64,000 nt of DNA from Micromonospora sp. NBC_01796 (lineage in GTDB: Bacteria > Actinomycetota > Actinomycetes > Mycobacteriales > Micromonosporaceae): assembly GCF_035917455.1 (NCBI RefSeq), contig NZ_CP109078.1:3224001-3288000 (forward strand). The letters are read 5' to 3'. Of this stretch, positions 1 to 64,000 are shown piece after piece (position 1 is the first letter of the stretch; every line of letters begins with the position of its first letter). The notes beneath the pieces are model-generated. The model was not told where the DNA came from, made no database searches, and was given only the letters and a program-made list of their open reading frames with translations. Made by a program: the position numbers and the translations under genes.

Positions 1-2141
1 AGCACCACGAACCGCTCGACCCCGATCTCGACCCCGGGGAAGCTCGACGCCACCACGCTCGACGTGAAGCCGTAGAGCCGGCCCTGCACGTTCACCACGG
101 CGCCGTCGCCGACCTCCGCCGCGATCGCGGGGGAGACCAGCGCCGGCACCGGGCCGTCGGTCCGCTTCGCGTTCCGCAGCGCCGCCGGCACCCCGTCATC
201 GGGTACGCCGCTGCGCCGCATCACGTCGACGAAGCTCGGCATGTCCACCACCAGCACCTGGGTCTGCCCGAGGTCACGATCGGACGCACTGGGGCCGGTA
301 CGGAGCCGGCGGGCGTTCTCCAGCGAGATCGCGGTCACCGCGTCCACCCCGGGCAGCGCGTCGAGCCGGTCGGTCGTCGACGGGGCGAAGGTGTTCCCGG
401 TGAGCCTGGCGTCGGCCGGGATGGCCTGCTCGCTCGCCCTGTCCCGGGCGTGCGAGATGGTGCTCGCGACCACCCCGCTGAAAACCCCGGTGGTGATCGC
501 GATGACCAGCACCGCGAGCGGGCCGATGGTCACCGGTGCGCCCCGCCCGGCTCGGGCCAACCCGAGGAAGACGACCGCTCCCCGGGCCCTCGCGGCGATC
601 TGCCCGACCATCCGCAGCGGCCAGGGCAGCACCCGCAGGGCGATCAGGGAGGTCCCGACCGCCAGCAGGACCGGCACCGAGACCAGGTACGGGTCCACCC
701 CGCCGTCCGGCACCAGCCCGCGCCGCCGGAGCAGGAACACCCCGAGCCCGGCCAGCACCAGCACGCTGATCTCGGCGGTGAGCCGGCGGGCCGACGGCCG
801 TTGCCGGATCAGGTCCTGCCGGCGGACCACGAACGTCACCCGACGCTGGCTCGACATCGCCAGCACCGGCACCGCCGCAGTGGTGATCACGGCGAGCACC
901 GGGACCAGCCACTCGGTCAGCGCGGACCGACCGGGAACCAGGGTCCCGAGCAGCCACCCGGCGAGCACGGCGAACGGCTGGACCAGCACCGACTCGGCCA
1001 GGGTGCGTCGACCGATGGTCGCCGTCGACGCTCCCCGGGCCCGCAACAGGGCCAGTTCCTCGCGGCGGCGTTCCAGCGACAGCCGGGCGGCGAGCAGGAT
1101 CAGCCCGAGCAGGCTGGCCAGCACCCCGGTCTCGACCACCGCGAGCAGCGCCCGTACGGAGGCGAGCCGTTCGCCGAGTTGGATCAGGGAGACGTCCAGT
1201 GAGGTGACCACCGTGGTACCCGGCGCGGGGGAGGCCCGCTTCAGGCGTACCACCGCGTCGGTCACCGCCTTGGCCTTGCTGGCGTCGAGCCGCTTCTCGT
1301 CGATCCGGTAGTGCCAGTCGAGGGTGACCGAGCCGAGGCGGGGGCCGGCCGCGTTCATCCCGGCCCAGTCGGTCACCGCGATCGCCCGGAACCGCTCGCC
1401 GTCCATCATCGGTATCTGCGGGTCCACGGCCAGTCGCATGGCGTTCCAGATCGGCGCGGTGGTGTCCAGCGGCTCGAAGATCCCGACCACCACCACCGGG
1501 ACCTTGGCGGAGCCCACCAGGGAACCGATGTCGAACCGGCTGCCGAGGGCCAGCATGAGCGCGTTCGCGGTCCGCTGGGACACCGCGATCGGGATCCGCC
1601 CGCCCGGCAACCCGGCGGTCGCGTCCGGCCACGTGCCGGAGACCATCCGGACGGCCTCGTCCACCCCGGTCTGCGCCCGCAGGCCGAGCCCCGGTTGGCT
1701 GTCGCCGTTGAACGGAGGGAAGTCGCCCGACGCGCCCACCCTCTCGGGTTCGATCCCCGCCGAGTACCACTGGTCGGTGATCAGACCGGGCAGCGGCTGC
1801 GGCAGCTTCTCCCGGTACGGGTCCAGGTCCTCGATCCCGGTCTGGGTGGTCCTGGCCTTGTCGATGCCGGCCGCCATCGGCAACGAGATGTCCCGGACCT
1901 GGTACGGAAGGTCCGCCACGTCGGCGGCCAGTCCCCGGTCGGCGTACTCGTTGGCCAGTCGGGGGGCACCGGTGAGCAGCGCCGCCGAAGCCAACCCCAG
2001 TACGGCAAGCAGCCCGACCTGCCCGGCGAAGGCGCGCAGCCGGCGTACCGGCCCGGACCTGTTGGCTCTCATCGACCTCTTCCTCGCCTGCGCTGGTCCG
2101 GACCCGGTGCCGTCCACCGATCCCTGTGTTCCGTTGCTCAC
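1..2141 (-). CDS. FtsX-type ABC transporter permease (3' end beyond window)
   Basis: Membrane permease of a MacB/FtsX-like ABC exporter or lipoprotein-release system; about 713 codons are visible and the C-terminus lies left of the window. An N-terminal hydrophobic segment (GLLAVLGLASAALLTG) is followed by a large extracytoplasmic region. The FtsX signature EELALLRARGAS is read near 1030-1070, followed by several membrane segments. The GTG at 2141 overlaps the stop of the upstream permease (GTGA) and has GGAG about 8 nt before it, so translation is probably coupled. An ATG at 2072 preceded by GAGGAAGAGG is a credible alternative start. No ATPase gene is visible in the window; it may lie to the left. 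Substrate unknown. Confidence 0.85.
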   Translation of the reverse strand, partial: MSNGTQGSVDGTGSGPAQARKRSMRANRSGPVRRLRAFAGQVGLLAVLGLASAALLTGAPRLANEYADRGLAADVADLPYQVRDISLPMAAGIDKARTTQTGIEDLDPYREKLPQPLPGLITDQWYSAGIEPERVGASGDFPPFNGDSQPGLGLRAQTGVDEAVRMVSGTWPDATAGLPGGRIPIAVSQRTANALMLALGSRFDIGSLVGSAKVPVVVVGIFEPLDTTAPIWNAMRLAVDPQIPMMDGERFRAIAVTDWAGMNAAGPRLGSVTLDWHYRIDEKRLDASKAKAVTDAVVRLKRASPAPGTTVVTSLDVSLIQLGERLASVRALLAVVETGVLASLLGLILLAARLSLERRREELALLRARGASTATIGRRTLAESVLVQPFAVLAGWLLGTLVPGRSALTEWLVPVLAVITTAAVPVLAMSSQRRVTFVVRRQDLIRQRPSARRLTAEISVLVLAGLGVFLLRRRGLVPDGGVDPYLVSVPVLLAVGTSLIALRVLPWPLRMVGQIAARARGAVVFLGLARAGRGAPVTIGPLAVLVIAITTGVFSGVVASTISHARDRASEQAIPADARLTGNTFAPSTTDRLDALPGVDAVTAISLENARRLRTGPSASDRDLGQTQVLVVDMPSFVDVMRRSGVPDDGVPAALRNAKRTDGPVPALVSPAIAAEVGDGAVVNVQGRLYGFTSSVVASSFPGVEIGVERFVV

Positions 2142-5100
2142 CGGTCGTCTCCGATCCGGAGCTGGGCGGCGACGAGGCGCTGCCGCAGGGTGGTGGCGAT
2201 CAGCCCGCTCAGCAGGAGCGCGAGCAGGAGCAGGCCGACCGTGGTCGCGATCACCGGTGGCCAGTCGATGGAGAGCAGTGGTGGCGGCGATGGTCGGTCC
2301 GCCGACGGGGTGAGGATCACCAGGGGTGCCATCGTGGCGGCCACCGCGACCCCGACCCCGAGGCCCACCAGTACGCCGATCCCGGAGAGGAACGCCTGCT
2401 CGGCGATGAGTGACCGGGCCAGCAGCCGGTGCCCGGCGCCGAGGGTGTGCAGCACCGCCAGTTCGTTCACCCGGCGGCGGGCGGTGGCGCTCACGTCGAC
2501 GCCGATGCCGACGGCGGCGAGCAGCAACGCGCCCAGTGCGGCGGCGAACAACGCGCCCCGGGCACCCACCCCGTACGGGTCGAGCTGGTCGGCGATCGCC
2601 TGCCGGTCGAGCACCTCCAGCCCATCGAGCTGGGCGGCGGCCTGGGCGGCGGCCGACGCCTGCGCGGGGTCGGTGGTGACCCACCACTCCTCGTTCGTCC
2701 GGACGATGCCGTGGTCGAAGAAGAACCGGTTGCTCAGCGACGGGAGGTCGGTCAGGATCGCGGCCGGTTCCGTGTCGCCGGGGATCGAGGCGACGGTTCC
2801 GACGATCTTGACTCGGGCGTCCGCCAGCCCGAAGGCGAGCCCGGTCTCGTCGCCGACCTTGAGCCGCAACGCGTCCAGCACCGCCGGGGTGACCAGCACC
2901 GGGATCGGTGCCGTGTCGGCCTGCCGGACCATGGCCACGCGTACCGTGGTGGCGCCCCAGCTCGCGTCGTCGTTGACCTCGTACTGGGTGGACATGCCCC
3001 CGACGCCCGCGGCGGCCGTGGACTGGCGGTCGAGCCGGTCCACGGTCTGCCAGCTTCCGCCGGTGGTCAGGTCGACCGGGGTGCCGGCGGCGTCACCGGT
3101 GCCGGCGGTCAGCGCGCTCAGGGTCCAGTCGATCCGCATGCCGTTCTGGCCGAGGGTGTCGGCGACGAATCCGGCCAGCCGTACCGGGGCGGAACCGGCC
3201 GGGAGGTCGATGTCGAAGCGGAGCGCCCGGCCGTTGCGGCTGGTGCCGAGGGGCACCCGGCGGAAACCGCCGTTCGGTTCGGCGAAGACGGCGTCGGTCC
3301 GGATCTCGTCGGAGAACTGGATCGGGCCGGCGGTCGTACGCACCGTCCCGGAGAGCTTCCGGGCGCCGGCCGGCAGTTCGGTGTACGGCGCCTCGACGCG
3401 TTGCCCACCCACCTCGCGCAGCAGGTCGGCGGGGGATCCGGTGTCGACCATGTCCTGCCGGATGTTGATCGAGTCGGCGCCGGCGCGGGTGTCGATCGCG
3501 ATCAGCGATGCCGGTTGCGCGTCCGGTCCCAGGCGCAGGCTCTCCCGCCAGGCCGGCAGGACCTCGCGTACGCCGGGCAGGCCGGCGAGGGCCTCCGCTC
3601 GTCCGGCCGGCGGGGCGTCGCTCGTCTCCACCAGTCGCAGGTCGGTGCCGACCTGGTGGGCGGCCTGGTCCCGCAGGGACCGCTCGGAGGTGCTGGCCAG
3701 GCACCAGGCCAGGGTGCTCACCGCGACGGCGAGGGCGAGCAGCAGGACCGGGCCGGCGTGCGGGCGTCGCCCGGCCTGCCAGGTGCCGAACATGGTGGCG
3801 GTCCACGGCTTGCGGTCGACAAGACGCTCGGCGAGCCGGGTGATCGGCGGGAGCACCCGCAGGGCCAGCACCGCCCCGGCCAGTACGCCCAGCGTCGGGG
3901 TGGCCGCGAGCAGCGGGTCGATGCCGAGCTGACCGGTGGAACGGGCCCCCGCCAGCGGCGAGGAGTACTGCCGCAGTTGCAGCCAGCCGAGCACCGCCAG
4001 GGCGATCAGCGCCAGGTCGATGCCGGCCCGCTGGGCGACGGCCCGCCGGCTGGGGCGGGACCGGCTGGCCAGCTCGGCGACGTAGGTGCCGCTGCGGCGT
4101 AGCGACGGGCCGATGATGGCCAGGGCACAGCCGATCGCGGCAAGCGCGGCGACCAGCCAGGTCAACGGTGCCGGTTGGGCGTCGAACCGGAGCCCCACCG
4201 AGGCCAGCATCGGCACCCGGTCGGCGAGGCGCAGGCCCTCGGTTGCCAACAGTGGCGCGAGCAGCGCCGCCGGCAGTACGACCAGCGTCGCCTCCCGTAC
4301 GGCCAGCCCGGCGAGCTGGTTGCGGGCGGCGCCACGGGCCCGCAGCAGCGAGTTCTCGCCCCGGCGCTGCTCGACCAGGAGCGCGGCCACCAGCACCAGG
4401 GCGTAGCCGCCGAGCACGATGACCAGCAGCATCGGGGTGACCAGGGCGGACCGGCCGACCAGGTTCGCCCGTTCGAGGCGTTCGGCCAGCCGGTCGACGG
4501 CGGTGGTGGTGATGCCGGAGGTGCCGAGCCCGGCGGCCTTCGGGAGTTCGGCGGTGAGCCCGCGGACCGTGTCGGCGAGCCGCCCGAGCTGGGCCACGCT
4601 CGCACCGTTCAGGTCCGGCTCGACCAGCCAGGCGGCGCTGGCGTTGGCGGCGAAGTGGTTGATGAAGTCGGCGCGGTCGACGGTCAACGGACCGTAGGTG
4701 GACGACTGCGCGGCGTGGCCTTCCGCGACGTCCGGTGAGAGGCGCCAGTAGGCGGCCTCGGGATCGCGGGGGTGCCAGATGCCGGCCACCGCCAGGTTGC
4801 TGACCCGCCCGGTGACCCGGTCGGTGACCGGTATCCGGTCACCGACCGCGACGCCCAGGATCTTGGCGACCGGCTCTGCCAGTGCGGTCTGCACCGGGTT
4901 GGCGCCTGGCTGGGGCCAGTTTCCGGAGCTGAGTTCGGCGTGCTCGGCGAGGTTGTCGAGGAAGACCACGGAACCGAAGACGACCCCGTCGCCGTCGGGC
5001 ACCGCCTTGCCGACCGGGCCGGAGAGCTGCCGGCCGGCGGCGTAACCGGCGGCCGAGACCGGTGCGGGTAGCCCCGCGAGACCGGCCGAGATCTCCCTGC

Positions 5101-5335
5101 GCAACGCCGCGTCGCGGTCCCGGAGGGCGTCCGCGGACCCACCGGTCGAGCCTCGTACCAGGATCGACCGTTCCTCCGGGGCGGAGGAGTCGATGGCGCT
5201 GGCGGTGCCGGTGTCGACGACCTGCCGGCTGTATCCGGCGAGGCCGGTGAGCAGTGCGGCGGCGATCAGGGTCGCCCCGGTCGCCGCGAGTAGCAGGCCC
5301 CTCACCGCACGGGCGCGCCGTAGCACCAGCCTCAT
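2138..5335 (-). CDS. FtsX-type ABC transporter permease, 1065 aa
   Basis: Large membrane permease with a duplicated FtsX layout. An N-terminal membrane segment (LLLAATGATLIAAALLTGLAG) and a long periplasmic-type domain precede a first FtsX block marked by NSLLRARGAARNQ. A second extracytoplasmic domain and a C-terminal block with NELAVLHTLGAGHR follow. I chose the ATG at 5335 because the sequence then starts MRLVLRRARAVRG, a positively charged run before the first helix; the open frame extends 26 codons further upstream without a membrane-protein-like N-terminus. It overlaps the next permease by 4 bp, so the two probably form one heterodimeric transporter. Function beyond ABC export or lipid/lipoprotein handling cannot be read. 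Confidence 0.88.
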   Translation of the reverse strand: MRLVLRRARAVRGLLLAATGATLIAAALLTGLAGYSRQVVDTGTASAIDSSAPEERSILVRGSTGGSADALRDRDAALRREISAGLAGLPAPVSAAGYAAGRQLSGPVGKAVPDGDGVVFGSVVFLDNLAEHAELSSGNWPQPGANPVQTALAEPVAKILGVAVGDRIPVTDRVTGRVSNLAVAGIWHPRDPEAAYWRLSPDVAEGHAAQSSTYGPLTVDRADFINHFAANASAAWLVEPDLNGASVAQLGRLADTVRGLTAELPKAAGLGTSGITTTAVDRLAERLERANLVGRSALVTPMLLVIVLGGYALVLVAALLVEQRRGENSLLRARGAARNQLAGLAVREATLVVLPAALLAPLLATEGLRLADRVPMLASVGLRFDAQPAPLTWLVAALAAIGCALAIIGPSLRRSGTYVAELASRSRPSRRAVAQRAGIDLALIALAVLGWLQLRQYSSPLAGARSTGQLGIDPLLAATPTLGVLAGAVLALRVLPPITRLAERLVDRKPWTATMFGTWQAGRRPHAGPVLLLALAVAVSTLAWCLASTSERSLRDQAAHQVGTDLRLVETSDAPPAGRAEALAGLPGVREVLPAWRESLRLGPDAQPASLIAIDTRAGADSINIRQDMVDTGSPADLLREVGGQRVEAPYTELPAGARKLSGTVRTTAGPIQFSDEIRTDAVFAEPNGGFRRVPLGTSRNGRALRFDIDLPAGSAPVRLAGFVADTLGQNGMRIDWTLSALTAGTGDAAGTPVDLTTGGSWQTVDRLDRQSTAAAGVGGMSTQYEVNDDASWGATTVRVAMVRQADTAPIPVLVTPAVLDALRLKVGDETGLAFGLADARVKIVGTVASIPGDTEPAAILTDLPSLSNRFFFDHGIVRTNEEWWVTTDPAQASAAAQAAAQLDGLEVLDRQAIADQLDPYGVGARGALFAAALGALLLAAVGIGVDVSATARRRVNELAVLHTLGAGHRLLARSLIAEQAFLSGIGVLVGLGVGVAVAATMAPLVILTPSADRPSPPPLLSIDWPPVIATTVGLLLLALLLSGLIATTLRQRLVAAQLRIGDDR

Positions 5336-5380
5336 TCCACCGCGTCCCCTCGTTGCCCGTCCGGGCGACGTGATCGACCG

Positions 5381-5408
5381 CCCCTCACCGCACCTGATTG
5401 GTGAGGGG
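5381..5408. repeat. Inverted repeat upstream of the permease operon
   Basis: Perfect 9-bp arms CCCCTCACC and GGTGAGGGG separated by 10 nt, about 50 bp upstream of the permease start. It could form a leader hairpin or be an operator; nothing else decides between these. Confidence 0.45.
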
Positions 5409-5628
5409 GTCAAAAAGGTTCGCTGGCGTCGTCAGAAATCTTCCGAACCGAGGGTTCGTGATGTAACGAATACCTAATCGAGATCCACTCGTTGCAGAAC
5501 GGCGGAGCGCAAGGCTACCAGCTCATTCAGGCAGGACGATCCGGCTGCCGACCGTGCCGCCGGCAGGTTGCTCACCCTCGCAGGGTACGACGACGAGCGT
5601 CCCCTCGCCGCCCGCTAGCGTCTACCCC

Positions 5629-6408
5629 ATGGTGGGAGAGCCGCAGGTCGGCGACGTCTTCGGCGAGTTGCTGCGGGACACCTTCGCGGTGGCGACCGGG
5701 GTCGGGCCACGTCCCCTGGTCGGGGGCCGGTTGCCCCGCCCGGTGATCGAGATCATCGAACGCGACGACGGTCTGATCAACGGTGCCCCGGCCGCCCACT
5801 ACCTCGACGAACCAGCCGCCTGGCAGCCGTACGACCACCGGGCGGTCGACCGGGTCCGGGGCCGGGTGCTCGACATCGGTGTCGGCGCCGGCCGGATCGC
5901 GCTGGAGTTGCAGGAACGCGGGGTGCCGGTCACCGGGCTGGACATCTCCCCCGGTGCGATCCGGGTCGCCCGCAAGCGGGGCGTACGGGACCTGGTCCTC
6001 GGCACCGTCGACGAGTACGCCACCAACCGGCACCGGTTCGACACCTTTCTCCTGCTCGGCAACAACCTCGGGCTGATCGAGGGGCGGGACCGGGCACCGG
6101 GGTTCCTGGCCGCGCTGGCAGCCCTGGCAAACCCGGGCGCCGAGATCATCGCCCACGGCACCGACCCGTACGGCACCACCGACCCGGTGCACACCGGTTA
6201 CCACGAGCGCAACCGGGCCCGGGGCCGGCTCGGCGGGCAGTTGCGCCTGCGGCTGCGCTACCGCGAGCTGGGTACGCCGTGGTTCGACTACCTGGTCTGT
6301 ACGCCGGACGAGCTGGCCGAGCTGGTCCGGGGCAGCGCCTGGCGGCTGGTCGACGTGGACGATGCCGATGCCCCGTACTACCTGGCCACGCTGCGGCTGG
6401 CGGGTTGA
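5629..6408 (+). CDS. Class I SAM-dependent methyltransferase, 259 aa
   Basis: Predicted cytoplasmic methyltransferase of unknown substrate. The SAM-binding motif I is VLDIGVGAGRIALEL (about residues 81-95), followed by a motif II acidic residue in GLDISPGAI and a later LLLGNNLGLIEG segment typical of the Rossmann-like fold. The ATG at 5629 is preferred: the upstream 25 in-frame codons are proline/serine-rich and not conserved-looking. Its stop overlaps the start of the KptA-like gene (TGATG), so the two are likely co-translated. That pairing hints at a nucleic-acid or nucleotide role, but this is inference only. Confidence 0.85.
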   Translation: MVGEPQVGDVFGELLRDTFAVATGVGPRPLVGGRLPRPVIEIIERDDGLINGAPAAHYLDEPAAWQPYDHRAVDRVRGRVLDIGVGAGRIALELQERGVPVTGLDISPGAIRVARKRGVRDLVLGTVDEYATNRHRFDTFLLLGNNLGLIEGRDRAPGFLAALAALANPGAEIIAHGTDPYGTTDPVHTGYHERNRARGRLGGQLRLRLRYRELGTPWFDYLVCTPDELAELVRGSAWRLVDVDDADAPYYLATLRLAG

Positions 6409-6977
6409 TGGAACCGGCCGAGCTGCGTTCGGTCAGCAAACGGATGTCGCTCGTGCTGCGGCACGCGCCGGGAAGCGTCGGGCTGACGTTGGACGCCAAC
6501 GGCTGGGTGCCGGTGGCGGATCTGCTCGCCGCCCTGTCCCGGCACGGCCGGCGGATCACCCCGGAGGAACTGGACGCCGTGGTGGCAGGCAACGACAAGC
6601 AGCGGTTCGCCGTGCGTACGGGACCGGACGGGGTGGCGTGGATCCGGGCCAGCCAGGGGCACTCGGCGCGGGTGGCGGTGGATCTGGGGCTGACCCCGGT
6701 CACCCCGCCCAAGCTGCTGTACCACGGCACCGGCGCGGTCAACGTACCGGCGATTCTGGCGCAGGGGCTGCGGCCGGGGCGGCGGCATCACGTACACCTG
6801 TCCGTCGACGTGGCGACGGCCGTGACGGTCGGTCGGCGCCGGGGCGGGTCGGTGTCGGTGCTGGTGGTCGACGCGGCGAAGCTGGCCGCTCGGGGGCACG
6901 AGTTCTACCGGAGCGACAACGGGGTGTGGCTGACCGCGTCCGTCCCGCCGGACGTCATCCGGCCGGCGGTGCGGTGA
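6408..6977 (+). CDS. kptA: RNA 2'-phosphotransferase, Tpt1/KptA family, 189 aa
   Basis: Family enzymes transfer the internal 2'-phosphate of RNA to NAD+, giving ADP-ribose 1'',2''-cyclic phosphate; in eukaryotes this completes tRNA splicing, while the bacterial role is unsettled. The protein shows the N-terminal winged-helix start SKRMSLVLRHAPGSVGL, the linker with ITPEELDAVV, and the C-terminal ADP-ribosyl-transferase-like half with LYHGT, HHVHLS and NGVWLT. Length matches the family (about 180-190 aa). The ATG overlaps the methyltransferase stop. The 3' end overlaps the convergent TetR gene by 23 bp. Confidence 0.9.
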   Translation: MEPAELRSVSKRMSLVLRHAPGSVGLTLDANGWVPVADLLAALSRHGRRITPEELDAVVAGNDKQRFAVRTGPDGVAWIRASQGHSARVAVDLGLTPVTPPKLLYHGTGAVNVPAILAQGLRPGRRHHVHLSVDVATAVTVGRRRGGSVSVLVVDAAKLAARGHEFYRSDNGVWLTASVPPDVIRPAVR

Positions 6978-7656
6978 CCGCCGGGGCCGTCGGTGTCTCC
7001 GGCAGGCCGGCGGTGAGCGCCCCGAAGGCGGTACGGCGCAGGTCGGCCAGGATCGCCGTGCCGCTGGTGTCGGCCAGCCAGGTGTGCAGCGCGACGTCCC
7101 ACGAGGTGACCGCGGCCCCGGCGAGCAGCAGCGGGTAGAAGTGGTCGGTGGGTAGCCCGGTGCGGTTGGCGACGAACTCCGACACGGTCTCGCGCAGTTC
7201 GTAGTTGAGCATCAGGTACATGCCGATCAGGCTGGGCTGCTGCTCCAGCAGGCGGAGCCGGACGACGATCTGTTCCTGTTCGTCCTGGTCCAGGTCCAGT
7301 GCGTCGAGTACGGCACCGACCGCGTGCAGCGGGGTCTCGTCCGGCGGGCTCGCGGCCAGTGCCGCCCGCAGGTGGCTGATCCGCTGGTGGGCGACGTCGC
7401 CGAAGAGGACGTGCTGCTTCGAGGAGAAGTAGCGGAAGAACGTACGCACCGCCACGTCCGCCGCCGCCGAGATCTCCTCGACGGTGGTGTTCTCGTAGCC
7501 CTTCTCGGCGAAGAGCCGCAGCGCGGCCTGTTCCAGCGCCGCCCGGGTTTCCAGCTTCTTGCGTTCCCGGCGGTTGGCCGGCAGGTCCACCTGCGGTTCC
7601 CGGCGGTTGACCGGCGACTGTCCGGGCGGGCCGGGCTCCGAAGTTGTCACCCGCAC
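6955..7656 (-). CDS. TetR-family transcriptional regulator, 233 aa
   Basis: DNA-binding repressor candidate. The helix-turn-helix is read as TTVEEISAAADVAVRTFFRY with the family's ARTFFRYF-like end, after a positively charged N-terminal extension. The C-terminal two thirds are an all-helical ligand domain with no recognisable effector motif. It is divergent from an MMPL transporter gene, the usual arrangement for a repressor controlling its neighbouring exporter, and a set of nested inverted repeats lies between the two genes. Several upstream codons could serve as starts; the N-terminal 30 residues look disordered, so the true start may be somewhat downstream. Confidence 0.88.
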   Translation of the reverse strand: MRVTTSEPGPPGQSPVNRREPQVDLPANRRERKKLETRAALEQAALRLFAEKGYENTTVEEISAAADVAVRTFFRYFSSKQHVLFGDVAHQRISHLRAALAASPPDETPLHAVGAVLDALDLDQDEQEQIVVRLRLLEQQPSLIGMYLMLNYELRETVSEFVANRTGLPTDHFYPLLLAGAAVTSWDVALHTWLADTSGTAILADLRRTAFGALTAGLPETPTAPAVTAPPAG

Positions 7657-7683
7657 AGGATGTCACGGGGATTATCGTGGCAT

Positions 7684-7713
7684 CATCTGCCATGTGGCAT
7701 CGCATGCCAGATG
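7684..7713. promoter_or_regulatory. Candidate TetR operator between regulator and exporter
   Basis: Nested inverted repeats: CATCTGCCATG (7684-7694) and CATGCCAGATG (7703-7713) match at 10 of 11 positions. Inside them are the perfect pairs TGCCA/TGGCA (7688-7699) and TGGCAT/ATGCCA (7695-7709). The position in the divergent intergenic region supports an operator for the TetR protein acting on both promoters. Confidence 0.6.
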
Positions 7714-7754
7714 GCGGGCCATGACACTACACGTACTTTCCCGGGGAGGGCGAA

Positions 7755-9905
7755 GTGTTCGGAGTCATCGGGCGGGCCGTGGTCCGCCGACCCTGGTTGG
7801 TGATCCTCGGCTGGGTGGTCGCCGCCGTCGCCATCATCGCGACCGCCCCCGGCCTGGGATCGGTCACCAACTCCGACCAGTCCGCGTTCCTGCCCGACGA
7901 GAAGGAGTCGTCCCAGGCCGCCCGGCTGGCCGAAGAGGCATTCCCGGCCGCCGACGGCGCGAGCGCGGTCATCGTGGTCGAGCGGACCGACCGGGCACCA
8001 CTGGCCGACCCGGACGTGGCCCGGCTCGGCCAACTCGCCGGGCAGCTCAACGCTGGCAAGCCGGCCGCCGTCGCGGGGGTCGTCTTCGACCCCGCCCAGC
8101 AGGTCGCGCCCAACCGCGCGGTCGCCCTGCTCGCCGCCCAGTTCACCGGCGCGCCCGAACAGGAGGACGTCCAGCAGGCGGTCCGGGACCTGCGCGGCCA
8201 GCTCGACGACGTGCTGGAGGGCACCGGGCTGACCGCCGGTGTCACCGGCGAGGCCGCGATCGTGGTCGACAACAAGCAGTCGTTCGCCGACGCCGAGGTG
8301 ATCGTCACCATCGCCACCGTCACCCTGATCGTCCTGCTGCTGCTACTGATCTTCCGGAGCCCGATCGCCGCGTTCCTGCCGCTGCTCACCGTCGGCCTGG
8401 TGCTCGGCGTGTCCACCTCGCTGGTCGCGGTCGCGGCCACCGCCTTCGACTTCGAGATCGGTCAGGAACTGCCGATCCTGCTCACCGTCGTCCTGTTCGG
8501 CATCGGCACCGACTACATCCTCTTCCTGCTGTTCCGCTACCGGGAACGGCTGCGGGCCGGCGACTCGCCGACCGAGGCGGTCATCTCGGCCGTCGAGCGG
8601 GTCGGCGAGGCGATCTTCTCGGCCGCGTTCGCGGTGATCGCCGCCTTCTCCGCCCTTGCACTGGCCTCCCTCGGCTTCTTCGCCACCCTCGGGCCGGGGC
8701 TGGCCATCGCCACCGCCGTGATGCTGCTGGCCGCGCTGACCCTGGCACCGGCGATCGTCACCGTGCTGGGCCGCCGGGTCTTCTGGCCGTCCAGGAAGGC
8801 CGACCAGGCCCCACCCCGTACCCGGTTCGCCACGGTCGGCGCGTTTGTCGCCCGCCGGCCGATCCCGATCATCGTCGGTACGGTCGTGGTCCTGGTCGCC
8901 CTCTCGGCCGGTGCGCTGACGTTCAAGTCCGACTACGACCCGATCGGTCAACTGCCGCCGGACACCGAGGCGACCAGGGCGTTCGAGGACCTGCAACGCG
9001 GGTTCCCGGCCGGTGCCCTCCAGCCGACCAACGTCTACCTCCGGGCCGACCGGCCGCTCATCCAGGACGAGATCGGGGCGATGGTCCAGCGGTTGGCCGC
9101 GGTCGACGGCGTCGCCTCGCCGATGCCACCGCAGGTCTCACCCGACGGTCGGACGGCCAACCTGCCGCTCATCCTGACCGCGCCGCCGTTCGAGCCCGAG
9201 TCGCTCGACCTGGTCTCCGGACCGCTCCGGGACACCGCGCGGGCCGCCGCCCCATCCGGTACGGAGGTCCTCATCGGCGGCCAGAGCATGGCGTACGCCG
9301 ATGTCCGGGACACCACCGAACGCGACTTCTCGGTCATCTTCCCGGTCGCCGGCCTGCTCTTCGTGCTGATCCTCGCCGGGTTGCTGGGGGCGCTGCTGGC
9401 ACCGATCTACCTGGTGGCGATGGTGGTGCTCGGCTTCGTCGGCACGCTCGGCGCGACCGCGCTCCTCTTCCAGCAGGGACTGGGAAGGACCGGGCTGTCG
9501 TTCATCATCCCGATCATCCTGTACCTCTTCGTCACCGCGATCGGCACGGATTACAACATCCTGGTCACCGCCCGGCTCCGGGAGGAAATCCGGGACGGCC
9601 GTACGGCCCGGCAGGCCGCTGCCCTGGCGGTCGAACACGCGGGCCCGTCGGTGGCGGCGGCGGCACTGATCCTGGCCGGCACCTTCGGCTCGCTGATGAT
9701 CTCCGGGGTGCCGTTCTTCGTCGAGATCGGATTCGCGGTCACCCTCGGCATCGTCCTGGTCGCGTTCGTGGTGTCGATCCTGCTGGTCCCCGCCGTGACC
9801 GCCCTGGTCGGCCGGGCCGCCTGGTGGCCCGGTGGCCGGTCCGCCGCCACCGCCGAGATGGATGAGGTGGAGGAGACCGACCCGGCCCTGACCGGCCGCT
9901 CCTGA
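7755..9905 (+). CDS. MMPL/RND-family membrane transporter, 716 aa
   Basis: Proton-driven exporter of the MmpL/SSD class, probably acting on lipids or hydrophobic drugs. It shows the duplicated layout: one N-terminal helix, an extracytoplasmic domain, five helices including FGIGTDYILFLLFRYRE, a soluble linker, then a second half with LYLFVTAIGTDYNILVTARL. The GTDY motifs in both halves carry the acidic residues that drive proton relay in this family. The GTG start at 7755 follows GGGGAGGGCGAA. It is divergent from the TetR gene, which probably represses it. A strong terminator follows the stop. Confidence 0.93.
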   Translation: MFGVIGRAVVRRPWLVILGWVVAAVAIIATAPGLGSVTNSDQSAFLPDEKESSQAARLAEEAFPAADGASAVIVVERTDRAPLADPDVARLGQLAGQLNAGKPAAVAGVVFDPAQQVAPNRAVALLAAQFTGAPEQEDVQQAVRDLRGQLDDVLEGTGLTAGVTGEAAIVVDNKQSFADAEVIVTIATVTLIVLLLLLIFRSPIAAFLPLLTVGLVLGVSTSLVAVAATAFDFEIGQELPILLTVVLFGIGTDYILFLLFRYRERLRAGDSPTEAVISAVERVGEAIFSAAFAVIAAFSALALASLGFFATLGPGLAIATAVMLLAALTLAPAIVTVLGRRVFWPSRKADQAPPRTRFATVGAFVARRPIPIIVGTVVVLVALSAGALTFKSDYDPIGQLPPDTEATRAFEDLQRGFPAGALQPTNVYLRADRPLIQDEIGAMVQRLAAVDGVASPMPPQVSPDGRTANLPLILTAPPFEPESLDLVSGPLRDTARAAAPSGTEVLIGGQSMAYADVRDTTERDFSVIFPVAGLLFVLILAGLLGALLAPIYLVAMVVLGFVGTLGATALLFQQGLGRTGLSFIIPIILYLFVTAIGTDYNILVTARLREEIRDGRTARQAAALAVEHAGPSVAAAALILAGTFGSLMISGVPFFVEIGFAVTLGIVLVAFVVSILLVPAVTALVGRAAWWPGGRSAATAEMDEVEETDPALTGRS

Positions 9906-9918
9906 GCCGCTACGGCAG

Positions 9919-9955
9919 AAGCGGGGCGCCTTCCTGACCGGAAGGCGCCCCGCTT
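9919..9955 (+). terminator. Rho-independent-type stem-loop
   Basis: Perfect 16-bp arms (AAGCGGGGCGCCTTCC and its complement) with a 5-nt loop, starting 14 nt after the MMPL stop codon and 21 nt before the convergent repeat-protein gene ends. It lacks a long T-tract, as is usual in high-GC actinomycetes, and probably works in both directions. Confidence 0.85.
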
Positions 9956-9975
9956 CGCATGAGTTGGAGCGGGGG

Positions 9976-10263
9976 TCAGACCGTGACGGTCGGCGGGGCC
10001 GGGGTCGGGGGGTGGCCACCGTCGCCGTCGACCACCTCGTCCGGCGTGCCGTCCTCGGTGAGGTCGACCATGGTGATGTCCACCGTGCCGTCGCCGGTGG
10101 TGTCGAACTGGAACAGGTCAGCCTTGCCGTCGCCGTCGGTGTCGGCCACCCAGAGGTCGACCTTGCCGTCGTTGTTGGTGTCCGCGCGGATCAGGTCGAC
10201 CCGCTCGTCACCCCGCGTTTCGACGATCTCCTGCGACTCGGTGGTCGCCTGCGACTCGCTCAT
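9976..10263 (-). CDS. Asp-rich 13-residue repeat protein, 95 aa
   Basis: Small acidic protein without a signal peptide. Residues about 19-80 are a run of 13-residue units of the form D-x-[DNT]-x-D-G-x-x-D-x-x-x-x (for example DTNNDGKVDLWVA and DTDGDGKADLFQF), like thrombospondin type 3 or EF-hand-loop calcium-binding repeats. The C-terminus is a short proline/threonine tail. It is a clear paralogue of the 201-residue protein encoded at 13805-14410. Calcium binding is inferred from the DxDxDG pattern; cellular role unknown. Confidence 0.8.
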   Translation of the reverse strand: MSESQATTESQEIVETRGDERVDLIRADTNNDGKVDLWVADTDGDGKADLFQFDTTGDGTVDITMVDLTEDGTPDEVVDGDGGHPPTPAPPTVTV

Positions 10264-10487
10264 GAAGGGAAGCCCTTTCTCCGGCTGACTTGAGGCGTGC
10301 AGGTCCGCAGTACCCAGGACCGCGGCTCCGCATACGCTAGCGGCCCGGTACGGACAGCGCGTAGGTCACGGGACCAATGACCCGGCCGGTGCATAGCGTT
10401 CATTTCATCTGTTTCCCTGCTTCGCGCCAAGGTGCCTCGATAAGCTCGCAAACGCCGCGATGCACACCTAATAGACACGGGGGACTT

Positions 10488-11036
10488 ATGAGAAGGAAAC
10501 TGTTGGTAACCGGCTTGGCGGGCCTGGCGTTGGTCGCCGGACTGGCCGCACCCGCGCGGGCCGAGGACACCGGCACCACCATCGTCACCTTCAGCGTCAC
10601 CGGCGCGGGTGGCCTCGACATCACCGTGCCCGCCTCCGCCAACCTCGGCTCCGGCACGGCCGGCACCACCGTGTCCGGACAGCTCGGACCGATCACCGTG
10701 ATCGACCAGCGTGCGTCGCTGACCCCGAACTGGACCGCGACCGTCACCGGGTCCGACTTCACCACCGGCGCCGCCACGGCCGAGGAGACCATTCCGGCCA
10801 TCAACGTCCTCTACTGGTCCGGGCCCGCCACCGCGACCGCCGGCACCGGCACCTTCACGCTCGGCCAGGCCAACGCCGGTGCTGCCGTGATCATCAATGT
10901 GCCGAGGACGGCGTTCAGCCACACCGGTGGGACCGGCAGCAACTTCGCCACCTGGAACCCCACCCTGGCCGTCGCGATCCCGCCCGACGCGGTCGGCGGC
11001 ACCTACACCGGGACGGTGACACATTCGGTGCTCTGA
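10488..11036 (+). CDS. Secreted WxL-like surface protein, 182 aa
   Basis: Exported protein with an N-terminal signal peptide (MRRKLLVTGLAGLALVAGL...ARA, cleavage near residue 25). The mature part is Thr/Gly/Ala-rich beta sequence with a Trp-containing block (LTPNWTATVTGSDFTTG) and the C-terminal GTYTGTVTHSVL, resembling WxL cell-wall-binding domains, which attach non-covalently to peptidoglycan. The ATG at 10488 is used because it begins the signal peptide; 37 upstream in-frame codons are non-protein-like. The next gene encodes a DUF916/WxLIP-type partner, which strongly supports the assignment. Confidence 0.8.
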   Translation: MRRKLLVTGLAGLALVAGLAAPARAEDTGTTIVTFSVTGAGGLDITVPASANLGSGTAGTTVSGQLGPITVIDQRASLTPNWTATVTGSDFTTGAATAEETIPAINVLYWSGPATATAGTGTFTLGQANAGAAVIINVPRTAFSHTGGTGSNFATWNPTLAVAIPPDAVGGTYTGTVTHSVL

Positions 11037-11052
11037 TCTTGCCCACCGGCTG

Positions 11053-12060
11053 GTGCTGCTGACCTCCGCTGCCATCCTGGCGGTCGGGGTGCCCGCGGCA
11101 CCAGCCGGCGCGCAACGCGAGCTGCGACAGGACCCGGCCGAAGCCCGGGGCCTCGGCCTGCAACTGCTGGACATCCCGGTGAGCCGCGCGGAGGATCCGC
11201 GCGCCCGGGCGTACATCATCGACCATCTCAAGCCCGGCACGACGATCCATCGCCGGGTCGAGGTCCGTAACTCCTCCCCGGAACGTCAACACGTCGAGCT
11301 GTACGCCGGCGCCGCCTCGGTGGAGCGGAACTCCTTCACCGTTCCCGACGGGCGAGAGGGCAACGAACTCAGCCGCTGGGTGAGTCTGGAGTCGAGCAGC
11401 GTCGACCTGCCCCCGGGAGCGCGGACGGTGGTACCCGTGACCGTCGCCGTACCGAGGACCGCGTCGAAGGGGGAGCGGTACGGCGCCGTCTGGGCTCAGA
11501 TCACCAGAGCGCCGACGCAGCAGGACAACGTCGGTCAGATCCACCGGGTCGGCATCCGGATGTACCTCGACATCGGTGCCGGCGGCGAACCGCCCACCGA
11601 TTTCCGAATCGAAGGCCTGGCCGCCGCACGAGGCGACGGCGAGTGGCCCGTGGTCACCGCCCAGGTGCACAACACAGGCGGCCGGGCACTGGACCTGGGT
11701 GGCAGCCTCTCCCTGGTGAGCAGGTCCGGCACGGTCAAGGCCGGACCGTTCGCGGTGAAGACCGGCGTGACCATCCTTCCCGGCCAGCGGGCGCAGGTCA
11801 GCGCCCTGGTGGATCAGCCGCTGTCGGCCGGGCAGTGGGACGCCCGGATGACCCTGTTCAGCGGGACCGTGGAGCGTACCGGCGAGGGATCGGTCATGCT
11901 GCCGGGGATGGTCACGGCGCAGGTGGAGCCCGGTGGGCGGGGCACGCTCGTACTCTCGCTCTCGGTCGGCGCCGCCATCGCGCTGTTGCTGGTGGTCGCG
12001 GCAGTCGTCTGGTATCTCGTCCGGCGGGAGCGCAGGCGGTCCGGGGCCGTGCCGGGCTGA
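11053..12060 (+). CDS. DUF916-type WxL-interacting membrane protein, 335 aa
   Basis: Cell-surface protein with an N-terminal export signal, an extracytoplasmic beta-sandwich region with IDHLKPGTTIHRRVEVRN and RYGAVWAQI (the DUF916 peptidoglycan-binding pattern), then a second beta domain. A C-terminal membrane helix (LSVGAAIALLLVVAAVVWYLV) is followed by the basic stop-transfer RRERRR. Partner proteins of this type hold WxL proteins at the cell wall. The GTG at 11053 gives a signal peptide lacking the usual basic N-terminus, and no clear ribosome site precedes it. An in-frame stop at 11017 limits upstream starts, so translation may depend on coupling to the WxL-like gene 16 bp upstream. Confidence 0.82.
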   Translation: MLLTSAAILAVGVPAAPAGAQRELRQDPAEARGLGLQLLDIPVSRAEDPRARAYIIDHLKPGTTIHRRVEVRNSSPERQHVELYAGAASVERNSFTVPDGREGNELSRWVSLESSSVDLPPGARTVVPVTVAVPRTASKGERYGAVWAQITRAPTQQDNVGQIHRVGIRMYLDIGAGGEPPTDFRIEGLAAARGDGEWPVVTAQVHNTGGRALDLGGSLSLVSRSGTVKAGPFAVKTGVTILPGQRAQVSALVDQPLSAGQWDARMTLFSGTVERTGEGSVMLPGMVTAQVEPGGRGTLVLSLSVGAAIALLLVVAAVVWYLVRRERRRSGAVPG

Positions 12061-12161
12061 CCTGAGCCGTTGTGGTGGTCGGTCGGGGTCGAGAGTAGGT
12101 CACCGGCAGGTCCGGGGGGTCCGGCTGGGCGGCACCGTCCGCACTGCATAGGGTCGCCACC

Positions 12162-13019
12162 ATGAACGAGCGTTTTGTTGTCGTCGGGGCCGGCACCATG
12201 GGGCTCGGCATCGCGTACGTGGCGGCCACCGCCGGTTACCGGGTGGACCTGGTCGAGGTCGACGCCGGGCGGGCCGAGGCGGCCGGTGCCGCGCTGGGCA
12301 AACTCCTGGACCGGGCGGTCGAGCGGGGCAAACTGGCCGCCGACGCGGCAGCGGACGCGCGTACCCGGTTGGTGCTCCGGCGCGACCTGACCGAGGTGGC
12401 CGACGGACCGGACGTGATCGTGGAGGCCGTGCCGGAGCGGCCGGACCTCAAGCGGAACGTGCTGGCCGCCGCAGCGGCGCGCCAGCCCGCGTTGCTCGCC
12501 ACCAACACCTCCAGCATCCCCATCGCGGCCCTGGCCACCGCAGTGCCCGACCCGGCGCGCTTCATCGGTTTGCACTTCTTCAACCCGGTCTGGGCGATGG
12601 CGTTGATCGAGATCGTGGTCGGGCCGGCGACCGCCGAGGAGACCACCGCGGCCGCCGTCGCCCTCGCCGGCCGCCTGGGCAAGGACCCCGTCGTCGTACG
12701 CGACCTGCCCGGCTTCGCCACCTCCCGGCTCGGCGTCACGCTCGGGCTGGAGGCGATCCGGATGGTCGAAGACGGGGTGGCCAGCCCGGCCGACATCGAC
12801 AAGGCGATGACACTCGGCTACCGGCACCCGGTCGGGCCACTGGAACTCACCGACCTGGTGGGGCTGGACGTACGCCTGGACATCGCCCGTACCCTGCGAT
12901 CGGCGTACGGCGACCGGTTCGCACCGCCGCCGCTGCTGGAGACGATGGTCGAGCAGGGTCGGCTGGGCAAGAAGTCCGGCCAGGGTTTCTACCGCTGGGT
13001 GGACGGGGTCAAGCAGTGA
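12162..13019 (+). CDS. 3-hydroxyacyl-CoA dehydrogenase, 285 aa
   Basis: Oxidises 3-hydroxyacyl-CoA to 3-oxoacyl-CoA with NAD+ in fatty-acid beta-oxidation or butyrate/phenylacetate-type pathways. The NAD-binding Rossmann motif GAGTMGLGIA is at residues 8-17. The catalytic histidine lies in GLHFFNPVWAM with the following glutamate in LIEIV, and the C-terminal domain ends with GRLGKKSGQGFYRW, a family hallmark. The stop overlaps the GTG of the enoyl-CoA hydratase gene, so these consecutive beta-oxidation enzymes are co-translated. Substrate chain length cannot be told. Confidence 0.93.
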   Translation: MNERFVVVGAGTMGLGIAYVAATAGYRVDLVEVDAGRAEAAGAALGKLLDRAVERGKLAADAAADARTRLVLRRDLTEVADGPDVIVEAVPERPDLKRNVLAAAAARQPALLATNTSSIPIAALATAVPDPARFIGLHFFNPVWAMALIEIVVGPATAEETTAAAVALAGRLGKDPVVVRDLPGFATSRLGVTLGLEAIRMVEDGVASPADIDKAMTLGYRHPVGPLELTDLVGLDVRLDIARTLRSAYGDRFAPPPLLETMVEQGRLGKKSGQGFYRWVDGVKQ

Positions 13020-13771
13020 GCACAGTGGAATCCGCCGGTCTGCGGATCGAGGAGCGGGCCGACCGGTTGGTGGTCACCCTGGACCGGCCGGAGAAACGCA
13101 ACGCGATCGACGCCGACCTGGTCGCCGTCCTGCACGAGGTCTGCGGGCGGCTGGAGCGGGACCCGAAACTGCTCCTGCTCACCGGCGGTACGGACGGCAT
13201 CTTCGCGGCCGGCGCGGACATCGCCCAACTGCGGGAACGGGACCGGCTCGACGCGCTCGCCGCAATCAACCAGGCCGTATTCGCCCGGCTCCGGGCCCTG
13301 CCGCTGCCCACCGTGGCCGCCGTCGACGGCCCGGCTCTGGGCGGCGGGGCGGAACTGTCGTACGCCTGCGACCTGCGGATCTGCACGTCACGCGCCTCGT
13401 TCGGCCAACCCGAGGTACGACTCGGCATCATCGCCGGGGCGGGTGCCACGCACCGGTTGCCGGCACTGGTCGGCGAGACCCGGGCCAAGGAACTGCTCTT
13501 CACCGGTCGCCGGATCGACGCCGCCGAGGCGCTGCGGATCGGGTTGGTCAACCGGGTGGTGGACCAACCGGCCGACCTGCTCGGGGCCGCCCACGAGCTG
13601 CTGGACGAGATCGCCAAGGCGTCGCCGCTGGCCCTGCGGCTGACAAAACTCGCGGTCGACGCGCCCGCCGCCGCGCATCCGCAACTCGACCTGGTCAGCC
13701 AGGCGGTGCTCTTCGAGGATCCGGAGAAGCACCGCCGGATGACCGCGTTCCTGGACCGGAAGAACCGCTGA
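13016..13771 (+). CDS. Enoyl-CoA hydratase/isomerase family protein, 251 aa
   Basis: Crotonase-fold enzyme, expected to hydrate trans-2-enoyl-CoA to 3-hydroxyacyl-CoA, feeding the dehydrogenase encoded just upstream. The oxyanion-hole segments are GIFAAGADIAQL and AVDGPALGGGAEL. A glutamate of the catalytic type is in FGQPEVRLGI; the second glutamate of classic hydratases is replaced in a GAGATHRLP context, so an isomerase or other crotonase activity is also possible. The GTG start shares 4 bp with the preceding stop. Confidence 0.9.
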   Translation: MSTVESAGLRIEERADRLVVTLDRPEKRNAIDADLVAVLHEVCGRLERDPKLLLLTGGTDGIFAAGADIAQLRERDRLDALAAINQAVFARLRALPLPTVAAVDGPALGGGAELSYACDLRICTSRASFGQPEVRLGIIAGAGATHRLPALVGETRAKELLFTGRRIDAAEALRIGLVNRVVDQPADLLGAAHELLDEIAKASPLALRLTKLAVDAPAAAHPQLDLVSQAVLFEDPEKHRRMTAFLDRKNR

Positions 13772-13804
13772 CGGGCGTCGTCGCCGTCGACGTGGGCGCG
13801 CCGA

Positions 13805-14410
13805 TCAGCGGCTGCCGTACGGGTTGCTGTCCGAGTCGAGGTAGGCGACCTGGTTCGCCACCCCGTCGAAGTCGGTGTCGACGACGAGTTGATCGGGGCG
13901 GCCGTCCTCGTCCAGGTCGGTGACGGTGTGGTCGGGGCGCCCGTCGTGGTTGACGTCCCGTACCCAGTTGTCCGGCTCGCCGTCGAGGTCGGTGTCGCGG
14001 ACCACCTGGTCCATCAGGCCGTCGTTGTTGGTGTCGGTGGCGACCCGGTCGATCACACCGTCCTCGTTGCTGTCACCGATGATCCGGTCCACCGTGCCGT
14101 TGTCGTCGTAGTCGCGCAGCATGGTGTCCAGCGCACCGTCGTGGTCACCGTCGATCAGGGTGGTCTCGGCGGTGCCGTCGCTGTCGAGGTCCTGCTGGAC
14201 CAGGTCGGCGACCCCGTCGCCGTCGAAGTCGGTGAGCACGTCGGTGGAGCCGTCGACGTGGTGCTCCACCACCGTCTCCGGGTGGAAGGCCGCCAGGTCG
14301 TACGCGGGCAGTTCGGGTCCCGGGTCGATCTCGGGCCCGAAGCCCTCCTGCCCGTCGGTGGAGCCGAAGTTGGTCTCCTCGGCCAGCGGGTTGTCGGTGA
14401 AGTCGCTCAT
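13805..14410 (-). CDS. Asp-rich 13-residue repeat protein, 201 aa
   Basis: Acidic protein with no signal peptide or membrane helix. After an N-terminal acidic region of about 60 residues it holds ten consecutive 13-residue units of the form D-x-[DN]-x-[DN]-G-x-x-[DNE]-x-x-x-x, such as DFDGDGVADLVQQ, DSNEDGVIDRVAT and DTDFDGVANQVAY. The register is unbroken, which implies a regular solenoid or a string of calcium-binding loops. It is paralogous to the 95-residue protein encoded at 9976-10263; both are preceded by MS(D/E)-type N-termini. Function unknown; calcium binding is inferred. Confidence 0.82.
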   Translation of the reverse strand: MSDFTDNPLAEETNFGSTDGQEGFGPEIDPGPELPAYDLAAFHPETVVEHHVDGSTDVLTDFDGDGVADLVQQDLDSDGTAETTLIDGDHDGALDTMLRDYDDNGTVDRIIGDSNEDGVIDRVATDTNNDGLMDQVVRDTDLDGEPDNWVRDVNHDGRPDHTVTDLDEDGRPDQLVVDTDFDGVANQVAYLDSDSNPYGSR

Positions 14411-14530
14411 CGTCTGGTGCCCTTCGGTCGGCTCGTCCGGTGTCAGGAAAACCGTACGGCGGCCGTGGGCCCCGATTGCTCCCGGAAACGTGCCAGACCG
14501 ATGCCGGCCCGAGGACGGCCGCGTGCGCCG

Positions 14531-15883
14531 TCAGTGCCGGATCTGCACCCCGGCGGCCGAGAGCGCCTTGATGACCTGCGCCGATTCGGCGAACCCGATG
14601 ACCAGGACCGCGTCCGCACCGAACTGCTTGATCTCCTGCGCGCCGCTGGTGAAGTCGACCGGCGGGGAGTCCGGCTTGGCCGGCGGCTCGTAGGTGAGCA
14701 GCTTGACCCGGTCGGCGGCGAACCCGGCCCGTTCCAGTTCGGCCTTGACGTTGCCCTGCAGGCCCTCGCCGTACGAGTCCTTCCGGGCGACCAGGGCGAT
14801 CCGGTGCGGTCCGTCCCGCATGATCACGTCTGCCAGCGCCCGGCCCTGGAGGATGTCCGAGGGTGCGGTACGGAAGTAGCGTCCCTGGTCGTCGATGGTG
14901 GTCAGACCGGCGTCGGTGTTCGACGGGGAGAACAGGATCAGACCGGCCGCGACCACGTCGGGCAGCACCGCGCGGGAGATCCCGGACGCGGCGGCACCGA
15001 TGATCACGTGTACGCCGGCCGCGACGTGTTGCGCGACGGTCGCCTTCGCGACGTCCGGGTTGGTGCCGTCGTCGCCGTCGACCCAGACCGCCGGCTCGCC
15101 GAGCACACCACCGGCCTCGTTGATCTCCTTCATGGCCAGTTTCGCGCCGGCCGCGATCGGCGGGTACGCCAGAGCGAGGTCACCGGTCTTCGGCAGCAGC
15201 CCGCCGATCTTGAGCGGTGACCCGTCGCGCTTGTCGTTCTTGCCGCCGACCTGCTTCTTCGGCGGGGGCGGGGCCTGGGTGCTGGCCGCCGACTCGTCAC
15301 CGGCGCCGACGAACTCGGTCTTGCCGTCGTCGATCTTCGCCTGCTCGCCGAAGTGCATGGTGGCGTAGCTCGCGGTGGACGGCTCACCCGCGTCGGTGAA
15401 CCCGCCCCGGTTGAGCGAGACGCCCCGGTACTCGATGTCCGTACCGGTGCGGGCGATGGTCAGGCACGCACCGATCGAGTCGCACCGCTGACCGCCCACG
15501 GTCACGCCGTTGATCTGCTTGGCGATGTCGGCCGGAGCGGTCGAGCCGGCCAGTTGCGCCGCGAGCGCGCTCACCGCGATGGCGTCGTAGACCTCGGCGG
15601 AGTAGAGGAAGTCGGTGAGCGCCGGGTCGATGGCGGTGACCCGGCTGACGAAGTCCTTGGACAGCGGGGTGAGCGGGATGGTGCCCTTCATGCCGTCCAG
15701 CAGCTTGGTCTGCCCGTCGAACTCCTTGACGAAGGAGTTCTGCATGTTGCCGTCCGTGCCGTAGAGGCGCGTCGGAGTCGCGGTGGACTCCTCCGCGTTG
15801 TCTCCGCCGCAGGCGGTGGTGGCAAGCAGGAGCGTCGCGCAGGCGGCAAGGGCAGCACCGCGCGAACCGCGTGGTACGAGCAT
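14531..15883 (-). CDS. Circularly permuted ABC-type substrate-binding lipoprotein, 450 aa
   Basis: Branched-chain-amino-acid-type (type I) binding protein with its halves in reversed order. Residues 1-25 are a lipoprotein signal ending LLLATTAC, with Cys25 as the lipid site. Residues 40-196, starting LYGTDGNMQNSF, match what is normally the C-terminal half. Residues 197-223 are a proline/lysine-rich linker. Residues 224-450, starting LKIGGLLPKTGDLA and ending SAAGVQIRH, match the normal N-terminal half. Joined end to start (AGVQIRH then TRLYGTDG) they give the canonical order. The ATG at 15883 has GGAGG upstream. No permease neighbours it, so it is an orphan binding protein; ligand unknown. 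Confidence 0.85.
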   Translation of the reverse strand: MLVPRGSRGAALAACATLLLATTACGGDNAEESTATPTRLYGTDGNMQNSFVKEFDGQTKLLDGMKGTIPLTPLSKDFVSRVTAIDPALTDFLYSAEVYDAIAVSALAAQLAGSTAPADIAKQINGVTVGGQRCDSIGACLTIARTGTDIEYRGVSLNRGGFTDAGEPSTASYATMHFGEQAKIDDGKTEFVGAGDESAASTQAPPPPKKQVGGKNDKRDGSPLKIGGLLPKTGDLALAYPPIAAGAKLAMKEINEAGGVLGEPAVWVDGDDGTNPDVAKATVAQHVAAGVHVIIGAAASGISRAVLPDVVAAGLILFSPSNTDAGLTTIDDQGRYFRTAPSDILQGRALADVIMRDGPHRIALVARKDSYGEGLQGNVKAELERAGFAADRVKLLTYEPPAKPDSPPVDFTSGAQEIKQFGADAVLVIGFAESAQVIKALSAAGVQIRH

Positions 15884-16054
15884 GAGGTCGTCCTTCCTCC
15901 CCGAAGGTCCGCTGCGCACACTAGCGTGCGTCCGGCCGACCATGTGACTGCGGTCGTAGATCGATCTTTTACCCGGCGGTAATATACGCCGGCCGATAGC
16001 TTTCGGGCATTCCCGAGCGCCCGCTTGACCTGGCGGCATACCCTTCCGCACGTG

Positions 16055-16441
16055 ATGGACGAACCCCAGGACACGCTGGACGACGCCAACGCGGTGCTGC
16101 GGTCCGCCCTGGTCGGTGACAGTGACGCCGTGGTCGGCACCTTCGACGCGGTGGTGGACCGGTCCGGTGTCGCTGGGGCGTACGAGGTGGCCTGGCGTCT
16201 TGCCGCCACGATGGTCGGCGAGCAGGTGCCGCGCGGCAGTTGGACGCTGGAGTTTCCCGGCATCGACGAGGCCAACTACGACGCCCGCTGGGTGGCCCGG
16301 TTCGTCAGCGCGTACGCGAACTCCGACATCGACACCGCCGAGGCGCTCTTCGGTGCCGCGCTGACCGACGGCCAACTCCCCGACTGCCTGCTCACCCTCG
16401 CCGGTTCGGCCGTGGCCACCATCCGCCACCGCAAGCCGTAA
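16055..16441 (+). CDS. Hypothetical protein, 128 aa
   Basis: Small mostly helical acidic protein of unknown function, with two similar helical stretches (about residues 8-55 and 70-120) and no signal peptide, membrane helix or metal motif. The ATG at 16055 is directly preceded by an in-frame GTG at 16052; no clear ribosome site helps choose, and the mRNA may have a short leader. It lies divergent from the permuted binding protein and 44 bp upstream of the DUF2786 gene in the same direction, so the two may be one transcript. Confidence 0.65.
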   Translation: MDEPQDTLDDANAVLRSALVGDSDAVVGTFDAVVDRSGVAGAYEVAWRLAATMVGEQVPRGSWTLEFPGIDEANYDARWVARFVSAYANSDIDTAEALFGAALTDGQLPDCLLTLAGSAVATIRHRKP

Positions 16442-16485
16442 CCGTCGCCGGTCCCGATCCGGCCCCCGCATGGGAGCCTGGGGGA

Positions 16486-17238
16486 ATGCTCGACAAGGTG
16501 CGCAAGCTGCTGGCGATGGCCGAGGACCCGGCCTGCACCGAGGCCGAGGCGGCGGCGTTCATGGCCAAGGCCACCGACCTGATCGCCCGGTACGGGGTCG
16601 ACCGGGCGCTGCTCGCCGCCCGGGATCCGGCCACCGACCCGGTCGGCGACCGGGTGGTCGAACTGCTGGCCCCGTACGCGTTGGACAAGGCGGGCCTGCT
16701 CGCGGCGGTGGCGGGCGCGCTGCGGTGCCGGAGCGTACGTCGGCGTGCCGGTTCCGGTTTCGAGATGCATCTGTTCGGGTTCGCGAGCGATCTGGAGCGG
16801 GTGGAGTTGCTCTTCACCTCCCTGCTGGTGCAGGCCGCGCACGGGCTCGCCGGGACCCCGGTGCCACCGGGTGACCAGCCGGCCGCGTTCCGGCGTTCCT
16901 GGCTGGCCGGGTTCGCCTGGTCGGTGGCGGAACGGTTGCGCGCGGCCGAGGCGGCAGCCGCGGCGGACCCGTCCGGTGAACCGGTGGGGGAGACGTCGAT
17001 GGCGCTCGTGCTGGCCGATCGGAGCACGCGGGTGGAGCGGCGGTTGGCCGAGGTGTACCCGCGGTTGCGTACCGCGTCGGCCCGTCGACTGGCCGGTGGC
17101 GGAGCGGGTCAGGGCGCCGAGGCCGGCCGCCGCGCCGACCTGGGCGGTACGGGCGTACGAGCCGGTGGCGCCGCCGCCGTCGCGGGCCGGTCCACCAGGG
17201 ACGGTACGGGTTTCTCCGGTCGACGTCCCGGGGCTTGA
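16486..17238 (+). CDS. DUF2786-domain protein, 250 aa
   Basis: Cytoplasmic protein of unknown function. The N-terminal 40 residues (LDKVRKLLAMAEDPACTEAE followed by a helix with ATDLIARYGVD) are the DUF2786 pattern. The central part contains the helical FASDLERVELLFTSLL segment usual for the companion domain, and the C-terminal 50 residues are Gly/Ala/Arg-rich. The ATG at 16486 follows GGGGGA. The reading frame is open far upstream, but those codons are the shadow of the previous gene. Confidence 0.82.
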   Translation: MLDKVRKLLAMAEDPACTEAEAAAFMAKATDLIARYGVDRALLAARDPATDPVGDRVVELLAPYALDKAGLLAAVAGALRCRSVRRRAGSGFEMHLFGFASDLERVELLFTSLLVQAAHGLAGTPVPPGDQPAAFRRSWLAGFAWSVAERLRAAEAAAAADPSGEPVGETSMALVLADRSTRVERRLAEVYPRLRTASARRLAGGGAGQGAEAGRRADLGGTGVRAGGAAAVAGRSTRDGTGFSGRRPGA

Positions 17239-17265
17239 CCGACAGGATGGGCTGCGCGACGGCCG

Positions 17266-17781
17266 TCAGTTGGTGATCGAGCTGACCGAGGCGGCGTACC
17301 GGGAAAGCAGCTCGTGCCAGCCGGCGGTGAGTGCCTCCCGGTAGCCCTCGGCGGCCTCGCCGTGCCGGTCGAAACCGCGATGTTCGACCTCGACCCTGGT
17401 CCGGTCGTCGTCCTCCGGGTCGAACCGGACGTCGACCTCGCTGGCGTTGGCCGGGTCGGGCACCGGAACCCGGTCGGGTCCGATCTGCCAGGTGAAGACG
17501 AGCCGGTGCGGGGGCTGCCAGAGGACCACCCGGCCCCAGTCGGCGCGGAAACCGTGCGGTCCGATCTCGTACGCCATCCCGCCGGCGCGCGGCTCGAAAC
17601 CGATCGCGGCCAGGGCGGTCGGTCCGGACCAGGTGTATTCCATCACCCACCAGTCGGCGAGCCCACCGGTGAAGACGGCGAAGGCGTGTTCGGGCGATGC
17701 CGGGACCCGCAGGGTGCTGCGCAGGGAGTACCTGGCCACGTCCTGGTGGATGCCGCCCGGGTCGGTGGTCTCCTGTCCCAT
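17266..17781 (-). CDS. SRPBCC/AHSA1-like domain protein, 171 aa
   Basis: START-like fold protein of the Activator-of-Hsp90-ATPase-homologue type. The sequence opens the fold with LRVPASPEHAFAVFTGGLADWW, continues with the strand-rich GRVVLWQPPHRLVFTWQI and ends with the long helix EAAEGYREALTAGWHELLSRY. These are bacterial helical-grip proteins binding small hydrophobic ligands or acting as ArsR-linked accessory proteins. I chose the ATG at 17781 (MGQETTDPGG) since the extra upstream frame is Arg/Trp-rich and non-conserved. Convergent with the DUF2786 gene, 27 bp apart. Confidence 0.82.
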   Translation of the reverse strand: MGQETTDPGGIHQDVARYSLRSTLRVPASPEHAFAVFTGGLADWWVMEYTWSGPTALAAIGFEPRAGGMAYEIGPHGFRADWGRVVLWQPPHRLVFTWQIGPDRVPVPDPANASEVDVRFDPEDDDRTRVEVEHRGFDRHGEAAEGYREALTAGWHELLSRYAASVSSITN

Positions 17782-17957
17782 AGGCCCGGACCATACCGGC
17801 CACCGAAGCCCTGCGCAGCGTCCAGCCGACCAGCGGTTGAATCGCTGCGCCGAGCGTGCGGTCACCCGTTGTCGCGATGGGTGGTGGTCGATGTCTCGAC
17901 GGACGCGCTCGATATGGGGCAAGTGCTATGCGGGCCGTCTACGACCCCCGCACTAGA

Positions 17958-17975
17958 TTAATCATCGTCGATTAA
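17958..17975. promoter_or_regulatory. AT-rich palindrome upstream of the snapalysin gene
   Basis: TTAATC and GATTAA arms separated by 6 nt, in a very GC-rich setting, 43 bp before the protease start. This could be a regulator site or overlap the promoter. Snapalysin genes elsewhere are controlled by a LysR-type protein, but no such gene is nearby here. Confidence 0.4.
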
Positions 17976-18017
17976 AGCGGAGATCTGCTCCGTGTCCCGT
18001 CGAGTTGGGAGCCAGCG

Positions 18018-18584
18018 ATGGTCAGACGACAATTCCTCCGTACCGCCGTGGCCGCGCTGGTGGCGGCCTGCTCCATGATCGGCGTACAGACCGCCACCGG
18101 ATCGCCCGCGTCGGCGGACGCCAACATCGCCGTACGCACCGTCTACTACGACGCCAGCCGGGCCGGCGAGTTCACCACCAACTTCACCCAGGCCGCCCAG
18201 ATCTGGAACAGCCGGGTGAGCAACGTACGCCTGGTCGCCGGCACCCCGGCGAGCGTTGTCATCTACGTCGACAACGGCTGGCCCCGGGCGTACGTGACCG
18301 GACTCGGCTCCGGTCGGGTCTACATGGGCTGGGAGGCGGTCAACGACGGGTACAACCGGACCAGGATCGCCACCCACGAGATCGGCCACATCCTCGGCCT
18401 GCCCGACAACCGGACCGGTCGCTGCTCCGACCTGATGTCCGGCAGCAGCGCACCGGTCTCCTGCGCCAACGCCAACCCGAGCGCGGCCGAGGCGGCCAGG
18501 GTCAACCAGCTCTTCGCCGGCAGCGCGGCGGCCGCACAGCTCACCCCGACGAACCCCAAGGTGTACGTCTGGAACGGGAGCTGA
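18018..18584 (+). CDS. snpA: Snapalysin-type secreted metalloprotease (M7), 188 aa
   Basis: Small extracellular neutral protease. An N-terminal signal peptide begins MVRRQFLRTAVAALVAACSM and ends near residue 35 (PASADA). The mature enzyme carries the zinc site THEIGHILGLPD, which fits the snapalysin pattern HExxHxxGxxD with Asp as third ligand. Four cysteines near the C-terminus (CSDLMSG and VSCANANPS among them) may form disulfides. Length is typical of the family, with only a short pro-region. The ATG follows GGGAGCCAGCG. The gene stands alone, with a terminator 20 nt downstream. Confidence 0.9.
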   Translation: MVRRQFLRTAVAALVAACSMIGVQTATGSPASADANIAVRTVYYDASRAGEFTTNFTQAAQIWNSRVSNVRLVAGTPASVVIYVDNGWPRAYVTGLGSGRVYMGWEAVNDGYNRTRIATHEIGHILGLPDNRTGRCSDLMSGSSAPVSCANANPSAAEAARVNQLFAGSAAAAQLTPTNPKVYVWNGS

Positions 18585-18603
18585 CCGGTCCACGTACCCG
18601 GGA

Positions 18604-18637
18604 CGGGGCCGATCGGCGGTGACGCCGGTCGGCCCCG
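18604..18637. terminator. Stem-loop between convergent genes
   Basis: 14-bp arms (CGGGGCCGATCGGC against a complement with one mismatch) with a 6-nt loop, between the convergent snapalysin and TM2-like genes; probably a bidirectional terminator. Confidence 0.6.
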
Positions 18638-18663
18638 GCGGTCCGTCCGGCACGTCGCCGGGC

Positions 18664-19251
18664 TCAGCGCACCACGATGCCCGAGTTGTGCTCCGCGACC
18701 CCTCGGGCGGCCAGCAGCGGACCCATGATCATGTAGACGACCCAGGTCAGGGGCATCGTCACGAACCCGATGCCGACGAAGAACAGCCCGAAGTTGATCC
18801 AGAACAGCACCCAGTACGTCAGCATCAGGGTGAGGCCGACGCCGACCCGACCGGCGTACAGGTTCCCGATCCCGAAGACGCCGAGCAGCCCGGGGAGCAG
18901 TTCCCAGGCGACCGCCGCCCCGGTGGACTTGCTCGGCACCACCGGTACGGCATAAACCGGCTGCGGCGGGCCCACCTGCGGATACTGCGGCCCCGGTGCG
19001 TACTGCTGCACGGGTGGGTGGGCCGGCACGGGTGGATAGTGCGGCGGCGGGGGCGCGTACTGCGGCGGGGGTGGTGCGTACTGCGGCGGTGCGGGCGGGT
19101 GCTGCTGCGGCGGCGGCGGCGAGGTGGGGGCCGGCGGGCGGTGGTCCGCGGGTAGCGGGAGCGGCAGCGTCGGCGGCAGGTGCGGGGGCGGGGGTGGATG
19201 CGCCTCCGTCGGATCCGCCCACGGATCCTGCTGCGGGTATGGATAGGTCAT
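18664..19251 (-). CDS. Proline-rich TM2-like membrane protein, 195 aa
   Basis: The first 105 residues are a Pro/Gln/Tyr/His-rich disordered tail (repeats such as PPPPQYAPPPP). They are followed by a TM2-type domain with two main membrane segments (AVAWELLPGLLGVFGIGNLY and TLMLTYWVLFWINFGLFFVG), a glycine-rich turn GNLYAGRVG, and a third hydrophobic stretch. Function unknown; such proteins are common in actinomycetes and the proline-rich part is presumably cytosolic. No ribosome site is obvious before the ATG. Confidence 0.8.
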   Translation of the reverse strand: MTYPYPQQDPWADPTEAHPPPPPHLPPTLPLPLPADHRPPAPTSPPPPQQHPPAPPQYAPPPPQYAPPPPHYPPVPAHPPVQQYAPGPQYPQVGPPQPVYAVPVVPSKSTGAAVAWELLPGLLGVFGIGNLYAGRVGVGLTLMLTYWVLFWINFGLFFVGIGFVTMPLTWVVYMIMGPLLAARGVAEHNSGIVVR

Positions 19252-19391
19252 AACTGGCAGTGTGGTCAGCGGGCGCTATCGACCGCTACGCCCGAGCGGC
19301 CTCTTGAATGTCACGTTTCAGCGGAGGGTCGGCGGTGGCGACGCGCCGACAGGTACGGCGCGGTCGATGCCGTCCTGGTTAGGATCCGAGC

Positions 19392-19976
19392 ATGGCGGAC
19401 GACCAGGCGGCACGGGGAGAAGGCTTCGCGAACCTCGTGCACGACGCCCGCCTGCGGAAAGGCTGGACCCAGCAGACCCTCGCCGAGCGGTCCGGGCTCC
19501 CCGAGGACCTGATCCAGGCCTGGGAAGAGGGCGACCTGCGCGGCTCGGAGCCGACGAGCCGGGTCCGGTCGGTCCTGGTCACCCTCGACATCGAGCCGGC
19601 CGACGCGCTGGTCGCGCTCGGCTACCTGACCACCGACGACCTGCGCGACCGACCGGCCGGACAGGCGGACGAGCGCATCCGGCTCGACGCCGAAACCCGC
19701 GACCTGCTGAACCAGCTCGCCCTGACCAGCCACACCACGCCCGAGCGGTACCTCGCCTCGCTGATCGTCGCCGACTACGACCGGCAGTGGCCCGGCCGTC
19801 GGGACTTCCAGCAGATCCCGCTGGAGGCCCGCCTCCAGCGGGTACGGGAACTCCTCGGGCAGACCGAACTCCTCGACGACCCGGACGCCGAACGACGGCT
19901 GGACGAGGCGCTCGCGCGGGCCCACGAGGAGGCGCAGCGCATCTACGGTGGCGGCCCCGACCAGGCAGCCGCGTGA
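19392..19976 (+). CDS. XRE-family helix-turn-helix protein, 194 aa
   Basis: The N-terminal 70 residues form a lambda-repressor-like HTH (LVHDARLRKGWTQQTLAERS and GLPEDLIQAWEEGD). The rest is helical and contains a segment (RYLASLIVADYDRQWPGRRD) and an acidic C-terminal helix. Its stop overlaps the GTG of a PIN-like gene by 4 bp. The pair therefore resembles a toxin-antitoxin unit in which this would be the DNA-binding antitoxin, but this is inferred from order and folds only. Confidence 0.8.
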   Translation: MADDQAARGEGFANLVHDARLRKGWTQQTLAERSGLPEDLIQAWEEGDLRGSEPTSRVRSVLVTLDIEPADALVALGYLTTDDLRDRPAGQADERIRLDAETRDLLNQLALTSHTTPERYLASLIVADYDRQWPGRRDFQQIPLEARLQRVRELLGQTELLDDPDAERRLDEALARAHEEAQRIYGGGPDQAAA

Positions 19977-20335
19977 AGCAACTCCACGTTTTCGACAGTT
20001 CCGCGCTCATCGGATTCCTCAACAACCGGGACCCACTGGTACGCCTCTACCGCCGCGCCGAACACGGCCGGATCCTGCTGGGCTTCCCCACCACCGTCAT
20101 CCACGACGCCAACTCGGTGCTGCCGATCGGCTGGGATTCCTGGTACGCCCTGCTCAACCTGCCCGACGTGATCTGCCTGCCGCTGACCGAGCACGTGGCG
20201 GTGGCCATCTCCGGCGGTACCGGTGAGCTCGCCGTACGGCATGCGGTGTTCGAGGCGAAGGGAGCGACCGGTCTGGTGGTCACCTGCCGCCCCGACCAGT
20301 ACGAAGGCCGTGGGGTGCCGGTCGTGGCGCTCTGA
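19973..20335 (+). CDS. PIN-domain-like protein, 120 aa
   Basis: Short protein starting VKQLHVFDSSALIGFLNN, where the first strand and Asp match the metal-binding start of PIN ribonucleases. A second acidic position is in TVIHDANSVL and a third in RHAVFEAKGA, with the final strand TGLVVTCRPDQYEG. Length fits a single PIN domain. The acidic set looks incomplete compared with VapC, so nuclease activity is uncertain. The GTG start overlaps the XRE gene stop. Confidence 0.7.
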   Translation: MKQLHVFDSSALIGFLNNRDPLVRLYRRAEHGRILLGFPTTVIHDANSVLPIGWDSWYALLNLPDVICLPLTEHVAVAISGGTGELAVRHAVFEAKGATGLVVTCRPDQYEGRGVPVVAL

Positions 20336-20518
20336 GTTCGCCCGTCGACCGCTGACCACTACGGCCACCGGTTACCGCCGAAATCGGGCGGCACCCGCGG
20401 ACCGTCAAACGTGGACTACTCTCACGTGCGTGATCTCTGCGATCCGGCAACTGATCGGGAGATCAGTACCGCTCGGTACCGCTGTTGGCTCGCAGGTTCG
20501 AGAGGAACCCGCCCCCTG

Positions 20519-20866
20519 ATGCGCCTTACCATCCTTACCGCCGTTGTCGGTATCTGTCTCATCGCCTTCGTCGTCGAGTTGCTCCGACGGCGTCAACTAC
20601 GAGAGAAGTACGCGGCGCTGCTGATCACCGTGGCTGTGATCGCGCTGCCGCTCGCATTCTTTCCCCGCCTGCCCGACCGTCTGGCCGACCTGCTCGGGGT
20701 GGTCAACGGGGTGAGCCTGGTGCTGTTCGGCGGGGTCGTCTTCCTCCTGCTGGTCACCATCCACCTGAGTTGGGAACTCAGCCGGTTGGAAGAGGAGACC
20801 CGGGTGCTCGCCGAAGAGGTGTCGCTGCTGCGCGGCGAACTCAACAGGGAAAAGAGCCTTTCGTGA
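20519..20866 (+). CDS. DUF2304 membrane protein, 115 aa
   Basis: Small integral membrane protein with three hydrophobic segments (LTILTAVVGICLIAFVVELL, LLITVAVIALPLAFFP and SLVLFGGVVFLLLVTIHLSW) and a C-terminal amphipathic coiled-coil-like helix (LEEETRVLAEEVSLLRGEL). DUF2304 genes usually precede a dolichol-phosphate-mannose-synthase-like transferase, as here, and the product may anchor or assist that enzyme. The ATG at 20519 follows GAGAGGAA. Its stop overlaps the glycosyltransferase start. Confidence 0.85.
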   Translation: MRLTILTAVVGICLIAFVVELLRRRQLREKYAALLITVAVIALPLAFFPRLPDRLADLLGVVNGVSLVLFGGVVFLLLVTIHLSWELSRLEEETRVLAEEVSLLRGELNREKSLS

Positions 20867-21597
20867 TGCTGGACAAAAAGGTTCTCATCATCATTCCGGC
20901 CTGGAATGAGGAGAAGTCGATCGCGGACGTCGTACACGAGGTCCAGCGGGAACTGCCGACGGTCGACGTACTCGTGGTCGATGACGGTTCGATGGACAGC
21001 ACCGCCGAACAGGGCCGCCGGGCCGGGGCCCACGTGCTGCGGCTGCCGTACAACCTCGGTGTGGGCGGGGCCATGCGGCTCGGCTACCGGTACGCCGAGG
21101 ACCACGGTTACGACGTCGCGATCCAGATCGACGCGGACGGGCAGCACGACCCGCGCTTCGTACCCCAGCTCGTGGACGCGCTCGATCACGCCGACCTGGT
21201 GATCGGCGCCCGTTTCGCCGGTACCGGCGACTACACCGTACGGGGACCCCGCCGGTACGCGATGCGCCTGCTGGCGATCGTGCTGAGCCGGATCACCGGC
21301 ACCCGGTTGAGCGACACCACCTCCGGCTTCCGGGCGGCCAACCGGCGGGTCATCGAGATGTTCGCGCACGCCTACCCGGTGGAGTATCTCGGCGACACCA
21401 TCGAGACGGTGGTGCACACCGCCCGGTCCAAGTTCCGGGTGTTGCAGGTCCCGGTCGCCATGCGCCCCCGCGCGGCCGGTACGCCCAGCCAGTCCCCGCT
21501 GAAGGCCACCCTGTACCTGACCCGCGCGGTCGCCGTCCTGGGACTGGCGCTGATCCGCCGCTACCCGCTGCCGCAGGAGCAGGTGAAGCAGGTCTGA
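20866..21597 (+). CDS. GT2 glycosyltransferase, DPM/DPG-synthase-like, 243 aa
   Basis: Predicted transferase moving a sugar from a nucleotide sugar to a polyprenyl-phosphate carrier at the membrane. The GT-A fold is marked by LIIIPAWNEEKSIADVV, VLVVDDGSMDST, the metal-binding IQIDADGQHDP and the TTSGFRAANRR acceptor-side motif. One C-terminal hydrophobic helix (LYLTRAVAVLGLALI) fits membrane association. The ATG at 20866 overlaps the DUF2304 stop; the GTG one codon earlier is an alternative. A terminator follows. Confidence 0.88.
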   Translation: MLDKKVLIIIPAWNEEKSIADVVHEVQRELPTVDVLVVDDGSMDSTAEQGRRAGAHVLRLPYNLGVGGAMRLGYRYAEDHGYDVAIQIDADGQHDPRFVPQLVDALDHADLVIGARFAGTGDYTVRGPRRYAMRLLAIVLSRITGTRLSDTTSGFRAANRRVIEMFAHAYPVEYLGDTIETVVHTARSKFRVLQVPVAMRPRAAGTPSQSPLKATLYLTRAVAVLGLALIRRYPLPQEQVKQV

Positions 21598-21657
21598 ATC
21601 CGGTGCCCGCTATCCGCGTCGCACTCGGGACGTAGGGATCAGCTAGATCACGAGCTT

Positions 21658-21688
21658 GAGGGGTGCCCACGCGCTGTGGGCGCCCCTC
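21658..21688 (+). terminator. Stem-loop after the GT2 gene
   Basis: Arms GAGGGGTGCCCAC and GTGGGCGCCCCTC (one mismatch) with a 5-nt loop, 60 nt after the stop, followed by GATCGTTT; a probable terminator separating this operon from the accessory module. Confidence 0.75.
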
Positions 21689-21789
21689 GATCGTTTGCCC
21701 GGTGTACCGTCCGAAGTGGCGGCTCGCTGGGGTGATGGCCCGACGTAGCCGCTGCCCCAGCCATCACCTGGGAAAGATGAGGTTCCGTC

Positions 21790-23019
21790 ATGCCTACCGT
21801 TGGCGACAACATCGGATCCGTCCGCCGCACTCTGGGCCTGACCCAGGAGGACCTGGCTGAGCGAGCCGATCTCCACGTGGCCACGATCCGGAAGATCGAG
21901 CAGAACACCCAGACCACGCCCCGGTTGGCGACAATCAACATGATCGCCCGCGCGCTCGGCACCACGACCAGTGCGCTACTGGGCGACGCGAGCAACGCGG
22001 CAGCTCGGAAGGAGCCTGGCTTCCGACAGGTGGCCCTGCTCGACCTACGTAAGGCCCTCACCCCGGTTCACGGTGCCGATGGTCGCCTGCTCGCGGCGCA
22101 GGCCGAAGTTGAGCCGCCGACGATGGCACGAGCTACCGAGGCGGTGCGGACAGCAGAAGCCCTGTACGGGGCGAACGACTTCGGGGCGACCCTCGCCAGC
22201 CTGCCGGGATTGCTGGCGGAAACCCGCGCACTGGTAGAGCTGGCCAGCGCCGACGACCAACCGAAAGCATTCAGCCTCGTGTCGCAGACGTACCAGGTCG
22301 CGGCCCGCCTCCTGGTTCAGCTTCGGGCGCACGACCTTGCATACATGGCGACGATCGCCGGCCGACAGGCGGCAGAGCAGTCACGCGACCGACTGACCCA
22401 GGCTCGTGCGATAGGACCGATGTGCTGGCTCCTGCTGCGGCAGGCACGCCTGGCCGAGGCAGAGGCGCTCGCGGTCGACCAGGCTGACCAACTGGAGCCG
22501 GACAGGATCAGCCGCGCGGACATCGCCGATGTCGCCGCATGGGGGTGGCTGCTCGTCGAGGCATCGGCGGCCGCGATGCGTGACGGCCGGGATGACACTG
22601 CTCAGGAGCTGCTTGCCCTGGCCGACGTTGCCGCGACCCGGGTCGGGAGCCGCGCGTCCGGCCCGATGGTCTACGGCTTCGGCACAGGGAAGGTCACCGC
22701 CCTACGGATCGAGTCCGCCGCCATCGCCCACAACCCGCTGCGGGTACTGGAGCTGACGGCCGCCGCGCCACCGAACCCGACCAGTATGCGGGCGAGCTGC
22801 TGGCAGCGGCACCGCCTTGACGTGGCGTGGGCGCATGCGCAGCTCGGTCAGCACGGCGAGGCCGAGAACGTGTTGGCGGACCTGGGTGACCGGGCGCCGA
22901 CCTGGCTGCGCCATCAGCGGTACGCGAAGGACGTCATCACCTCTATCTCGACCAGCCGAAAACGAGCCATGAGCGATCGCCTAGCGAATCTGGCCCGCCT
23001 GGTCGGTGCCGCAGCGTAA
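21790..23019 (+). CDS. XRE regulator with TPR-like sensor region, 409 aa
   Basis: The HTH is at residues 6-65 (IGSVRRTLGLTQEDLAERAD, then IRKIEQNTQTTPRLATINMI). The remaining 340 residues are alpha-helical repeats of the tetratricopeptide type, rich in Ala/Leu/Arg (for example RQARLAEAEALAVDQADQL and AWAHAQLGQHGEAENVLADL). This is a common actinomycete regulator class thought to sense a signal through the TPR part. It heads the accessory module of small genes ending with DUF6879, a family often found beside XRE regulators. No ligand or target can be deduced. Confidence 0.88.
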   Translation: MPTVGDNIGSVRRTLGLTQEDLAERADLHVATIRKIEQNTQTTPRLATINMIARALGTTTSALLGDASNAAARKEPGFRQVALLDLRKALTPVHGADGRLLAAQAEVEPPTMARATEAVRTAEALYGANDFGATLASLPGLLAETRALVELASADDQPKAFSLVSQTYQVAARLLVQLRAHDLAYMATIAGRQAAEQSRDRLTQARAIGPMCWLLLRQARLAEAEALAVDQADQLEPDRISRADIADVAAWGWLLVEASAAAMRDGRDDTAQELLALADVAATRVGSRASGPMVYGFGTGKVTALRIESAAIAHNPLRVLELTAAAPPNPTSMRASCWQRHRLDVAWAHAQLGQHGEAENVLADLGDRAPTWLRHQRYAKDVITSISTSRKRAMSDRLANLARLVGAAA

Positions 23020-23031
23020 GTGATACGCCGT

Positions 23032-23066
23032 GTAGTAGCTGTTGCGGGACCAGCGGCAACTACTAC
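23032..23066 (+). terminator. Possible stem-loop after the XRE/TPR gene
   Basis: GTAGTAG...GTTGC pairs with GCAAC...TACTAC, with a 2-nt bulge and a 10-nt loop, 12 nt after the stop codon. It could act as a terminator or attenuator before the small genes. The rest of the 246-bp gap shows nothing recognisable apart from a ribosome site (GGAGATGGGCG) before the next ATG. Confidence 0.4.
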
Positions 23067-23265
23067 TTCCCGGATCTGTACCGACCGTTACCGCTTCGGC
23101 ACCATCGGAGTAGGCGCGACTGGTGGCAAATCCCGCCCGGGATCGAATTACCGCTGGTCGCGCCCCCTGATCGCGTCGGTCCGGCTACCCCCGTGGCCGG
23201 ACCGGCGCCCGGGGGCGCGGCGGCAGTGTGGGTAGTGCCGCGTCCCCACCTATTGGAGATGGGCG

Positions 23266-23502
23266 ATGACGATCAACAGCACTCGACGGAAGTGGTTCGC
23301 GGACCCTGAACCAGCCCTAGCCGAGCAGACGACACCTGGCCCCGCGCCGGCACCGGCCCAGGTCGAGCAGGTTCGCCCGGTTGACCAGCATCCGACCTTG
23401 CTCGTCGGTGCGGCGGTGATCGGCGTCGCCCGCCGGCCGGCCGATGCGGAGGACCGGCGTCGGCTTAACTCCCGGCAGTCTGCTTGGTGGAGGTCCCGGT
23501 GA
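23266..23502 (+). CDS. Small hypothetical protein, 78 aa
   Basis: The ATG is preceded by a good ribosome site (TTGGAGATGGGCG). The protein is Pro/Ala/Arg-rich with one short hydrophobic stretch (PTLLVGAAVIGVA) in the middle and no recognised domain. It is first in a chain of five genes joined by GTGA overlaps, which is the main support for its being real. Function unknown. Confidence 0.65.
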   Translation: MTINSTRRKWFADPEPALAEQTTPGPAPAPAQVEQVRPVDQHPTLLVGAAVIGVARRPADAEDRRRLNSRQSAWWRSR

Positions 23503-23648
23503 ACGCGGAGGAGATGATTCGGACCGCGCTGCGGGTCATCGGCCAGCACAACCGAGCCGGACGGTGCACGCAGCAGGGTTGTACGGGCGACAGCGAATGC
23601 CCTGCTCTCGCGTCTGCGCAGCGGCTGACCGCGCCGGGTGAGTGGTGA
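23499..23648 (+). CDS. Mini-protein with conserved-looking Cys pattern, 49 aa
   Basis: Starts at a GTG overlapping the previous stop and reads VNAEEMIRTALRVIGQHNRA as an amphipathic helix. A Cys-rich hairpin follows with cysteines in GRCTQQGCTGDSECPAL, then the end LTAPGEW. Three cysteines spaced C-x4-C-x5-C suggest a metal or disulfide site. Its stop overlaps the next GTG. Small proteins of this look recur in actinomycete accessory modules; no function is known to me. Confidence 0.65.
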   Translation: MNAEEMIRTALRVIGQHNRAGRCTQQGCTGDSECPALASAQRLTAPGEW

Positions 23649-23899
23649 CCGCGCTTGCGCCACATCAGCGGCGCCGGCTCACCCAGCTACGGGCGCGGAA
23701 GCTGCTGCGTCGGCATTGGCCGGTCAACGGTCGGTGCCCCCGTTGCATCCTGGGGCGAACATGTACGGGGTTTGTCCGAGCGTGCCTCGTGTTGGAGGCC
23801 CTGGGCGACGACTACCAGCCGTCGCCCATTCCTGAGCCGGCGGTGGTCCGAGAGATCGTCGTCCGGTTTCGAGCCGACGTCGAAGGCGTCGTCTGGTGA
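23645..23899 (+). CDS. Small zinc-ribbon-like protein, 84 aa
   Basis: Basic N-terminal half (a run of Arg/Leu/Gln) followed by CPRCILGRTCTGFVRACLV, whose C-x2-C...C...C arrangement suggests zinc binding, and an acidic-helical tail. The GTG at 23645 overlaps the preceding stop, and its own stop overlaps the following GTG. Part of the translationally coupled chain; possibly nucleic-acid binding, by inference from the basic and Cys-rich character. Confidence 0.65.
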   Translation: MTALAPHQRRRLTQLRARKLLRRHWPVNGRCPRCILGRTCTGFVRACLVLEALGDDYQPSPIPEPAVVREIVVRFRADVEGVVW

Positions 23900-24090
23900 G
23901 CCGGCAGGATGAGCCGCTCACGCGGGCCGGGATCTGGGACGCCGCCAAGACGACTCTCCAAGGGCACACCAACGGCCGTCGTTGCCCGCAATGCGGCCCG
24001 GACAGGTGCAAGCAGCTCGACTGGGCGGTCACGATCCGGATCGGCGGCAAGGCGGCATCCGTGCTGCCAGCGCTGCTGGCCGGCTTGTGA
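23896..24090 (+). CDS. Small CxxC protein, 64 aa
   Basis: Reads MSRQDEPLTRAGIWDAAKTT followed by a Cys cluster RRCPQCGPDRCKQLDW and a hydrophobic C-terminus (ASVLPALLAGL). The C-x2-C-x4-C spacing again suggests a small metal site. It begins and ends with 4-bp GTGA overlaps with its neighbours. Function unknown. Confidence 0.62.
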   Translation: MSRQDEPLTRAGIWDAAKTTLQGHTNGRRCPQCGPDRCKQLDWAVTIRIGGKAASVLPALLAGL

Positions 24091-24341
24091 CCACCCGGTC
24101 AGCCGCGGAGGTCACCACCACTGGGGAGGCACGTGCACTGGTAAAGGTCACCGTCAACCTCACCCCGCGCGCGGTGGACGCGCTCGATGCCGGTTGTAGG
24201 CGTACCAGGGACACCAAGACGGACACGATCAACCGTGCCCTGGTCGTCTACCACCTGGTCCTGGAGCTGATGGAACGCAGCGGCGGGAGCCTCATCTTGC
24301 AGAACCCTGACGGGGGCGTTGACCGGGTACACCTGCTCTGA
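24087..24341 (+). CDS. Ribbon-helix-helix-like protein, 84 aa
   Basis: Contains a strand followed by two helices (VKVTVNLTPRAVDALDAG, then KTDTINRALVVYHLVLEL) fitting a CopG/Arc-type ribbon-helix-helix DNA-binding fold, with a beta-hairpin C-terminus (GSLILQNPDGGVDRVHLL). The GTG start overlaps the stop of the previous mini-gene. It may act as a second DNA-binding regulator of the module. No toxin partner is evident. Confidence 0.7.
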   Translation: MTTRSAAEVTTTGEARALVKVTVNLTPRAVDALDAGCRRTRDTKTDTINRALVVYHLVLELMERSGGSLILQNPDGGVDRVHLL

Positions 24342-24354
24342 TCGGAGGCGACGG

Positions 24355-24636
24355 GTGGAGCACGATCAGCAAGACAATGGCCTGGGTGCTCCGCACCGGC
24401 CGGGCGACGACTGGCGGTGTCGTGACGACGGCGAGGAATGGCCGTGCCCTGTCTTCCGGCGACGCATGTGGTCGCTCTACCGCAACGACCGGGACCGCCT
24501 GGTCGTGTTCATGCGCCACTTCCGCGATCGGGCCGCACCCGCCATTGGCTTGACCGCCGAGCAGGCCGAGGCCCGGTTTGTCGGCTGGGCACACGAGCCA
24601 CCGGCACCGGTACGCAAGCATCGGCGGCGGATCTGA
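24355..24636 (+). CDS. Conserved small actinobacterial protein, 93 aa
   Basis: The GTG at 24355 has an excellent ribosome site (GGAGGCGACGG), which decides the start over the ORF's upstream codons. The protein has a Trp/Cys segment (DDWRCRDDGEEWPCPVFRRR), a basic helix and a C-terminal Trp (ARFVGW). Similar proteins are sometimes labelled flavin reductase in databases, but no flavin-binding motif is visible and I do not adopt that name. Function unknown. Confidence 0.7.
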   Translation: MEHDQQDNGLGAPHRPGDDWRCRDDGEEWPCPVFRRRMWSLYRNDRDRLVVFMRHFRDRAAPAIGLTAEQAEARFVGWAHEPPAPVRKHRRRI

Positions 24637-24681
24637 CCGGCCCGACCCCCACAACCGTTCTTCGAGGCGATCGGAACCGCC

Positions 24682-24797
24682 ATGACGCTACGGTTTCTCG
24701 ACAAGGACCCGAGCGCCTTGCTTAGCTGGATGTCGCCGGTAACGAGACCGAATCTGAGTTCCCAAACCCATGATGCGGATCTTCACCGAGGTGAGAC
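24682..24797 (+). pseudogene. Possible remnant of a small DUF6879-partner gene
   Basis: The frame starts MTLRFLDKDPSA, which resembles the N-terminus (M-x-LRFLGxDPxS) of short proteins commonly encoded just before DUF6879. After about 12 residues the expected pattern is lost, while the DUF6879 gene begins at 24798. The simplest reading is an internal deletion leaving only the start of the gene. This rests on remembered family resemblance and could be chance. Confidence 0.33.
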
Positions 24798-25310
24798 ATG
24801 GCGACCACGCTCGATGATCTGCTGCGCGGCTGTCGTCGGTCCGCAGTTCACCTTGAGCTGCGGGACGGGTACATGCGCGACGACCCGGCGTTCATTGCCT
24901 GGCAGGGCGGTCACCGGCTCGACCTGGCGGACCGGGCAGCGTGGTGGCGGCCGTGGCTCGACACCGTTTCCGCGATGGTCGAGCGGGGTGTGGAGGTGCG
25001 CCGGGCCCGGGTGGTGTCCGAGCCGCTCAGTGACTACATCCGGTACGAGTACGACGTCACTTTCCCTAACGTCGCAGCGGGCGAGCAGGTGCGTTGGCTT
25101 CCCCGGCGGCAGGCGACGGAGCTGGCGTTGCCGGGCAACGACTTCTGGTTGTTCGACGGCGATGACCTCGTGGTGAACCACTTCAGCGGAGAGGGTGAGT
25201 GGCTCGGTACCGAGACGGTCACAGATCCGGCCGTGATAGAGCTTTGCGCATCGGCGTTCGAGGCGGTGTGGGAGCGGGCGACTCCGCACCAGGACTACCG
25301 GCCTGCCTGA
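24798..25310 (+). CDS. DUF6879-family protein, 170 aa
   Basis: Cytoplasmic protein of the DUF6879 type. It begins with a helical segment (LDDLLRGCRRSAVHLELRDG), has the aromatic FIAWQGG, and continues with RGVEVRRARVVSEPLSDYIR and the hallmark NDFWLFDGDDLVVNHFSGEG. Genes of this family usually sit next to XRE regulators in actinomycetes, as here, and their role is unknown. ATG at 24798 with GAGGTGAG upstream. A bidirectional stem-loop lies 75 bp downstream. Confidence 0.85.
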   Translation: MATTLDDLLRGCRRSAVHLELRDGYMRDDPAFIAWQGGHRLDLADRAAWWRPWLDTVSAMVERGVEVRRARVVSEPLSDYIRYEYDVTFPNVAAGEQVRWLPRRQATELALPGNDFWLFDGDDLVVNHFSGEGEWLGTETVTDPAVIELCASAFEAVWERATPHQDYRPA

Positions 25311-25385
25311 TCCCGGCTCGTCCGATGGTTACACCTTCCACTCGGGCGGTGGTCGATCCGCTCGGCTGGGATTGGGCATGGAAAT

Positions 25386-25428
25386 AGAGCAGCCCCGGTC
25401 CGGCGTTACCGCTGGTCGGGGCTGCTCT
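25386..25428. terminator. Stem-loop between the accessory module and the tRNA cluster
   Basis: Arms AGAGCAGCCCCG and CGGGGCTGCTCT, 12 bp perfect, with a 19-nt loop that includes further pairing. It lies between the convergent DUF6879 gene and tRNA-Phe and probably ends both transcripts. Confidence 0.75.
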
Positions 25429-25450
25429 GATAGCCCGGCGAAAGGCTATG

Positions 25451-25524
25451 TGGCCAGGGGCGGGGTCGAACCGCCGACCTTCCGATTTTCAGTCGGACGC
25501 TCGTACCAACTGAGCTACCTGGCC
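25451..25524 (-). tRNA. tRNA-Phe (GAA)
   Basis: Cloverleaf with acceptor GGCCAGG pairing to CCTGGCC, D-arm AGCTCAGTTGG, anticodon loop CTGAAAA (anticodon GAA), T-arm GGCGGTTCGACCCCGCC and discriminator A; CCA is not encoded. It is last of a Glu-Asp-Phe cluster on this strand. Its middle 34 bp (25471-25504) are duplicated exactly at 32319-32352. Confidence 0.97.
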
Positions 25525-25630
25525 TGGTTATTGCTCGGCTCATGTTACCTGTCCGGCGGGATGGCCGCAGCACGGGTGACATGCTCCGAAACGCAGAACG
25601 CCGCGCGTTGTTACGCGCGGCGAGCGGCGC

Positions 25631-25707
25631 TGGCGGTCCTGACGGGACTTGAACCCGCGACCTCCGCCTTGACAGGGCGGCGAGCACTCCAACTGCTCCA
25701 CAGGACC
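25631..25707 (-). tRNA. tRNA-Asp (GTC)
   Basis: Acceptor GGTCCTG pairs with CAGGACC, the anticodon loop is CTGTCAA (anticodon GTC), the T-loop is GGGTTCAAGTCCC and the discriminator is G. The CCA end is encoded (25631-25633). Located between tRNA-Glu and tRNA-Phe on the same strand. Confidence 0.97.
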
Positions 25708-25773
25708 TAGCTCGTACATTCTTGCATCTAGCTCTTACGGTCTTGCACCGGCCGGCTGGCCGGGTGGTGCACG

Positions 25774-25846
25774 TGCCCCCAACGGGATTCGAACCCGTGC
25801 TACCGCCTTGAAAGGGCGGCGTCCTGGGCCACTAGACGATGAGGGC
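25774..25846 (-). tRNA. tRNA-Glu (TTC)
   Basis: Acceptor GCCCTCA-type stem pairing with the GGGGGC end, anticodon loop CTTTCAA (anticodon TTC), T-loop GGGTTCGAATCCC, discriminator A; CCA is not encoded at this position. First tRNA of the Glu-Asp-Phe cluster. Confidence 0.96.
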
Positions 25847-25979
25847 GGCCCCGCCATCATTGCACAAGACAACTCAAGCAGTTGCACCCATCCGGCCCCG
25901 CCGGAGGCTTGGAAAGCATACGTGATCGCGGCCGGCTGGATCAAACCGGTACTGGGCGGGGGCAGAATGCCCCCAAAAC

Positions 25980-26801
25980 CTACTTCAGCCGTACGATTCC
26001 GTACTTCTGTTTCAAACTGGCTAGCAGGGTGGGGCAGGCGGTGAGGGTGCCGCTGCGGTCCCCACCCCCGTCGTGCAGCAGGATGATCGACCCCGGGCGG
26101 GCCTGGGTGATCACCCGCTTGCTGATCGCGGCGGCACCGGGCTTGTCCCAGTCCTTCGGGTCGACGTCCCAGTGCAACGGGGTCATGCCCAGTGCCCGGC
26201 TCACCCGCGCCACCGCCGGGGTCCACTCGCCGCCCGGCTGCCGGTAGTAGCCGATCTTGGCGCCCGGCACCGCCCGCCGGATCTCCCGGTTGGTCCGGAG
26301 CAGGTCGGACCGGATCTCCCCCTCCGACTTGTCGCCCAGCTTGAGGTCGTGCTGCCAACTGTGGTTGCACAGGTTGTGGCCCTCGCGCACGATCCGGGCG
26401 ACCAACTGCGGGTACTTGCGGGCCTTCGAGCCGATCAGGCAGAAGGTCGCCTTGACCCTGGCCGCCCGGAGCTGGTCGAGGACCTTGGGGGTCCAGTCCG
26501 GGGAGGGGCCGTCGTCGAAGGTCAACGCCACCCCCTTCACCCCGGTCAGCCGCCTGGCGTCGTACGGGCCGACGGTGCCGCGCGGGGCGGGCGGGCGGCT
26601 CGGCGGCGGCGCGACGGTGGGGGCCGGCGGGACGGCCGAGGGGCTGGCCGGTGCGGTGGGGGTGACTTCCGGTGCACTGGTGGCCGGGGTGAACGGCGCG
26701 AAACTGGGTGGGGCTGCCAGGCCGTGTTGATCGTTGGCACAGGCGCCCGTGAGCAGCGCCACCAGGACCAGCCCGGCCGCGAGCGCGGCGGGTCGGATCA
26801 T
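25980..26801 (-). CDS. Polysaccharide deacetylase lipoprotein (CE4), 273 aa
   Basis: Surface-anchored esterase expected to remove N-acetyl groups from peptidoglycan or another acetylated polymer. A lipoprotein signal ends LVALLTGAC, with a Pro/Ala/Thr-rich linker to about residue 85. The NodB-type domain follows with TFDDGPSP (Asp pair), the zinc motif HSWQH, RQPGGEW, LHWDVDPKDW and the C-terminal IILLHDGGG. All core motifs are present, so it should be active. The ATG at 26801 has CTCGGGAG upstream; the frame continues 17 codons earlier without a signal-like start. Confidence 0.9.
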   Translation of the reverse strand: MIRPAALAAGLVLVALLTGACANDQHGLAAPPSFAPFTPATSAPEVTPTAPASPSAVPPAPTVAPPPSRPPAPRGTVGPYDARRLTGVKGVALTFDDGPSPDWTPKVLDQLRAARVKATFCLIGSKARKYPQLVARIVREGHNLCNHSWQHDLKLGDKSEGEIRSDLLRTNREIRRAVPGAKIGYYRQPGGEWTPAVARVSRALGMTPLHWDVDPKDWDKPGAAAISKRVITQARPGSIILLHDGGGDRSGTLTACPTLLASLKQKYGIVRLK

Positions 26802-26923
26802 CGTCGACTCCCGAGGGGTATCGGGCGAGGGAGCATCGGGGCAGGCGCTCACGCTAGCCCACCCGAGAATCGACCGTGGCCCCGCCGGGCCTCGATTTCC
26901 GTCGATCGATCAGGACGTGCTGC

Positions 26924-27922
26924 TCAGCCGGTGAGCGACCGGTCTGCCGACGCGCCCAGCGTCACGGTGAGCGAGAGGGCCTCGCCCAGGCTGGCCGGCA
27001 GCGGCACCCCGACGGGCAGCGTCTCGGTGTGCCAGCCGGGTCCGGCGGCGACCAGCAGCACCGGCCGGTGCGGGCTCGCCAGCACCGCCCGGAGCTGGGC
27101 CGGATCGGCGGTGGACCGGGCGTGCGACCAGAGCACCACCGCTGCCGGTCCGGTCCGGGCGACCGCGTCGACCAGCGCCGCCGCCGGCACCCGGGCGCCG
27201 AGTTGCCGGGTGGCCACGCCGACCTCGGCCAGCGCGGCGGCGAGCGCCTCCAACGGCAGGCTGTGCTGTTCCTCGTCGGCGCAGGCGAGCAGGATCCGTG
27301 GTGGACCGCTGCGTGCCGCCCTCCGGGTGACCACCGCGAGCACCTCGGACACGCAGCGCGAGAGCAGGTGTTCGACCTCGATCAGACCGGCCGTGGCGGT
27401 GTGCCGCTCGCCGAGCCCGGCGAGCACCGGGCGCAGCAGCCCGTCCCACGCGGCCACCACACCGTCGACCGCGACGACCCGCTCAACGGTCTCGTACACA
27501 CCGGCGGCGTCGAGCCGCATCGCCGCACGGGCCAGGCCGCGGGCGGCCGGACCGGCCGGGTGGACCGGGATGGTCCGCCCGCCGCCGTCGCGCGGTCGGA
27601 TCATCGTCCGGCGTGCCGGCCGGGCACGGTCCCGATCGGGTACGTCAACAGCAGGGCGGGCACCACGCCCCGATTCCCCACGGTCCGCCACGTCGGGTGC
27701 CCGTTGTGCCCACCGGGCCGCCTCCGCCGGCACCACCCCCTCGGTGGTGAGCCGACGCATGATCTCCAGTCGGGCCAGGTCCTGGGCGGTGTAGCGCCGG
27801 TGTTGGCCGGGCACGTGCCGGCTCGGCCCGAGGCCGTACCGCTGGTGCCAGGTGCGCAGGGTGGTGACCGCCACGCCGAGCCGGCGCGCCACCGCCCCCG
27901 CGCTCAGTCCGTCATCGCCCAC
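26924..27922 (-). CDS. MerR-family regulator with cobalamin-binding-like domain (LitR/CarH-like), 332 aa
   Basis: N-terminal MerR DNA-binding domain (GAVARRLGVAVTTLRTWHQR, then GQHRRYTAQDLARLEIM), an Arg/Pro-rich linker (about residues 80-130), a four-helix-bundle region and a Rossmann-like C-terminal domain. DEEQHSLPLEAL keeps the histidine of the B12 ExHxxG motif, but with Pro for Gly. LitR/CarH proteins use adenosylcobalamin as a light sensor to control carotenoid genes, and this gene lies directly after idi and crtI. The GTG start overlaps the idi end by 11 bp, so it belongs to the crtI-idi operon. Confidence 0.85.
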   Translation of the reverse strand: MGDDGLSAGAVARRLGVAVTTLRTWHQRYGLGPSRHVPGQHRRYTAQDLARLEIMRRLTTEGVVPAEAARWAQRAPDVADRGESGRGARPAVDVPDRDRARPARRTMIRPRDGGGRTIPVHPAGPAARGLARAAMRLDAAGVYETVERVVAVDGVVAAWDGLLRPVLAGLGERHTATAGLIEVEHLLSRCVSEVLAVVTRRAARSGPPRILLACADEEQHSLPLEALAAALAEVGVATRQLGARVPAAALVDAVARTGPAAVVLWSHARSTADPAQLRAVLASPHRPVLLVAAGPGWHTETLPVGVPLPASLGEALSLTVTLGASADRSLTG

Positions 27923-28544
27923 CCGGCGGCTCCGCCGCGTTGTCCACCAGCCCGGCAGCGGCGCTGGCCGGGACCCCGGTCGTGCCGGCGGGACCGGCGG
28001 TCGCCGGTACGGACAGGAGGTAGCGGTCGATCACGCCGACCAGCCAGGGGGCGTACCCGCCCGGGTTGGCGTCGATGTCGGCGCGCAGCTCCTCGGGGTC
28101 GACCCAACGCAGGTCGGCCACCTCCGCCGGATCCGGCCGCAGCGGTTGGTCCGGTGCGAAGTCCGCGCGCAGTACGTGGTCGTACTCGAATTCGACCCGT
28201 CCGGTGGCCGGGTCCTCGGCGAAGTAGAGGTGCACCCCGACCTCGGTCAGCCCGACCGGACCGACGCCCAGCTCCTCCACCAGCCGCCGGTTGGCCGCCG
28301 TACGCAGTGACTGGCCCGGTTCCGGGTGACCGCAGCACGAGTTGGCCCACCGGAGCGGGAACCGGGTCTTGACGGCGGCCCGTTGTTGCAGCAGCACCCG
28401 CCCGGCCGGATCGACCAGCAGCACCGAGAAGGCCCGGTGCAGTTGCCCCGGAGGCTGGTGCGCCGCCGCGACGGTGGTCTCGCCCACCACCGCGCCGCCG
28501 TCGTCGACCAGCTCGACCAGGTGTTGCTCCCGCGCGGTGGTCAT
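27912..28544 (-). CDS. idi: Isopentenyl-diphosphate delta-isomerase type 1, 210 aa
   Basis: Interconverts isopentenyl and dimethylallyl diphosphate, supplying precursors for carotenoid synthesis. Nudix-fold features are the metal-site region FSVLLVDPAGRVLLQQRA, the catalytic-Cys segment RWANSCCGHPEPGQSL, and VEFEYDHVL with the catalytic Glu. The C-terminal 30 residues are an Ala/Gly/Pro-rich extension beyond the usual enzyme. The ATG overlaps the crtI stop (ATGA), and the 3' end overlaps the regulator gene. Confidence 0.93.
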   Translation of the reverse strand: MTTAREQHLVELVDDGGAVVGETTVAAAHQPPGQLHRAFSVLLVDPAGRVLLQQRAAVKTRFPLRWANSCCGHPEPGQSLRTAANRRLVEELGVGPVGLTEVGVHLYFAEDPATGRVEFEYDHVLRADFAPDQPLRPDPAEVADLRWVDPEELRADIDANPGGYAPWLVGVIDRYLLSVPATAGPAGTTGVPASAAAGLVDNAAEPPGGR

Positions 28545-30022
28545 CGACCACCGCCGGTGACCCTGGCCGCGGCCAGCTTCCCGGAGATCAGCACCATCGG
28601 AACACCCACTCCCGGCTGTGTACCCGAACCGACGAACACCACATTGGAGAGTGTGCGGTGCAGATTCGTGGGACGGAATGGTCCGGTCTGGAAAAGACTG
28701 TGCGCGGCGGCGAACGGGGTGCCCGCGGCCATCCCGGCGTCGGCCCAGTCGGCGGGCGTGACGACCTCGGAGACCTCGATCCCGTCGGCGAATCCGACGT
28801 ACCCCCGGCTCTCCAGGGTGGCGGTCAGCTCGGCGGCGTACCGCCGGGGCAGGTCGCCGCGCCAGTCCAGCGGGGCCGACTCGAGGTTCGGCACCGGGGC
28901 GAGCACGTAGTAGGAGTGGCGTCCGGCCGGTGCGACCGACGGGTCGGTCCGGCTCGGGTTGGTGACCAGCAGGGACGGGTCCGACATCAACTGACCCCGC
29001 TTGATCACCTCCTGGAAGGTGCCCCGCCAGGACCGGCCGAAGTGGATGTTGTGGTGGGCGATCCCCGAGTACGCCTGACTCGAACCGACGTGCAGCACCA
29101 CGCACGAGGGGGAGTAGCGCAACCGGCGTTGCCGGGCCGGTGGCAGCAGGTCGCGGTAGGCGATCGGCAGGTCCGGGTTGAGGACCACCACGTCGGCCGG
29201 GATCCGCTCGCCGTCGGCGGTGGTGACCGCGGTGGCCCGACCGGCCGAGGTCTCCACCCGGGTCACGGTGGTGTCGTACCGGATCTGGACGCCGTGTTTC
29301 TCGGCGGCACCGGCCAGCGCCCGGGAGACGGCGTGGATGCCGCCGCGCGGGAAGTAGACCCCGGCCACCGAGTCGAGGTACGAGATCACGGTGTAGATGG
29401 CGAGCGCGTCGTGCGGGGCGAGACCGGCGTACATCGCCTGGAAGGAGAAGATCCGCTGGGTCCGGGGGTCGCGGAAGAACTGGTTGACCTTGGTCTGGAG
29501 CCGGCGGAAGGCACCGGCGGCGACCAGCTTCAGCAGGTTGCCGGTGAGCAGGTCGGTCGGCGAGTCGAGATTGCGCTCGATGAAGTCGGTGCGCTCCAGT
29601 TGCCACAGGTTGCGCGCGTAGTCGACGAAGCGCAGGTAACCGTCGGCCTCCCGGGGACCGCAGACGCGGGAGATCTCGGCCGCCATCGCGGCCGGTTCGG
29701 TGTGCACGTCGAGGGTGGAGCCGTCGGGGTAGTGCGCCCGGTACGCCGGGTCCAGCGGGATCAGGTCGAGCCAGTCGGTCAGTTCCTCGCCGACCGCGTC
29801 CAGCGCCTCGGCGATCAGGTCGGGCATGGTGAGCACGGTCGGGCCGGTGTCGAACTCGTACCCGTCGAGGCTGAGCCGCCCGGCCCGGCCGCCCGGCACC
29901 GGTTCGCGTTCCAGCACGGTGACCTGCCGTCCGCTGCCGGCCAGGTGCAGGGCGCAGGCGAGGCCGCCGAGTCCCGCCCCGACCACCACCACCCGATCGG
30001 TCCGTCCACTCACGGTCCGCAC
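28541..30022 (-). CDS. crtI: Phytoene desaturase, 493 aa
   Basis: FAD-dependent enzyme adding double bonds to phytoene to yield coloured carotenes at the membrane. The dinucleotide-binding motif VVVGAGLGGLACALHLAGSG is near residues 12-31, with the family's GRAGRL and FDTGPTVLTMP segments following. The C-terminal signature is QPGVGVPMVLISGKLAA. The GTG at 30022 has a full-consensus ribosome site (AAGGAGGTG) 5-7 nt before it, which fixes the start. It heads a crtI-idi-regulator operon divergent from crtB. Confidence 0.93.
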   Translation of the reverse strand: MRTVSGRTDRVVVVGAGLGGLACALHLAGSGRQVTVLEREPVPGGRAGRLSLDGYEFDTGPTVLTMPDLIAEALDAVGEELTDWLDLIPLDPAYRAHYPDGSTLDVHTEPAAMAAEISRVCGPREADGYLRFVDYARNLWQLERTDFIERNLDSPTDLLTGNLLKLVAAGAFRRLQTKVNQFFRDPRTQRIFSFQAMYAGLAPHDALAIYTVISYLDSVAGVYFPRGGIHAVSRALAGAAEKHGVQIRYDTTVTRVETSAGRATAVTTADGERIPADVVVLNPDLPIAYRDLLPPARQRRLRYSPSCVVLHVGSSQAYSGIAHHNIHFGRSWRGTFQEVIKRGQLMSDPSLLVTNPSRTDPSVAPAGRHSYYVLAPVPNLESAPLDWRGDLPRRYAAELTATLESRGYVGFADGIEVSEVVTPADWADAGMAAGTPFAAAHSLFQTGPFRPTNLHRTLSNVVFVGSGTQPGVGVPMVLISGKLAAARVTGGGR

Positions 30023-30159
30023 GCGACCACCTCCTTGCTGCGATCCCTCATCATGCCCGCCGATGAGTCGTTACCACAGCAAGACGGGTAAGTGCGGGGG
30101 CGATTGTGGTGCGGCCCGGGTCCTTGGCCGTTGCTGGAGCGTACCTTAGGGTTACGAGT

Positions 30160-30182
30160 TGCGTCGATTGGTGCGTCGATTG
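30160..30182. promoter_or_regulatory. Direct repeat in the crtI-crtB divergent promoter region
   Basis: TGCGTCGATTG occurs twice (30160-30170 and 30172-30182), 12 bp apart, in the 208-bp divergent region just upstream of crtB. Tandem repeats of about 11 bp are how CarH-type MerR proteins bind, so this is a candidate operator for the regulator encoded in the crtI operon. Confidence 0.45.
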
Positions 30183-30230
30183 CCAGCGGAGACGTCGGTT
30201 GTCCGGCGAGGGACTCGGAGGACGGGGACG

Positions 30231-31259
30231 GTGGACCAGAAACGGGGCGCGGTGGACCGGGAGTCGGGTGCGGTGGTGGACCAGGAACCGGCAGTGACCG
30301 ACCGGCGGCGGACGGTGTCACCGGCGCCCGCGACAGGGACCCGGGGACCGGCGGAAACCGATCTCGCGGCGGCCTACGCCCGCTGCCGTGAGCTGCACAA
30401 ACAGCACGGTCGCACCTACTATCTCGCGACCCGGCTGCTCCCGGCGTGGAAGCGGCGGCACGTGCACGCGCTCTACGGCTTCACCCGGTACGCGGACGAG
30501 ATCGTCGACCGTACCGACGACCTGCCACCCGCCGTCCGGGCCGCCCAGCTCACCGACTGGTCCGACCGGTTCGTCGCCGGGCTGCGGGGTGCCCCGGTCG
30601 ACGACCCGCTGCTCCCCGCGGTCCTGCACACCATCGCCGCCTTCAACCTCGACCCGGACGACTTCGCGTCGTTCCTGCGCAGCATGGCGATGGACCTCAC
30701 GGTCACCTCGTACGCCCGTTACGACGACCTGCTCGACTATATGGAGGGTTCGGCGGCGGTGATCGGCACGATGATGCTGCCCATCCTCGGTTCGTCCGAC
30801 CCGGTCGCCGCCCGCGAACCGGCCCGCCAGCTCGGCCTCGCGTTCCAGCTCACCAACTTCATCCGGGACGTCGCCGAGGACCTGGACCGTGGCCGTACCT
30901 ACCTGCCGGACGAGGACCTGGCCAGGTTCGGGGTCAGCCGGGACGACCTGGTCGAGGCCGCCGCCCGGTGCCGGGCGAGCGGACCGATCCGGAAGCTGAT
31001 CGCGTACGAGGTGACGCGTGCCCAGGCGCACTACGCCGCCGCCGCGCCGGGGATCGTCCTGCTCAACCCCGCCTCGCAGGCGTGCATGCGGACCGCGTAC
31101 CTGCTCTACGGGGGGATCCTGGACGAGGTGGCCGCCGCCGGTTACGACGTGTTCGTCCGGCGTGCCGCCGTACCGAACCGGCGCCGGGCGGCGGTGGCCC
31201 TGCGGGCACTCCTGACCCGCCCCGGCACCCCGGTACCCCTGCCCGGTCCGCCCGGCTAG
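30231..31259 (+). CDS. crtB: Phytoene synthase, 342 aa
   Basis: Condenses two geranylgeranyl diphosphates into phytoene, the first carotenoid-specific step. The two Asp-rich substrate/Mg sites are YADEIVD and DVAEDLDRGR; other family features are YLATRLLP and AFQLTNFIRD. I chose the GTG at 30231 since GGAGG lies 9 nt upstream; a GTG at 30294 is possible, and the N-terminal 40 residues are Asp/Val/Glu-rich and probably disordered. The stop shares CTAG with the convergent hydrolase stop. No GGPP synthase (crtE) gene is in the window. Confidence 0.92.
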   Translation: MDQKRGAVDRESGAVVDQEPAVTDRRRTVSPAPATGTRGPAETDLAAAYARCRELHKQHGRTYYLATRLLPAWKRRHVHALYGFTRYADEIVDRTDDLPPAVRAAQLTDWSDRFVAGLRGAPVDDPLLPAVLHTIAAFNLDPDDFASFLRSMAMDLTVTSYARYDDLLDYMEGSAAVIGTMMLPILGSSDPVAAREPARQLGLAFQLTNFIRDVAEDLDRGRTYLPDEDLARFGVSRDDLVEAAARCRASGPIRKLIAYEVTRAQAHYAAAAPGIVLLNPASQACMRTAYLLYGGILDEVAAAGYDVFVRRAAVPNRRRAAVALRALLTRPGTPVPLPGPPG

Positions 31260-32446
31260 CCGTCGAGGCAGGTGTGCAGTACGTCGACCAGCCCCTCCAC
31301 CCGGTTGAAGCTGGCCAGGTGCCGGGTGGCGTACGCGAACGTGTAGTCGCGTACCGGGTCGGCCCAGGCCACGCTGCCGCCGATCCCGCCCATGCCCCAG
31401 CTCCCGTCGTCTTCGAGCTGCATGCCGAGCGTCCACTGTGCCGGGCGCTCCAGCAGCAGGTCGTCGCCGACGTACTGGGCGCGGGTCAGCTCGGTCACCA
31501 GTTCGGCACCGAACAGCCGTACGCCGTCCAGCTCACCACCGGCGAGCAGCCCGGCGTAGAGCCGGGCCAGACCGGCGGCGGTGGCGTGCAGGTTCACCGC
31601 GGGCACCTCGGCCGACCGCCAGAGCGGCCCGTTGAGCACCGCGAGGTCCAGGCAGCCGGCCGGGTTGCCGAGCGCGCGGGCGCGCAGTGAGCCGGGTGTG
31701 CCCAGGATGGTGACCGGCCAGTCCGGGTCCCCGTAGCCGAGGTCGGCGCAGCGGGCCTGGTCGGCCGGGGAGAGCCCGAAGTGCAGGTCCAGCCGCCACG
31801 GCCCGGCGATCTCGTCGGCCAGGAAGCGGCCGATCGACCGGCCGTCGACCCGGCGGACCAGCTCACCGACGAGGTGCCCGTAGGTGAGCGCGTGTTCGGC
31901 CGCGACGGTGCCGGGCGCCCAGACCGGTTCGGCAGCGGCAAGGTCGCCGACCAGCAGGTCCCAGTCGCCGAGGGCCTGTTCCGGTCGGGGCACCGGGAAC
32001 ACCGGCAGCCCGGCGGTGTGGCTCAGCACGTGCCGTACGGTCGCCCCGGTGGCGCGGAATTCCGGCCAGTGCCGGACCACCGGGTCGTCCAGCCCGATCC
32101 GACCCCGTTCGACCAGCAGCAGCAGGCAGAGGGCGGCGACCGGCTTGCCCACCGAGTAGACGTTGACCAGGGTGTCCGGGCTGAAGGGACGGGTCCGGGC
32201 GGTGTCCCGCCAGCCGCCGACCAGGTCCAGCACCGGTCGGCCGCGGTGCCAGACGGCGAGCGACGCCCCGGTCTCGGCCGCCCCACCGAGCCGCCCGCTC
32301 CCGGCCGGGTCACCGGTTCCGCCGACCTTCCGATTTTCAGTCGGACGCTCGTCGCTCAACAGCGCCGCGAAGGCGTCCCGTACGGCGACAAAACGCCGGT
32401 CCCAGTCGCCGTCCACCCGATCTTCACGTACCCGGTCTCCGCTCAC
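31256..32446 (-). CDS. Serine hydrolase, beta-lactamase class C/EstB-like, 396 aa
   Basis: Penicillin-binding-protein-fold hydrolase or esterase. The catalytic SxxK is in VNVYSVGKPVAAL, the tyrosine motif is in ALTYGHLVGEL, and RPVLDLVGGW and VRHVLSHTAGLPVF are typical of the EstB-like group. Residues about 30-55, between FAALLSDERP and ETGASLAVWHRG, look like an insertion; 34 bp of it are identical to part of the tRNA-Phe gene. The GTG at 32446 is preferred over the upstream frame. No signal peptide, so probably cytosolic. Substrate unknown. Confidence 0.87.
   Translation of the reverse strand: MSGDRVREDRVDGDWDRRFVAVRDAFAALLSDERPTENRKVGGTGDPAGSGRLGGAAETGASLAVWHRGRPVLDLVGGWRDTARTRPFSPDTLVNVYSVGKPVAALCLLLLVERGRIGLDDPVVRHWPEFRATGATVRHVLSHTAGLPVFPVPRPEQALGDWDLLVGDLAAAEPVWAPGTVAAEHALTYGHLVGELVRRVDGRSIGRFLADEIAGPWRLDLHFGLSPADQARCADLGYGDPDWPVTILGTPGSLRARALGNPAGCLDLAVLNGPLWRSAEVPAVNLHATAAGLARLYAGLLAGGELDGVRLFGAELVTELTRAQYVGDDLLLERPAQWTLGMQLEDDGSWGMGGIGGSVAWADPVRDYTFAYATRHLASFNRVEGLVDVLHTCLDG
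32319..32352. repeat. 34-bp exact copy of the tRNA-Phe gene middle
   Basis: Identical, in the same orientation, to 25471-25504 (tRNA nucleotides about 21-54: end of D-arm, anticodon arm, variable loop, start of T-arm). It lies in frame inside the serine hydrolase gene, encoding DERPTENRKVG. Possible attachment-site relic or inserted tRNA fragment. Confidence 0.85.
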
Positions 32447-32538
32447 CGGACCACGGTAGGCCCCTGCCCCGGTCCGCCGACACACGATATGTGAGCGGTA
32501 GCCGGGTCCGGGTCTGCCAGGTGCGAGATGCTGACGGG

Positions 32539-33933
32539 GTGACGGAGCCGGAGCAGTTCGACGTGATCGTGATGGGACTCGGTGTCGGCGGCGAGGAGGC
32601 CGCCGGGCGGTTGGCGCAGGCCGGTCTCTCCGTACTCGGGATCGAGCGCCGGCTCGTCGGGGGCGAGTGCCCGTACTGGGGCTGCATTCCGAGCAAGATG
32701 ATGATCAGGGCGGGGAACGCGCTGGCCGAGGCGAACCGGGTCGGGGTGCTGGGCGGCCGGGCGGAGGTCGTGTCGGACTGGGCGCCGGTGGCGGCCCGGA
32801 TCAGGGACGAGGCCACCACGAACTGGGACGACAGGCGGGCCGCCGACCGGTTCACCGGCAAGGGCGGTCGGCTGGTCCGTGGGTCGGCCGAGCTGGTCGG
32901 TCCCGGTCTGGTCGAGGTCGACGGGATCCGCTACCGGGCCCGCCGGGGCATCGTCATCGGCACCGGTACGACCCCGGTGATCCCGCCGGTGGAGGGGCTG
33001 GCCGCCACCCCGTACTGGACGAACCACGAGGCGATCGAGGCGGCCGAACTGCCCCGGTCGATCGCGGTCCTCGGCGGCGGGGCGATCGGTCTGGAGTTGG
33101 CGCAGGTGTTCGCCCGGTTCGGCGTACGGGTGCACGTGGTCGAGCGGTCCGACCGGCTGCTGGCGATGGAGGAGCCGGAGTCGTCGGAGCTGGCCACCGC
33201 CGCGTTGCGGGCCGACGGGGTGGAGATCCACACCGGGATGCGGACCGAGCGGGTCGACCACGGTGCGGACGGCTTCACCCTGCACCTGACCGGCGACGGC
33301 ACCGTACGCGCGGACCGGCTGCTGGTCGCCAGCGGCCGGCGGGCCCGGCTGGACGAACTCGGTCTGCCCAGCGTGGGGCTGGATCCGGAGCAGCGCTATC
33401 TCGACACCGACGACCGGATGCGGGTGGCCGACGGCATCTGGGCGGTCGGCGACGTGACCGGTCATGGCGCATTCACGCATATGGCGATGTACCAGGCCGG
33501 AATCGTGATCCAGGACATCCTGAGCGGTGGCGGCTCGGCTCCGGAAGTGGCCGATCGGGCGGTGCCGCGCGCGGACTATCGGGCACTGCCCAGGGTCACG
33601 TTCACCGATCCGGAAATCGGTGCGGTGGGGTTGACCGAGCGACAGGCTCGTGACGCTGGGCTGCGCATCCGGGTGGGGCAGACTCGGCTGCCGGATTCCT
33701 CGCGGGGCTGGATCCACAAGGTCGGCAACGAGGGATTCATCAAGTTGATCGCGGATGCCGAACGGGGCGTCCTGATCGGCGCGACCTCGGCCGGTCCGTC
33801 GGGTGGCGAGGTGCTGGGTGCGCTGGCCGTGGCCGTGCACGCGGCGGTCCCGGTGTCCCAACTGCGCCAGATGATTTGGGCCTACCCGACTTTCCATCGG
33901 GCCATCGGGGACGCCCTGAACAATCTCAAGTAG
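32539..33933 (+). CDS. Pyridine nucleotide-disulfide oxidoreductase, 464 aa
   Basis: FAD- and NAD(P)H-binding flavoenzyme of the dihydrolipoamide dehydrogenase/mercuric reductase group. The FAD motif is VIVMGLGVGGEEAAGRLA, the redox-active disulfide is ECPYWGCIPSK (C-x4-C), the NAD(P) motif is IAVLGGGAIGLELAQVFA, and the second FAD site is GIWAVGDVTG. The C-terminal dimerisation domain ends AYPTFHRAIGDAL, where classical members have HPTLSE, so the usual His-Glu pair is altered and the substrate is uncertain. The GTG at 32539 gives VTEPEQFDVIV; the open frame extends 16 codons upstream. Confidence 0.88.
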   Translation: MTEPEQFDVIVMGLGVGGEEAAGRLAQAGLSVLGIERRLVGGECPYWGCIPSKMMIRAGNALAEANRVGVLGGRAEVVSDWAPVAARIRDEATTNWDDRRAADRFTGKGGRLVRGSAELVGPGLVEVDGIRYRARRGIVIGTGTTPVIPPVEGLAATPYWTNHEAIEAAELPRSIAVLGGGAIGLELAQVFARFGVRVHVVERSDRLLAMEEPESSELATAALRADGVEIHTGMRTERVDHGADGFTLHLTGDGTVRADRLLVASGRRARLDELGLPSVGLDPEQRYLDTDDRMRVADGIWAVGDVTGHGAFTHMAMYQAGIVIQDILSGGGSAPEVADRAVPRADYRALPRVTFTDPEIGAVGLTERQARDAGLRIRVGQTRLPDSSRGWIHKVGNEGFIKLIADAERGVLIGATSAGPSGGEVLGALAVAVHAAVPVSQLRQMIWAYPTFHRAIGDALNNLK

Positions 33934-33974
33934 CCGCACGGCAGCCGAAGCAGCCACCCGGGCAGATTCCAGTT

Positions 33975-33992
33975 AATTTCTTGCAAGAAATT
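33975..33992. promoter_or_regulatory. LacI-type operator palindrome
   Basis: Perfect 18-bp palindrome AATTTCTTGCAAGAAATT, centred on CTTGCAAG, 17 bp upstream of the LacI-family start. The CTTGCAAG core matches known actinomycete maltose-type (MalR/AglR) LacI sites, so autoregulation is likely. Confidence 0.8.
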
Positions 33993-34009
33993 GCCGTACC
34001 ATTGCGGCC

Positions 34010-35011
34010 GTGACTAAACGCCTCACCGAAGTAGCAAAGAAGGCCGGCGTCAGCGAGGCCACGGTGAGCCGGGTGCTCAACGGTCGCGATGGCGTCTCCG
34101 AGGCCACTCGGACCGCGGTGCTCACGGCTTTGGACGTACTCGGCTACGAACGGCCGACAAAGCTGCGGGGTGAACGCGCCCGGCTGGTCGGCCTGGTCCT
34201 GCCCGAATTGCAGAACCCGATCTTCCCGGCGCTCGCCGAGGTGGTCACCGGGTCGCTCGCCCAGCGCGGCTTCACTCCGGCGCTCTGCGCCCGGACCATC
34301 GGTGGTGTCTCGGAGATGGACTACGTCGAGATGCTCCTGGACCACCAGGTCTCCGGGGTGATCTTCGCCGGTGGCTCGTACGCGCTGGCCGACGCCCGGC
34401 ACGACCACTACCGCCGGTTGACCGACCGGGGGCTCCCGGTGGTCCTGGTCAACGCGGGCGTGGACGAGTTGGAGTTCCCCCGGGTCTCCACCGACGACGC
34501 GGTGGCGGTGGAGCAGGCGTACGGCCACCTGCGCTCGCTCGGCCACGAGCGGATCGGCATGGTGCTCGGCCCGGAGGACCACATCCCGTCCCGCCGCAAG
34601 CTGGCCGCGATGGCGCAGGTCGCGGGCTGGGCGGCGGACGAGGAGTGCGTCGAGCGGTCCAGCTTCTCCATGGAGGGGGCCAGGGTCGCCGCGACCAAGC
34701 TGGTCGAGCGGGGGGTGACCGGCGTCATCTGCGCCAGCGACGTGTTGGCCCTGGGCACCATCCGGGCGGCCCGCCGGCTGGGCCGTTCGGTGCCGGCGGA
34801 CATCTCCGTGGTGGGGTTCGACGACTCCGCGTTCATGACCTGCACCGACCCGCCGTTGACCACGGTCCGGCAGCCGATCGAGACGATGGGGCAGGCGGCG
34901 GTGGACCTGCTGGTCACGATGATCGAGGGGGTCGGGGTGCTGCACGACGAGTTGCTCTTCGAGCCCGAGTTGGTGGTACGCGGTTCGACCGCGCCCGTAC
35001 CGACCCGCTGA
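34010..35011 (+). CDS. LacI-family transcriptional regulator, 333 aa
   Basis: Sugar-responsive repressor. The HTH is RLTEVAKKAGVSEATVSRVL with the hinge helix RTAVLTALDVLGY, followed by a periplasmic-binding-protein-like effector domain (LVGLVLPELQNPIFPALAEV, ICASDVLALGTIRAARRLG and the C-terminal TTVRQPIETMG). It precedes a carbohydrate ABC transporter and an alpha-glucosidase in the same direction. CTTGCAAG-type palindromes lie before its own GTG start and before the binding-protein gene. It probably represses uptake until alpha-glucan oligosaccharides appear. Confidence 0.93.
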   Translation: MTKRLTEVAKKAGVSEATVSRVLNGRDGVSEATRTAVLTALDVLGYERPTKLRGERARLVGLVLPELQNPIFPALAEVVTGSLAQRGFTPALCARTIGGVSEMDYVEMLLDHQVSGVIFAGGSYALADARHDHYRRLTDRGLPVVLVNAGVDELEFPRVSTDDAVAVEQAYGHLRSLGHERIGMVLGPEDHIPSRRKLAAMAQVAGWAADEECVERSSFSMEGARVAATKLVERGVTGVICASDVLALGTIRAARRLGRSVPADISVVGFDDSAFMTCTDPPLTTVRQPIETMGQAAVDLLVTMIEGVGVLHDELLFEPELVVRGSTAPVPTR

Positions 35012-35099
35012 TCCCGCGCTCCCGGGCCCTCGCCCGGCGGCACCGATGATCAACTCCCTGCCCCCGACAACCCTCTGACCAGCCTCGACGCGAACCACC

Positions 35100-35128
35100 A
35101 GGGCGGACCGGACTCCGGTCCGCCCTTT
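35100..35128 (+). terminator. Stem-loop after the LacI gene
   Basis: Arms AGGGCGGACCGG and CCGGTCCGCCCT with a 3-nt loop, followed by TTC. It ends the regulator transcript before the transporter promoter. The rest of 35012-35315 holds the operator-like site at 35257 and a ribosome site; nothing else is recognisable. Confidence 0.85.
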
Positions 35129-35256
35129 CGTGTCCGGTGCGGGGGCGGGGGGAGCGGGACCGCCGCCCACCTGGGGCAAACAGTCGTAGTCTTTCGAATT
35201 TCCGTCTAGTTCTTGCGGGGAGCGATTCGACTTTGTATCGTCATCGCCACGAAACA

Positions 35257-35266
35257 TTGCATGCAA
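35257..35266. promoter_or_regulatory. Second LacI-type operator candidate
   Basis: Perfect palindrome TTGCATGCAA followed by GAG, 49 bp before the binding-protein start, similar to the TTGCAA core of the site before the regulator gene. A half-site-like TTCTTGCGG lies about 50 bp further upstream. Confidence 0.6.
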
Positions 35267-35315
35267 GAGAGCTAGATCACAATCCCGCGTGCCCACCCAG
35301 GGAAGGGTGTTCTCC

Positions 35316-36695
35316 ATGGACGGATCCAGGCTGCGGAAGGCTGCGGCGTTGACGCTCGTAGCCGGCCTGGGGCTCAGCCTTACGGCGTGCTCCACGAAGA
35401 GTGACGACGCATCGAGCGATGCGAGTGGCAAGGTCACCATCACCGTCGACTGCCAGCCGGTCGGCGCTCAGAAAGAGATATTGAAGAACTGGAACGACGA
35501 TGTCGTGGAGTTCCAGAAGCAGAACCCGGACATCGTCGTCAAGAGCGTGAGCGTCGGCGAGCAGTGCAACAACCCGCCGGACTTCACCGCCCGCCTGGCC
35601 GGTGGCACCGTGACCGACCTGTTCTACGGCTACATGACCGACCTCCAGCAGGTGCTCGACTCCGGTCAGGCGAAGGACATCACCGACCTCGTCGGCAAGG
35701 ACTCGATCCCCACCTGGGACAGCGTCGACCCGGCGCTCAAGGAGGTCTTCACCGACGGCGGCAAGCTCTACGCCGTACCGGTGAAGAACTACTCGATGGG
35801 CCTGGTCTACAACAAGGTCCTGTTCCAGCAGGCCGGTCTCGACCCGAACAGCCCGCCGAAGACGTGGGGCGAGGTCCGGGCCGCGGCCAAGAAGATCTCG
35901 GCGCTCGGCAACGGCATCGCCGGCTACTCGGAGTACAGCGCGGGCAACACCGGCGGCTGGCACTTCACCTCCCTGCTCTACTCGCAGGGCGGCCAGGTGC
36001 TGAGCGCGGACGGCAAGAAGGCCGCGTTCAACGACGCCGCCGGCAAGCAGGTCCTGCAGAACCTCAAGGACATGCGGTACGGCGACAACAGCATGGGTGA
36101 CCGCCAGTTGCTCCAGTGGGGCGACCTGCTGACCAACGCCGGTGCGGGCAAGGTGGGCATGTTCATCGGCGCGCCGGACGCCACCCAGGCGATCGTCAGC
36201 CAGTTCCAGGGCAAGTTCCAGGACTGGGCGATGGCCCCGTTGCCGGGCCAGGACGGCGCGGCCAAGGGCACGCTCGGTGGTGGCGAGGGTTACTTCTTCA
36301 AGAAGGACCTCACCCCCGAGCAGGTCAAGGCCGGTCTGAAGTGGATCGCGTACCAGAAGTTGACGCCGGGCAAGGGTCAGTTCGACTACGTCCGGGCGAA
36401 GCCGCAGAACTACCCGGTGGGTCTGCCCCAGCCGCTGCTGTTCGCCAACGGCAGCGACGCGCAGAAGCAGGAACTCGAGCTGCGCAAGGCGAACGCGAAC
36501 GTCGACACCGCCAACTTCGCGATCTTCGAGGCGACCCCGGTGCCGATCAAGGGTGAGCCGCGCAACGCACAGGCGATCTACGCGGTGCTCGACGGTGCGA
36601 TGTCCGGGGTGCTGACCAGCCCGAACTCGAACATCGACGCGCTGCTCAAGACGGCCGAAGAGAAGGTCAACCAGCTTCTCGCCGCCGAGAGCTGA
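35316..36695 (+). CDS. Carbohydrate ABC transporter substrate-binding lipoprotein, 459 aa
   Basis: Family 1 extracellular solute-binding protein. The lipoprotein signal ends LGLSLTAC (Cys about residue 25). The mature part shows VEFQKQNPDIVVKS, LAGGTVTDLFYGYMTDLQQV and TDGGKLYAVPVKNYSMGLVY, all typical of maltose-type binding proteins. I chose the ATG at 35316 (after GGGAAGGG) because it opens the signal peptide. A stem-loop lies between this gene and the permeases, which usually lets the binding protein be made in excess. Likely ligand: alpha-gluco-oligosaccharides, inferred from the GH13 and glucanase neighbours. Confidence 0.92.
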   Translation: MDGSRLRKAAALTLVAGLGLSLTACSTKSDDASSDASGKVTITVDCQPVGAQKEILKNWNDDVVEFQKQNPDIVVKSVSVGEQCNNPPDFTARLAGGTVTDLFYGYMTDLQQVLDSGQAKDITDLVGKDSIPTWDSVDPALKEVFTDGGKLYAVPVKNYSMGLVYNKVLFQQAGLDPNSPPKTWGEVRAAAKKISALGNGIAGYSEYSAGNTGGWHFTSLLYSQGGQVLSADGKKAAFNDAAGKQVLQNLKDMRYGDNSMGDRQLLQWGDLLTNAGAGKVGMFIGAPDATQAIVSQFQGKFQDWAMAPLPGQDGAAKGTLGGGEGYFFKKDLTPEQVKAGLKWIAYQKLTPGKGQFDYVRAKPQNYPVGLPQPLLFANGSDAQKQELELRKANANVDTANFAIFEATPVPIKGEPRNAQAIYAVLDGAMSGVLTSPNSNIDALLKTAEEKVNQLLAAES

Positions 36696-36701
36696 TCCGA
36701 G

Positions 36702-36733
36702 GGTGTGGGGGTCGGTACGCCGGCCCCCACACC
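36702..36733 (+). terminator. Intra-operon stem-loop between binding protein and permeases
   Basis: GGTGTGGGGGTCGG pairs with CCGGCCCCCACACC (one G-T pair), 4-nt loop, just after the binding-protein stop. It probably stabilises the upstream mRNA or attenuates transcription into the permease genes. Confidence 0.7.
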
Positions 36734-36778
36734 ATCCGCGCCGCACCATCGGTGTCACTGACTCACCCAGGAGTTGCC

Positions 36779-37735
36779 TTGGCGATCACCACCGTCCCGG
36801 AGGCCACCAGGAAACCGGGACGCCCGACCTCGCCGTACACGGCACGGCCGAAGCGTACGAGCCTCGGCCGCAAGGTACGGGACAACCTCACCGGTCACGC
36901 GTTCCTCATCGGGGCGGTGCTCTGCTTCGTCGTCTTCTCCTGGTACCCGATGATCCGGGGCGTGGTGATGAGCTTCCAGCGCACCCGGCGCGGGGAGACC
37001 TCCTGGGTGGGCTGGGACAACTACGTACGCATCGTCGCCGACCCCAGCTTCTGGACCGCCTGGCAGAACACGTTCTACTTCACGGTCCTCGCGCTCGTCC
37101 TCGGGTACGCCCTGCCGTTCTTCGTGGCGATCCTGCTCAACGAGTTCCGCCACGCCAAGGGTTACCTGCGGATCCTGGTCTACCTGCCGGTGATGCTGCC
37201 GCCGGCCTCGGCGCTGTTCCTGTTCAAGTTCTACGCGTACGACCCCAGTGAGGCGGGGCTGTTCAACGCGATCCTCAAGGCGCTGCACCTGCCCACGTCG
37301 CAGTGGATGCAGTCGCCCGAGATGACGATTCCGGCGATGGTGATCGCGTCCACCTGGATGAACATGGGCAGCGCGGTGCTGATCTACCTGGCATCGCTGC
37401 AGAACGTACCCGGCGAACTCTACGAGGCGGCCGAACTCGACGGCGCCGGGCTCTGGCGACGGATCGTCAACGTGACCATCCCGCAGACCCGGCTGATCCT
37501 CGCCCTGCTGGCCATGCTCCAGATCGTCGCCACGATGCAGCTCTTCATCGAGCCGCTGATCCTTGCCAACGGCGCGGGCGCCGAGGACTCGGCGACCTCG
37601 GTCGCGTACCTCATCTACCAGCACGGGTTCTTCCAGAACGACCTCAACGGCGCCGCTGCGCTCGGCGTGATCATGCTCGTGGTGCTGGCCGGCTTCTCCG
37701 CCGTCTACGTGCGACTGACTGCGAAACAGGACTAG
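36779..37735 (+). CDS. Sugar ABC transporter permease (MalF-like), 318 aa
   Basis: Integral membrane protein with six predicted helices, starting with HAFLIGAVLCFVVFSWYPMI after a basic cytosolic tail. The EAA loop, which contacts the ATPase, is read as LYEAAELDGAGLWRRIVNVT. I prefer the TTG at 36779 because CCAGGAG lies 5 nt before it; a GTG nine codons earlier (36752) is possible but lacks a site. It lies upstream of the second permease and downstream of the binding protein; no ATPase gene follows, so a shared MsiK-like ATPase is presumed. Confidence 0.92.
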   Translation: MAITTVPEATRKPGRPTSPYTARPKRTSLGRKVRDNLTGHAFLIGAVLCFVVFSWYPMIRGVVMSFQRTRRGETSWVGWDNYVRIVADPSFWTAWQNTFYFTVLALVLGYALPFFVAILLNEFRHAKGYLRILVYLPVMLPPASALFLFKFYAYDPSEAGLFNAILKALHLPTSQWMQSPEMTIPAMVIASTWMNMGSAVLIYLASLQNVPGELYEAAELDGAGLWRRIVNVTIPQTRLILALLAMLQIVATMQLFIEPLILANGAGAEDSATSVAYLIYQHGFFQNDLNGAAALGVIMLVVLAGFSAVYVRLTAKQD

Positions 37736-37746
37736 GACGGCGACCC

Positions 37747-38634
37747 ATGGCACAGGACTCCGGGACCCGGACACTCATCTCCCATGCCCAGCTCAGTCGG
37801 GGGCGCGGCAAGGTCATCTACTGGACGCTGCTCACCGTCGTCGTGGTGGGGTTCACGCTCGTCTTCCTCGGGCCGCTCTACTGGATGGTCACCGGCGCGC
37901 TCAAGTCCGGCCAGGAGGTCGCACAGACCCCGCCGTCGCTGTTCCCGCAGGATCCGCAGTGGCAGAACTACGCCGACGCGTGGAACAACCTGGACCTCGG
38001 CAAGCTGCTGTTCAACACGTTCTACTACGCGGCCGGCGCGGTGCTCCTCCAACTCGTCTTCGACACCGCCGCGGCGTACGCGCTGTCGAAGCTCCGGCCG
38101 ATCTTCGGCAACGTGATCCTCGGCGCGATGCTGGCCACGCTGATGATCCCGGCGATGGTCCTCATCGTCCCGCAGTACGTGACCGTGATCGACCTGCCGA
38201 TCGTGCACATCAACCTGCTCGACTCGCCGTTCGCGATCTGGCTGCCCCTGGTCGCGAACGCGTTCAACATCTTCCTGCTGAAGCGGTTCTTCGACTCGAT
38301 TCCGGAGGACCTGATCGCGGCGGCGCTGATGGACGGGGCGACGCCGCTGCGTACGCTCTGGTCGATCATCCTGCCGATGTCGCGTCCCATCCTCGGCGTG
38401 GTGTCGATCTTCGCGGTGACGGCGGTCTGGAAGGACTTCCTCTGGCCGAAGCTGGTCATGCCCTCACCCGAGACCCGTACGGTCAGCGTCGGCATCTACG
38501 CCTTCGCCGGTGGTACGCCGATGAACGTGGTGATCGCCGCCTCGGTCATCGCCGCGATCCCGACCGTCATCATCTTCCTGGTCTTCCAGCGGAACATCAT
38601 GTCCGGTCTGACCACGGGCAGCCTCAAGGGATAG
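37747..38634 (+). CDS. Sugar ABC transporter permease (MalG-like), 295 aa
   Basis: Second permease subunit with six membrane segments (first: VIYWTLLTVVVVGFTLVFLG). The EAA motif is IAAALMDGATPLRTLWSIIL, followed by the conserved LPMSRPILGV. The ATG at 37747 follows AGGACGGCGACCC, 11 nt after the MalF-like stop, so the two are co-transcribed and form the membrane channel heterodimer. Confidence 0.93.
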   Translation: MAQDSGTRTLISHAQLSRGRGKVIYWTLLTVVVVGFTLVFLGPLYWMVTGALKSGQEVAQTPPSLFPQDPQWQNYADAWNNLDLGKLLFNTFYYAAGAVLLQLVFDTAAAYALSKLRPIFGNVILGAMLATLMIPAMVLIVPQYVTVIDLPIVHINLLDSPFAIWLPLVANAFNIFLLKRFFDSIPEDLIAAALMDGATPLRTLWSIILPMSRPILGVVSIFAVTAVWKDFLWPKLVMPSPETRTVSVGIYAFAGGTPMNVVIAASVIAAIPTVIIFLVFQRNIMSGLTTGSLKG

Positions 38635-38731
38635 GCCTCGCGTTACCTCCCGCGGCGGACAACGACCGTTCGCCCGAACACATCCAGGTCTGGCGAACCC
38701 GCCGACGTACTGACGCAGAAAGCAGGTGCTC

Positions 38732-40360
38732 GTGTCCACAGCAGACAACAGTCCGTGGTGGCGTGGAGCGGTGATCTACCAGGTGTATCCACGTAGTTTC
38801 GCCGACGGCAACGGCGACGGCATCGGCGACATCGCCGGCATCCGGTCCCGGCTGAATCACCTGTCCGCGCTCGGCGTCGACGCGATCTGGTTCAGCCCCT
38901 GGTACCCGTCGCCGATGGCCGACGCCGGTTACGACGTGGCCGACTACCGGGACATCGACCCGATCTTCGGCACCCTGCCCGAGGCCGAGGCGCTGATCGC
39001 GGAGGCGCACGCGCTCGGCATCCGGACCATCGTCGACGTGGTGCCCAACCACTGCTCCGACCAGCACCCGTGGTTCCAGGCCGCGCTCGCCGGCGGACCC
39101 AGCGCACCCGAGCGGGACCTGTTCTGGTTCCGCCCCGGCCGGGGCCCGAACGGCGACCAGCGGCCCACCGACTGGGTCGGCGAGTTCGGCGGCGAGACCT
39201 GGACCCGGACCACCAACCCGGACGGCACCCCCGGTGACTGGTACCTGCACCTGTTCACCGCCGAACAGCCGGACTTCAACTGGGAACACCCACTGGTACG
39301 GGCCGAGTTCGAGGACATCCTCCGGTTCTGGTTCGACCGGGGCGTGGACGGTATCCGGATCGACTCGGCCGGTCTGCTGGTCAAGGACGGCACCCTGCCG
39401 GAGACCCTGCCGGACCGGCCGCACCCGTTCCGGGACCTCGACGGGGTGCACGACGTCTACCGGGCCTGGCGGCGGATCGCCGACGAGTACCCCGGTGACC
39501 GGGCGCTGATCGGCGAGGTGTGGATGCCGGACCGGCAGCGGTTCGCCAACTACCTGCGCCCGGACGAGCTGCACGCCGCGTTCAACTTCGACTTCCTCGG
39601 CTGCGCCTGGGACGCCTCCGCGCTGCGCGAGAGCATCGACGGGACGCTGCACGCACACGCCCCGGTCAACGCCCCGGCCACCTGGGTCCTCTCCAACCAC
39701 GACGTCACCCGGCACGTCACCCGGTACGGGCGGGAGGACACCACGTTCAGCTTCGCCAAGAAGCGCGAGGGGATCTTCACCGACCTCGAACTGGGCACCG
39801 TACGGGCCCGCGCGGCGGCCCTGCTCTCGCTCGCCCTGCCCGGCGCCACGTACGTCTACCAGGGCGAGGAACTCGGGCTCTGGGAGGTCGACGTCCCGCC
39901 GGGGGAGCGTACGGACCCGATGTGGCCGCGTTCCGGTTACGTCGACCCGGGCCGGGACGGCTGCCGGGTGCCGTTGCCGTGGTCCGGTGACGCGCCCCCG
40001 TTCGGCTTCAGCCCCGAGGGCGCGACAACCGCACCGTGGCTGTCGCAGCCGGCGGACTGGAAGGGCCGTACCGCTCAGGCTCAGACCGGTGACCCGTCGT
40101 CGATGCTGGCGCTCTACCAGGCGGCGATCAGGATCCGGCGGGCCGAGACCGGTCTCGGTGACGGCCCGATGGGCTGGCTCGACGCACCGGACGACGTGCT
40201 CGCCTTCAGCCGCGGCGACGGGTTCGCCTGCGTGGTGAACCTGTCCGGCGTACCGGTGCCGCTGCCGGCGCACCAGCTCCGGCTGCTGACCAGCGGGCCG
40301 CTCGACGGGGACCTGCTTCCCCCGGACACGGCCGTCTGGCTGCGGACCGGAACGGTCTAG
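38732..40360 (+). CDS. GH13 alpha-glucosidase, 542 aa
   Basis: Cytosolic retaining glycosidase of the oligo-1,6-glucosidase/alpha-glucosidase type, expected to release glucose from imported oligosaccharides. GH13 regions: region I DVVPNHCSDQH, region II GVDGIRIDSAG with the nucleophile Asp, region III ALIGEVW with the acid/base Glu, and region IV VLSNHDV with the transition-state Asp. It opens with WWRGAVIYQVYPRSF, typical of the family, and has no signal peptide. The GTG at 38732 follows AAAGCAGG by 5 nt; the GTG two codons earlier is an alternative. Last gene of the LacI-controlled transporter set. Confidence 0.93.
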   Translation: MSTADNSPWWRGAVIYQVYPRSFADGNGDGIGDIAGIRSRLNHLSALGVDAIWFSPWYPSPMADAGYDVADYRDIDPIFGTLPEAEALIAEAHALGIRTIVDVVPNHCSDQHPWFQAALAGGPSAPERDLFWFRPGRGPNGDQRPTDWVGEFGGETWTRTTNPDGTPGDWYLHLFTAEQPDFNWEHPLVRAEFEDILRFWFDRGVDGIRIDSAGLLVKDGTLPETLPDRPHPFRDLDGVHDVYRAWRRIADEYPGDRALIGEVWMPDRQRFANYLRPDELHAAFNFDFLGCAWDASALRESIDGTLHAHAPVNAPATWVLSNHDVTRHVTRYGREDTTFSFAKKREGIFTDLELGTVRARAAALLSLALPGATYVYQGEELGLWEVDVPPGERTDPMWPRSGYVDPGRDGCRVPLPWSGDAPPFGFSPEGATTAPWLSQPADWKGRTAQAQTGDPSSMLALYQAAIRIRRAETGLGDGPMGWLDAPDDVLAFSRGDGFACVVNLSGVPVPLPAHQLRLLTSGPLDGDLLPPDTAVWLRTGTV

Positions 40361-40734
40361 ACATGACCCGCGTACACGTCGTCGAGCGCAGCACCGGGAC
40401 AGCGGTGTGCGGTTCCCACCGGCGGTTGCCGGCGGCGTACGCGGGTCAGTGGGTCGCCGGGTACGTCCGGCTCGGCCCCGGGCCCACCCGGGCCGAGTGC
40501 GACGGCGCGGTGGTGTCCGCCGGGGGTGGGGACGCCGACCCCACCGTCGGCGGACACGCCGTACCCCCGAATTTTCCGGCGGCGGTGCGAAACGTCACCG
40601 TCGCCGCCACCAGCACCGGCCGTTCCACCGGCCGGTAACCGAACGGGAGGTCTACGCGCCCTGAACCATTGCTGATTGCGGCTCCACGCGGCTCCACGCA
40701 CGGGGGAATTGGTTTTCCTGACGAAAGGGATCCA
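40361..40734. other. 374-bp intergenic region before the first glycanase gene
   Basis: It holds a probable stem-loop terminator (40471-40496, CTCGGCCCCGGG pairing with CCCGGGCCGAG) and a perfect tandem GCGGCTCCAC pair at 40678-40697. A ribosome site (GAAAGGGATCCA) lies before the ATG at 40735. A 91-codon open frame at 40363 looks non-coding. No CTTGCAAG-type site was seen. Confidence 0.5.
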
Positions 40735-43674
40735 ATGGCCATCCATACCGCCGGCGCGCCCACGCCCGGCACCGCCACCGCACCACGCAACAACCGCGCC
40801 CGGGTCGGGCTGGCCGTTCTCGCCAGCACCGCGATGGCCGCGGCCTCGATCAGTGTTCTCACCCTCACGTCGGCAGCGCCCGCCCAGGCCGCCGGCCTCT
40901 CTCCATTCGACATCGTCGGTCGCGGTGCCACCGTGCCCTTCGTCGAGCAGGAGGCGGAGAACGTCGCCCACAACGGTTCGAAGATCGGCCCGACCCGCTA
41001 CTACGGTCAGCTCCCGTCCGAGGCCTCCGGCCGCGAAGCGGTGACCCTGGACGCGGTCGGCGAGTACGTCGAGTTCACCCTGACCAAGCCGGCCGACGCG
41101 GTCACCTTCCGGTACAGCATTCCGGACAGCGCGTCCGGCACCGGCCGGGACGCCAGCATCGACCTGCGGATCAACGGCAACGTGGTCAAGGCCGTCCCGG
41201 TGACCTCGAAGTACGGCTGGTACTACGGGGGTTACCCGTTCAACAACAACCCCGGTGACACCAACCCGCACCACTTCTACGACGAGGCCCGGACCCTGTT
41301 CGGGTCGACCTACCCGGCCGGCACCAAGGTCCGGTTGCAGGTCAGCTCCACCGCCCAGTCACCCACGTTCACCATCGACCTGGCCGACTTCGAGCTGGTC
41401 GGCGGGCCGATCGCGAAGCCGGCGAACGTCATCGACGTGGTGACCGACTTCGGTGCCGACCCGACCGGTGCGACCGACTCCACCGCCGACTTCCAGGCGG
41501 CGGTCGACGCGGGGGCGGCGCAGGGCCGGGCGGTCTGGATTCCGCAGGGCAACTTCACCCTCTGGGACCACGTGGTGGTCGACCGGGTGACGCTGCGCGG
41601 CGCCGGCCCGTGGTACTCGGTGCTCGGCGGTCGGCATCCCACCCAGCGCAACCGGGCGGCCGGCATCTACGGCAAGTACGTCCCCGGCGGCGGTTACACC
41701 GGAGGGGTACGCCCACACGAGGCGAACGGTCCCAGCCGGAACGTGACCGTACGGGACTTCGCCATCATCGGCGACATCCAGGAGCGGATCGACGACGACC
41801 AGGTGAACGCGTTCGGTGGGGCGATGACCGACTCGGTCATCGACAACATCTGGATGCAGCACACCAAGGTCGGCGCCTGGATGGACGGCCCGATGGACAA
41901 CTTCACCATCCGCAACAGCCGGATCCTGGACCAGACCGCGGACGGGGTGAACTTCCACACCGGGGTCACCAACTCCACGGTGACCAACACGTTCGTCCGC
42001 AACACCGGTGACGACGCGCTGGCGATGTGGGCGCAGAACGTACCGAACGTCAACAACTCGTTCACCCACAACACCATCGGCGTCACGCTGCTGGCGAACC
42101 ACCTGGTCAGCTACGGCGGTCGGGACATCAAGATCACCGACAACGTGACCGCCGACTCGCTCACCAACGGCGGCGGCATCCACGTGGCCAACCGCTACCC
42201 CGGCGTACAGGGTGCGACCTCGGTCCTGGGCACCTGGACGATCGCCCGGAACACCCTGATCCGCAACGGCAACTCCGACTACAACTGGAACTTCGGCGTC
42301 GGGGCGATCTGGTTCTCCGCGCTGAACCAGGGGTTCCAGAACCCCACCATCAACATCACCGACACCGACATCCTGGACAGCTCGTACGCGGCGCTGCACT
42401 GGATCGAGGGTCAGACCAACGGCATCTTCCTCAACAACGTCAACATCGTCGGCGCGGGCACGTACGCGCTCCAGGTGCAGGCGGCCAGTCAGGTCTCCTT
42501 CACCAACGTACGGGCCAGCGGCATCGCCCAGCCGAAGCCGATGCACAACTGCGTCGGCAGCGGTTTCCAGATCACCCAGGGCGCGGGCAACTCGGGTTGG
42601 TACACCGCCACCCCGGACTGCGGCCCGTGGCCGACACCGATCTGGAACAACGGGCCGACCAGCCCGCCGCCGACCGGTACGCCGCCGCCGACCACGCCGC
42701 CCACCACTCCTCCGACCACCCCGCCGACGACCCCTCCGACCACGCCGCCGACCAACGGCAACCTGGCCCAGGGCAAGGTCATCACGGCGACCAGCACGTC
42801 GCAGGGGTACGTGGCGCAGAACGCGAACGACGGGAACGCCGCCACCTACTGGGAGAGCGCGAACGGCGCCTTCCCGCAGTCGTTGACGGTCGACCTCGGT
42901 GCGGTGGTGAACACCAACCGGGTGGTGGTGAAGTTGCCACCGGGCTGGGAGACCCGTACCCAGACGTTCGCGGTGCAGGGTTCGACGGACGGGAGCTTCC
43001 CGCCGATCGTCCCGGCGGCCGGTTACACCTTCAACCCGGCCTCGGGTAACTCGGTGTCGGTCGTCCTGCCCTCGGCGAACCGCCGCTACCTGCGGTTGGT
43101 CTTCACCGGGAACACGGGCTGGCCGGCCGGGCAGGTCTCCGAGTTCGAGGTGTACGGCAGCGGCAGCACGCCGCCGCCCACCACCCCGCCGGTGACCACG
43201 CCTCCGCCGACGACGCCCCCGCCCACCACCCCGCCGCCCACCACGCCTCCGGCCAACGTCAACCTGGCCGCCGGTCGGCCGACGACGGTGACCAGCGTGG
43301 CCGACGTGTACGGCGGTGGCAACGCGGTGGACGGCAACGCGAACACGTACTGGGAGAGCGCCAACAGCGCCTTCCCGCAGTCGATCACGGTGGATCTGGG
43401 GTCGGCCCGGTCGGTGTCGAGGGTGGTGCTGAAGCTGCCGCCCGCGGCCGCCTGGCAGACCCGTACGCAGACGCTGTCGGTGCTCGGCTCCACCAACGGA
43501 TCGTCGTACGCGACGGTCAAGGCGTCGGCGGGTTACACCTTCAACCCCGCCTCGGGTAACACCGTCACGGTCACCTTCGCGGCGACCACCCAGCGGTACC
43601 TGCGCCTGACCTTCACCGGCAACACCGGCTGGCCCGCCGGTCAGCTCTCCGAGTACGAGGTCTACGCCGTCTAG
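40735..43674 (+). CDS. Secreted GH87-like alpha-1,3-glucanase with two discoidin-like modules, 979 aa
   Basis: Extracellular glycanase. Order: signal peptide (ends near residue 53, SAAPAQA), a CBM35-like region with QEAENVAHNG and SEASGREAVTLDAVGEYVEF, a right-handed beta-helix (about 235-640), a Thr/Pro linker, then two F5/8-type C modules (about 683-820 and 845-979) joined by another Thr/Pro linker. The helix starts DVVTDFGADPTGATDSTADF and carries NTFVRNTGDDALAMW, whose paired Asp fits GH87 catalytic residues. Alpha-1,3-glucan is the likely substrate, though mycodextran or another polysaccharide is possible. A strong terminator follows. Confidence 0.85.
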   Translation: MAIHTAGAPTPGTATAPRNNRARVGLAVLASTAMAAASISVLTLTSAAPAQAAGLSPFDIVGRGATVPFVEQEAENVAHNGSKIGPTRYYGQLPSEASGREAVTLDAVGEYVEFTLTKPADAVTFRYSIPDSASGTGRDASIDLRINGNVVKAVPVTSKYGWYYGGYPFNNNPGDTNPHHFYDEARTLFGSTYPAGTKVRLQVSSTAQSPTFTIDLADFELVGGPIAKPANVIDVVTDFGADPTGATDSTADFQAAVDAGAAQGRAVWIPQGNFTLWDHVVVDRVTLRGAGPWYSVLGGRHPTQRNRAAGIYGKYVPGGGYTGGVRPHEANGPSRNVTVRDFAIIGDIQERIDDDQVNAFGGAMTDSVIDNIWMQHTKVGAWMDGPMDNFTIRNSRILDQTADGVNFHTGVTNSTVTNTFVRNTGDDALAMWAQNVPNVNNSFTHNTIGVTLLANHLVSYGGRDIKITDNVTADSLTNGGGIHVANRYPGVQGATSVLGTWTIARNTLIRNGNSDYNWNFGVGAIWFSALNQGFQNPTINITDTDILDSSYAALHWIEGQTNGIFLNNVNIVGAGTYALQVQAASQVSFTNVRASGIAQPKPMHNCVGSGFQITQGAGNSGWYTATPDCGPWPTPIWNNGPTSPPPTGTPPPTTPPTTPPTTPPTTPPTTPPTNGNLAQGKVITATSTSQGYVAQNANDGNAATYWESANGAFPQSLTVDLGAVVNTNRVVVKLPPGWETRTQTFAVQGSTDGSFPPIVPAAGYTFNPASGNSVSVVLPSANRRYLRLVFTGNTGWPAGQVSEFEVYGSGSTPPPTTPPVTTPPPTTPPPTTPPPTTPPANVNLAAGRPTTVTSVADVYGGGNAVDGNANTYWESANSAFPQSITVDLGSARSVSRVVLKLPPAAAWQTRTQTLSVLGSTNGSSYATVKASAGYTFNPASGNTVTVTFAATTQRYLRLTFTGNTGWPAGQLSEYEVYAV

Positions 43675-43685
43675 GCGTACGGCAC

Positions 43686-43721
43686 GGTCCCCTCCCGCCA
43701 CTCCGGTGGCGGGAGGGGACC
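43686..43721 (+). terminator. Terminator between the two glycanase genes
   Basis: Perfect 16-bp arms GGTCCCCTCCCGCCAC and GTGGCGGGAGGGGACC with a 4-nt loop, 12 nt after the first glycanase stop. The two large genes are therefore probably separate transcripts. Confidence 0.88.
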
Positions 43722-43900
43722 GATCACACCCATCGGTTCGGAGAGTGCCGTCGGTGTACCCGGCGCAGGAAGGTGCTGTCTCGTATGTCCAGGTTCAGCA
43801 GTAATCGGGATCGGGCAACGTCCGCCCGCCCCGCCGCCCCCTGCGGGCTTACGCACCACCACCCCCATCTGACGTTCCAGCCCGAAGTTGGAGGAACGCA

Positions 43901-46900
43901 ATGAGAACCAACCCCGTCCCCTGGCGCCCGCTGGCGGCGATCCTCGCGACCGGCATGGTCGCGGCGCTCGCCCCGGCGATCCCCGCCTCCGCCGCACCCG
44001 CCGACCAGGCGAGTGCGACCAACCTCGCCGCCGGCAAGGCCGCCGCGGCAACCAGCGCCAGCACCGGTCACGCCGCCGCCAACATCAAGGACGGCGACCA
44101 GGCCAGCTACTGGCAGGGCACCGGTGCCTTCCCGCAGGCCGCCGCGGTCGACCTCGGCAGCAGCACCAGCATCGACCGGGTCACCCTGAAACTGCCCAAG
44201 GGCTGGGCGAAGCGGACCCAGACCCTGGCTCTGCAGGGCAGCCCCGACGGTACGTCGTACAGCACGATCGTCGGCTCGGCCAGCTACACCTTCAGCCCCA
44301 CCTCGGGCAACCTGGTGACGGTCAAGTTCCCGGCCACCAACGCCCGGTACGTGCGGGCCGACATCTCCGCGAACAGCGCCGCCTCCGCCGGTCAGCTCGC
44401 CGAGCTGGAGGTCCACCCGGCGGCGGTGTCGAACGTCAACCTCGCCGCCGCGGCAGCGGTGGTGTCGTTGACCGCGAGCAGCTTCTCCGACGTCTACGGG
44501 GCGGGCAACGCCGGTGACGGCAACGCCAACACCTACTGGGAGAGCGCGAACAACGCGTTCCCGCAGTGGATCCAGGCCGACCTCGGTTCCGCCGTGGCGG
44601 TGAACCGGGTGGTGCTGAAGCTGCCGCCGGCCTCCGCCTGGGCGACCCGTACGCAGACGCTCAGCGTGCAGGGCAGCAACAACAGCGGTGGCCCGTTCTC
44701 CACCATCGTCGCGTCGGCCGGTTACACCTTCAACCCGGCCTCCGCCAACACCGTGACGATCAACTTCAACCAGACCACCACCCGGTACGTCCGGTTGAAC
44801 ATCACCGGGAACACCGGTTGGCCGGCCGGTCAGCTCTCGGAGTTCGAGGTCTACGGGCCGACCGAGGGCGACACCCAGGCACCGTCGGCGCCGGGAAGCC
44901 TGGCGTACACCCAGCCGGGGTCGGGTCAGATCCGGTTGACCTGGAACGCCTCCACCGACAACGTCGGGGTGACCGGGTACGACATCTACGCCAACGGGAC
45001 GCTGCGCACCAGCGTTGCCGGGAACGTGCTGACGTACACGGACAGCCAGCCGGCGACGGCGACGGTCGCGTACTACGTACGGGCCAAGGACGCGGCGGGC
45101 AACCAGTCCGGCAACAGCAACACGGTCACCCGTACCGGCACGCCGGGCGGGGACACGCAGGCGCCGACCACGCCGGGCACGCTGTCGTTCACCGAGCCGG
45201 GTTCGGGTCAGATCCGACTGGCGTGGGGTGCCTCCTCGGACAACACCGCCGTGACCGGGTACGACATCTACGCCAACGGAACGGTGCGGGCGAGCGTGGC
45301 CGGGAACGTGTTGACGTACACGGACAGCCAGCCGGCGACCGCGACGGTCGCGTACTACGTACGGGCGAAGGACGCGGCGGGCAACGTCTCCGGCAACAGC
45401 AACACGGTCACCCGTACCGGCACCAACCCCGGCGGGTCGAACCTGGCCGTCGGCAAGCCGGTCACCGCGTCGGGCTCGATCTTCACCTTCGTGCCCACCA
45501 ACGCGAACGACAACAGCACCGCGACCTACTGGGAGGGGAACAACTACCCGAGCGTGCTGACCGTGGCGCTGGGGGCCAACGCGAGCGTCAGCTCGGTCGT
45601 GGTGAAGCTCAACCCGGACAGCTCGTGGGGTCCGCGTACGCAGACCATCCAGGTGCTCGGGCGTGAGCAGAGCAGCAGCACGTTCACCAGCCTGGCCGCC
45701 GCGCAGTCGTACAGCTTCAACCCGTCCACCGGCAACACGGTGACCATCCCGGTCAGCGCCACGGTCGCGGACGTCCGGCTCCAGATCACCACGAACTCCG
45801 GCGCTCCGGCTGGACAGGTGGCGGAGTTCCAGATCATCGGCGTACCCGCGCCGAACCCGGACCTGACCATCACCGGCATGTCGTTCACCCCGGCCTCGCC
45901 GGTGGAGACCGACGCGGTCACCCTGTCGGCGACCGTCCGCAACGGCGGGTCCGCGGCCTCCGCGGCCACCAACGTCAACTTCTACCTGGGTACGACGTTG
46001 GCCGGGACCGCGTCGGTCGGCGCGCTGGCGGCGGGTGCCACCAGCACGGTGACCGCGAACGTCGGTCCGCGCGACGCGGGTACGTACCCGGTGAGCGCCA
46101 AGGTCGACGAGGCCAACACGGTGATCGAGCAGAACGACGCGAACAACAGCTACACCAACCCGTCGTCGCTGGTCGTCGCGCAGGTGGCCAGTTCCGACCT
46201 GGTGGCGAACGTGAGCTGGTCGCCGAGCAACCCGGCGGCCGGTAGCACGGTCACCTTCACGGTGGCGATCAAGAACCAGGGGACGATCGCTTCCGCCGGT
46301 GGTGCCCACGGCATCACGCTCACCGTGGTCAACCCGGCCAACGGTGCCGTGGTCCGTACGCTGACCGGCTCGTACACCGGTGCGATCGCGGCCGGTGCCA
46401 CCACCGCCCCGGTCAACCTCGGCACCTGGACCGCCGTCAACGGCAGGTACGACGTCCGGGTGGTGCTCGCCGACGACGCGAACGAGTTGCCGGTGAAGCG
46501 CACCAACAACACCAGCGTCACCGGGTTCTTCTCCGGTCGTGGGGCGAACCTGCCGTACGAGATGTACGAGGCCGAGGACGGCGTGGTCGGCGGCGGGGCC
46601 CAGGTCGTCGGGCCGAACCGGATCATCGGCGACCTGGCCGGTGAGGCGTCCGGACGTCGGGCGGTCACCCTGAACTCGACCGGCAACTTCGTCGAGTTCA
46701 CCACCAAGGCCAGCACGAACACGCTGGTCACCCGCTTCTCCATCCCGGACGCGCCGGGCGGTGGCGGGATCAACTCGACGATCAACGTCTACGTCAACAA
46801 CGTGTTCCACAAGGCGATCCCGCTGACCTCGAAGTACATCTGGCTCTACGGGGCCGAGGCCAGCCCGGGTAACTCCCCGAGCGCGGGCAGCCCGCGGCAC

Positions 46901-48211
46901 ATCTACGACGAGGCGAACATCTTCCTGGACGCCACCATCCCGGCGGGCAGCAAGATCAAGCTCCAGAAGGACGCGGCCAACACCACCACGTACGCGATCG
47001 ACTTCATCAACACGGAGCTGGTCACCGCGGCCGGCAACCCGGATCCGGCCCGGTACGCCGTACCGGCCGGCTTCACCCACCAGGACGTGCAGAACGCCCT
47101 GGACCGGGCGCGGCAGGACGCCAACCTGATCGGTGTCTACCTGCCGGCGGGTACCTACCCGACCCAGTCGAAGTTCCAGGTGTACGGCAAGGCGCTCCAG
47201 GTCGTCGGGGCCGGTCCCTGGTACACCCGGTTCGCCGCGCCCACGGGTCAGGAGAACACCGACGTCGGCTTCCGGGCCGAGGCGTCGGCGAACGGCTCGA
47301 CCTTCGCCGGCTTCTCGTACTTCGGTAACTACACCAGCCGCAACGACGGTCCGGGCAAGGTCTTCGACCTGTCCCGTACGTCGAACATGACGTTCGACAA
47401 CATCTGGGTGGAGCACCAGATGTGCATGTTCTGGGGTCTCGGGGTCACCAACACCACGATCAAGAACTCGAGGATCCGGAACACGTACGCCGACGGCCTG
47501 AACATGACCAACAGCAGCAACAACAACCTGATCAGCAACGTCGAGGGTCGGACCAACGGTGACGACGCGTTCGCGCTCTTCTCCGCGATCGACGGTGGTG
47601 GCGGGGCGAACACCGGCAACGTGTTCGAGAACCTGACGGCCACGTTGACCTGGCGTGCGGCCGGTCTGGCGGTGTACGGAGGGCAGAACAACGTGTTCCG
47701 CAACCTGTACATCGCGGACATGCTGACCTACTCCGGTATCACCGTCAGCTCGCTGGACTTCGGCTATCCGTTCATCGGATTCGGTCCCGGGTACACCACT
47801 ATCGAGAACGCCTCGATCGTCCGGGCCGGTGGTCACTTCTGGGGGTCGCAGACCTTCCCGGCGATCTGGATGTTCGCGGCGTCGAAGGAGTTCCGCGCCA
47901 TCCGCATCAACAACGTGGACATCGTGGATCCGACTTACCACGGCATCATGTTCCAGTCGAACTACAGCGGCGGCCAGGCGACCCAGGCCGTCACGGACAC
48001 CGTCTTCACCAACATCTCGATCAGCGGTGCCCAGAAGAGCGGTGACGCGTTCGACGCCAAGTCCGGCTTCGGCATCTGGGCGAATGAGCTGCCCGAGCCC
48101 GGCCAGGGCCCGGCGGTCGGCTCGGCCACCTTCAACAACCTGCGGTTCAGCAACAACTTCCAGAACATCCGGAACACCACGTCGACCTTCACCATCACCG
48201 TCAACCCGTAA
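43901..48211 (+). CDS. Secreted multimodular GH87-like alpha-1,3-glucanase, 1436 aa
   Basis: Large extracellular enzyme: signal peptide (ends near residue 32, PASAAPA), two discoidin-like modules, two nearly identical fibronectin type 3 repeats, a third discoidin-like module, and two CARDB-type beta domains (starting PDLTITGMSFTPASPVE). A CBM35-like region with YEMYEAEDGVVGGGAQVVG and a C-terminal beta-helix follow. The helix has NDGPGKVFDLSRTSN and SNVEGRTNGDDAFALF, matching the paired-Asp block of the 979-aa enzyme. The catalytic domain is C-terminal here but internal in the neighbour, so modules have been shuffled. Probably attacks insoluble alpha-1,3-glucan such as fungal wall material. 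Confidence 0.85.
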   Translation: MRTNPVPWRPLAAILATGMVAALAPAIPASAAPADQASATNLAAGKAAAATSASTGHAAANIKDGDQASYWQGTGAFPQAAAVDLGSSTSIDRVTLKLPKGWAKRTQTLALQGSPDGTSYSTIVGSASYTFSPTSGNLVTVKFPATNARYVRADISANSAASAGQLAELEVHPAAVSNVNLAAAAAVVSLTASSFSDVYGAGNAGDGNANTYWESANNAFPQWIQADLGSAVAVNRVVLKLPPASAWATRTQTLSVQGSNNSGGPFSTIVASAGYTFNPASANTVTINFNQTTTRYVRLNITGNTGWPAGQLSEFEVYGPTEGDTQAPSAPGSLAYTQPGSGQIRLTWNASTDNVGVTGYDIYANGTLRTSVAGNVLTYTDSQPATATVAYYVRAKDAAGNQSGNSNTVTRTGTPGGDTQAPTTPGTLSFTEPGSGQIRLAWGASSDNTAVTGYDIYANGTVRASVAGNVLTYTDSQPATATVAYYVRAKDAAGNVSGNSNTVTRTGTNPGGSNLAVGKPVTASGSIFTFVPTNANDNSTATYWEGNNYPSVLTVALGANASVSSVVVKLNPDSSWGPRTQTIQVLGREQSSSTFTSLAAAQSYSFNPSTGNTVTIPVSATVADVRLQITTNSGAPAGQVAEFQIIGVPAPNPDLTITGMSFTPASPVETDAVTLSATVRNGGSAASAATNVNFYLGTTLAGTASVGALAAGATSTVTANVGPRDAGTYPVSAKVDEANTVIEQNDANNSYTNPSSLVVAQVASSDLVANVSWSPSNPAAGSTVTFTVAIKNQGTIASAGGAHGITLTVVNPANGAVVRTLTGSYTGAIAAGATTAPVNLGTWTAVNGRYDVRVVLADDANELPVKRTNNTSVTGFFSGRGANLPYEMYEAEDGVVGGGAQVVGPNRIIGDLAGEASGRRAVTLNSTGNFVEFTTKASTNTLVTRFSIPDAPGGGGINSTINVYVNNVFHKAIPLTSKYIWLYGAEASPGNSPSAGSPRHIYDEANIFLDATIPAGSKIKLQKDAANTTTYAIDFINTELVTAAGNPDPARYAVPAGFTHQDVQNALDRARQDANLIGVYLPAGTYPTQSKFQVYGKALQVVGAGPWYTRFAAPTGQENTDVGFRAEASANGSTFAGFSYFGNYTSRNDGPGKVFDLSRTSNMTFDNIWVEHQMCMFWGLGVTNTTIKNSRIRNTYADGLNMTNSSNNNLISNVEGRTNGDDAFALFSAIDGGGGANTGNVFENLTATLTWRAAGLAVYGGQNNVFRNLYIADMLTYSGITVSSLDFGYPFIGFGPGYTTIENASIVRAGGHFWGSQTFPAIWMFAASKEFRAIRINNVDIVDPTYHGIMFQSNYSGGQATQAVTDTVFTNISISGAQKSGDAFDAKSGFGIWANELPEPGQGPAVGSATFNNLRFSNNFQNIRNTTSTFTITVNP
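44870..45433 (+). repeat. Two near-identical 282-bp FN3-coding repeats
   Basis: Units begin at 44870 and 45152 with the same GDTQAP start. Protein identity is very high, including an unchanged NVLTYTDSQPATATVAYYV stretch. Recent tandem duplication or gene conversion within the 1436-aa glycanase gene. Confidence 0.85.
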
Positions 48212-48245
48212 CCGGGGGACGGCAGGTGTAGTCAGGCGGTAACCA

Positions 48246-48280
48246 GGTGCCGCCGGGAGGCCAGTCCTCCCGGCGGCACC
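48246..48280 (+). terminator. Terminator after the second glycanase gene
   Basis: Perfect 15-bp arms GGTGCCGCCGGGAGG and CCTCCCGGCGGCACC with a 5-nt loop, 35 nt after the stop codon. Confidence 0.88.
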
Positions 48281-48356
48281 GTCACGTCCGGCCGTCGTGT
48301 CGCGCTGCAGGTCGGGGCAGACTGTCACGCTCGGTGACCGGTCGTAGGATCACGGT

Positions 48357-49394
48357 ATGTCAGCATCCCCGGTACGGTTCGGCCTGGTCGGCTACGGCTT
48401 CGGCGGACGTTACTTCCATGCGCCGCTGCTCGCCTCGGCCGCCGAGTGCGAGCTGGTCGGCGTGGTCACCACCTCCTCGTCCCGGCGGGAGGAACTGGCC
48501 CGGGACCTGCCCGGTACGCCCGCCTTCGACTCGCTGACCGCTCTGGTGGCGGAGGGTGTGGAGGCGGTCGCGATCTCCACCCCGGCGGCCACCCACCTGG
48601 CGCTGGCGCAGGAGGCGATCGGGCTCGGACTGGCGGTGGTCGTGGACAAGCCGTTCGTGCTGGACCCGGCCGCGGCACGGGAGACCGTGGAGTTGGCCGA
48701 GCGAACCGGTGTGGTGCTGAGCGTGTACCAGAACCGCCGGTGGGACTCGGACCTGTTGACCGTACGTAAGCTCATCGCTGACGGGGAACTGGGCACGGTC
48801 ACCCGGTTCGAGTCGCGGTTCGAGCGGTTCGCCCCGCAGCCGGGACCGCCCGCCGCCGGTGGCGGCACCCTGCTCGACTTCGGCAGCCACCTGGTCGACC
48901 AGGCGATGACCCTCTTCGGACCGGTCGACCGGGTCTACGCCGAGATGCGGCTGCGGGACGATCTCGGTGGGCGCGACGACGACTTCTTTGTCGCGTTGCA
49001 CCACACCGGCGGGGTCCGGTCCCACCTGTGGGGTAGCTGGGCCCAGGGTGCGCCCGGTCCTCGGTTCCGGGTCACCGGCAGCACCGGCAGTTACCTGGTC
49101 GACGGGGTCGACGGGCAGGAGGAGGCGCTCATCGCCGGCCGGTCGCCCGCCACCGAGGCAGACCGGTGGGGCGTGGAGCCCGAGCACCGGTGGGGCCGGA
49201 TCCACCGCGGCGAGACGACGACCGTCGTACCAACCGAACGCGGCCGCTGGGACACCTACTACCCCGCCTTCGCCGCTGCCGTACGCAACACCGCCCCCGT
49301 CCCGGTAAACCCCCGCGACGCCGTAGCCAGCCTAGAAGTCCTAGCCGCCGCCCACACCAGCGCCACCCAAGCCGAAACCATCCCCCTCCCCTGA
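48357..49394 (+). CDS. Gfo/Idh/MocA-family oxidoreductase, 345 aa
   Basis: NAD(P)-dependent sugar or inositol dehydrogenase-type enzyme. The Rossmann motif is GLVGYGFGGRYFHAPLL, followed by AISTPAATH and the catalytic-lysine segment VVVDKPFVLDP. The C-terminal domain contains LLDFGSHLVDQAMTLFG, whose His is the usual active-site partner. The YGFGGRYFHAPLL start is typical of the YdgJ-like subgroup. It follows the glycanase genes in the same direction but after a terminator, so a functional link to glucan use is only possible. Confidence 0.9.
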   Translation: MSASPVRFGLVGYGFGGRYFHAPLLASAAECELVGVVTTSSSRREELARDLPGTPAFDSLTALVAEGVEAVAISTPAATHLALAQEAIGLGLAVVVDKPFVLDPAAARETVELAERTGVVLSVYQNRRWDSDLLTVRKLIADGELGTVTRFESRFERFAPQPGPPAAGGGTLLDFGSHLVDQAMTLFGPVDRVYAEMRLRDDLGGRDDDFFVALHHTGGVRSHLWGSWAQGAPGPRFRVTGSTGSYLVDGVDGQEEALIAGRSPATEADRWGVEPEHRWGRIHRGETTTVVPTERGRWDTYYPAFAAAVRNTAPVPVNPRDAVASLEVLAAAHTSATQAETIPLP

Positions 49395-49416
49395 CCCCCC
49401 TTCCTTCGGTCTCCCT

Positions 49417-49479
49417 CGTTGATCATGAAGTTAGCGACGAGAAATGTGCGTTGGGACGTTGCTAACTTCATGATCAACG
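49417..49479. repeat. Perfect 19-bp inverted repeat, candidate dispersed element
   Basis: Arms CGTTGATCATGAAGTTAGC (49417-49435) and GCTAACTTCATGATCAACG (49461-49479) flank a 25-nt spacer. The arms are AT-richer than the surroundings, and the element sits in the gap after the oxidoreductase gene. It can fold into a long hairpin and may also terminate transcription. It has the look of a REP/MITE-type repeat; no other copy was seen in this window. Confidence 0.75.
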
Positions 49480-49557
49480 GCGTGGTGGGGGCGGGGCGGC
49501 GTCGGTGGTCGGGGGCTGACAACCTGGGGTCGTGATCGATGGCATGGGGTGGGCGGG

Positions 49558-50352
49558 GTGAGTGGGGCGGCTCCGGGCGGGATCGGGCCACGCGACCTGG
49601 CAGTACGCGACTGGCGGCGGATCCTGGTCGTGGGCGTACGCGGAACGCTGGTGGTGCTCTGGCTGCTCTGGGCGATGCTTGCCTGGTGGTCGGCACCCCG
49701 TCCGGCCGACGCCGACCAGGCGCGACGGGACATCGCCGACGGCTCGGTGACGAGTGTCGACATCGGAACGTACTGGAACGACGGTGGGTTCTGGGGCCGG
49801 AAACGGATCCTGGAAGGTGGGCCCGACGGAAGCCAGGTCGCCTGGACGACGGAGACCGGCCGGGTCCGGTACACCGAGGTCGGTTACGGGTACCCCGACG
49901 GAACATTGGCCGCCCCGGACGGGAGCATCCCGGCACGGGGCCGCCCGCTCGTCGCGGAACTCCAGGCCGCGGCGGGCGTCAACGGTACGGGAGTGGTCCA
50001 CCCGCTCATCCGTACGGCGTACTGGCTCGCGGTGTCCCTGATGGCCGTGTTCCTGATGGCCCTGGTCTCGGGGCCGGCACCGATCGGGGGTACGAAGTGG
50101 TACTGGTTCTGGCTCTCCTGGATCCCCTTCGGGCTGGGCGTCCTTGCCTGGGTCACCCGGGAACCCTGGCTGTACGGGCCGCAGACCGCACTCGCGCAGG
50201 AACTCGTCGGCATCGACGGGCCGATCGCGAGGAGGCGCTCCAACGGTTTCGAGGGCTTCGCGCTCCTCATCGTCATGGGGATCGCGATCGGCTTCGCGCT
50301 GTACGGACTGGGCCGGCTGCTCGGCCCGACCGTCGTACCCGGAATTCTCTGA
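49558..50352 (+). CDS. Membrane protein of unknown function, 264 aa
   Basis: One N-terminal helix (VGVRGTLVVLWLLWAMLAWW), then a soluble beta-rich domain of about 95 residues (DIADGSVTSVDIGTYWNDGG...). Three or more C-terminal helices follow (WLAVSLMAVFLMALVSG, WYWFWLSWIPFGLGVLAWV and FALLIVMGIAIGFALYGLG). No family recognised. The GTG at 49558 is chosen; another GTG nine bases upstream is possible, and the G-rich leader makes the ribosome site ambiguous. Confidence 0.7.
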   Translation: MSGAAPGGIGPRDLAVRDWRRILVVGVRGTLVVLWLLWAMLAWWSAPRPADADQARRDIADGSVTSVDIGTYWNDGGFWGRKRILEGGPDGSQVAWTTETGRVRYTEVGYGYPDGTLAAPDGSIPARGRPLVAELQAAAGVNGTGVVHPLIRTAYWLAVSLMAVFLMALVSGPAPIGGTKWYWFWLSWIPFGLGVLAWVTREPWLYGPQTALAQELVGIDGPIARRRSNGFEGFALLIVMGIAIGFALYGLGRLLGPTVVPGIL

Positions 50353-50359
50353 CGACAAC

Positions 50360-50386
50360 GCGGCCCGACCGGGGTGGTCGGACCGC
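50360..50386. terminator. Stem-loop between convergent genes
   Basis: GCGGCCCGACC pairs with GGTCGGACCGC (one mismatch), 5-nt loop, 8 nt after the membrane-protein stop and 25 nt before the convergent exported-protein gene ends; probably bidirectional. Confidence 0.65.
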
Positions 50387-50410
50387 GCGGGCGGCGGGGA
50401 TCCGGCTTGG

Positions 50411-50890
50411 TCAGTCGCCGGAGTCGGCGGAACCGCCGGAGTTCGCCGAATCGCCGCCCCCACCGCCACGCTTGCGCACCGGGGCCGGCGAGTCGTCCGG
50501 GCTGTCGTTGCCCGCCTTCGGCTTGCCCGGCGCAGGCTTGCCCTTGTCGCCCGTTCCGGTCGCCTTCTTGGCCGGCGGCGGGGCGGGGGAGTCGGCGGCC
50601 GAGGCGTTCGCACTGTCCGCCGACTCGGGTGACGGATCCACCCACTGCGGGTCACCCGGACTGTCCGACGCCGAGTTCGTGGAGTCGAACGGCGACTGGT
50701 ACGGGCTGTCGGCGGACTCCGGTGAGTCGTCGGCGGCTACCTGGTCGACCTGGGTGTTCACCTGGATCGGGCTGACCTTGTCGCGCAGTTCGATGCCGGC
50801 GTCGGCGGTCGCGGCGCCAGCCGTGAGCCCGGCGACCAGTGCGGCGGCCCCCGCTCCGGCGATGATCCGCCACGGTCGATTGATGTGCAT
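50411..50890 (-). CDS. Exported Ser/Asp/Pro-rich low-complexity protein, 159 aa
   Basis: Signal peptide MHINRPWRIIAGAGAAALVAG..., ending around residue 31 (ATADA). A short conserved-looking segment (IELRDKVSPIQVNTQVDQVA) follows, and then a disordered tail rich in Asp-Ser-Pro (DDSPESADSPYQSP and similar) with a Lys/Pro stretch and a poly-Gly end. The ATG at 50890 has a near-perfect ribosome site (GAGGAGGATGCC), so expression is likely high. No anchor is visible; function unknown. Confidence 0.78.
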   Translation of the reverse strand: MHINRPWRIIAGAGAAALVAGLTAGAATADAGIELRDKVSPIQVNTQVDQVAADDSPESADSPYQSPFDSTNSASDSPGDPQWVDPSPESADSANASAADSPAPPPAKKATGTGDKGKPAPGKPKAGNDSPDDSPAPVRKRGGGGGDSANSGGSADSGD

Positions 50891-51005
50891 GGCATCCTCC
50901 TCGGTGTCTGTCTGCCTGTGCCTCCAGCCTCGGCTCCGTCGATGAGGTGCGACTGAACGCAACGTGAGACCTCCTTCATCCGTGCCCCGAGCCGCACCCG
51001 TGCGG

Positions 51006-52319
51006 TCAGGTGGGCGGGCGGAGTCGGCGGGCGCTGTCCAACCACCGGGTGGCCAGGTCCAGCCGGGCGCGGGTGTTGGTCGGCCAGTCCCGTTCCTGCA
51101 CCCGGTGCGGGCCGGTGGCCAGGGACAACACCACCGCCGAGGTCCGGTAACGCAGGTCGGCGGGGTCCACCACCCGTTCGAACGCGGCCAGGTACGCCGC
51201 CCCCGCCCGCAGGATGGTGCCGGCCCGTTCGCCGTTCATCTGGGCCAGTACGGAGAGGTGCCCGAGCAGGCAGGCAAGGTCGTCCAACCGTTCGCCCGGC
51301 CCGGCGGTGTCGACGTCGAGCAGGCCGCAGATCCGGCCGCCGGAAACCAGCAACTGGCCCTCGTACAGGTCGCCGTGCACAACGGTGCCGGGTTCCGGAC
51401 CGGACTCACACATGATTGCCTCGGCCAGGCTTCGCGCCTGCTCCGCCACGCTGGGCAGGGCGGCGGCGAGGACCGAGGCGTAGTGCGGTGACTTCTCCCG
51501 CCAGGACCGCCGGGGTCGACCGTCCGCCAACTCGGCGGGCAACCGGTCGAGCATGGCCAGCACCGCCCGCCCCGGCGGTGGCGGCTGCCGGGCGTGCAGC
51601 GCCTGCCGGAGCGTACGGCCGGGAAGCGCCTGCAACACCAGCAGCCCGTCCGGGGTGTAGCCCAGGCTCGGCGCGACCGGCAGGCCCGAGTCAACCAGCA
51701 GTCGGTGCCGTTCGTGCAGGTCACGTACCTGATCGCGGCGGACAACCTTCAGGAAGAGCCGGTGCCGGCCCCCGATCGCCTCGATCACCGCCCGCCGTCG
51801 CGGCCGGTACGCCCGCACCTCCAGCCGTACCGGGCCGCCGTCACCGAGGCCGAGGTCACGCAGGAGTACGGCAACCGCCCGCTCGTCGTACGCGGTGCGC
51901 AGCGCCGGCAGATCCGGGTCGTACGGGAAACGCCAGGCGGCCACCCGGTCGGTCCCGTCCTCCAGCACCATCGTGCCGCGTGGTGGACGACCGGTGCAGG
52001 CCGCCAGCCGTTCCTCCCGGACCCGTCCGTCCGGCCAACGGATCCGGACCCGGTACGCGGCCGTGGACCGGCGCCCCGGTTGGTGTTCGACCTGGACGGC
52101 CCGCCAGGCGAGCAGCTCACCGCCGGCGGGTCGCAGGGCGGTCCGCAGCAACTGCTCGGCTCCCGGCCCGGTGAGCAGGTCCAGATCGGGGTCGGAGTAA
52201 TCACCCGGGCCGGTGAGCAGGTGCAGATCGGGGTCGGGGTGACCGCCCGGCCCGGTGAGCAGGTGCGGATCGGGGTCGGGGTGACCGCCCGGCCCGGCGG
52301 TGCTGATGGTCGTCGACAT
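51006..52319 (-). CDS. APH-like phosphotransferase with N-terminal tandem repeat, 437 aa
   Basis: Protein-kinase-like fold of the aminoglycoside/choline phosphotransferase group. Catalytic loop TVVHGDLYEGQLLV (Asp in HGD) and metal-site GLLDVDTAGPGE are present, with an ATP-lobe Lys in HRLFLKVVRRDQ. Residues 9-50 are three 14-residue repeats (GPGGHPDPDLHLLT type), which are not part of the fold. Substrate unknown; proteins of this kind often act on small metabolites rather than antibiotics. Minus strand, with the PPOx gene upstream of it. Confidence 0.82.
   Translation of the reverse strand: MSTTISTAGPGGHPDPDPHLLTGPGGHPDPDLHLLTGPGDYSDPDLDLLTGPGAEQLLRTALRPAGGELLAWRAVQVEHQPGRRSTAAYRVRIRWPDGRVREERLAACTGRPPRGTMVLEDGTDRVAAWRFPYDPDLPALRTAYDERAVAVLLRDLGLGDGGPVRLEVRAYRPRRRAVIEAIGGRHRLFLKVVRRDQVRDLHERHRLLVDSGLPVAPSLGYTPDGLLVLQALPGRTLRQALHARQPPPPGRAVLAMLDRLPAELADGRPRRSWREKSPHYASVLAAALPSVAEQARSLAEAIMCESGPEPGTVVHGDLYEGQLLVSGGRICGLLDVDTAGPGERLDDLACLLGHLSVLAQMNGERAGTILRAGAAYLAAFERVVDPADLRYRTSAVVLSLATGPHRVQERDWPTNTRARLDLATRWLDSARRLRPPT
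52170..52295 (-). repeat. Three 42-bp tandem repeats in the APH-like gene
   Basis: Three in-frame 42-bp units encode GPGGHPDPDPHLLT, GPGGHPDPDLHLLT and GPGDYSDPDLDLLT. The third is diverged, the first two are almost identical. Length variation between strains would be expected. Confidence 0.85.
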
Positions 52320-52363
52320 ACCGCCGACGATCCCGGCGCGCGATGAGCGGCAGGTGAGCCGCT

Positions 52364-52381
52364 GATGAGAAACCGCTCAGC
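52364..52381. promoter_or_regulatory. GATGAGAA-type element upstream of the APH-like gene
   Basis: The 18 bp starting GATGAGAAACCGCTCA resemble GATGAGAAGCCTCTCATC at 62258-62275 at 15 of 18 positions. It lies about 45 bp upstream of the APH-like start. Candidate regulator site only. Confidence 0.3.
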
Positions 52382-52391
52382 GTCGGGCGGG

Positions 52392-52910
52392 TCAGCGCGG
52401 GAAGCGCCAGCGGGTCTGGCTGTAGGGGCTCTTACGGAAGCCGAAGGCGGTGGCCGGGGCGACCTCGAACACGAGTGCCGTACCGGCGCCGGAGGCGTGG
52501 TGGAACAAACCGTCGCGTACGTCGAACCGCCAGTCTTCGCCGTACTTCGTGACGTAGGCGTCGGCGATCCGGCGCAGTCGCGTCTCGTCGGTGAGCCGGA
52601 CCGCCTCACTCTCCAGGACCAGGTCCAGACCCTCGTGCAGGGCGTTGCTTCCGGTGGTCAGCACGGTGTGCGGGTTGTCGGCGAGGTTGCGGGCCTTGCG
52701 CTCGTCGGGGCCGGTGCAGAAGTACATGGCGTGGTCCAGCCAGACCCCGAGCAGCGGGGTGACGTGTGGTCGCCCGTCCGGGCGTACGGTCGACAGCCAG
52801 TAGAGTTCGGCGGCCGTGAGGATCTCCCGGGCCTCGGCCCAGCCGGTGGCCTCGGCGGTGTCGTCGCTGTACCGGGCGTCCAGGTCGGTCACGGGTTCCA
52901 AGGTGTCCAT
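52392..52910 (-). CDS. Pyridoxamine 5'-phosphate oxidase-family protein, 172 aa
   Basis: Split-barrel flavin-binding protein. AEREILTAAELYWLSTVRPD-like opening (here EILTAAELYWLSTV), GRPHVTPLLGVWLDHAMYFC and ERKARNLADNPHTVLTTG follow the family's FMN/F420-binding strand order, and it ends YSQTRWRFPR. Members reduce or bind F420, FMN or heme; cofactor cannot be decided. The ATG at 52910 has GGGAC upstream; an ATG four codons earlier (52922) is possible. It lies 41 bp downstream of the SARP regulator gene. Confidence 0.85.
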   Translation of the reverse strand: MDTLEPVTDLDARYSDDTAEATGWAEAREILTAAELYWLSTVRPDGRPHVTPLLGVWLDHAMYFCTGPDERKARNLADNPHTVLTTGSNALHEGLDLVLESEAVRLTDETRLRRIADAYVTKYGEDWRFDVRDGLFHHASGAGTALVFEVAPATAFGFRKSPYSQTRWRFPR

Positions 52911-52951
52911 CACCAGTCCCATCACGCTGCGTTGATCGGCCGTCGCCGACG

Positions 52952-55900
52952 CTACCGCCCCGGTACGACACCCACCGGCCAGTTCGCCAGCGTGTCCAGC
53001 CCCTGTAGACGGCCGTGGTCGTACTCGGTCGAGAATCGTTCGTCGCCCAGCGCGGTCCGTACGACCGCCCGGATCCGGTCGACGTCGCCGCGTTCGGCCG
53101 GCGGCAGCGGTGCACCGACCGAGTCGCGCGCGGACGCGGCGGTCCCCAGCCACCGGGCCGCCTGCTCGTGGTGACCGGTCATCGCACGGGCTCCGGCCAG
53201 ACCCTCTAGGGCGAGGGCGATCGACCGGGGATCGCCGCTGGTACGGGCGGCGTCGAGTCCCTCCAGGTGCAGGGCCAGGGCCGCTTCGGCATCACCGCGC
53301 TGTTCGGCGATGAACCCGAGTTCGGCCACGATCAACGCCACCCCGAGGTCGCCGTCCACCTGCCGGCACCAGTCGAGCCAGCGGTGCAGGTGCGCCTCGG
53401 CAACATCCAATCGGCCCTGTCGTCGGGCGGCGAGGCCGAGCCCGATCCCGGCGAACTGCTCCCCGCGCCGGTGGGACCGCTCGGCGGCCAACCGCATCGC
53501 CCGCAGGTGGTAGGCGTCGGCCCGGACATGGTCACCCCGCAGCAGGGCGATCCGCCCCAACCCGGAGAGCTGGTACGACACCTCGATCCACAGTCCGAGT
53601 TCCTCCGCCATCCGCAGCCCGTCCCGGTGCAGCCGGTCGGCCTCGTGGTACTCCCCACCGATCTCGGCCAGGGAACTCAGCACCTCGATCGCCTTCAGTT
53701 GCCCCCACCGGTCACCGAGCTCCCGGAACAGGGTCAGGCCCCGCTCCGCGTCCCGCCGACTGGCGGTCAGATCGCCCAGCGGCCGTGCCTGGGCGGCACG
53801 GGTGGTCAGCGCCGCCGCCACCCCCCACCGATCATCTCGGGCGCGGAACCCGGCCAACGCCCGATCCACCCCGTCCGCCCGCGCGGCCAGGTCACCGGAA
53901 CCGATCAGGGCGTAGCTCAGCAGCCACTCCGCCATCGCCTGACCGGCCGGGTCGTCGACGTCGGCGTACCGCTTCAGCGCCCGCTCGGCCCGACCGGGCA
54001 GGTCCGCCCCGTCACCGATCAGGATCGCCAGGGCCGCCTGCCAGGTCTGCGCCCGGGTCCGCGGGACGGTGGACACCTCACCGGCCGCAGCCAGGGCCAG
54101 ACCCGCCCAGCGGTGCCCCTCACTGAGCCGTCCACGCAGGAACCAGTACCAACCCAGCGCGTTGACCAGCCGCAACGCCAGGTCCGCCGCTCCCTGCCGG
54201 GTCGTCGCGTCGAGCGCCGTACGGAGGTTCGCGGTCTCCTGGTCGAGTCGCTCCAACCACTCCCGCTGAGCCGGACCGCGCAGTGCCGGCTCGGCCCGCT
54301 CGGCGAACCCGACGTAGTACAGGGCGTGGCGTTGCCGTACCCCGTCGGACTCGCCGGCCTCCCGGAGCCGGTCCCCGCAGTAGGCGGCCACCGATTCGAG
54401 CAGCCGGTACCGGGGAGGTGCACCGGTGCCGGGATCGTCCACCACCACCAGCGACCGGTCCACCAGCCGGGCCAGGAGGTCGAGCACCTCCGACGGCCGT
54501 ACGCCCGCACCCGCACAGATCGTCTCGGCCGCGTCCAGGGTGCACCCGTCGGCCGGTACGCCCAACCGCCGGAGCACCACCCGCTCGGCTTCGGTCAGCA
54601 GTTCCCAGCTCCAGTCGACCATCGCCCGGAGCGTCTGCTGCCGGGCCGGGGCGCCCCGATGACCGGTGGCGAGGAGGTGGAACCGGTCATCGAGCCGGGC
54701 CACGAGTTCGTGCACCCCGAGGACCCGTACCCGGCTCGCCGCCAGCTCCAACGCCAGCGGGATGCCGTCCAGCCGTCGACAGATCGCACCGACCGCGTCG
54801 GCGTTGGCGGGGGTGAGCGCGAATCCCGGTGCCGCCGCGGCGGCCCGCGCCACGAAGAGCCGTACGGCGCTGGACCGGAGCAGCGTGTCGGGGTCGGTAC
54901 CGGTTGCCGGGTCCGGCAGGGCCAGCGGCGGTACGCCCCACCGGACCTCACCCGCACAGCGCAGCGGCTCCTGACTGGTCGCCAGGATCCGCACCTCCGG
55001 TGCGGCCCGCAACAGCCGTTCGGCAAACTCCGCCACCGACCCGACCACGTGTTCGCAGTTGTCGAGTACGAGCAGCACCCGCCGATCCCGCAGCGCCCCG
55101 GCGAGCCGACCGACCGGATCCGCCGGTCCACCGCCGGACCCGCGCTGCCCGCTCGTCTCGTCGCCGATCCCCAGCACGCCCGACACCACCTCGACCAGCC
55201 GGACCAGCTCGTCGCAGGGTACGAGTCCGGCGAGTTCCACCAGCCACACGCCGTCGGCGAAGGTGGCCGCCACCCGAGCGGCGACGGCCACCGCCAGCCG
55301 AGTCTTGCCCACGCCGCCCGCCCCGGTGAGGGTGACCAGGCGATTGCTCGCCAGCAGGGTGCTCACCTCCCGGACCGCCTCCGTCCGGCCGACCAGTTCG
55401 GTCAGCGGGGCGGGTAGCTGGGGCCGGGCGGTTGCCGTGGCGCGCGGTGGTGCCAGCAGGGCCGGGTCGTGCCGGAGGATCGCCGCATGCAGGCGGTTCA
55501 GCTCGGGGCCGGGCTCCAGCCCCAGCTCCTCGGCGAGGCGGTCGCGCAACCGGCGGTAACCGGCGAGCGCCTCGCTCTGCCGCCCTGCCTGGTAGAGCGC
55601 CCGCAGGTAGCCGGCGTGCAGCCGCTCCCGTAGCGGGTGCCGGCGTACCAACTCGCCGAGTTCTCCGACCAGCGGGGCGTGCTCGCCCAGCGACAGCCGG
55701 GCTTCGGCCCGGTCCTCGATCGCCAGTAGCCACTGCTCGTCCAGGTGTTCGCGGGCCGCCCGGACGAACGGTTCGTCGGCGAAGTCGGCGTACGCGGGGC
55801 CGCGCCAGAGTGCCAGGGCGTCGGTGAGCAGCGCGGTGCGCGTACCCGGATCGGGGGTTGTCCGGGACCGCGCGACCAGGTCGGCGAATTGGCCGGCGTC

Positions 55901-56203
55901 GACCGCGTCGGCGGGGATCCGGAGCAGGTAACCCGGCGGTTGGAAGATCACCAGGTCCCGGCCGGCGGGCCCAGCGTCCGCCAACGCCCGCCGTAGCTGG
56001 GAGACCTTGGCCTGGAGCGCGCCGGTCGGGTTGGTCGGCAGCCGGTCCGGCCACAGGTCGTCGACCAGCCGATCCGTCGACACCGGTCGCCCGGGGTCCG
56101 TCAGCAGGGCGGCGAGGAGCGCGCGGACCTTCAGCTCGGGGACCCGGACCGGCTCACCGTCCGCCGTCCACACCGCCACCGGTCCGAGCACCCCGAAACG
56201 CAC
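52952..56203 (-). CDS. SARP-type regulator with NB-ARC and TPR domains (AfsR-like), 1083 aa
   Basis: Large transcriptional activator. The N-terminal OmpR-type winged helix begins VRFGVLGPVAVW and has KVRALLAALLTDPGRPVSTD. The BTAD helical domain follows (about 95-245, with RHPLRERLHAGYLRALYQAG). An NB-ARC ATPase has the P-loop GAGGVGKTRLA, Walker B VLLVLDNCEHV and GIPLALELAASRVR. The C-terminal 450 residues are TPR-like repeats. Such proteins often switch on secondary-metabolite or adjacent genes. It is divergent from the imine-reductase/SDR pair, a plausible target. GTG at 56203 gives the canonical start. Confidence 0.9.
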   Translation of the reverse strand: MRFGVLGPVAVWTADGEPVRVPELKVRALLAALLTDPGRPVSTDRLVDDLWPDRLPTNPTGALQAKVSQLRRALADAGPAGRDLVIFQPPGYLLRIPADAVDAGQFADLVARSRTTPDPGTRTALLTDALALWRGPAYADFADEPFVRAAREHLDEQWLLAIEDRAEARLSLGEHAPLVGELGELVRRHPLRERLHAGYLRALYQAGRQSEALAGYRRLRDRLAEELGLEPGPELNRLHAAILRHDPALLAPPRATATARPQLPAPLTELVGRTEAVREVSTLLASNRLVTLTGAGGVGKTRLAVAVAARVAATFADGVWLVELAGLVPCDELVRLVEVVSGVLGIGDETSGQRGSGGGPADPVGRLAGALRDRRVLLVLDNCEHVVGSVAEFAERLLRAAPEVRILATSQEPLRCAGEVRWGVPPLALPDPATGTDPDTLLRSSAVRLFVARAAAAAPGFALTPANADAVGAICRRLDGIPLALELAASRVRVLGVHELVARLDDRFHLLATGHRGAPARQQTLRAMVDWSWELLTEAERVVLRRLGVPADGCTLDAAETICAGAGVRPSEVLDLLARLVDRSLVVVDDPGTGAPPRYRLLESVAAYCGDRLREAGESDGVRQRHALYYVGFAERAEPALRGPAQREWLERLDQETANLRTALDATTRQGAADLALRLVNALGWYWFLRGRLSEGHRWAGLALAAAGEVSTVPRTRAQTWQAALAILIGDGADLPGRAERALKRYADVDDPAGQAMAEWLLSYALIGSGDLAARADGVDRALAGFRARDDRWGVAAALTTRAAQARPLGDLTASRRDAERGLTLFRELGDRWGQLKAIEVLSSLAEIGGEYHEADRLHRDGLRMAEELGLWIEVSYQLSGLGRIALLRGDHVRADAYHLRAMRLAAERSHRRGEQFAGIGLGLAARRQGRLDVAEAHLHRWLDWCRQVDGDLGVALIVAELGFIAEQRGDAEAALALHLEGLDAARTSGDPRSIALALEGLAGARAMTGHHEQAARWLGTAASARDSVGAPLPPAERGDVDRIRAVVRTALGDERFSTEYDHGRLQGLDTLANWPVGVVPGR

Positions 56204-56328
56204 CACCCCACCGTACGCAGACCGGCGGCCCCTACCGACCGCGGCCGAAGCGCATCCGAAGTGGATCCGAAGGGCAGCTCGGCAGGGTGGGGATCGGAAA
56301 GCGCACCGGAACGAACGAGGGGAGTTCG

Positions 56329-57237
56329 ATGTCTGACGGGAACGGCTCACGAGCACCGGTGACGATCATCGGTCTGGGGGCGATGGGTACCGCCCTGGCC
56401 GGGGCGTACCTGGCCGCCGGGCACCCCACCACGGTCTGGAACCGGACCGGGGGCAGGGCCGGTGACCTGGTGTCGAGGGGAGCCGTCGAGGTGCCCGAGG
56501 TGGCCTCGGCGGTCGCGGCGAGTCCACTGGTGATCGTGTGCGTGCTGGACTACCCGGCCGTACGCGAGGTGCTCGACCCGATCGGGGCGGCCCTGTCCGG
56601 GCGGGTTCTGGTCAATCTCACCAACGGAACACCGGCCCAGGCCCGGGAAACCGCCACCTGGGCGGCGGGGCACGGCGTCGACTACCTGGACGGCGGGATC
56701 ATGGCGATGCCACCGGGCATCGGCACCTCGGACGCGTTCGTGCTCTACAGCGGTTCGGAGGACGCCTTCGTGACGTACCGCCGGGAGCTGGAACTGCTCG
56801 GCGCGGCGAGTTACCTCGGCACCGACCCCGGCCTGGCGGCCCTGCACGACCTGGCGCTGCTCAGCGGCGTGTACGGCATGTTCGCCGGATTCGTCCAGGC
56901 ATTCGCCCTGGCCGGCAGCGAGAACATCCGGGCGACCGAGTTCGTCGCCCTGCTGACGCCCTTGCTGCACGCCATGCTGGCCGATCTGCCGAACTGGGCC
57001 GAACGGATCGACAGCGGCGACCACACCACCGGCGTGGTGTCCAACCTCGGCATGCAGGCGACCGCCTTTCCCAACCTGATCCGAGCCAGCCGGGACCAGG
57101 GCGTGCGCCCGGACCTGATGGCTCCGATGCAGGCACTGCTCGACCGGGGGGTGACCGGCGGCCACGGCAAGGCCGACCTCACCGTCCTGGTCGAACTGCT
57201 CACGTCTCCGGCACCGACGAAAGGAACCCCGGCATGA
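56329..57237 (+). CDS. Imine-reductase-like NAD(P)-dependent oxidoreductase, 302 aa
   Basis: Beta-hydroxyacid-dehydrogenase-fold enzyme closest in look to imine reductases. The Rossmann motif is [20 protein letters not shown], the NADPH-preferring [10 protein letters not shown] follows, and [14 protein letters not shown] and [14 protein letters not shown] match the family. The C-terminal helical dimer domain has [20 protein letters not shown], where the Asp is at the usual proton-donor position. The ATG at 56329 has GAGGGGAG upstream. The stop overlaps the SDR start, and the pair is divergent from the SARP gene. Confidence 0.87.
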
Positions 57238-57995
57238 CCAGGTACGCGGGTAGGAAGGCCGTCATCACCGGCGGTACGCACGGAATCGGCCTGGCGATCG
57301 TCCGGGCACTGCTCGACGGCGGCGCCGAGGTGCTGCTCACCGGTCGTAACGAGGAGAACATCGAGAAGGCGCGTGCCGACCTCGGCCCGTCGGTCCAGGT
57401 GGTGCGCTCCGACGCGGCGAGTCTGGCCGACATCGACGCGCTCGGTCGGCAGGTCGGTGACCGGTTCGGCACGTTCGACGCCCTGTTCGTCAACCACGGC
57501 TACGCCAGGATGGAGCTGTCGACCGACGTCACGGATTCGTCGTACGACCGGACCTTCGACGTCAACACCAAGGGCGCGTTCTTCACCGTGCAACGGCTGG
57601 CCCCACTGCTGCGTACCGGCGGGTCGGTGGTCTTCACCAGTTCCGTCGCCGACACCGGCGGCACGCCCGGACTGATTCTCTACTCCGGGTCGAAGGCCGC
57701 GCTCTGGTCCTTCGCCCAGGGCTTCGCCGCGGAACTCCTGCCTCGGGGGATCAGGGTCAACGCGGTCAGTCCCGGTTTCATCAGGACGCCGTCGATGGGG
57801 GTGGACGCCACGGCGGCGGAGAAGGAGGCCTTCTCGCAGCTCGGTGACGAGATCACCCCGATGAAACGCCACGGTACGCCGGAGGAGGTGGCGACGGCCG
57901 CGCTCTTCCTGGCCTTCGACGCCACCTTCACCACCGGGGTGAAACTCCCCGTCGACGGCGGCCTCGGCCAGCGGCTCGACCCACCCGGTCAGTAG
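57234..57995 (+). CDS. Short-chain dehydrogenase/reductase, 253 aa
   Basis: Classical SDR oxidoreductase of unknown substrate. The cofactor motif is [15 protein letters not shown] (TGxxxGIG), followed by VNHGYARM in place of the usual NNAG. The catalytic residues are Ser in [12 protein letters not shown] and the YxxxK pair in [22 protein letters not shown] and the C-terminal LPVDGGLGQ complete the fold. Translationally coupled to the imine-reductase-like gene through ATGA. Confidence 0.92.
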
Positions 57996-58006
57996 GTCGG
58001 CGCGGT

Positions 58007-58582
58007 CTAGGGGGTCGGGGGTGGCGGGTCGGGGCCGAGGTCGTGCCGCAGATCGTCGAGCTCGGCACGTAGCTTGGCGACTTCCCGCCGCACCCGGTCC
58101 ATTTCCGCACGGGAGGCGGCGAGCCGGGCCGCCTCCTCCCGATCGGGACGGCCGATCCACCAGAAACCGACGGCGCAGAACACGAGGAGGCCCATGCCCG
58201 CGCCGGCCGGCGTTAGCGACCATGGGTCCGGTTCCCAGGCGGAGGTGGCCCCCGGTCCGGTGACCTTGACCGGAACCGGGCCGGTGGGTCGGTCGCGGAG
58301 CAACGGGTGGATCCGGACCCGGTCGATGCGTACGCTGCCGTCGTCGGCCGTGAACGCCCCACGGCAGGCCCAACCGTCGAGCTTGTCGCCGGATTCGAAG
58401 TGGCATTCGACCACCGTCACCCTGCCCGGAACCCCGGCGACGAACGCATAGGCCCGCCCGGCCCCGGTCACCACGAGAGCGACGCCGAAGCACACCACCA
58501 AGCCGAGCTTTGCCGCCGAGGCCAGGTCAAGCCCGGTGAACGGGCGGGACCAGGCGCGGGAGTCGCGGTGGGGTCGGCTCAC
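58007..58582 (-). CDS. Membrane protein with C-terminal coiled coil, 191 aa
   Basis: Two membrane helices (AKLGLVVCFGVALVVTGAG near residue 25-43, and GMGLLVFCAVGFWWIG near 130-145) enclose an extracytoplasmic domain containing two Cys (VVECHFESG and GWACRGAF) that may form a disulfide. The C-terminal cytosolic part is a charged helix (EMDRVRREVAKLRAELDDLR) likely to form a coiled coil, ending in a proline run. No family recognised. Convergent with the SDR gene, 11 bp apart. Confidence 0.75.
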   Translation of the reverse strand: MSRPHRDSRAWSRPFTGLDLASAAKLGLVVCFGVALVVTGAGRAYAFVAGVPGRVTVVECHFESGDKLDGWACRGAFTADDGSVRIDRVRIHPLLRDRPTGPVPVKVTGPGATSAWEPDPWSLTPAGAGMGLLVFCAVGFWWIGRPDREEAARLAASRAEMDRVRREVAKLRAELDDLRHDLGPDPPPPTP

Positions 58583-58645
58583 CGCCGCAGCGTACTGAGG
58601 TCGATCAACGCGTGATCACGTCAGTTGGTGGCCGGCGCTCCCGCG

Positions 58646-59602
58646 TCAACGTACCTCCAGCAGGGTCTTGCCGAAGCCGGCCCGGGACTCGATGACGGCG
58701 TGCGCGTCCGCCGCCCGTTCCAGCGGGAAACGCTGCCCGATCGTCGGTCGCAGCCGGCCGGCTGCCGCCTCGGCCAGGGCGCTCTGTGCGAAGCCACGTA
58801 TCTGCGTCGGGTTCATCGCCGGGCGGAACGCCCGTACGCCACGCCGCTCGGCCGCCTCCTCCGAGATGTCCACCCACTCCCCGCTGGCCAGACCGAAGCT
58901 GAGCATCCGGCCACCCCGGTCCAGCAACTCGAAGGCCGCGCGGGCGACGGCACCGCCGACACCGTCGAAGACCACGTCGACCCCGCCGACGGAGGCGCGT
59001 ACCCGATCGGTCCAGTCCGGTTCCCGGTAGTCGACCGCGACGTCCGCCCCCAGGTCCCGGGCCAGCCCTACCTTGTACGGGCCACCGGCCGCCGCGACAA
59101 CCGTGGCGCCGGCCGCCCTGGCGAGCTGCACCAGCAGCGAGCCGACCCCACCGGCCGCCGCCTCCACCAGCACCCGTTCGCCGACGACCAGCCCGGCCGA
59201 CCCGACCAGCCAGGTCGCGGTACGCCCGTCGGCGAGCAACGCCACCGCGTCGTCCAGCGCCAACCCGTCCGGCACCGGCAGCAGACCGGCGGCGTCCACC
59301 GAGGCCCGTTCGGCGTACCCGCCGGAGCCGCCGGTGCTGCTCACCACCGACCGGCCGACCAGGGCCGGGTCGACGCCGGTGCCGACCGCGCTGACCACTC
59401 CGCCGACCCCGTTGCCCGGGATCATCGGCAGTTCCGGCCGGAACGGGCCGGCGCCGGTTGCCCGGAACTGGGTCTCGACGAAGGTGATGTTGGCGAACGC
59501 CACCTCGATCAGGGCCTGTCCCGGCCCGGCGACCGGGTCCGGGGCCTCGCCGGGGACGAGCTTCTCCGGCCCGCCGAATCCCGTCAACCACACCGCACGC
59601 AT
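58646..59602 (-). CDS. Zinc-independent quinone oxidoreductase-like MDR protein, 318 aa
   Basis: Medium-chain dehydrogenase/reductase of the NADPH:quinone oxidoreductase group. It begins MRAVWLTGFGGPEKLVPGEA and has the GroES-like domain with MIPGNGVGGVVSAVGTGVD. The nucleotide-binding segment is VLVEAAAGGVGSLLVQLARA, then DVVFDGVGG; the end KTLLEVR is typical. No zinc-ligand Cys/His set is visible. The ATG at 59602 follows GGAGGAG. Substrate unknown. Confidence 0.9.
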   Translation of the reverse strand: MRAVWLTGFGGPEKLVPGEAPDPVAGPGQALIEVAFANITFVETQFRATGAGPFRPELPMIPGNGVGGVVSAVGTGVDPALVGRSVVSSTGGSGGYAERASVDAAGLLPVPDGLALDDAVALLADGRTATWLVGSAGLVVGERVLVEAAAGGVGSLLVQLARAAGATVVAAAGGPYKVGLARDLGADVAVDYREPDWTDRVRASVGGVDVVFDGVGGAVARAAFELLDRGGRMLSFGLASGEWVDISEEAAERRGVRAFRPAMNPTQIRGFAQSALAEAAAGRLRPTIGQRFPLERAADAHAVIESRAGFGKTLLEVR

Positions 59603-59684
59603 AACCACTCCTCCGGCGTCGACTCGCTTCCTGTCCCCGGAGCCTGCAACCTCAACAACGGTTGAGGTCAAGTGCCGGTGGTGC

Positions 59685-60344
59685 TCAGCCGGCCAGGCGG
59701 TACCCGATCCCGCGTACGGTCTGGATCCGGTCGGTGCCGAGCTTGCGACGCAGGTAACCGATGTACACGTCCACCACGTTCGAGCCGGGATCGTGGGCCA
59801 GCCCCCAGACCCGGTCCAGCAACTGCTCCCGGCTGAGCACCTGACCGGGGTGGCGCAACAGGGTCTCGGCGAGCAGGAACTCCCGCCCGGTCAACTCGAC
59901 CAGGTCCCCGTTCACGGTGGCGGTACGGCGTACCAGGTCGAGCCGGATCGGGCCGGCCTGGACCACGGTCGGGGTGGCCTGGCCGTGTTCACGCAGCCGG
60001 GCCCGGACCCGGGCCAGGAGTTCGTCGAAGCTGAACGGCTTGGTCATGTAGTCGTCGGCACCCAGGTCGAGCCCGGCGACCCGGTCCGGCACCGCGTCAC
60101 GGGCGGTGAGCACGATCACCGGCAACCGCTCGCCCCGCGCCCGGAGCTGCGCCAGTGCGGCCAGCCCGTCCTGGCCGGGCAGCCCGAGGTCCAGGATCAA
60201 CACGTCGAAGTCACCGCTGCGGGCGGACACGGCGACCTCGACCCCGCTGGTCACCACCGTGGTCACGTACCCGGCCGCGCGCAGCCCCTTGGTCAGGAAC
60301 GAGGCGATCCGCGGCTCGTCCTCGGCGATCAGGACCCGGTTCAT
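59685..60344 (-). CDS. OmpR-family response regulator, 219 aa
   Basis: Two-component output protein. The receiver domain (residues 1-120) has AEDEPR, the phospho-acceptor Asp in LILDLGLPG (near residue 52), Thr in VIVLTARDA and Lys in YMTKPFSF. The C-terminal winged helix has LTGREFLLAETLLRHPGQVL and DVYIGYLRRKLG. The start overlaps the stop of the histidine kinase gene (ATGA), so the two are made together from the promoter upstream of the poly-Asp protein gene. Confidence 0.95.
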   Translation of the reverse strand: MNRVLIAEDEPRIASFLTKGLRAAGYVTTVVTSGVEVAVSARSGDFDVLILDLGLPGQDGLAALAQLRARGERLPVIVLTARDAVPDRVAGLDLGADDYMTKPFSFDELLARVRARLREHGQATPTVVQAGPIRLDLVRRTATVNGDLVELTGREFLLAETLLRHPGQVLSREQLLDRVWGLAHDPGSNVVDVYIGYLRRKLGTDRIQTVRGIGYRLAG

Positions 60345-61828
60345 CGAATGCCTCCCGGTACGACCGAGGCGGCGGGCAGGACCAGGGTGAAGGTCGACCC
60401 CGCGCCGGGAATGCTGTCCACCGCGACCGTCCCACGGTGCGCCTCCGCGATCGCCGCCACGATCGCCAGACCCAGCCCGGCGCCCTCGGCCCGCGCGTGC
60501 GCGTGTTCGGCCCGGGCGAAACGGGCGAAGATCCGTTCCCGGTCCTCGGGCTCGATGCCGACCCCGGTGTCCCGTACGGAGAGCAGCACCCGGCCCGGTT
60601 CGGCCTGACCGGGACGCTCCACCCGGGCGGAGAGTTCGATGGTGTCCGACGGACCGGTGAACTGGACCGCGTTCTGGGCGAGCTGCATCAGGGCCTGGGT
60701 CAGCCGCTGCCGGTCGGCGAGCACGGTCACCTCCTCGATGGTGCCGATCCGCCACTCCCGGTCTCCCAGGGCGACGGCTTTGGCGTACACGTCGTGCATC
60801 ATCAGCGCGACCTCCACGGGGTCGGGGTGCAGGAAGTCGGGTTGCTCGGCCTTGGCCAGCATGAGCAGGTCGTTCACCATCCGGTTCATCCGGTCCAACT
60901 CGTCGGTGACCAGCGCGATGGTCTCGGCCCGGTCGTCCGGGTCGTCACCCATCAGCTCCAGGTGACCCCGGACGATGGTGATCGGCGTACGGAGTTCGTG
61001 CCCGGCGTCGGAGACGAACGCCTGCTGGGCGGCGAATGCCCGGTGCAGCCGGCCGAGCATCCCGTTGAAGGTGTGCGCCAGGTCGGCCACCTCGTCGGTG
61101 CCGGTGACCTCGATCCGGCGGGAGAGGTCGGTCTCCTCGATCGTCCGCGCGGTCTCGGTGACCGTACGCAGTGGACGCAGCGCCCGGCCCATGGCCAGGT
61201 AACCGCCGGCGGCGACAACCACGATCACCAGCAGGCAGGCGAGCGCCATCAGGCGTACGGCGTCGTCGATGTCGGCCCGCCGTTCGGCACCGAACTCGAC
61301 CACGACCACCTGACCGCGTACCGCCCCGTCGATGATCAGGGGTACGGCGAGCCAGCGCGCCGGACCGCCGGGACCTCCGTCGACCCGCCCGTACGCGCTC
61401 TCGGTCAGCCCGGCCCAGCGGCGCATCAGCTCGGTGTCACCGCTGAGGTCGTACGGTGGCGCCTCGGTCGCCCGGTAGAACGCCCCGTCGACCAGCACCA
61501 GCACCGCCTCCCCGGCCTGCGGCTCGTTGCGCAGCAGGTACGTGTCCGCGATGGCCCGCAGGTCGGGGCCGAACGGCTGCCCGCTCGCCGGATCACGACC
61601 GCCGACGAGTCGCCGGAACTCGGTCACCTCCTGGCGCATGTCGGTGCCGATCCGGTTCTCGAGCTGGTTGAGCAGGACCTGTCGGATAACCACCACCGAG
61701 GCGAGGCTGGCCACCGCGAGCAGGGCCAGGGCCCACCCCAACAGCCGCAGCCGCAACCCGAGGCCGAGCGGCCGGCGCCACGGTCGTACGGCCGTCTCAG
61801 TCGTCCCCGTCGTCGTCCTCGTCGTCAT
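60341..61828 (-). CDS. Sensor histidine kinase, 495 aa
   Basis: Membrane sensor partner of the adjacent OmpR-type regulator. First helix LLGWALALLAVASLASVVVI, an extracytoplasmic sensor region of about 140 residues, second helix LMALACLLVIVVVAAGGYLA and a HAMP linker. The H-box is DAGHELRTPITIV, the N-box QLAQNAVQFT, the G1 box VRDTGVGIEPED and the G2 box GAGLGLAIVAAI. I take the ATG at 61828 (MTTRTTTG); the frame stays open for 108 more codons, but those are a Thr/Pro-rich shadow of the poly-Asp gene. It overlaps that gene by 32 bp. Confidence 0.9.
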   Translation of the reverse strand: MTTRTTTGTTETAVRPWRRPLGLGLRLRLLGWALALLAVASLASVVVIRQVLLNQLENRIGTDMRQEVTEFRRLVGGRDPASGQPFGPDLRAIADTYLLRNEPQAGEAVLVLVDGAFYRATEAPPYDLSGDTELMRRWAGLTESAYGRVDGGPGGPARWLAVPLIIDGAVRGQVVVVEFGAERRADIDDAVRLMALACLLVIVVVAAGGYLAMGRALRPLRTVTETARTIEETDLSRRIEVTGTDEVADLAHTFNGMLGRLHRAFAAQQAFVSDAGHELRTPITIVRGHLELMGDDPDDRAETIALVTDELDRMNRMVNDLLMLAKAEQPDFLHPDPVEVALMMHDVYAKAVALGDREWRIGTIEEVTVLADRQRLTQALMQLAQNAVQFTGPSDTIELSARVERPGQAEPGRVLLSVRDTGVGIEPEDRERIFARFARAEHAHARAEGAGLGLAIVAAIAEAHRGTVAVDSIPGAGSTFTLVLPAASVVPGGIR

Positions 61829-62213
61829 CGTCGCCGGACCGGTCGTCATCGTCATCGTCGTCATCGCCGGCTGGCTCGGCGTCGTCACCACCGGCCGGTC
61901 CGTCGTCGCCTCGACCGGTTGTGCCGTCGTCGTCTCTGCCGGCCGGTCCGTCGTCGTCGGCGGGCTGGTCGTCGTCGTCTCCGGTGGCGGGCTGGGCGGC
62001 GTCGTTGTCATCGTCGCCTCCGGGGTTGGCCGGGCCGAGGCTCGCGCTGCCGGCTGGGTCGGCTCCATCGTCGGTCCTCGTCTGAGCTGCCGGGCTGATG
62101 ATCTGGATCGGCGGAACCTGGTCGGGCGGGAGCAGCGCAGGCAGGCCGACACCGGTGAGCAGGCCCACCAGCGCCGCCAGCCCGATGCCGGTGGCGACCT
62201 TCTGTGTGCTCAT
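61797..62213 (-). CDS. Exported poly-Asp protein upstream of the kinase, 138 aa
   Basis: N-terminal signal or anchor segment MSTQKVATGIGLAALVGLLT followed by a short conserved-looking LLPPDQVPPIQIISPAAQ. The second half is extremely acidic (runs of up to eight Asp, as in GDDDDDDDDRSGDDDDEDDD). Small secreted hydrophilic proteins of this kind occur next to two-component systems in actinomycetes. It is first in the operon and its 3' end overlaps the kinase start. It may bind Ca or other cations at the cell surface and modulate the kinase; that is inference. Confidence 0.8.
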   Translation of the reverse strand: MSTQKVATGIGLAALVGLLTGVGLPALLPPDQVPPIQIISPAAQTRTDDGADPAGSASLGPANPGGDDDNDAAQPATGDDDDQPADDDGPAGRDDDGTTGRGDDGPAGGDDAEPAGDDDDDDDDRSGDDDDEDDDGDD

Positions 62214-62257
62214 CGGACCAAGGTTGCCGGTCGGCGATGACCAACCGGTGAGAGCCG

Positions 62258-62275
62258 GATGAGAAGCCTCTCATC
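62258..62275. promoter_or_regulatory. Inverted repeat in the promoter region of the two-component operon
   Basis: Perfect 7-bp arms GATGAGA and TCTCATC with a 4-nt spacer, 45 bp upstream of the poly-Asp gene. It is preceded by a related GGTGAGAG copy. Candidate autoregulatory site for the OmpR-type regulator. Confidence 0.4.
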
Positions 62276-62400
62276 GACGGATCTTCCCAGGTCAGCGACG
62301 GGCCGCCAGATAAAGAAGTTTTCACCTTCGGCTGAGCGTCGGCTTACGCGCCCGCTGAACACTGGCGGCCACTGGCAGCAGACCGACCGTGGGGGCGGGC

Positions 62401-64000
62401 ATGAGCGACAGCAGACCATCGACCACATCGAAAAAACGCAGATCCGGCGGCAGAACCAGACGCCGCCGGATCCTGATTCCGGTCATCGGGGTGGCATCCC
62501 TGTTGACCACCATGATCGCCGTCCAGCCGGTCTGGGCGGTCACGTTCACCGTCAACAGCACCGCCGACGCGGTCGACATCAACATCGGCAACGGCATCTG
62601 CCGGACCAGCGCCAACACGTGCACGCTGCGGGCCGCGATCCAGGAGGCGAACGCGACGCTGCCCGGTGACACGATCCAGGTGCCGGCCGGGACGTACCAG
62701 ATCACCCGGGCGCCGGCCGGTGACAACGGCGACGACACCGGTGACCTCGACATCGTCAGCCCGGTGACCATCATCGGTGCCGGCGCCGCCGGGACCATCG
62801 TGGACGGTGGGCAGCCGCCGGCCGGGGCACCGGCCGATCGTCGCGGGCTGGATCGGCTGCTGGAGATCCACGACACCGCCGGCAACGTCACCGTCTCCGG
62901 GGTCACCCTCCGCGAGGGGTACGACTCCGAGCAGGGCGGTGCCGTACTGAGTCTCTCCTCCGGGGTGGTACGCCTACAGGGCGTCTCGGTGCTGGACAGC
63001 TACGCCGGGGTCTCCGGCGGCGGCATCGACCTCGACGGTGAGGGCCGGGTCGAGATCAGCGGCTCGACCATCCGGGGGAACGCCACCGGTGGCGACGGGG
63101 GCGGCATCTCCAACCAGCACGAGGTCGAGCTGGCGCTGACCGACACCGCGCTGACCGGGAACACGGCCGGTGCCGACGGCGGTGGGCTCAGCAGCGTCTC
63201 CAAGACCCGGCTGACCGTCACCCGGGGCACCGTCTCCGGCAACGCCGCGCACGGCAGCGGCGGCGGCGTACTCGCCGACTCGGAGCGGGCCAGCACGATC
63301 CGCAACACCGTCTTCACCGGCAACTCCGCCGGTGACCCGGTCTCCGGTGACGGCGGCGGTGCCGGCCTCTACCTCGGCGGCAGCGGCGGGGCGACGGTCA
63401 CCGGGGCGTCGTTCACCGAGAACGAGTCGATCGCCGAGGGCGGCGGGCTCGCGATCCACTCCGGCGGAGCGGTCACGGTCAGCGACAGTACGGTCCGGGA
63501 CAACACCTCCGAGGCCGGCGGCGGTGGGGTGGAGAACGACGGTCAGCGGGTCACCCTGACCCGGCTGACCATCACCGGGAACACCGCGGCGGCCGACGGC
63601 GGCGGCATCGAGAGCCAGGGCAGTGGCGCGTTCTCGGTCGTCGACACCACGGTCAGCCAGAACACCGCCGAGCACGGTGGCGGTTTCGCCAACGTCGCCG
63701 ACGGCACCCTCCAGATCACCGGCTCCACCTTCTGGGACAACCGGGCCAAGCAGTACGGCGGTGGCATCTACAACGCCAGCGACGCCGAGGCGTTGATCGA
63801 GAACACCACCACCTCGGGAAACGTGGCCCAGGTCGCCGGTGGCGGTCTCTACACCGACGCGGACGCCGGCCTGCGGGTGGTCAACGTGACCATCAACCGC
63901 AACGTCGCCCCGCACGGCGCCGGCATCGGTGACGAGCCGGGTGGCTCGGTCAACTTCCCGGTCGAGCCGAGCCAGTCGGTCATCCTGCGCAACACCATCG
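62401..64000 (+). CDS. CSLREA-type secreted beta-helix surface protein (3' end beyond window)
   Basis: Exported protein with a long basic N-terminus (KKRRSGGRTRRRR) and a signal segment (ILIPVIGVASLLTTMIAVQP...VWA). It is followed at once by a CSLREA-type domain with CRTSANTCTLRAAIQEAN. The rest, at least 430 residues, is a right-handed beta-helix made of polymorphic-outer-membrane-protein-like turns with recurrent GNTA...GGG(I/L/V) motifs (for example ITGNTAAADGGGI and FTGNSAGD). Likely a large surface or adhesion-type protein; no catalytic residues are evident. The ATG at 62401 starts the signal peptide. The frame is open to the window end. Confidence 0.87.
   Translation, partial: MSDSRPSTTSKKRRSGGRTRRRRILIPVIGVASLLTTMIAVQPVWAVTFTVNSTADAVDINIGNGICRTSANTCTLRAAIQEANATLPGDTIQVPAGTYQITRAPAGDNGDDTGDLDIVSPVTIIGAGAAGTIVDGGQPPAGAPADRRGLDRLLEIHDTAGNVTVSGVTLREGYDSEQGGAVLSLSSGVVRLQGVSVLDSYAGVSGGGIDLDGEGRVEISGSTIRGNATGGDGGGISNQHEVELALTDTALTGNTAGADGGGLSSVSKTRLTVTRGTVSGNAAHGSGGGVLADSERASTIRNTVFTGNSAGDPVSGDGGGAGLYLGGSGGATVTGASFTENESIAEGGGLAIHSGGAVTVSDSTVRDNTSEAGGGGVENDGQRVTLTRLTITGNTAAADGGGIESQGSGAFSVVDTTVSQNTAEHGGGFANVADGTLQITGSTFWDNRAKQYGGGIYNASDAEALIENTTTSGNVAQVAGGGLYTDADAGLRVVNVTINRNVAPHGAGIGDEPGGSVNFPVEPSQSVILRNTI

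Follow-up and report, generated by a model that had tools for sequence, protein, structure and literature searches.

The window, i.e. the whole 64-kb stretch of the Micromonospora sp. NBC_01796 genome that was analysed, carries on its minus strand an open reading frame (ORF) running from position 15883 down to 14531 and encoding a protein of 450 amino acids. The following features were assigned at this locus, with the basis of each assignment given in brackets.

14531..15883, minus strand: gene for a circularly permuted type I substrate-binding protein (SBP), a lipoprotein of 450 amino acids, plus stop codon (ORF list, Pfam, profile matches)
15891..15900, minus strand: ribosome-binding-like sequence GGAGGAAGGA, 7 nt 5' of the ATG (read by eye)
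15809..15883, minus strand: lipoprotein signal peptide (residues 1-25) with the lipobox LLLATTAC and a predicted lipidated Cys25 (sequence reading)
15773..15808, minus strand: short tether (residues 26-37) from Cys25 to the first strand (sequence and AlphaFold2 model)
15296..15772, minus strand: residues 38-196, the C-terminal segment of unpermuted relatives, starting with the strand LYGTDG, which is read as the fourth strand of the C-lobe (profile matches, model)
15215..15295, minus strand: Pro/Lys-rich linker (residues 197-223) from the old C-terminus to the old N-terminus (sequence; model)
14534..15214, minus strand: residues 224-450, the N-terminal segment of unpermuted relatives, ending after the strand-helix pair read as number three of the C-lobe (Pfam, profile, model)
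13805..14410, minus strand: Asp-rich repeat ORF, 120 bp downstream of the SBP gene and on the same strand; a transcription unit shared with the SBP is only possible (ORF list, locus map, Pfam)

The signal peptide and lipobox were called by reading the sequence, without a signal-peptide predictor. Cys25 is invariant across the 25 rows of the permuted alignment A1.

Pfam family Peripla_BP_6 (PF13458) matches residues 223-447 only, covering positions 1-216 of the 343 positions of the profile (E 1e-36), while in an unpermuted relative positions 2-311 are matched in a single piece. Using a natural-order profile built from 26 unpermuted relatives, residues 35-190 of the window protein match positions 276-428 (E 1.4e-48) and residues 210-447 match positions 46-275 (E 3.9e-77). 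The two matches are thus in swapped order, practically without gap or overlap. A rotation scan was also made, in which the start of the window sequence was shifted in steps of five residues and the best single profile match was scored. The native order reaches 251.8 bits, compared to a maximum of 411.2 bits at start residue 201, which is part of a plateau (starts 186-221) corresponding to the linker region. Shuffled controls gave any match in just 2 of 20 cases, the best scoring 2.2 bits.

The N-half directly matches solved structures of Leu/Ile/Val-type SBPs, and the unpermuted relatives align collinearly with such proteins (LivJ/LivK, Atu2422, 4n0q) over most of their length. Searched alone by sequence, the C-half has no match among solved structures up to E 10, and therefore its identity rests on the natural-order relatives. 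The type I SBP fold is recognised by sequence through Pfam for the N-half and through the natural-order relatives for both halves. A profile comparison of the permuted alignment A2 with alignment A3 matched the longer half alone, which is expected of an order-keeping tool. Compared to the Leu/Ile/Val-type SBPs (Peripla_BP_6), the window protein differs in its chain order, in having no liv operon adjoining its gene and, presumably, in the lobe carrying the anchor.

The window protein is a naturally circularly permuted type I (cluster B) SBP lipoprotein of the Liv/HAAT kind. Its chain runs from the signal peptide to the old C-terminal part, the linker and then the old N-terminal part. As this order is swapped relative to the canonical type I SBP chain, the protein is classed as a permuted variant and not as an ordinary Liv-type SBP. 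The original prediction had proposed such a natural permutation, with a lipoprotein signal followed by the normally C-terminal half, a linker and the N-terminal half. This is confirmed by the lipobox with Cys25, the swapped profile matches, the rotation scan, a confident AlphaFold2 model and the occurrence of permuted and unpermuted relatives in many assemblies. The prediction was also right in that re-joining the ends restores the canonical order practically without gap or overlap (profile positions 46-275 followed by 276-428) and in its coordinates for the linker, 15215-15295. Taken together with the genomic context and the proposed steps discussed below, the reading as an evolutionarily permuted, lipid-anchored type I SBP of the Liv/HAAT kind is given a probability of about 0.88.

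Within the set of relatives, 25 of 37 Micromonosporaceae genomes, counting that of the window, have a full-length permuted form, and the other 24 best Micromonosporaceae matches share 47-95% identity with the window protein. Of 300 Micromonosporaceae genomes, 232 match at E <= 1e-15. The best E value is <= 3.8e-101, the level of full-length permuted matches, in 189 of these, and the 43 weaker matches, those of g11 among them, were typed in part only. Permuted forms were typed in Micromonospora, Salinispora, Plantactinospora, Phytohabitans, Asanoa, Catellatospora, Virgisporangium, Dactylosporangium, Catenuloplanes and Hamadaea for the Micromonosporaceae, and in Blastococcus, Klenkia, Geodermatophilus and Modestobacter for the Geodermatophilaceae; these carriers were drawn partly from the best 80 matches (of at least 80). 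Permuted and unpermuted forms together, 180 of 397 genomes match in the order-level sample and 70 of 396 in the phylum-level sample. Homologues sharing the permutation, as looked for in the original prediction, are thus found across both families. The probability that the chain order is an assembly or annotation artefact is practically nil: the window genome is one contig, and the same order recurs, in one open frame, in more than 100 separately assembled genomes. This breadth rules out an assembly error, and collinearity with ordinary binding proteins, the other outcome that would have contradicted the permutation, was not observed either.

Unpermuted relatives share up to ~45% identity with the window protein over both halves. 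The best of them reach ~42-48% over the N-half and 40-48% over the C-half, and some go down to 30%. An unpermuted actinobacterial sister family (e.g. L157, L161, L167) has the same residues at the pocket positions and the same Cys pair as the window protein. This sister family has the natural order and lies beside the permease set LivF-G-M-H, whereas the window copy is found without such an operon. The original prediction had also suggested a search for an unpermuted paralogue in the same genome, but no close one was found, the next best SBP match being 34% identical over residues 233-447.

AlphaFold2, run on 52 permuted sequences, yields a model with a mean pLDDT of 87.7 and a pTM of 0.83. 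Mean pLDDT is at least 84 in every ten-residue block outside residues 1-40 and 211-220, and the latter, located in the linker, form the weakest block apart from residues 1-40 (mean 57). The pTM value and Foldseek both support a two-lobed alpha/beta fold in this predicted model. The 50 best of 494 Foldseek matches (E <= 0.001) align over one half and belong either to type I SBPs or to receptors containing this domain, and the best matches to SBPs cover ~229 aligned columns out of some 335-400 residues. Only one half is covered because an order-keeping aligner can align just one half. Based on the confidence values and the strand order, we infer that the two halves pack as one fold.

According to DSSP, the strands of the model in encoded order start with E38-43 and E66-70, and the chain ends with strand E425-429 and helix H434-443. 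The sheet order of the C-lobe in type I SBPs is given as 2-1-3-4-5 in the available part of PMC4990184. In the model, E362-367, E393-398 and E425-429 are read as the first three strands of the C-lobe and E38-43 and E66-70 as the fourth and fifth, which would place the cut between C-lobe strands three and four. The cut in the window protein is therefore probably inside the C-lobe sheet and not, as originally predicted, at a crossover between the two lobes, a site at odds with the type I topology and with the order of strands in the model. Residue 217 of the solved Leu/Ile/Val-binding protein 1z15 aligns with window residue 445, so the cut corresponds to residue ~218 of that structure. The C-lobe of 1z15 is taken here to span residues 121-249; if these limits are right, residue ~218 is well inside the C-lobe.

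Residues Y41, G42, D44, S300, P320, T323, Y371, G372 and E433 as well as the cysteines C134/C140 are identical in 52 of the 52 rows of alignment A2, which consists of permuted Geodermatophilaceae and Micromonosporaceae proteins. By alignment, Y41-G42-x-D44, S300, P320, T323, Y371-G372 and E433 are presumably located at the known Liv pocket. Via the natural-order family, D44 corresponds to the Asp of the 'SGDG' stretch in Atu2422, which we take to contact the amino group of the ligand. The Cys pair C134 and C140 is kept in both permuted and unpermuted forms. Since the residues at the known Liv pocket positions are invariant, a two-lobed flytrap binding an amino-acid-like ligand is predicted, and the window protein is expected to be a working Venus flytrap for such a ligand. 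The permuted protein would still fold as a two-lobed Venus flytrap, with its new ends between strands three and four of the C-lobe sheet and with the linker joining the old ends, thereby adding a fourth crossing between the lobes. With the N-terminus moved to the C-lobe, the lipid anchor would change lobes: it would now be attached at the C-lobe tip rather than at that of the N-lobe.

A permuted type I SBP is already known. According to the available part of PMC4990184, TpMglB-2 (Tp0684) is a circularly permuted type I ligand-binding protein, designated 'Type Ic / Cluster Bc'. Like the window protein, it is described there as a naturally permuted, lipid-anchored type I SBP with an additional lobe crossover, found in an ABC-transporter setting. 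TpMglB-2 is a sugar-binding relative of MglB with a rearranged N-lobe (strand order 5-4-6-1-2-3; PMC4990184, same part). In contrast, the window protein is of the Liv/HAAT kind, its cut is read in the C-lobe, it has close unpermuted relatives matching both halves, and its family is cut at two sites. Of the features of TpMglB-2 given in that part of the paper, the window protein shows the circular permutation but does not have the first three N-lobe strands last in its chain. As far as this source extends, the window protein works like TpMglB-2 but outside its lineage, and what is new here is the other family and the other cut. No published report of this permuted SBP family was found among the matches listed, in a literature mostly outside subscription journals.

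Of the 204 ORF matches that were typed, 137 have the cut described above (cut A), 57 are unpermuted, eight have a different cut (cut B) and two are partial; some genes are covered more than once in these counts, where one gene falls in several loci. Cut A is found at profile position ~276, before 'VYGTDGNMGN', and cut B at 297-299, before 'LxGMKGT', ~21 profile positions further on. The eight cut-B ORFs represent six distinct genes, and three further cut-B genes were found (L246, L247, L252). This second permuted form belongs to other actinobacterial lineages. Most B proteins end like '...DGNMGNALGExFDAGx' and their body starts like 'GELEGMKGTTP', which would put cut B between the fourth and fifth C-lobe strands. 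Between the lipobox Cys and the point where the C-half match begins, there is a median of 10 residues in A, a short tether, and of 43 in B.

Trees were built on de-permuted sequences, in quick and careful versions. Duplicate loci and, for reasons of size, part of the permuted Micromonosporaceae and Geodermatophilaceae rows were left out, and L129 was dropped on account of a stretch with seven stops. Because of their long branches, the outgroup L002 and L155 were removed after the first tree, and L252 and L274 from the enlarged set onward. Group A forms one clade, with SH-aLRT values of 97 and 99 in two quick trees and support of 98/95 in the careful tree. Group B splits into B1, from families f43, f84 and f126, and B2, from two f30 genomes, and unpermuted lineages separate the two. 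The N-half trees split A in two but do not reject a single A clade (p 0.91 in the quick tree, where the constrained tree outscored the unconstrained one). A is recovered as one weakly supported group (86/35) in the C-half tree.

At least two independent permutations within this SBP family are well favoured by these trees, and three would be probable. An alternative, considered unlikely, is that all permuted forms go back to one duplication-fusion event which was later resolved at two slightly different cut sites. The short distance between the two sites would fit a single event, and several AU tests do not clearly reject it: p-AU is 0.051 for A+B as one clade and 0.39 for B as one clade in the quick tree of the first set of 99 rows, 0.095 and 0.46, respectively, in the quick tree of the N-half alone, and 0.071 for A+B1 in the quick tree of the enlarged rows. 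Besides, groups A and B were named after seeing a tree, so these p values are somewhat too favourable to independence. However, the enlarged rows reject one permuted clade in both the quick (A+B 1.1e-4) and the careful tree (2.4e-5), as does each half alone in the careful trees (0.0054 for the N-half and 0.030 for the C-half). B as one clade reaches 0.0011 (quick) and 0.0015 (careful) with the enlarged rows, and 0.039 and 0.078 in the careful trees of the C-half and N-half, respectively; A+B1 reaches 0.0285 in the careful tree of the enlarged rows. Independent permutations are thus the preferred reading.

As the route to the permutation, a tandem duplication is proposed whose copies fused in frame and then lost their outer parts. 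In some Geodermatophilaceae and type B permuted proteins, a weak match (10-22 bits) links the signal-peptide stretch to the beginning of the unpermuted profile, which fits this route since a duplication would give such a match. No duplication intermediate was recognised among the 204 typed ORFs or in the later typed set, so the duplication route is inferred only. According to the available part of PMC3320104, fission and fusion is the other standard route, in which separate half-genes would have been fused in the other order. This appears improbable for the present family: the typed set yielded no recognisable separate half-genes (2 of the 204 ORFs are partial), and the weak match of the signal stretch is of the kind that a duplication would give. 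Tandem duplication is retained as the proposed route.

The gene neighbourhoods were compared using a map of adjoining ORFs, which is limited to ORFs having a relative in at least one further mapped locus; Liv genes were identified by Pfam. In the unpermuted loci, a gene of the LivM or LivH cluster adjoins the SBP in 23 of 26 cases, and the SBP is mostly arranged tail-to-tail with LivH, LivM, LivG and LivF. In mapped loci of the Geodermatophilaceae, the permuted SBP occupies the place of the unpermuted SBP beside LivF-G-M-H. At L128, L134 and L135, the permuted SBP is located between an ANTAR response regulator, which we take to be PdtaR-like, and DNA polymerase I. A LivM/LivH-cluster permease is present in six of the ten mapped permuted loci of the Geodermatophilaceae and f13; of the other four, three are second copies at different places and one is cut off by a contig end beyond an ATPase. 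Second, more divergent permuted copies without mapped liv genes adjoining are found in three f16 (Geodermatophilaceae) genomes (L150, L151, L152), and the permuted gene seems to have been orphaned in this family too. Among the type B loci, five of six have a permease of the liv set. An N-terminal CarboxypepD_reg-like domain was observed in both LivH proteins scanned, one in a permuted-SBP operon (L128, 14763-16190, above the Pfam cut-off) and one in an unpermuted-SBP operon (L157, 10284-11576, below the cut-off).

For the Micromonosporaceae, none of the 17 mapped permuted loci, of which the window is one, has a LivM/LivH-cluster gene over a distance of up to 10 kb (longer in the window). The window genome has 31 matches to the Liv-type permease family PF02653, none of which is within the 64-kb window, in agreement with the predicted lack of a permease beside the gene. 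The cognate permease and ATPases are thus not encoded alongside the window copy, whereas they are for permuted copies in the Geodermatophilaceae. The cluster 1 neighbours of the Micromonosporaceae copies at L074, L103, L111 and L120 were considered as LivF/G; those of L103 and L120, judged by eye from their sequences, look instead like other ABC ATPases. When the cognate LivM was searched for in the genomes of 61 relatives (E <= 1e-40), it was found in 10, and in the Micromonosporaceae solely in the six genomes with an unpermuted SBP. Among the 25 Micromonosporaceae genomes with the permuted gene, it was not found in 22 and is present in three, which also hold an unpermuted SBP. The nearest LivM-like proteins in the window genome are 34% and 32% identical to the cognate LivM. 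Beside polA, this genome has a different liv set, whose ordinary SBP shares 34% identity with the N-half of the window protein. This set (L276, G000:C1:5324000-5336000) belongs to another subfamily; several other genera hold the family's own liv operon there.

The Micromonosporaceae copy would now serve another permease or act as a stand-alone receptor. That it works with another ordinary Liv permease of the cell, e.g. the polA-side one with its own unpermuted SBP, has a little less than an even chance. The 31 PF02653 matches and the canonical liv set adjoining polA would fit such a partner, but the polA-side LivM is only 32% identical to the LivM of the Geodermatophilaceae operon and nothing ties the SBP gene to this permease. 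It is very unlikely that the Micromonosporaceae copy is a decaying, functionless remnant. Such a fate would agree with the missing cognate LivM in 22 of 25 genomes and with the long branch (0.62) leading to the Micromonosporaceae clade; however, a full-length open frame is retained in many Micromonosporaceae genera, and both the residues at the pocket positions and the Cys pair are invariant.

Returning to a functional orphan, a more far-reaching scenario can be proposed, which is tentative and rather doubtful. The SBP family would have undergone three independent permutations, all with cuts in the C-lobe (one preceding strand four, two preceding strand five), and each would have moved the anchor from the N-lobe to the C-lobe. 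Anchoring at the C-lobe would then be adaptive, e.g. as a fit to LivH proteins bearing an additional extracytoplasmic domain, and the orphan of the Micromonosporaceae would be a stand-alone receptor.

Parallel permutation within one SBP family would be a surprise, and natural permutations of binding proteins are rarely caught together with close unpermuted sisters. Here, permuted and unpermuted genes with up to ~45% identity fill the same operon place in related bacteria. This makes the effect of a permutation on lobe closing, permease docking and the place of the membrane anchor testable, as well as repeated permutation at neighbouring loops. Liv-type scaffolds permuted by evolution might also be of use in sensor design.

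Two Asp-rich repeat ORFs with DxDGDGxxD-like units are present in the window, at 13805-14410 and 9976-10263, both on the minus strand. Neither has a Pfam match, and no signal peptide is seen in them by eye. A relative of the former ORF is located 3' of the permuted SBP, on the same strand, in loci L074, L087, L110, L114 and L125. At 10377-12060 on the plus strand, a signal-like ORF without a Pfam match is followed by an ORF with a weak, below-cutoff match to WxLIP_PGBD (PF06030, E 5e-4). These two ORFs are perhaps a WxL-like pair in an actinomycete.
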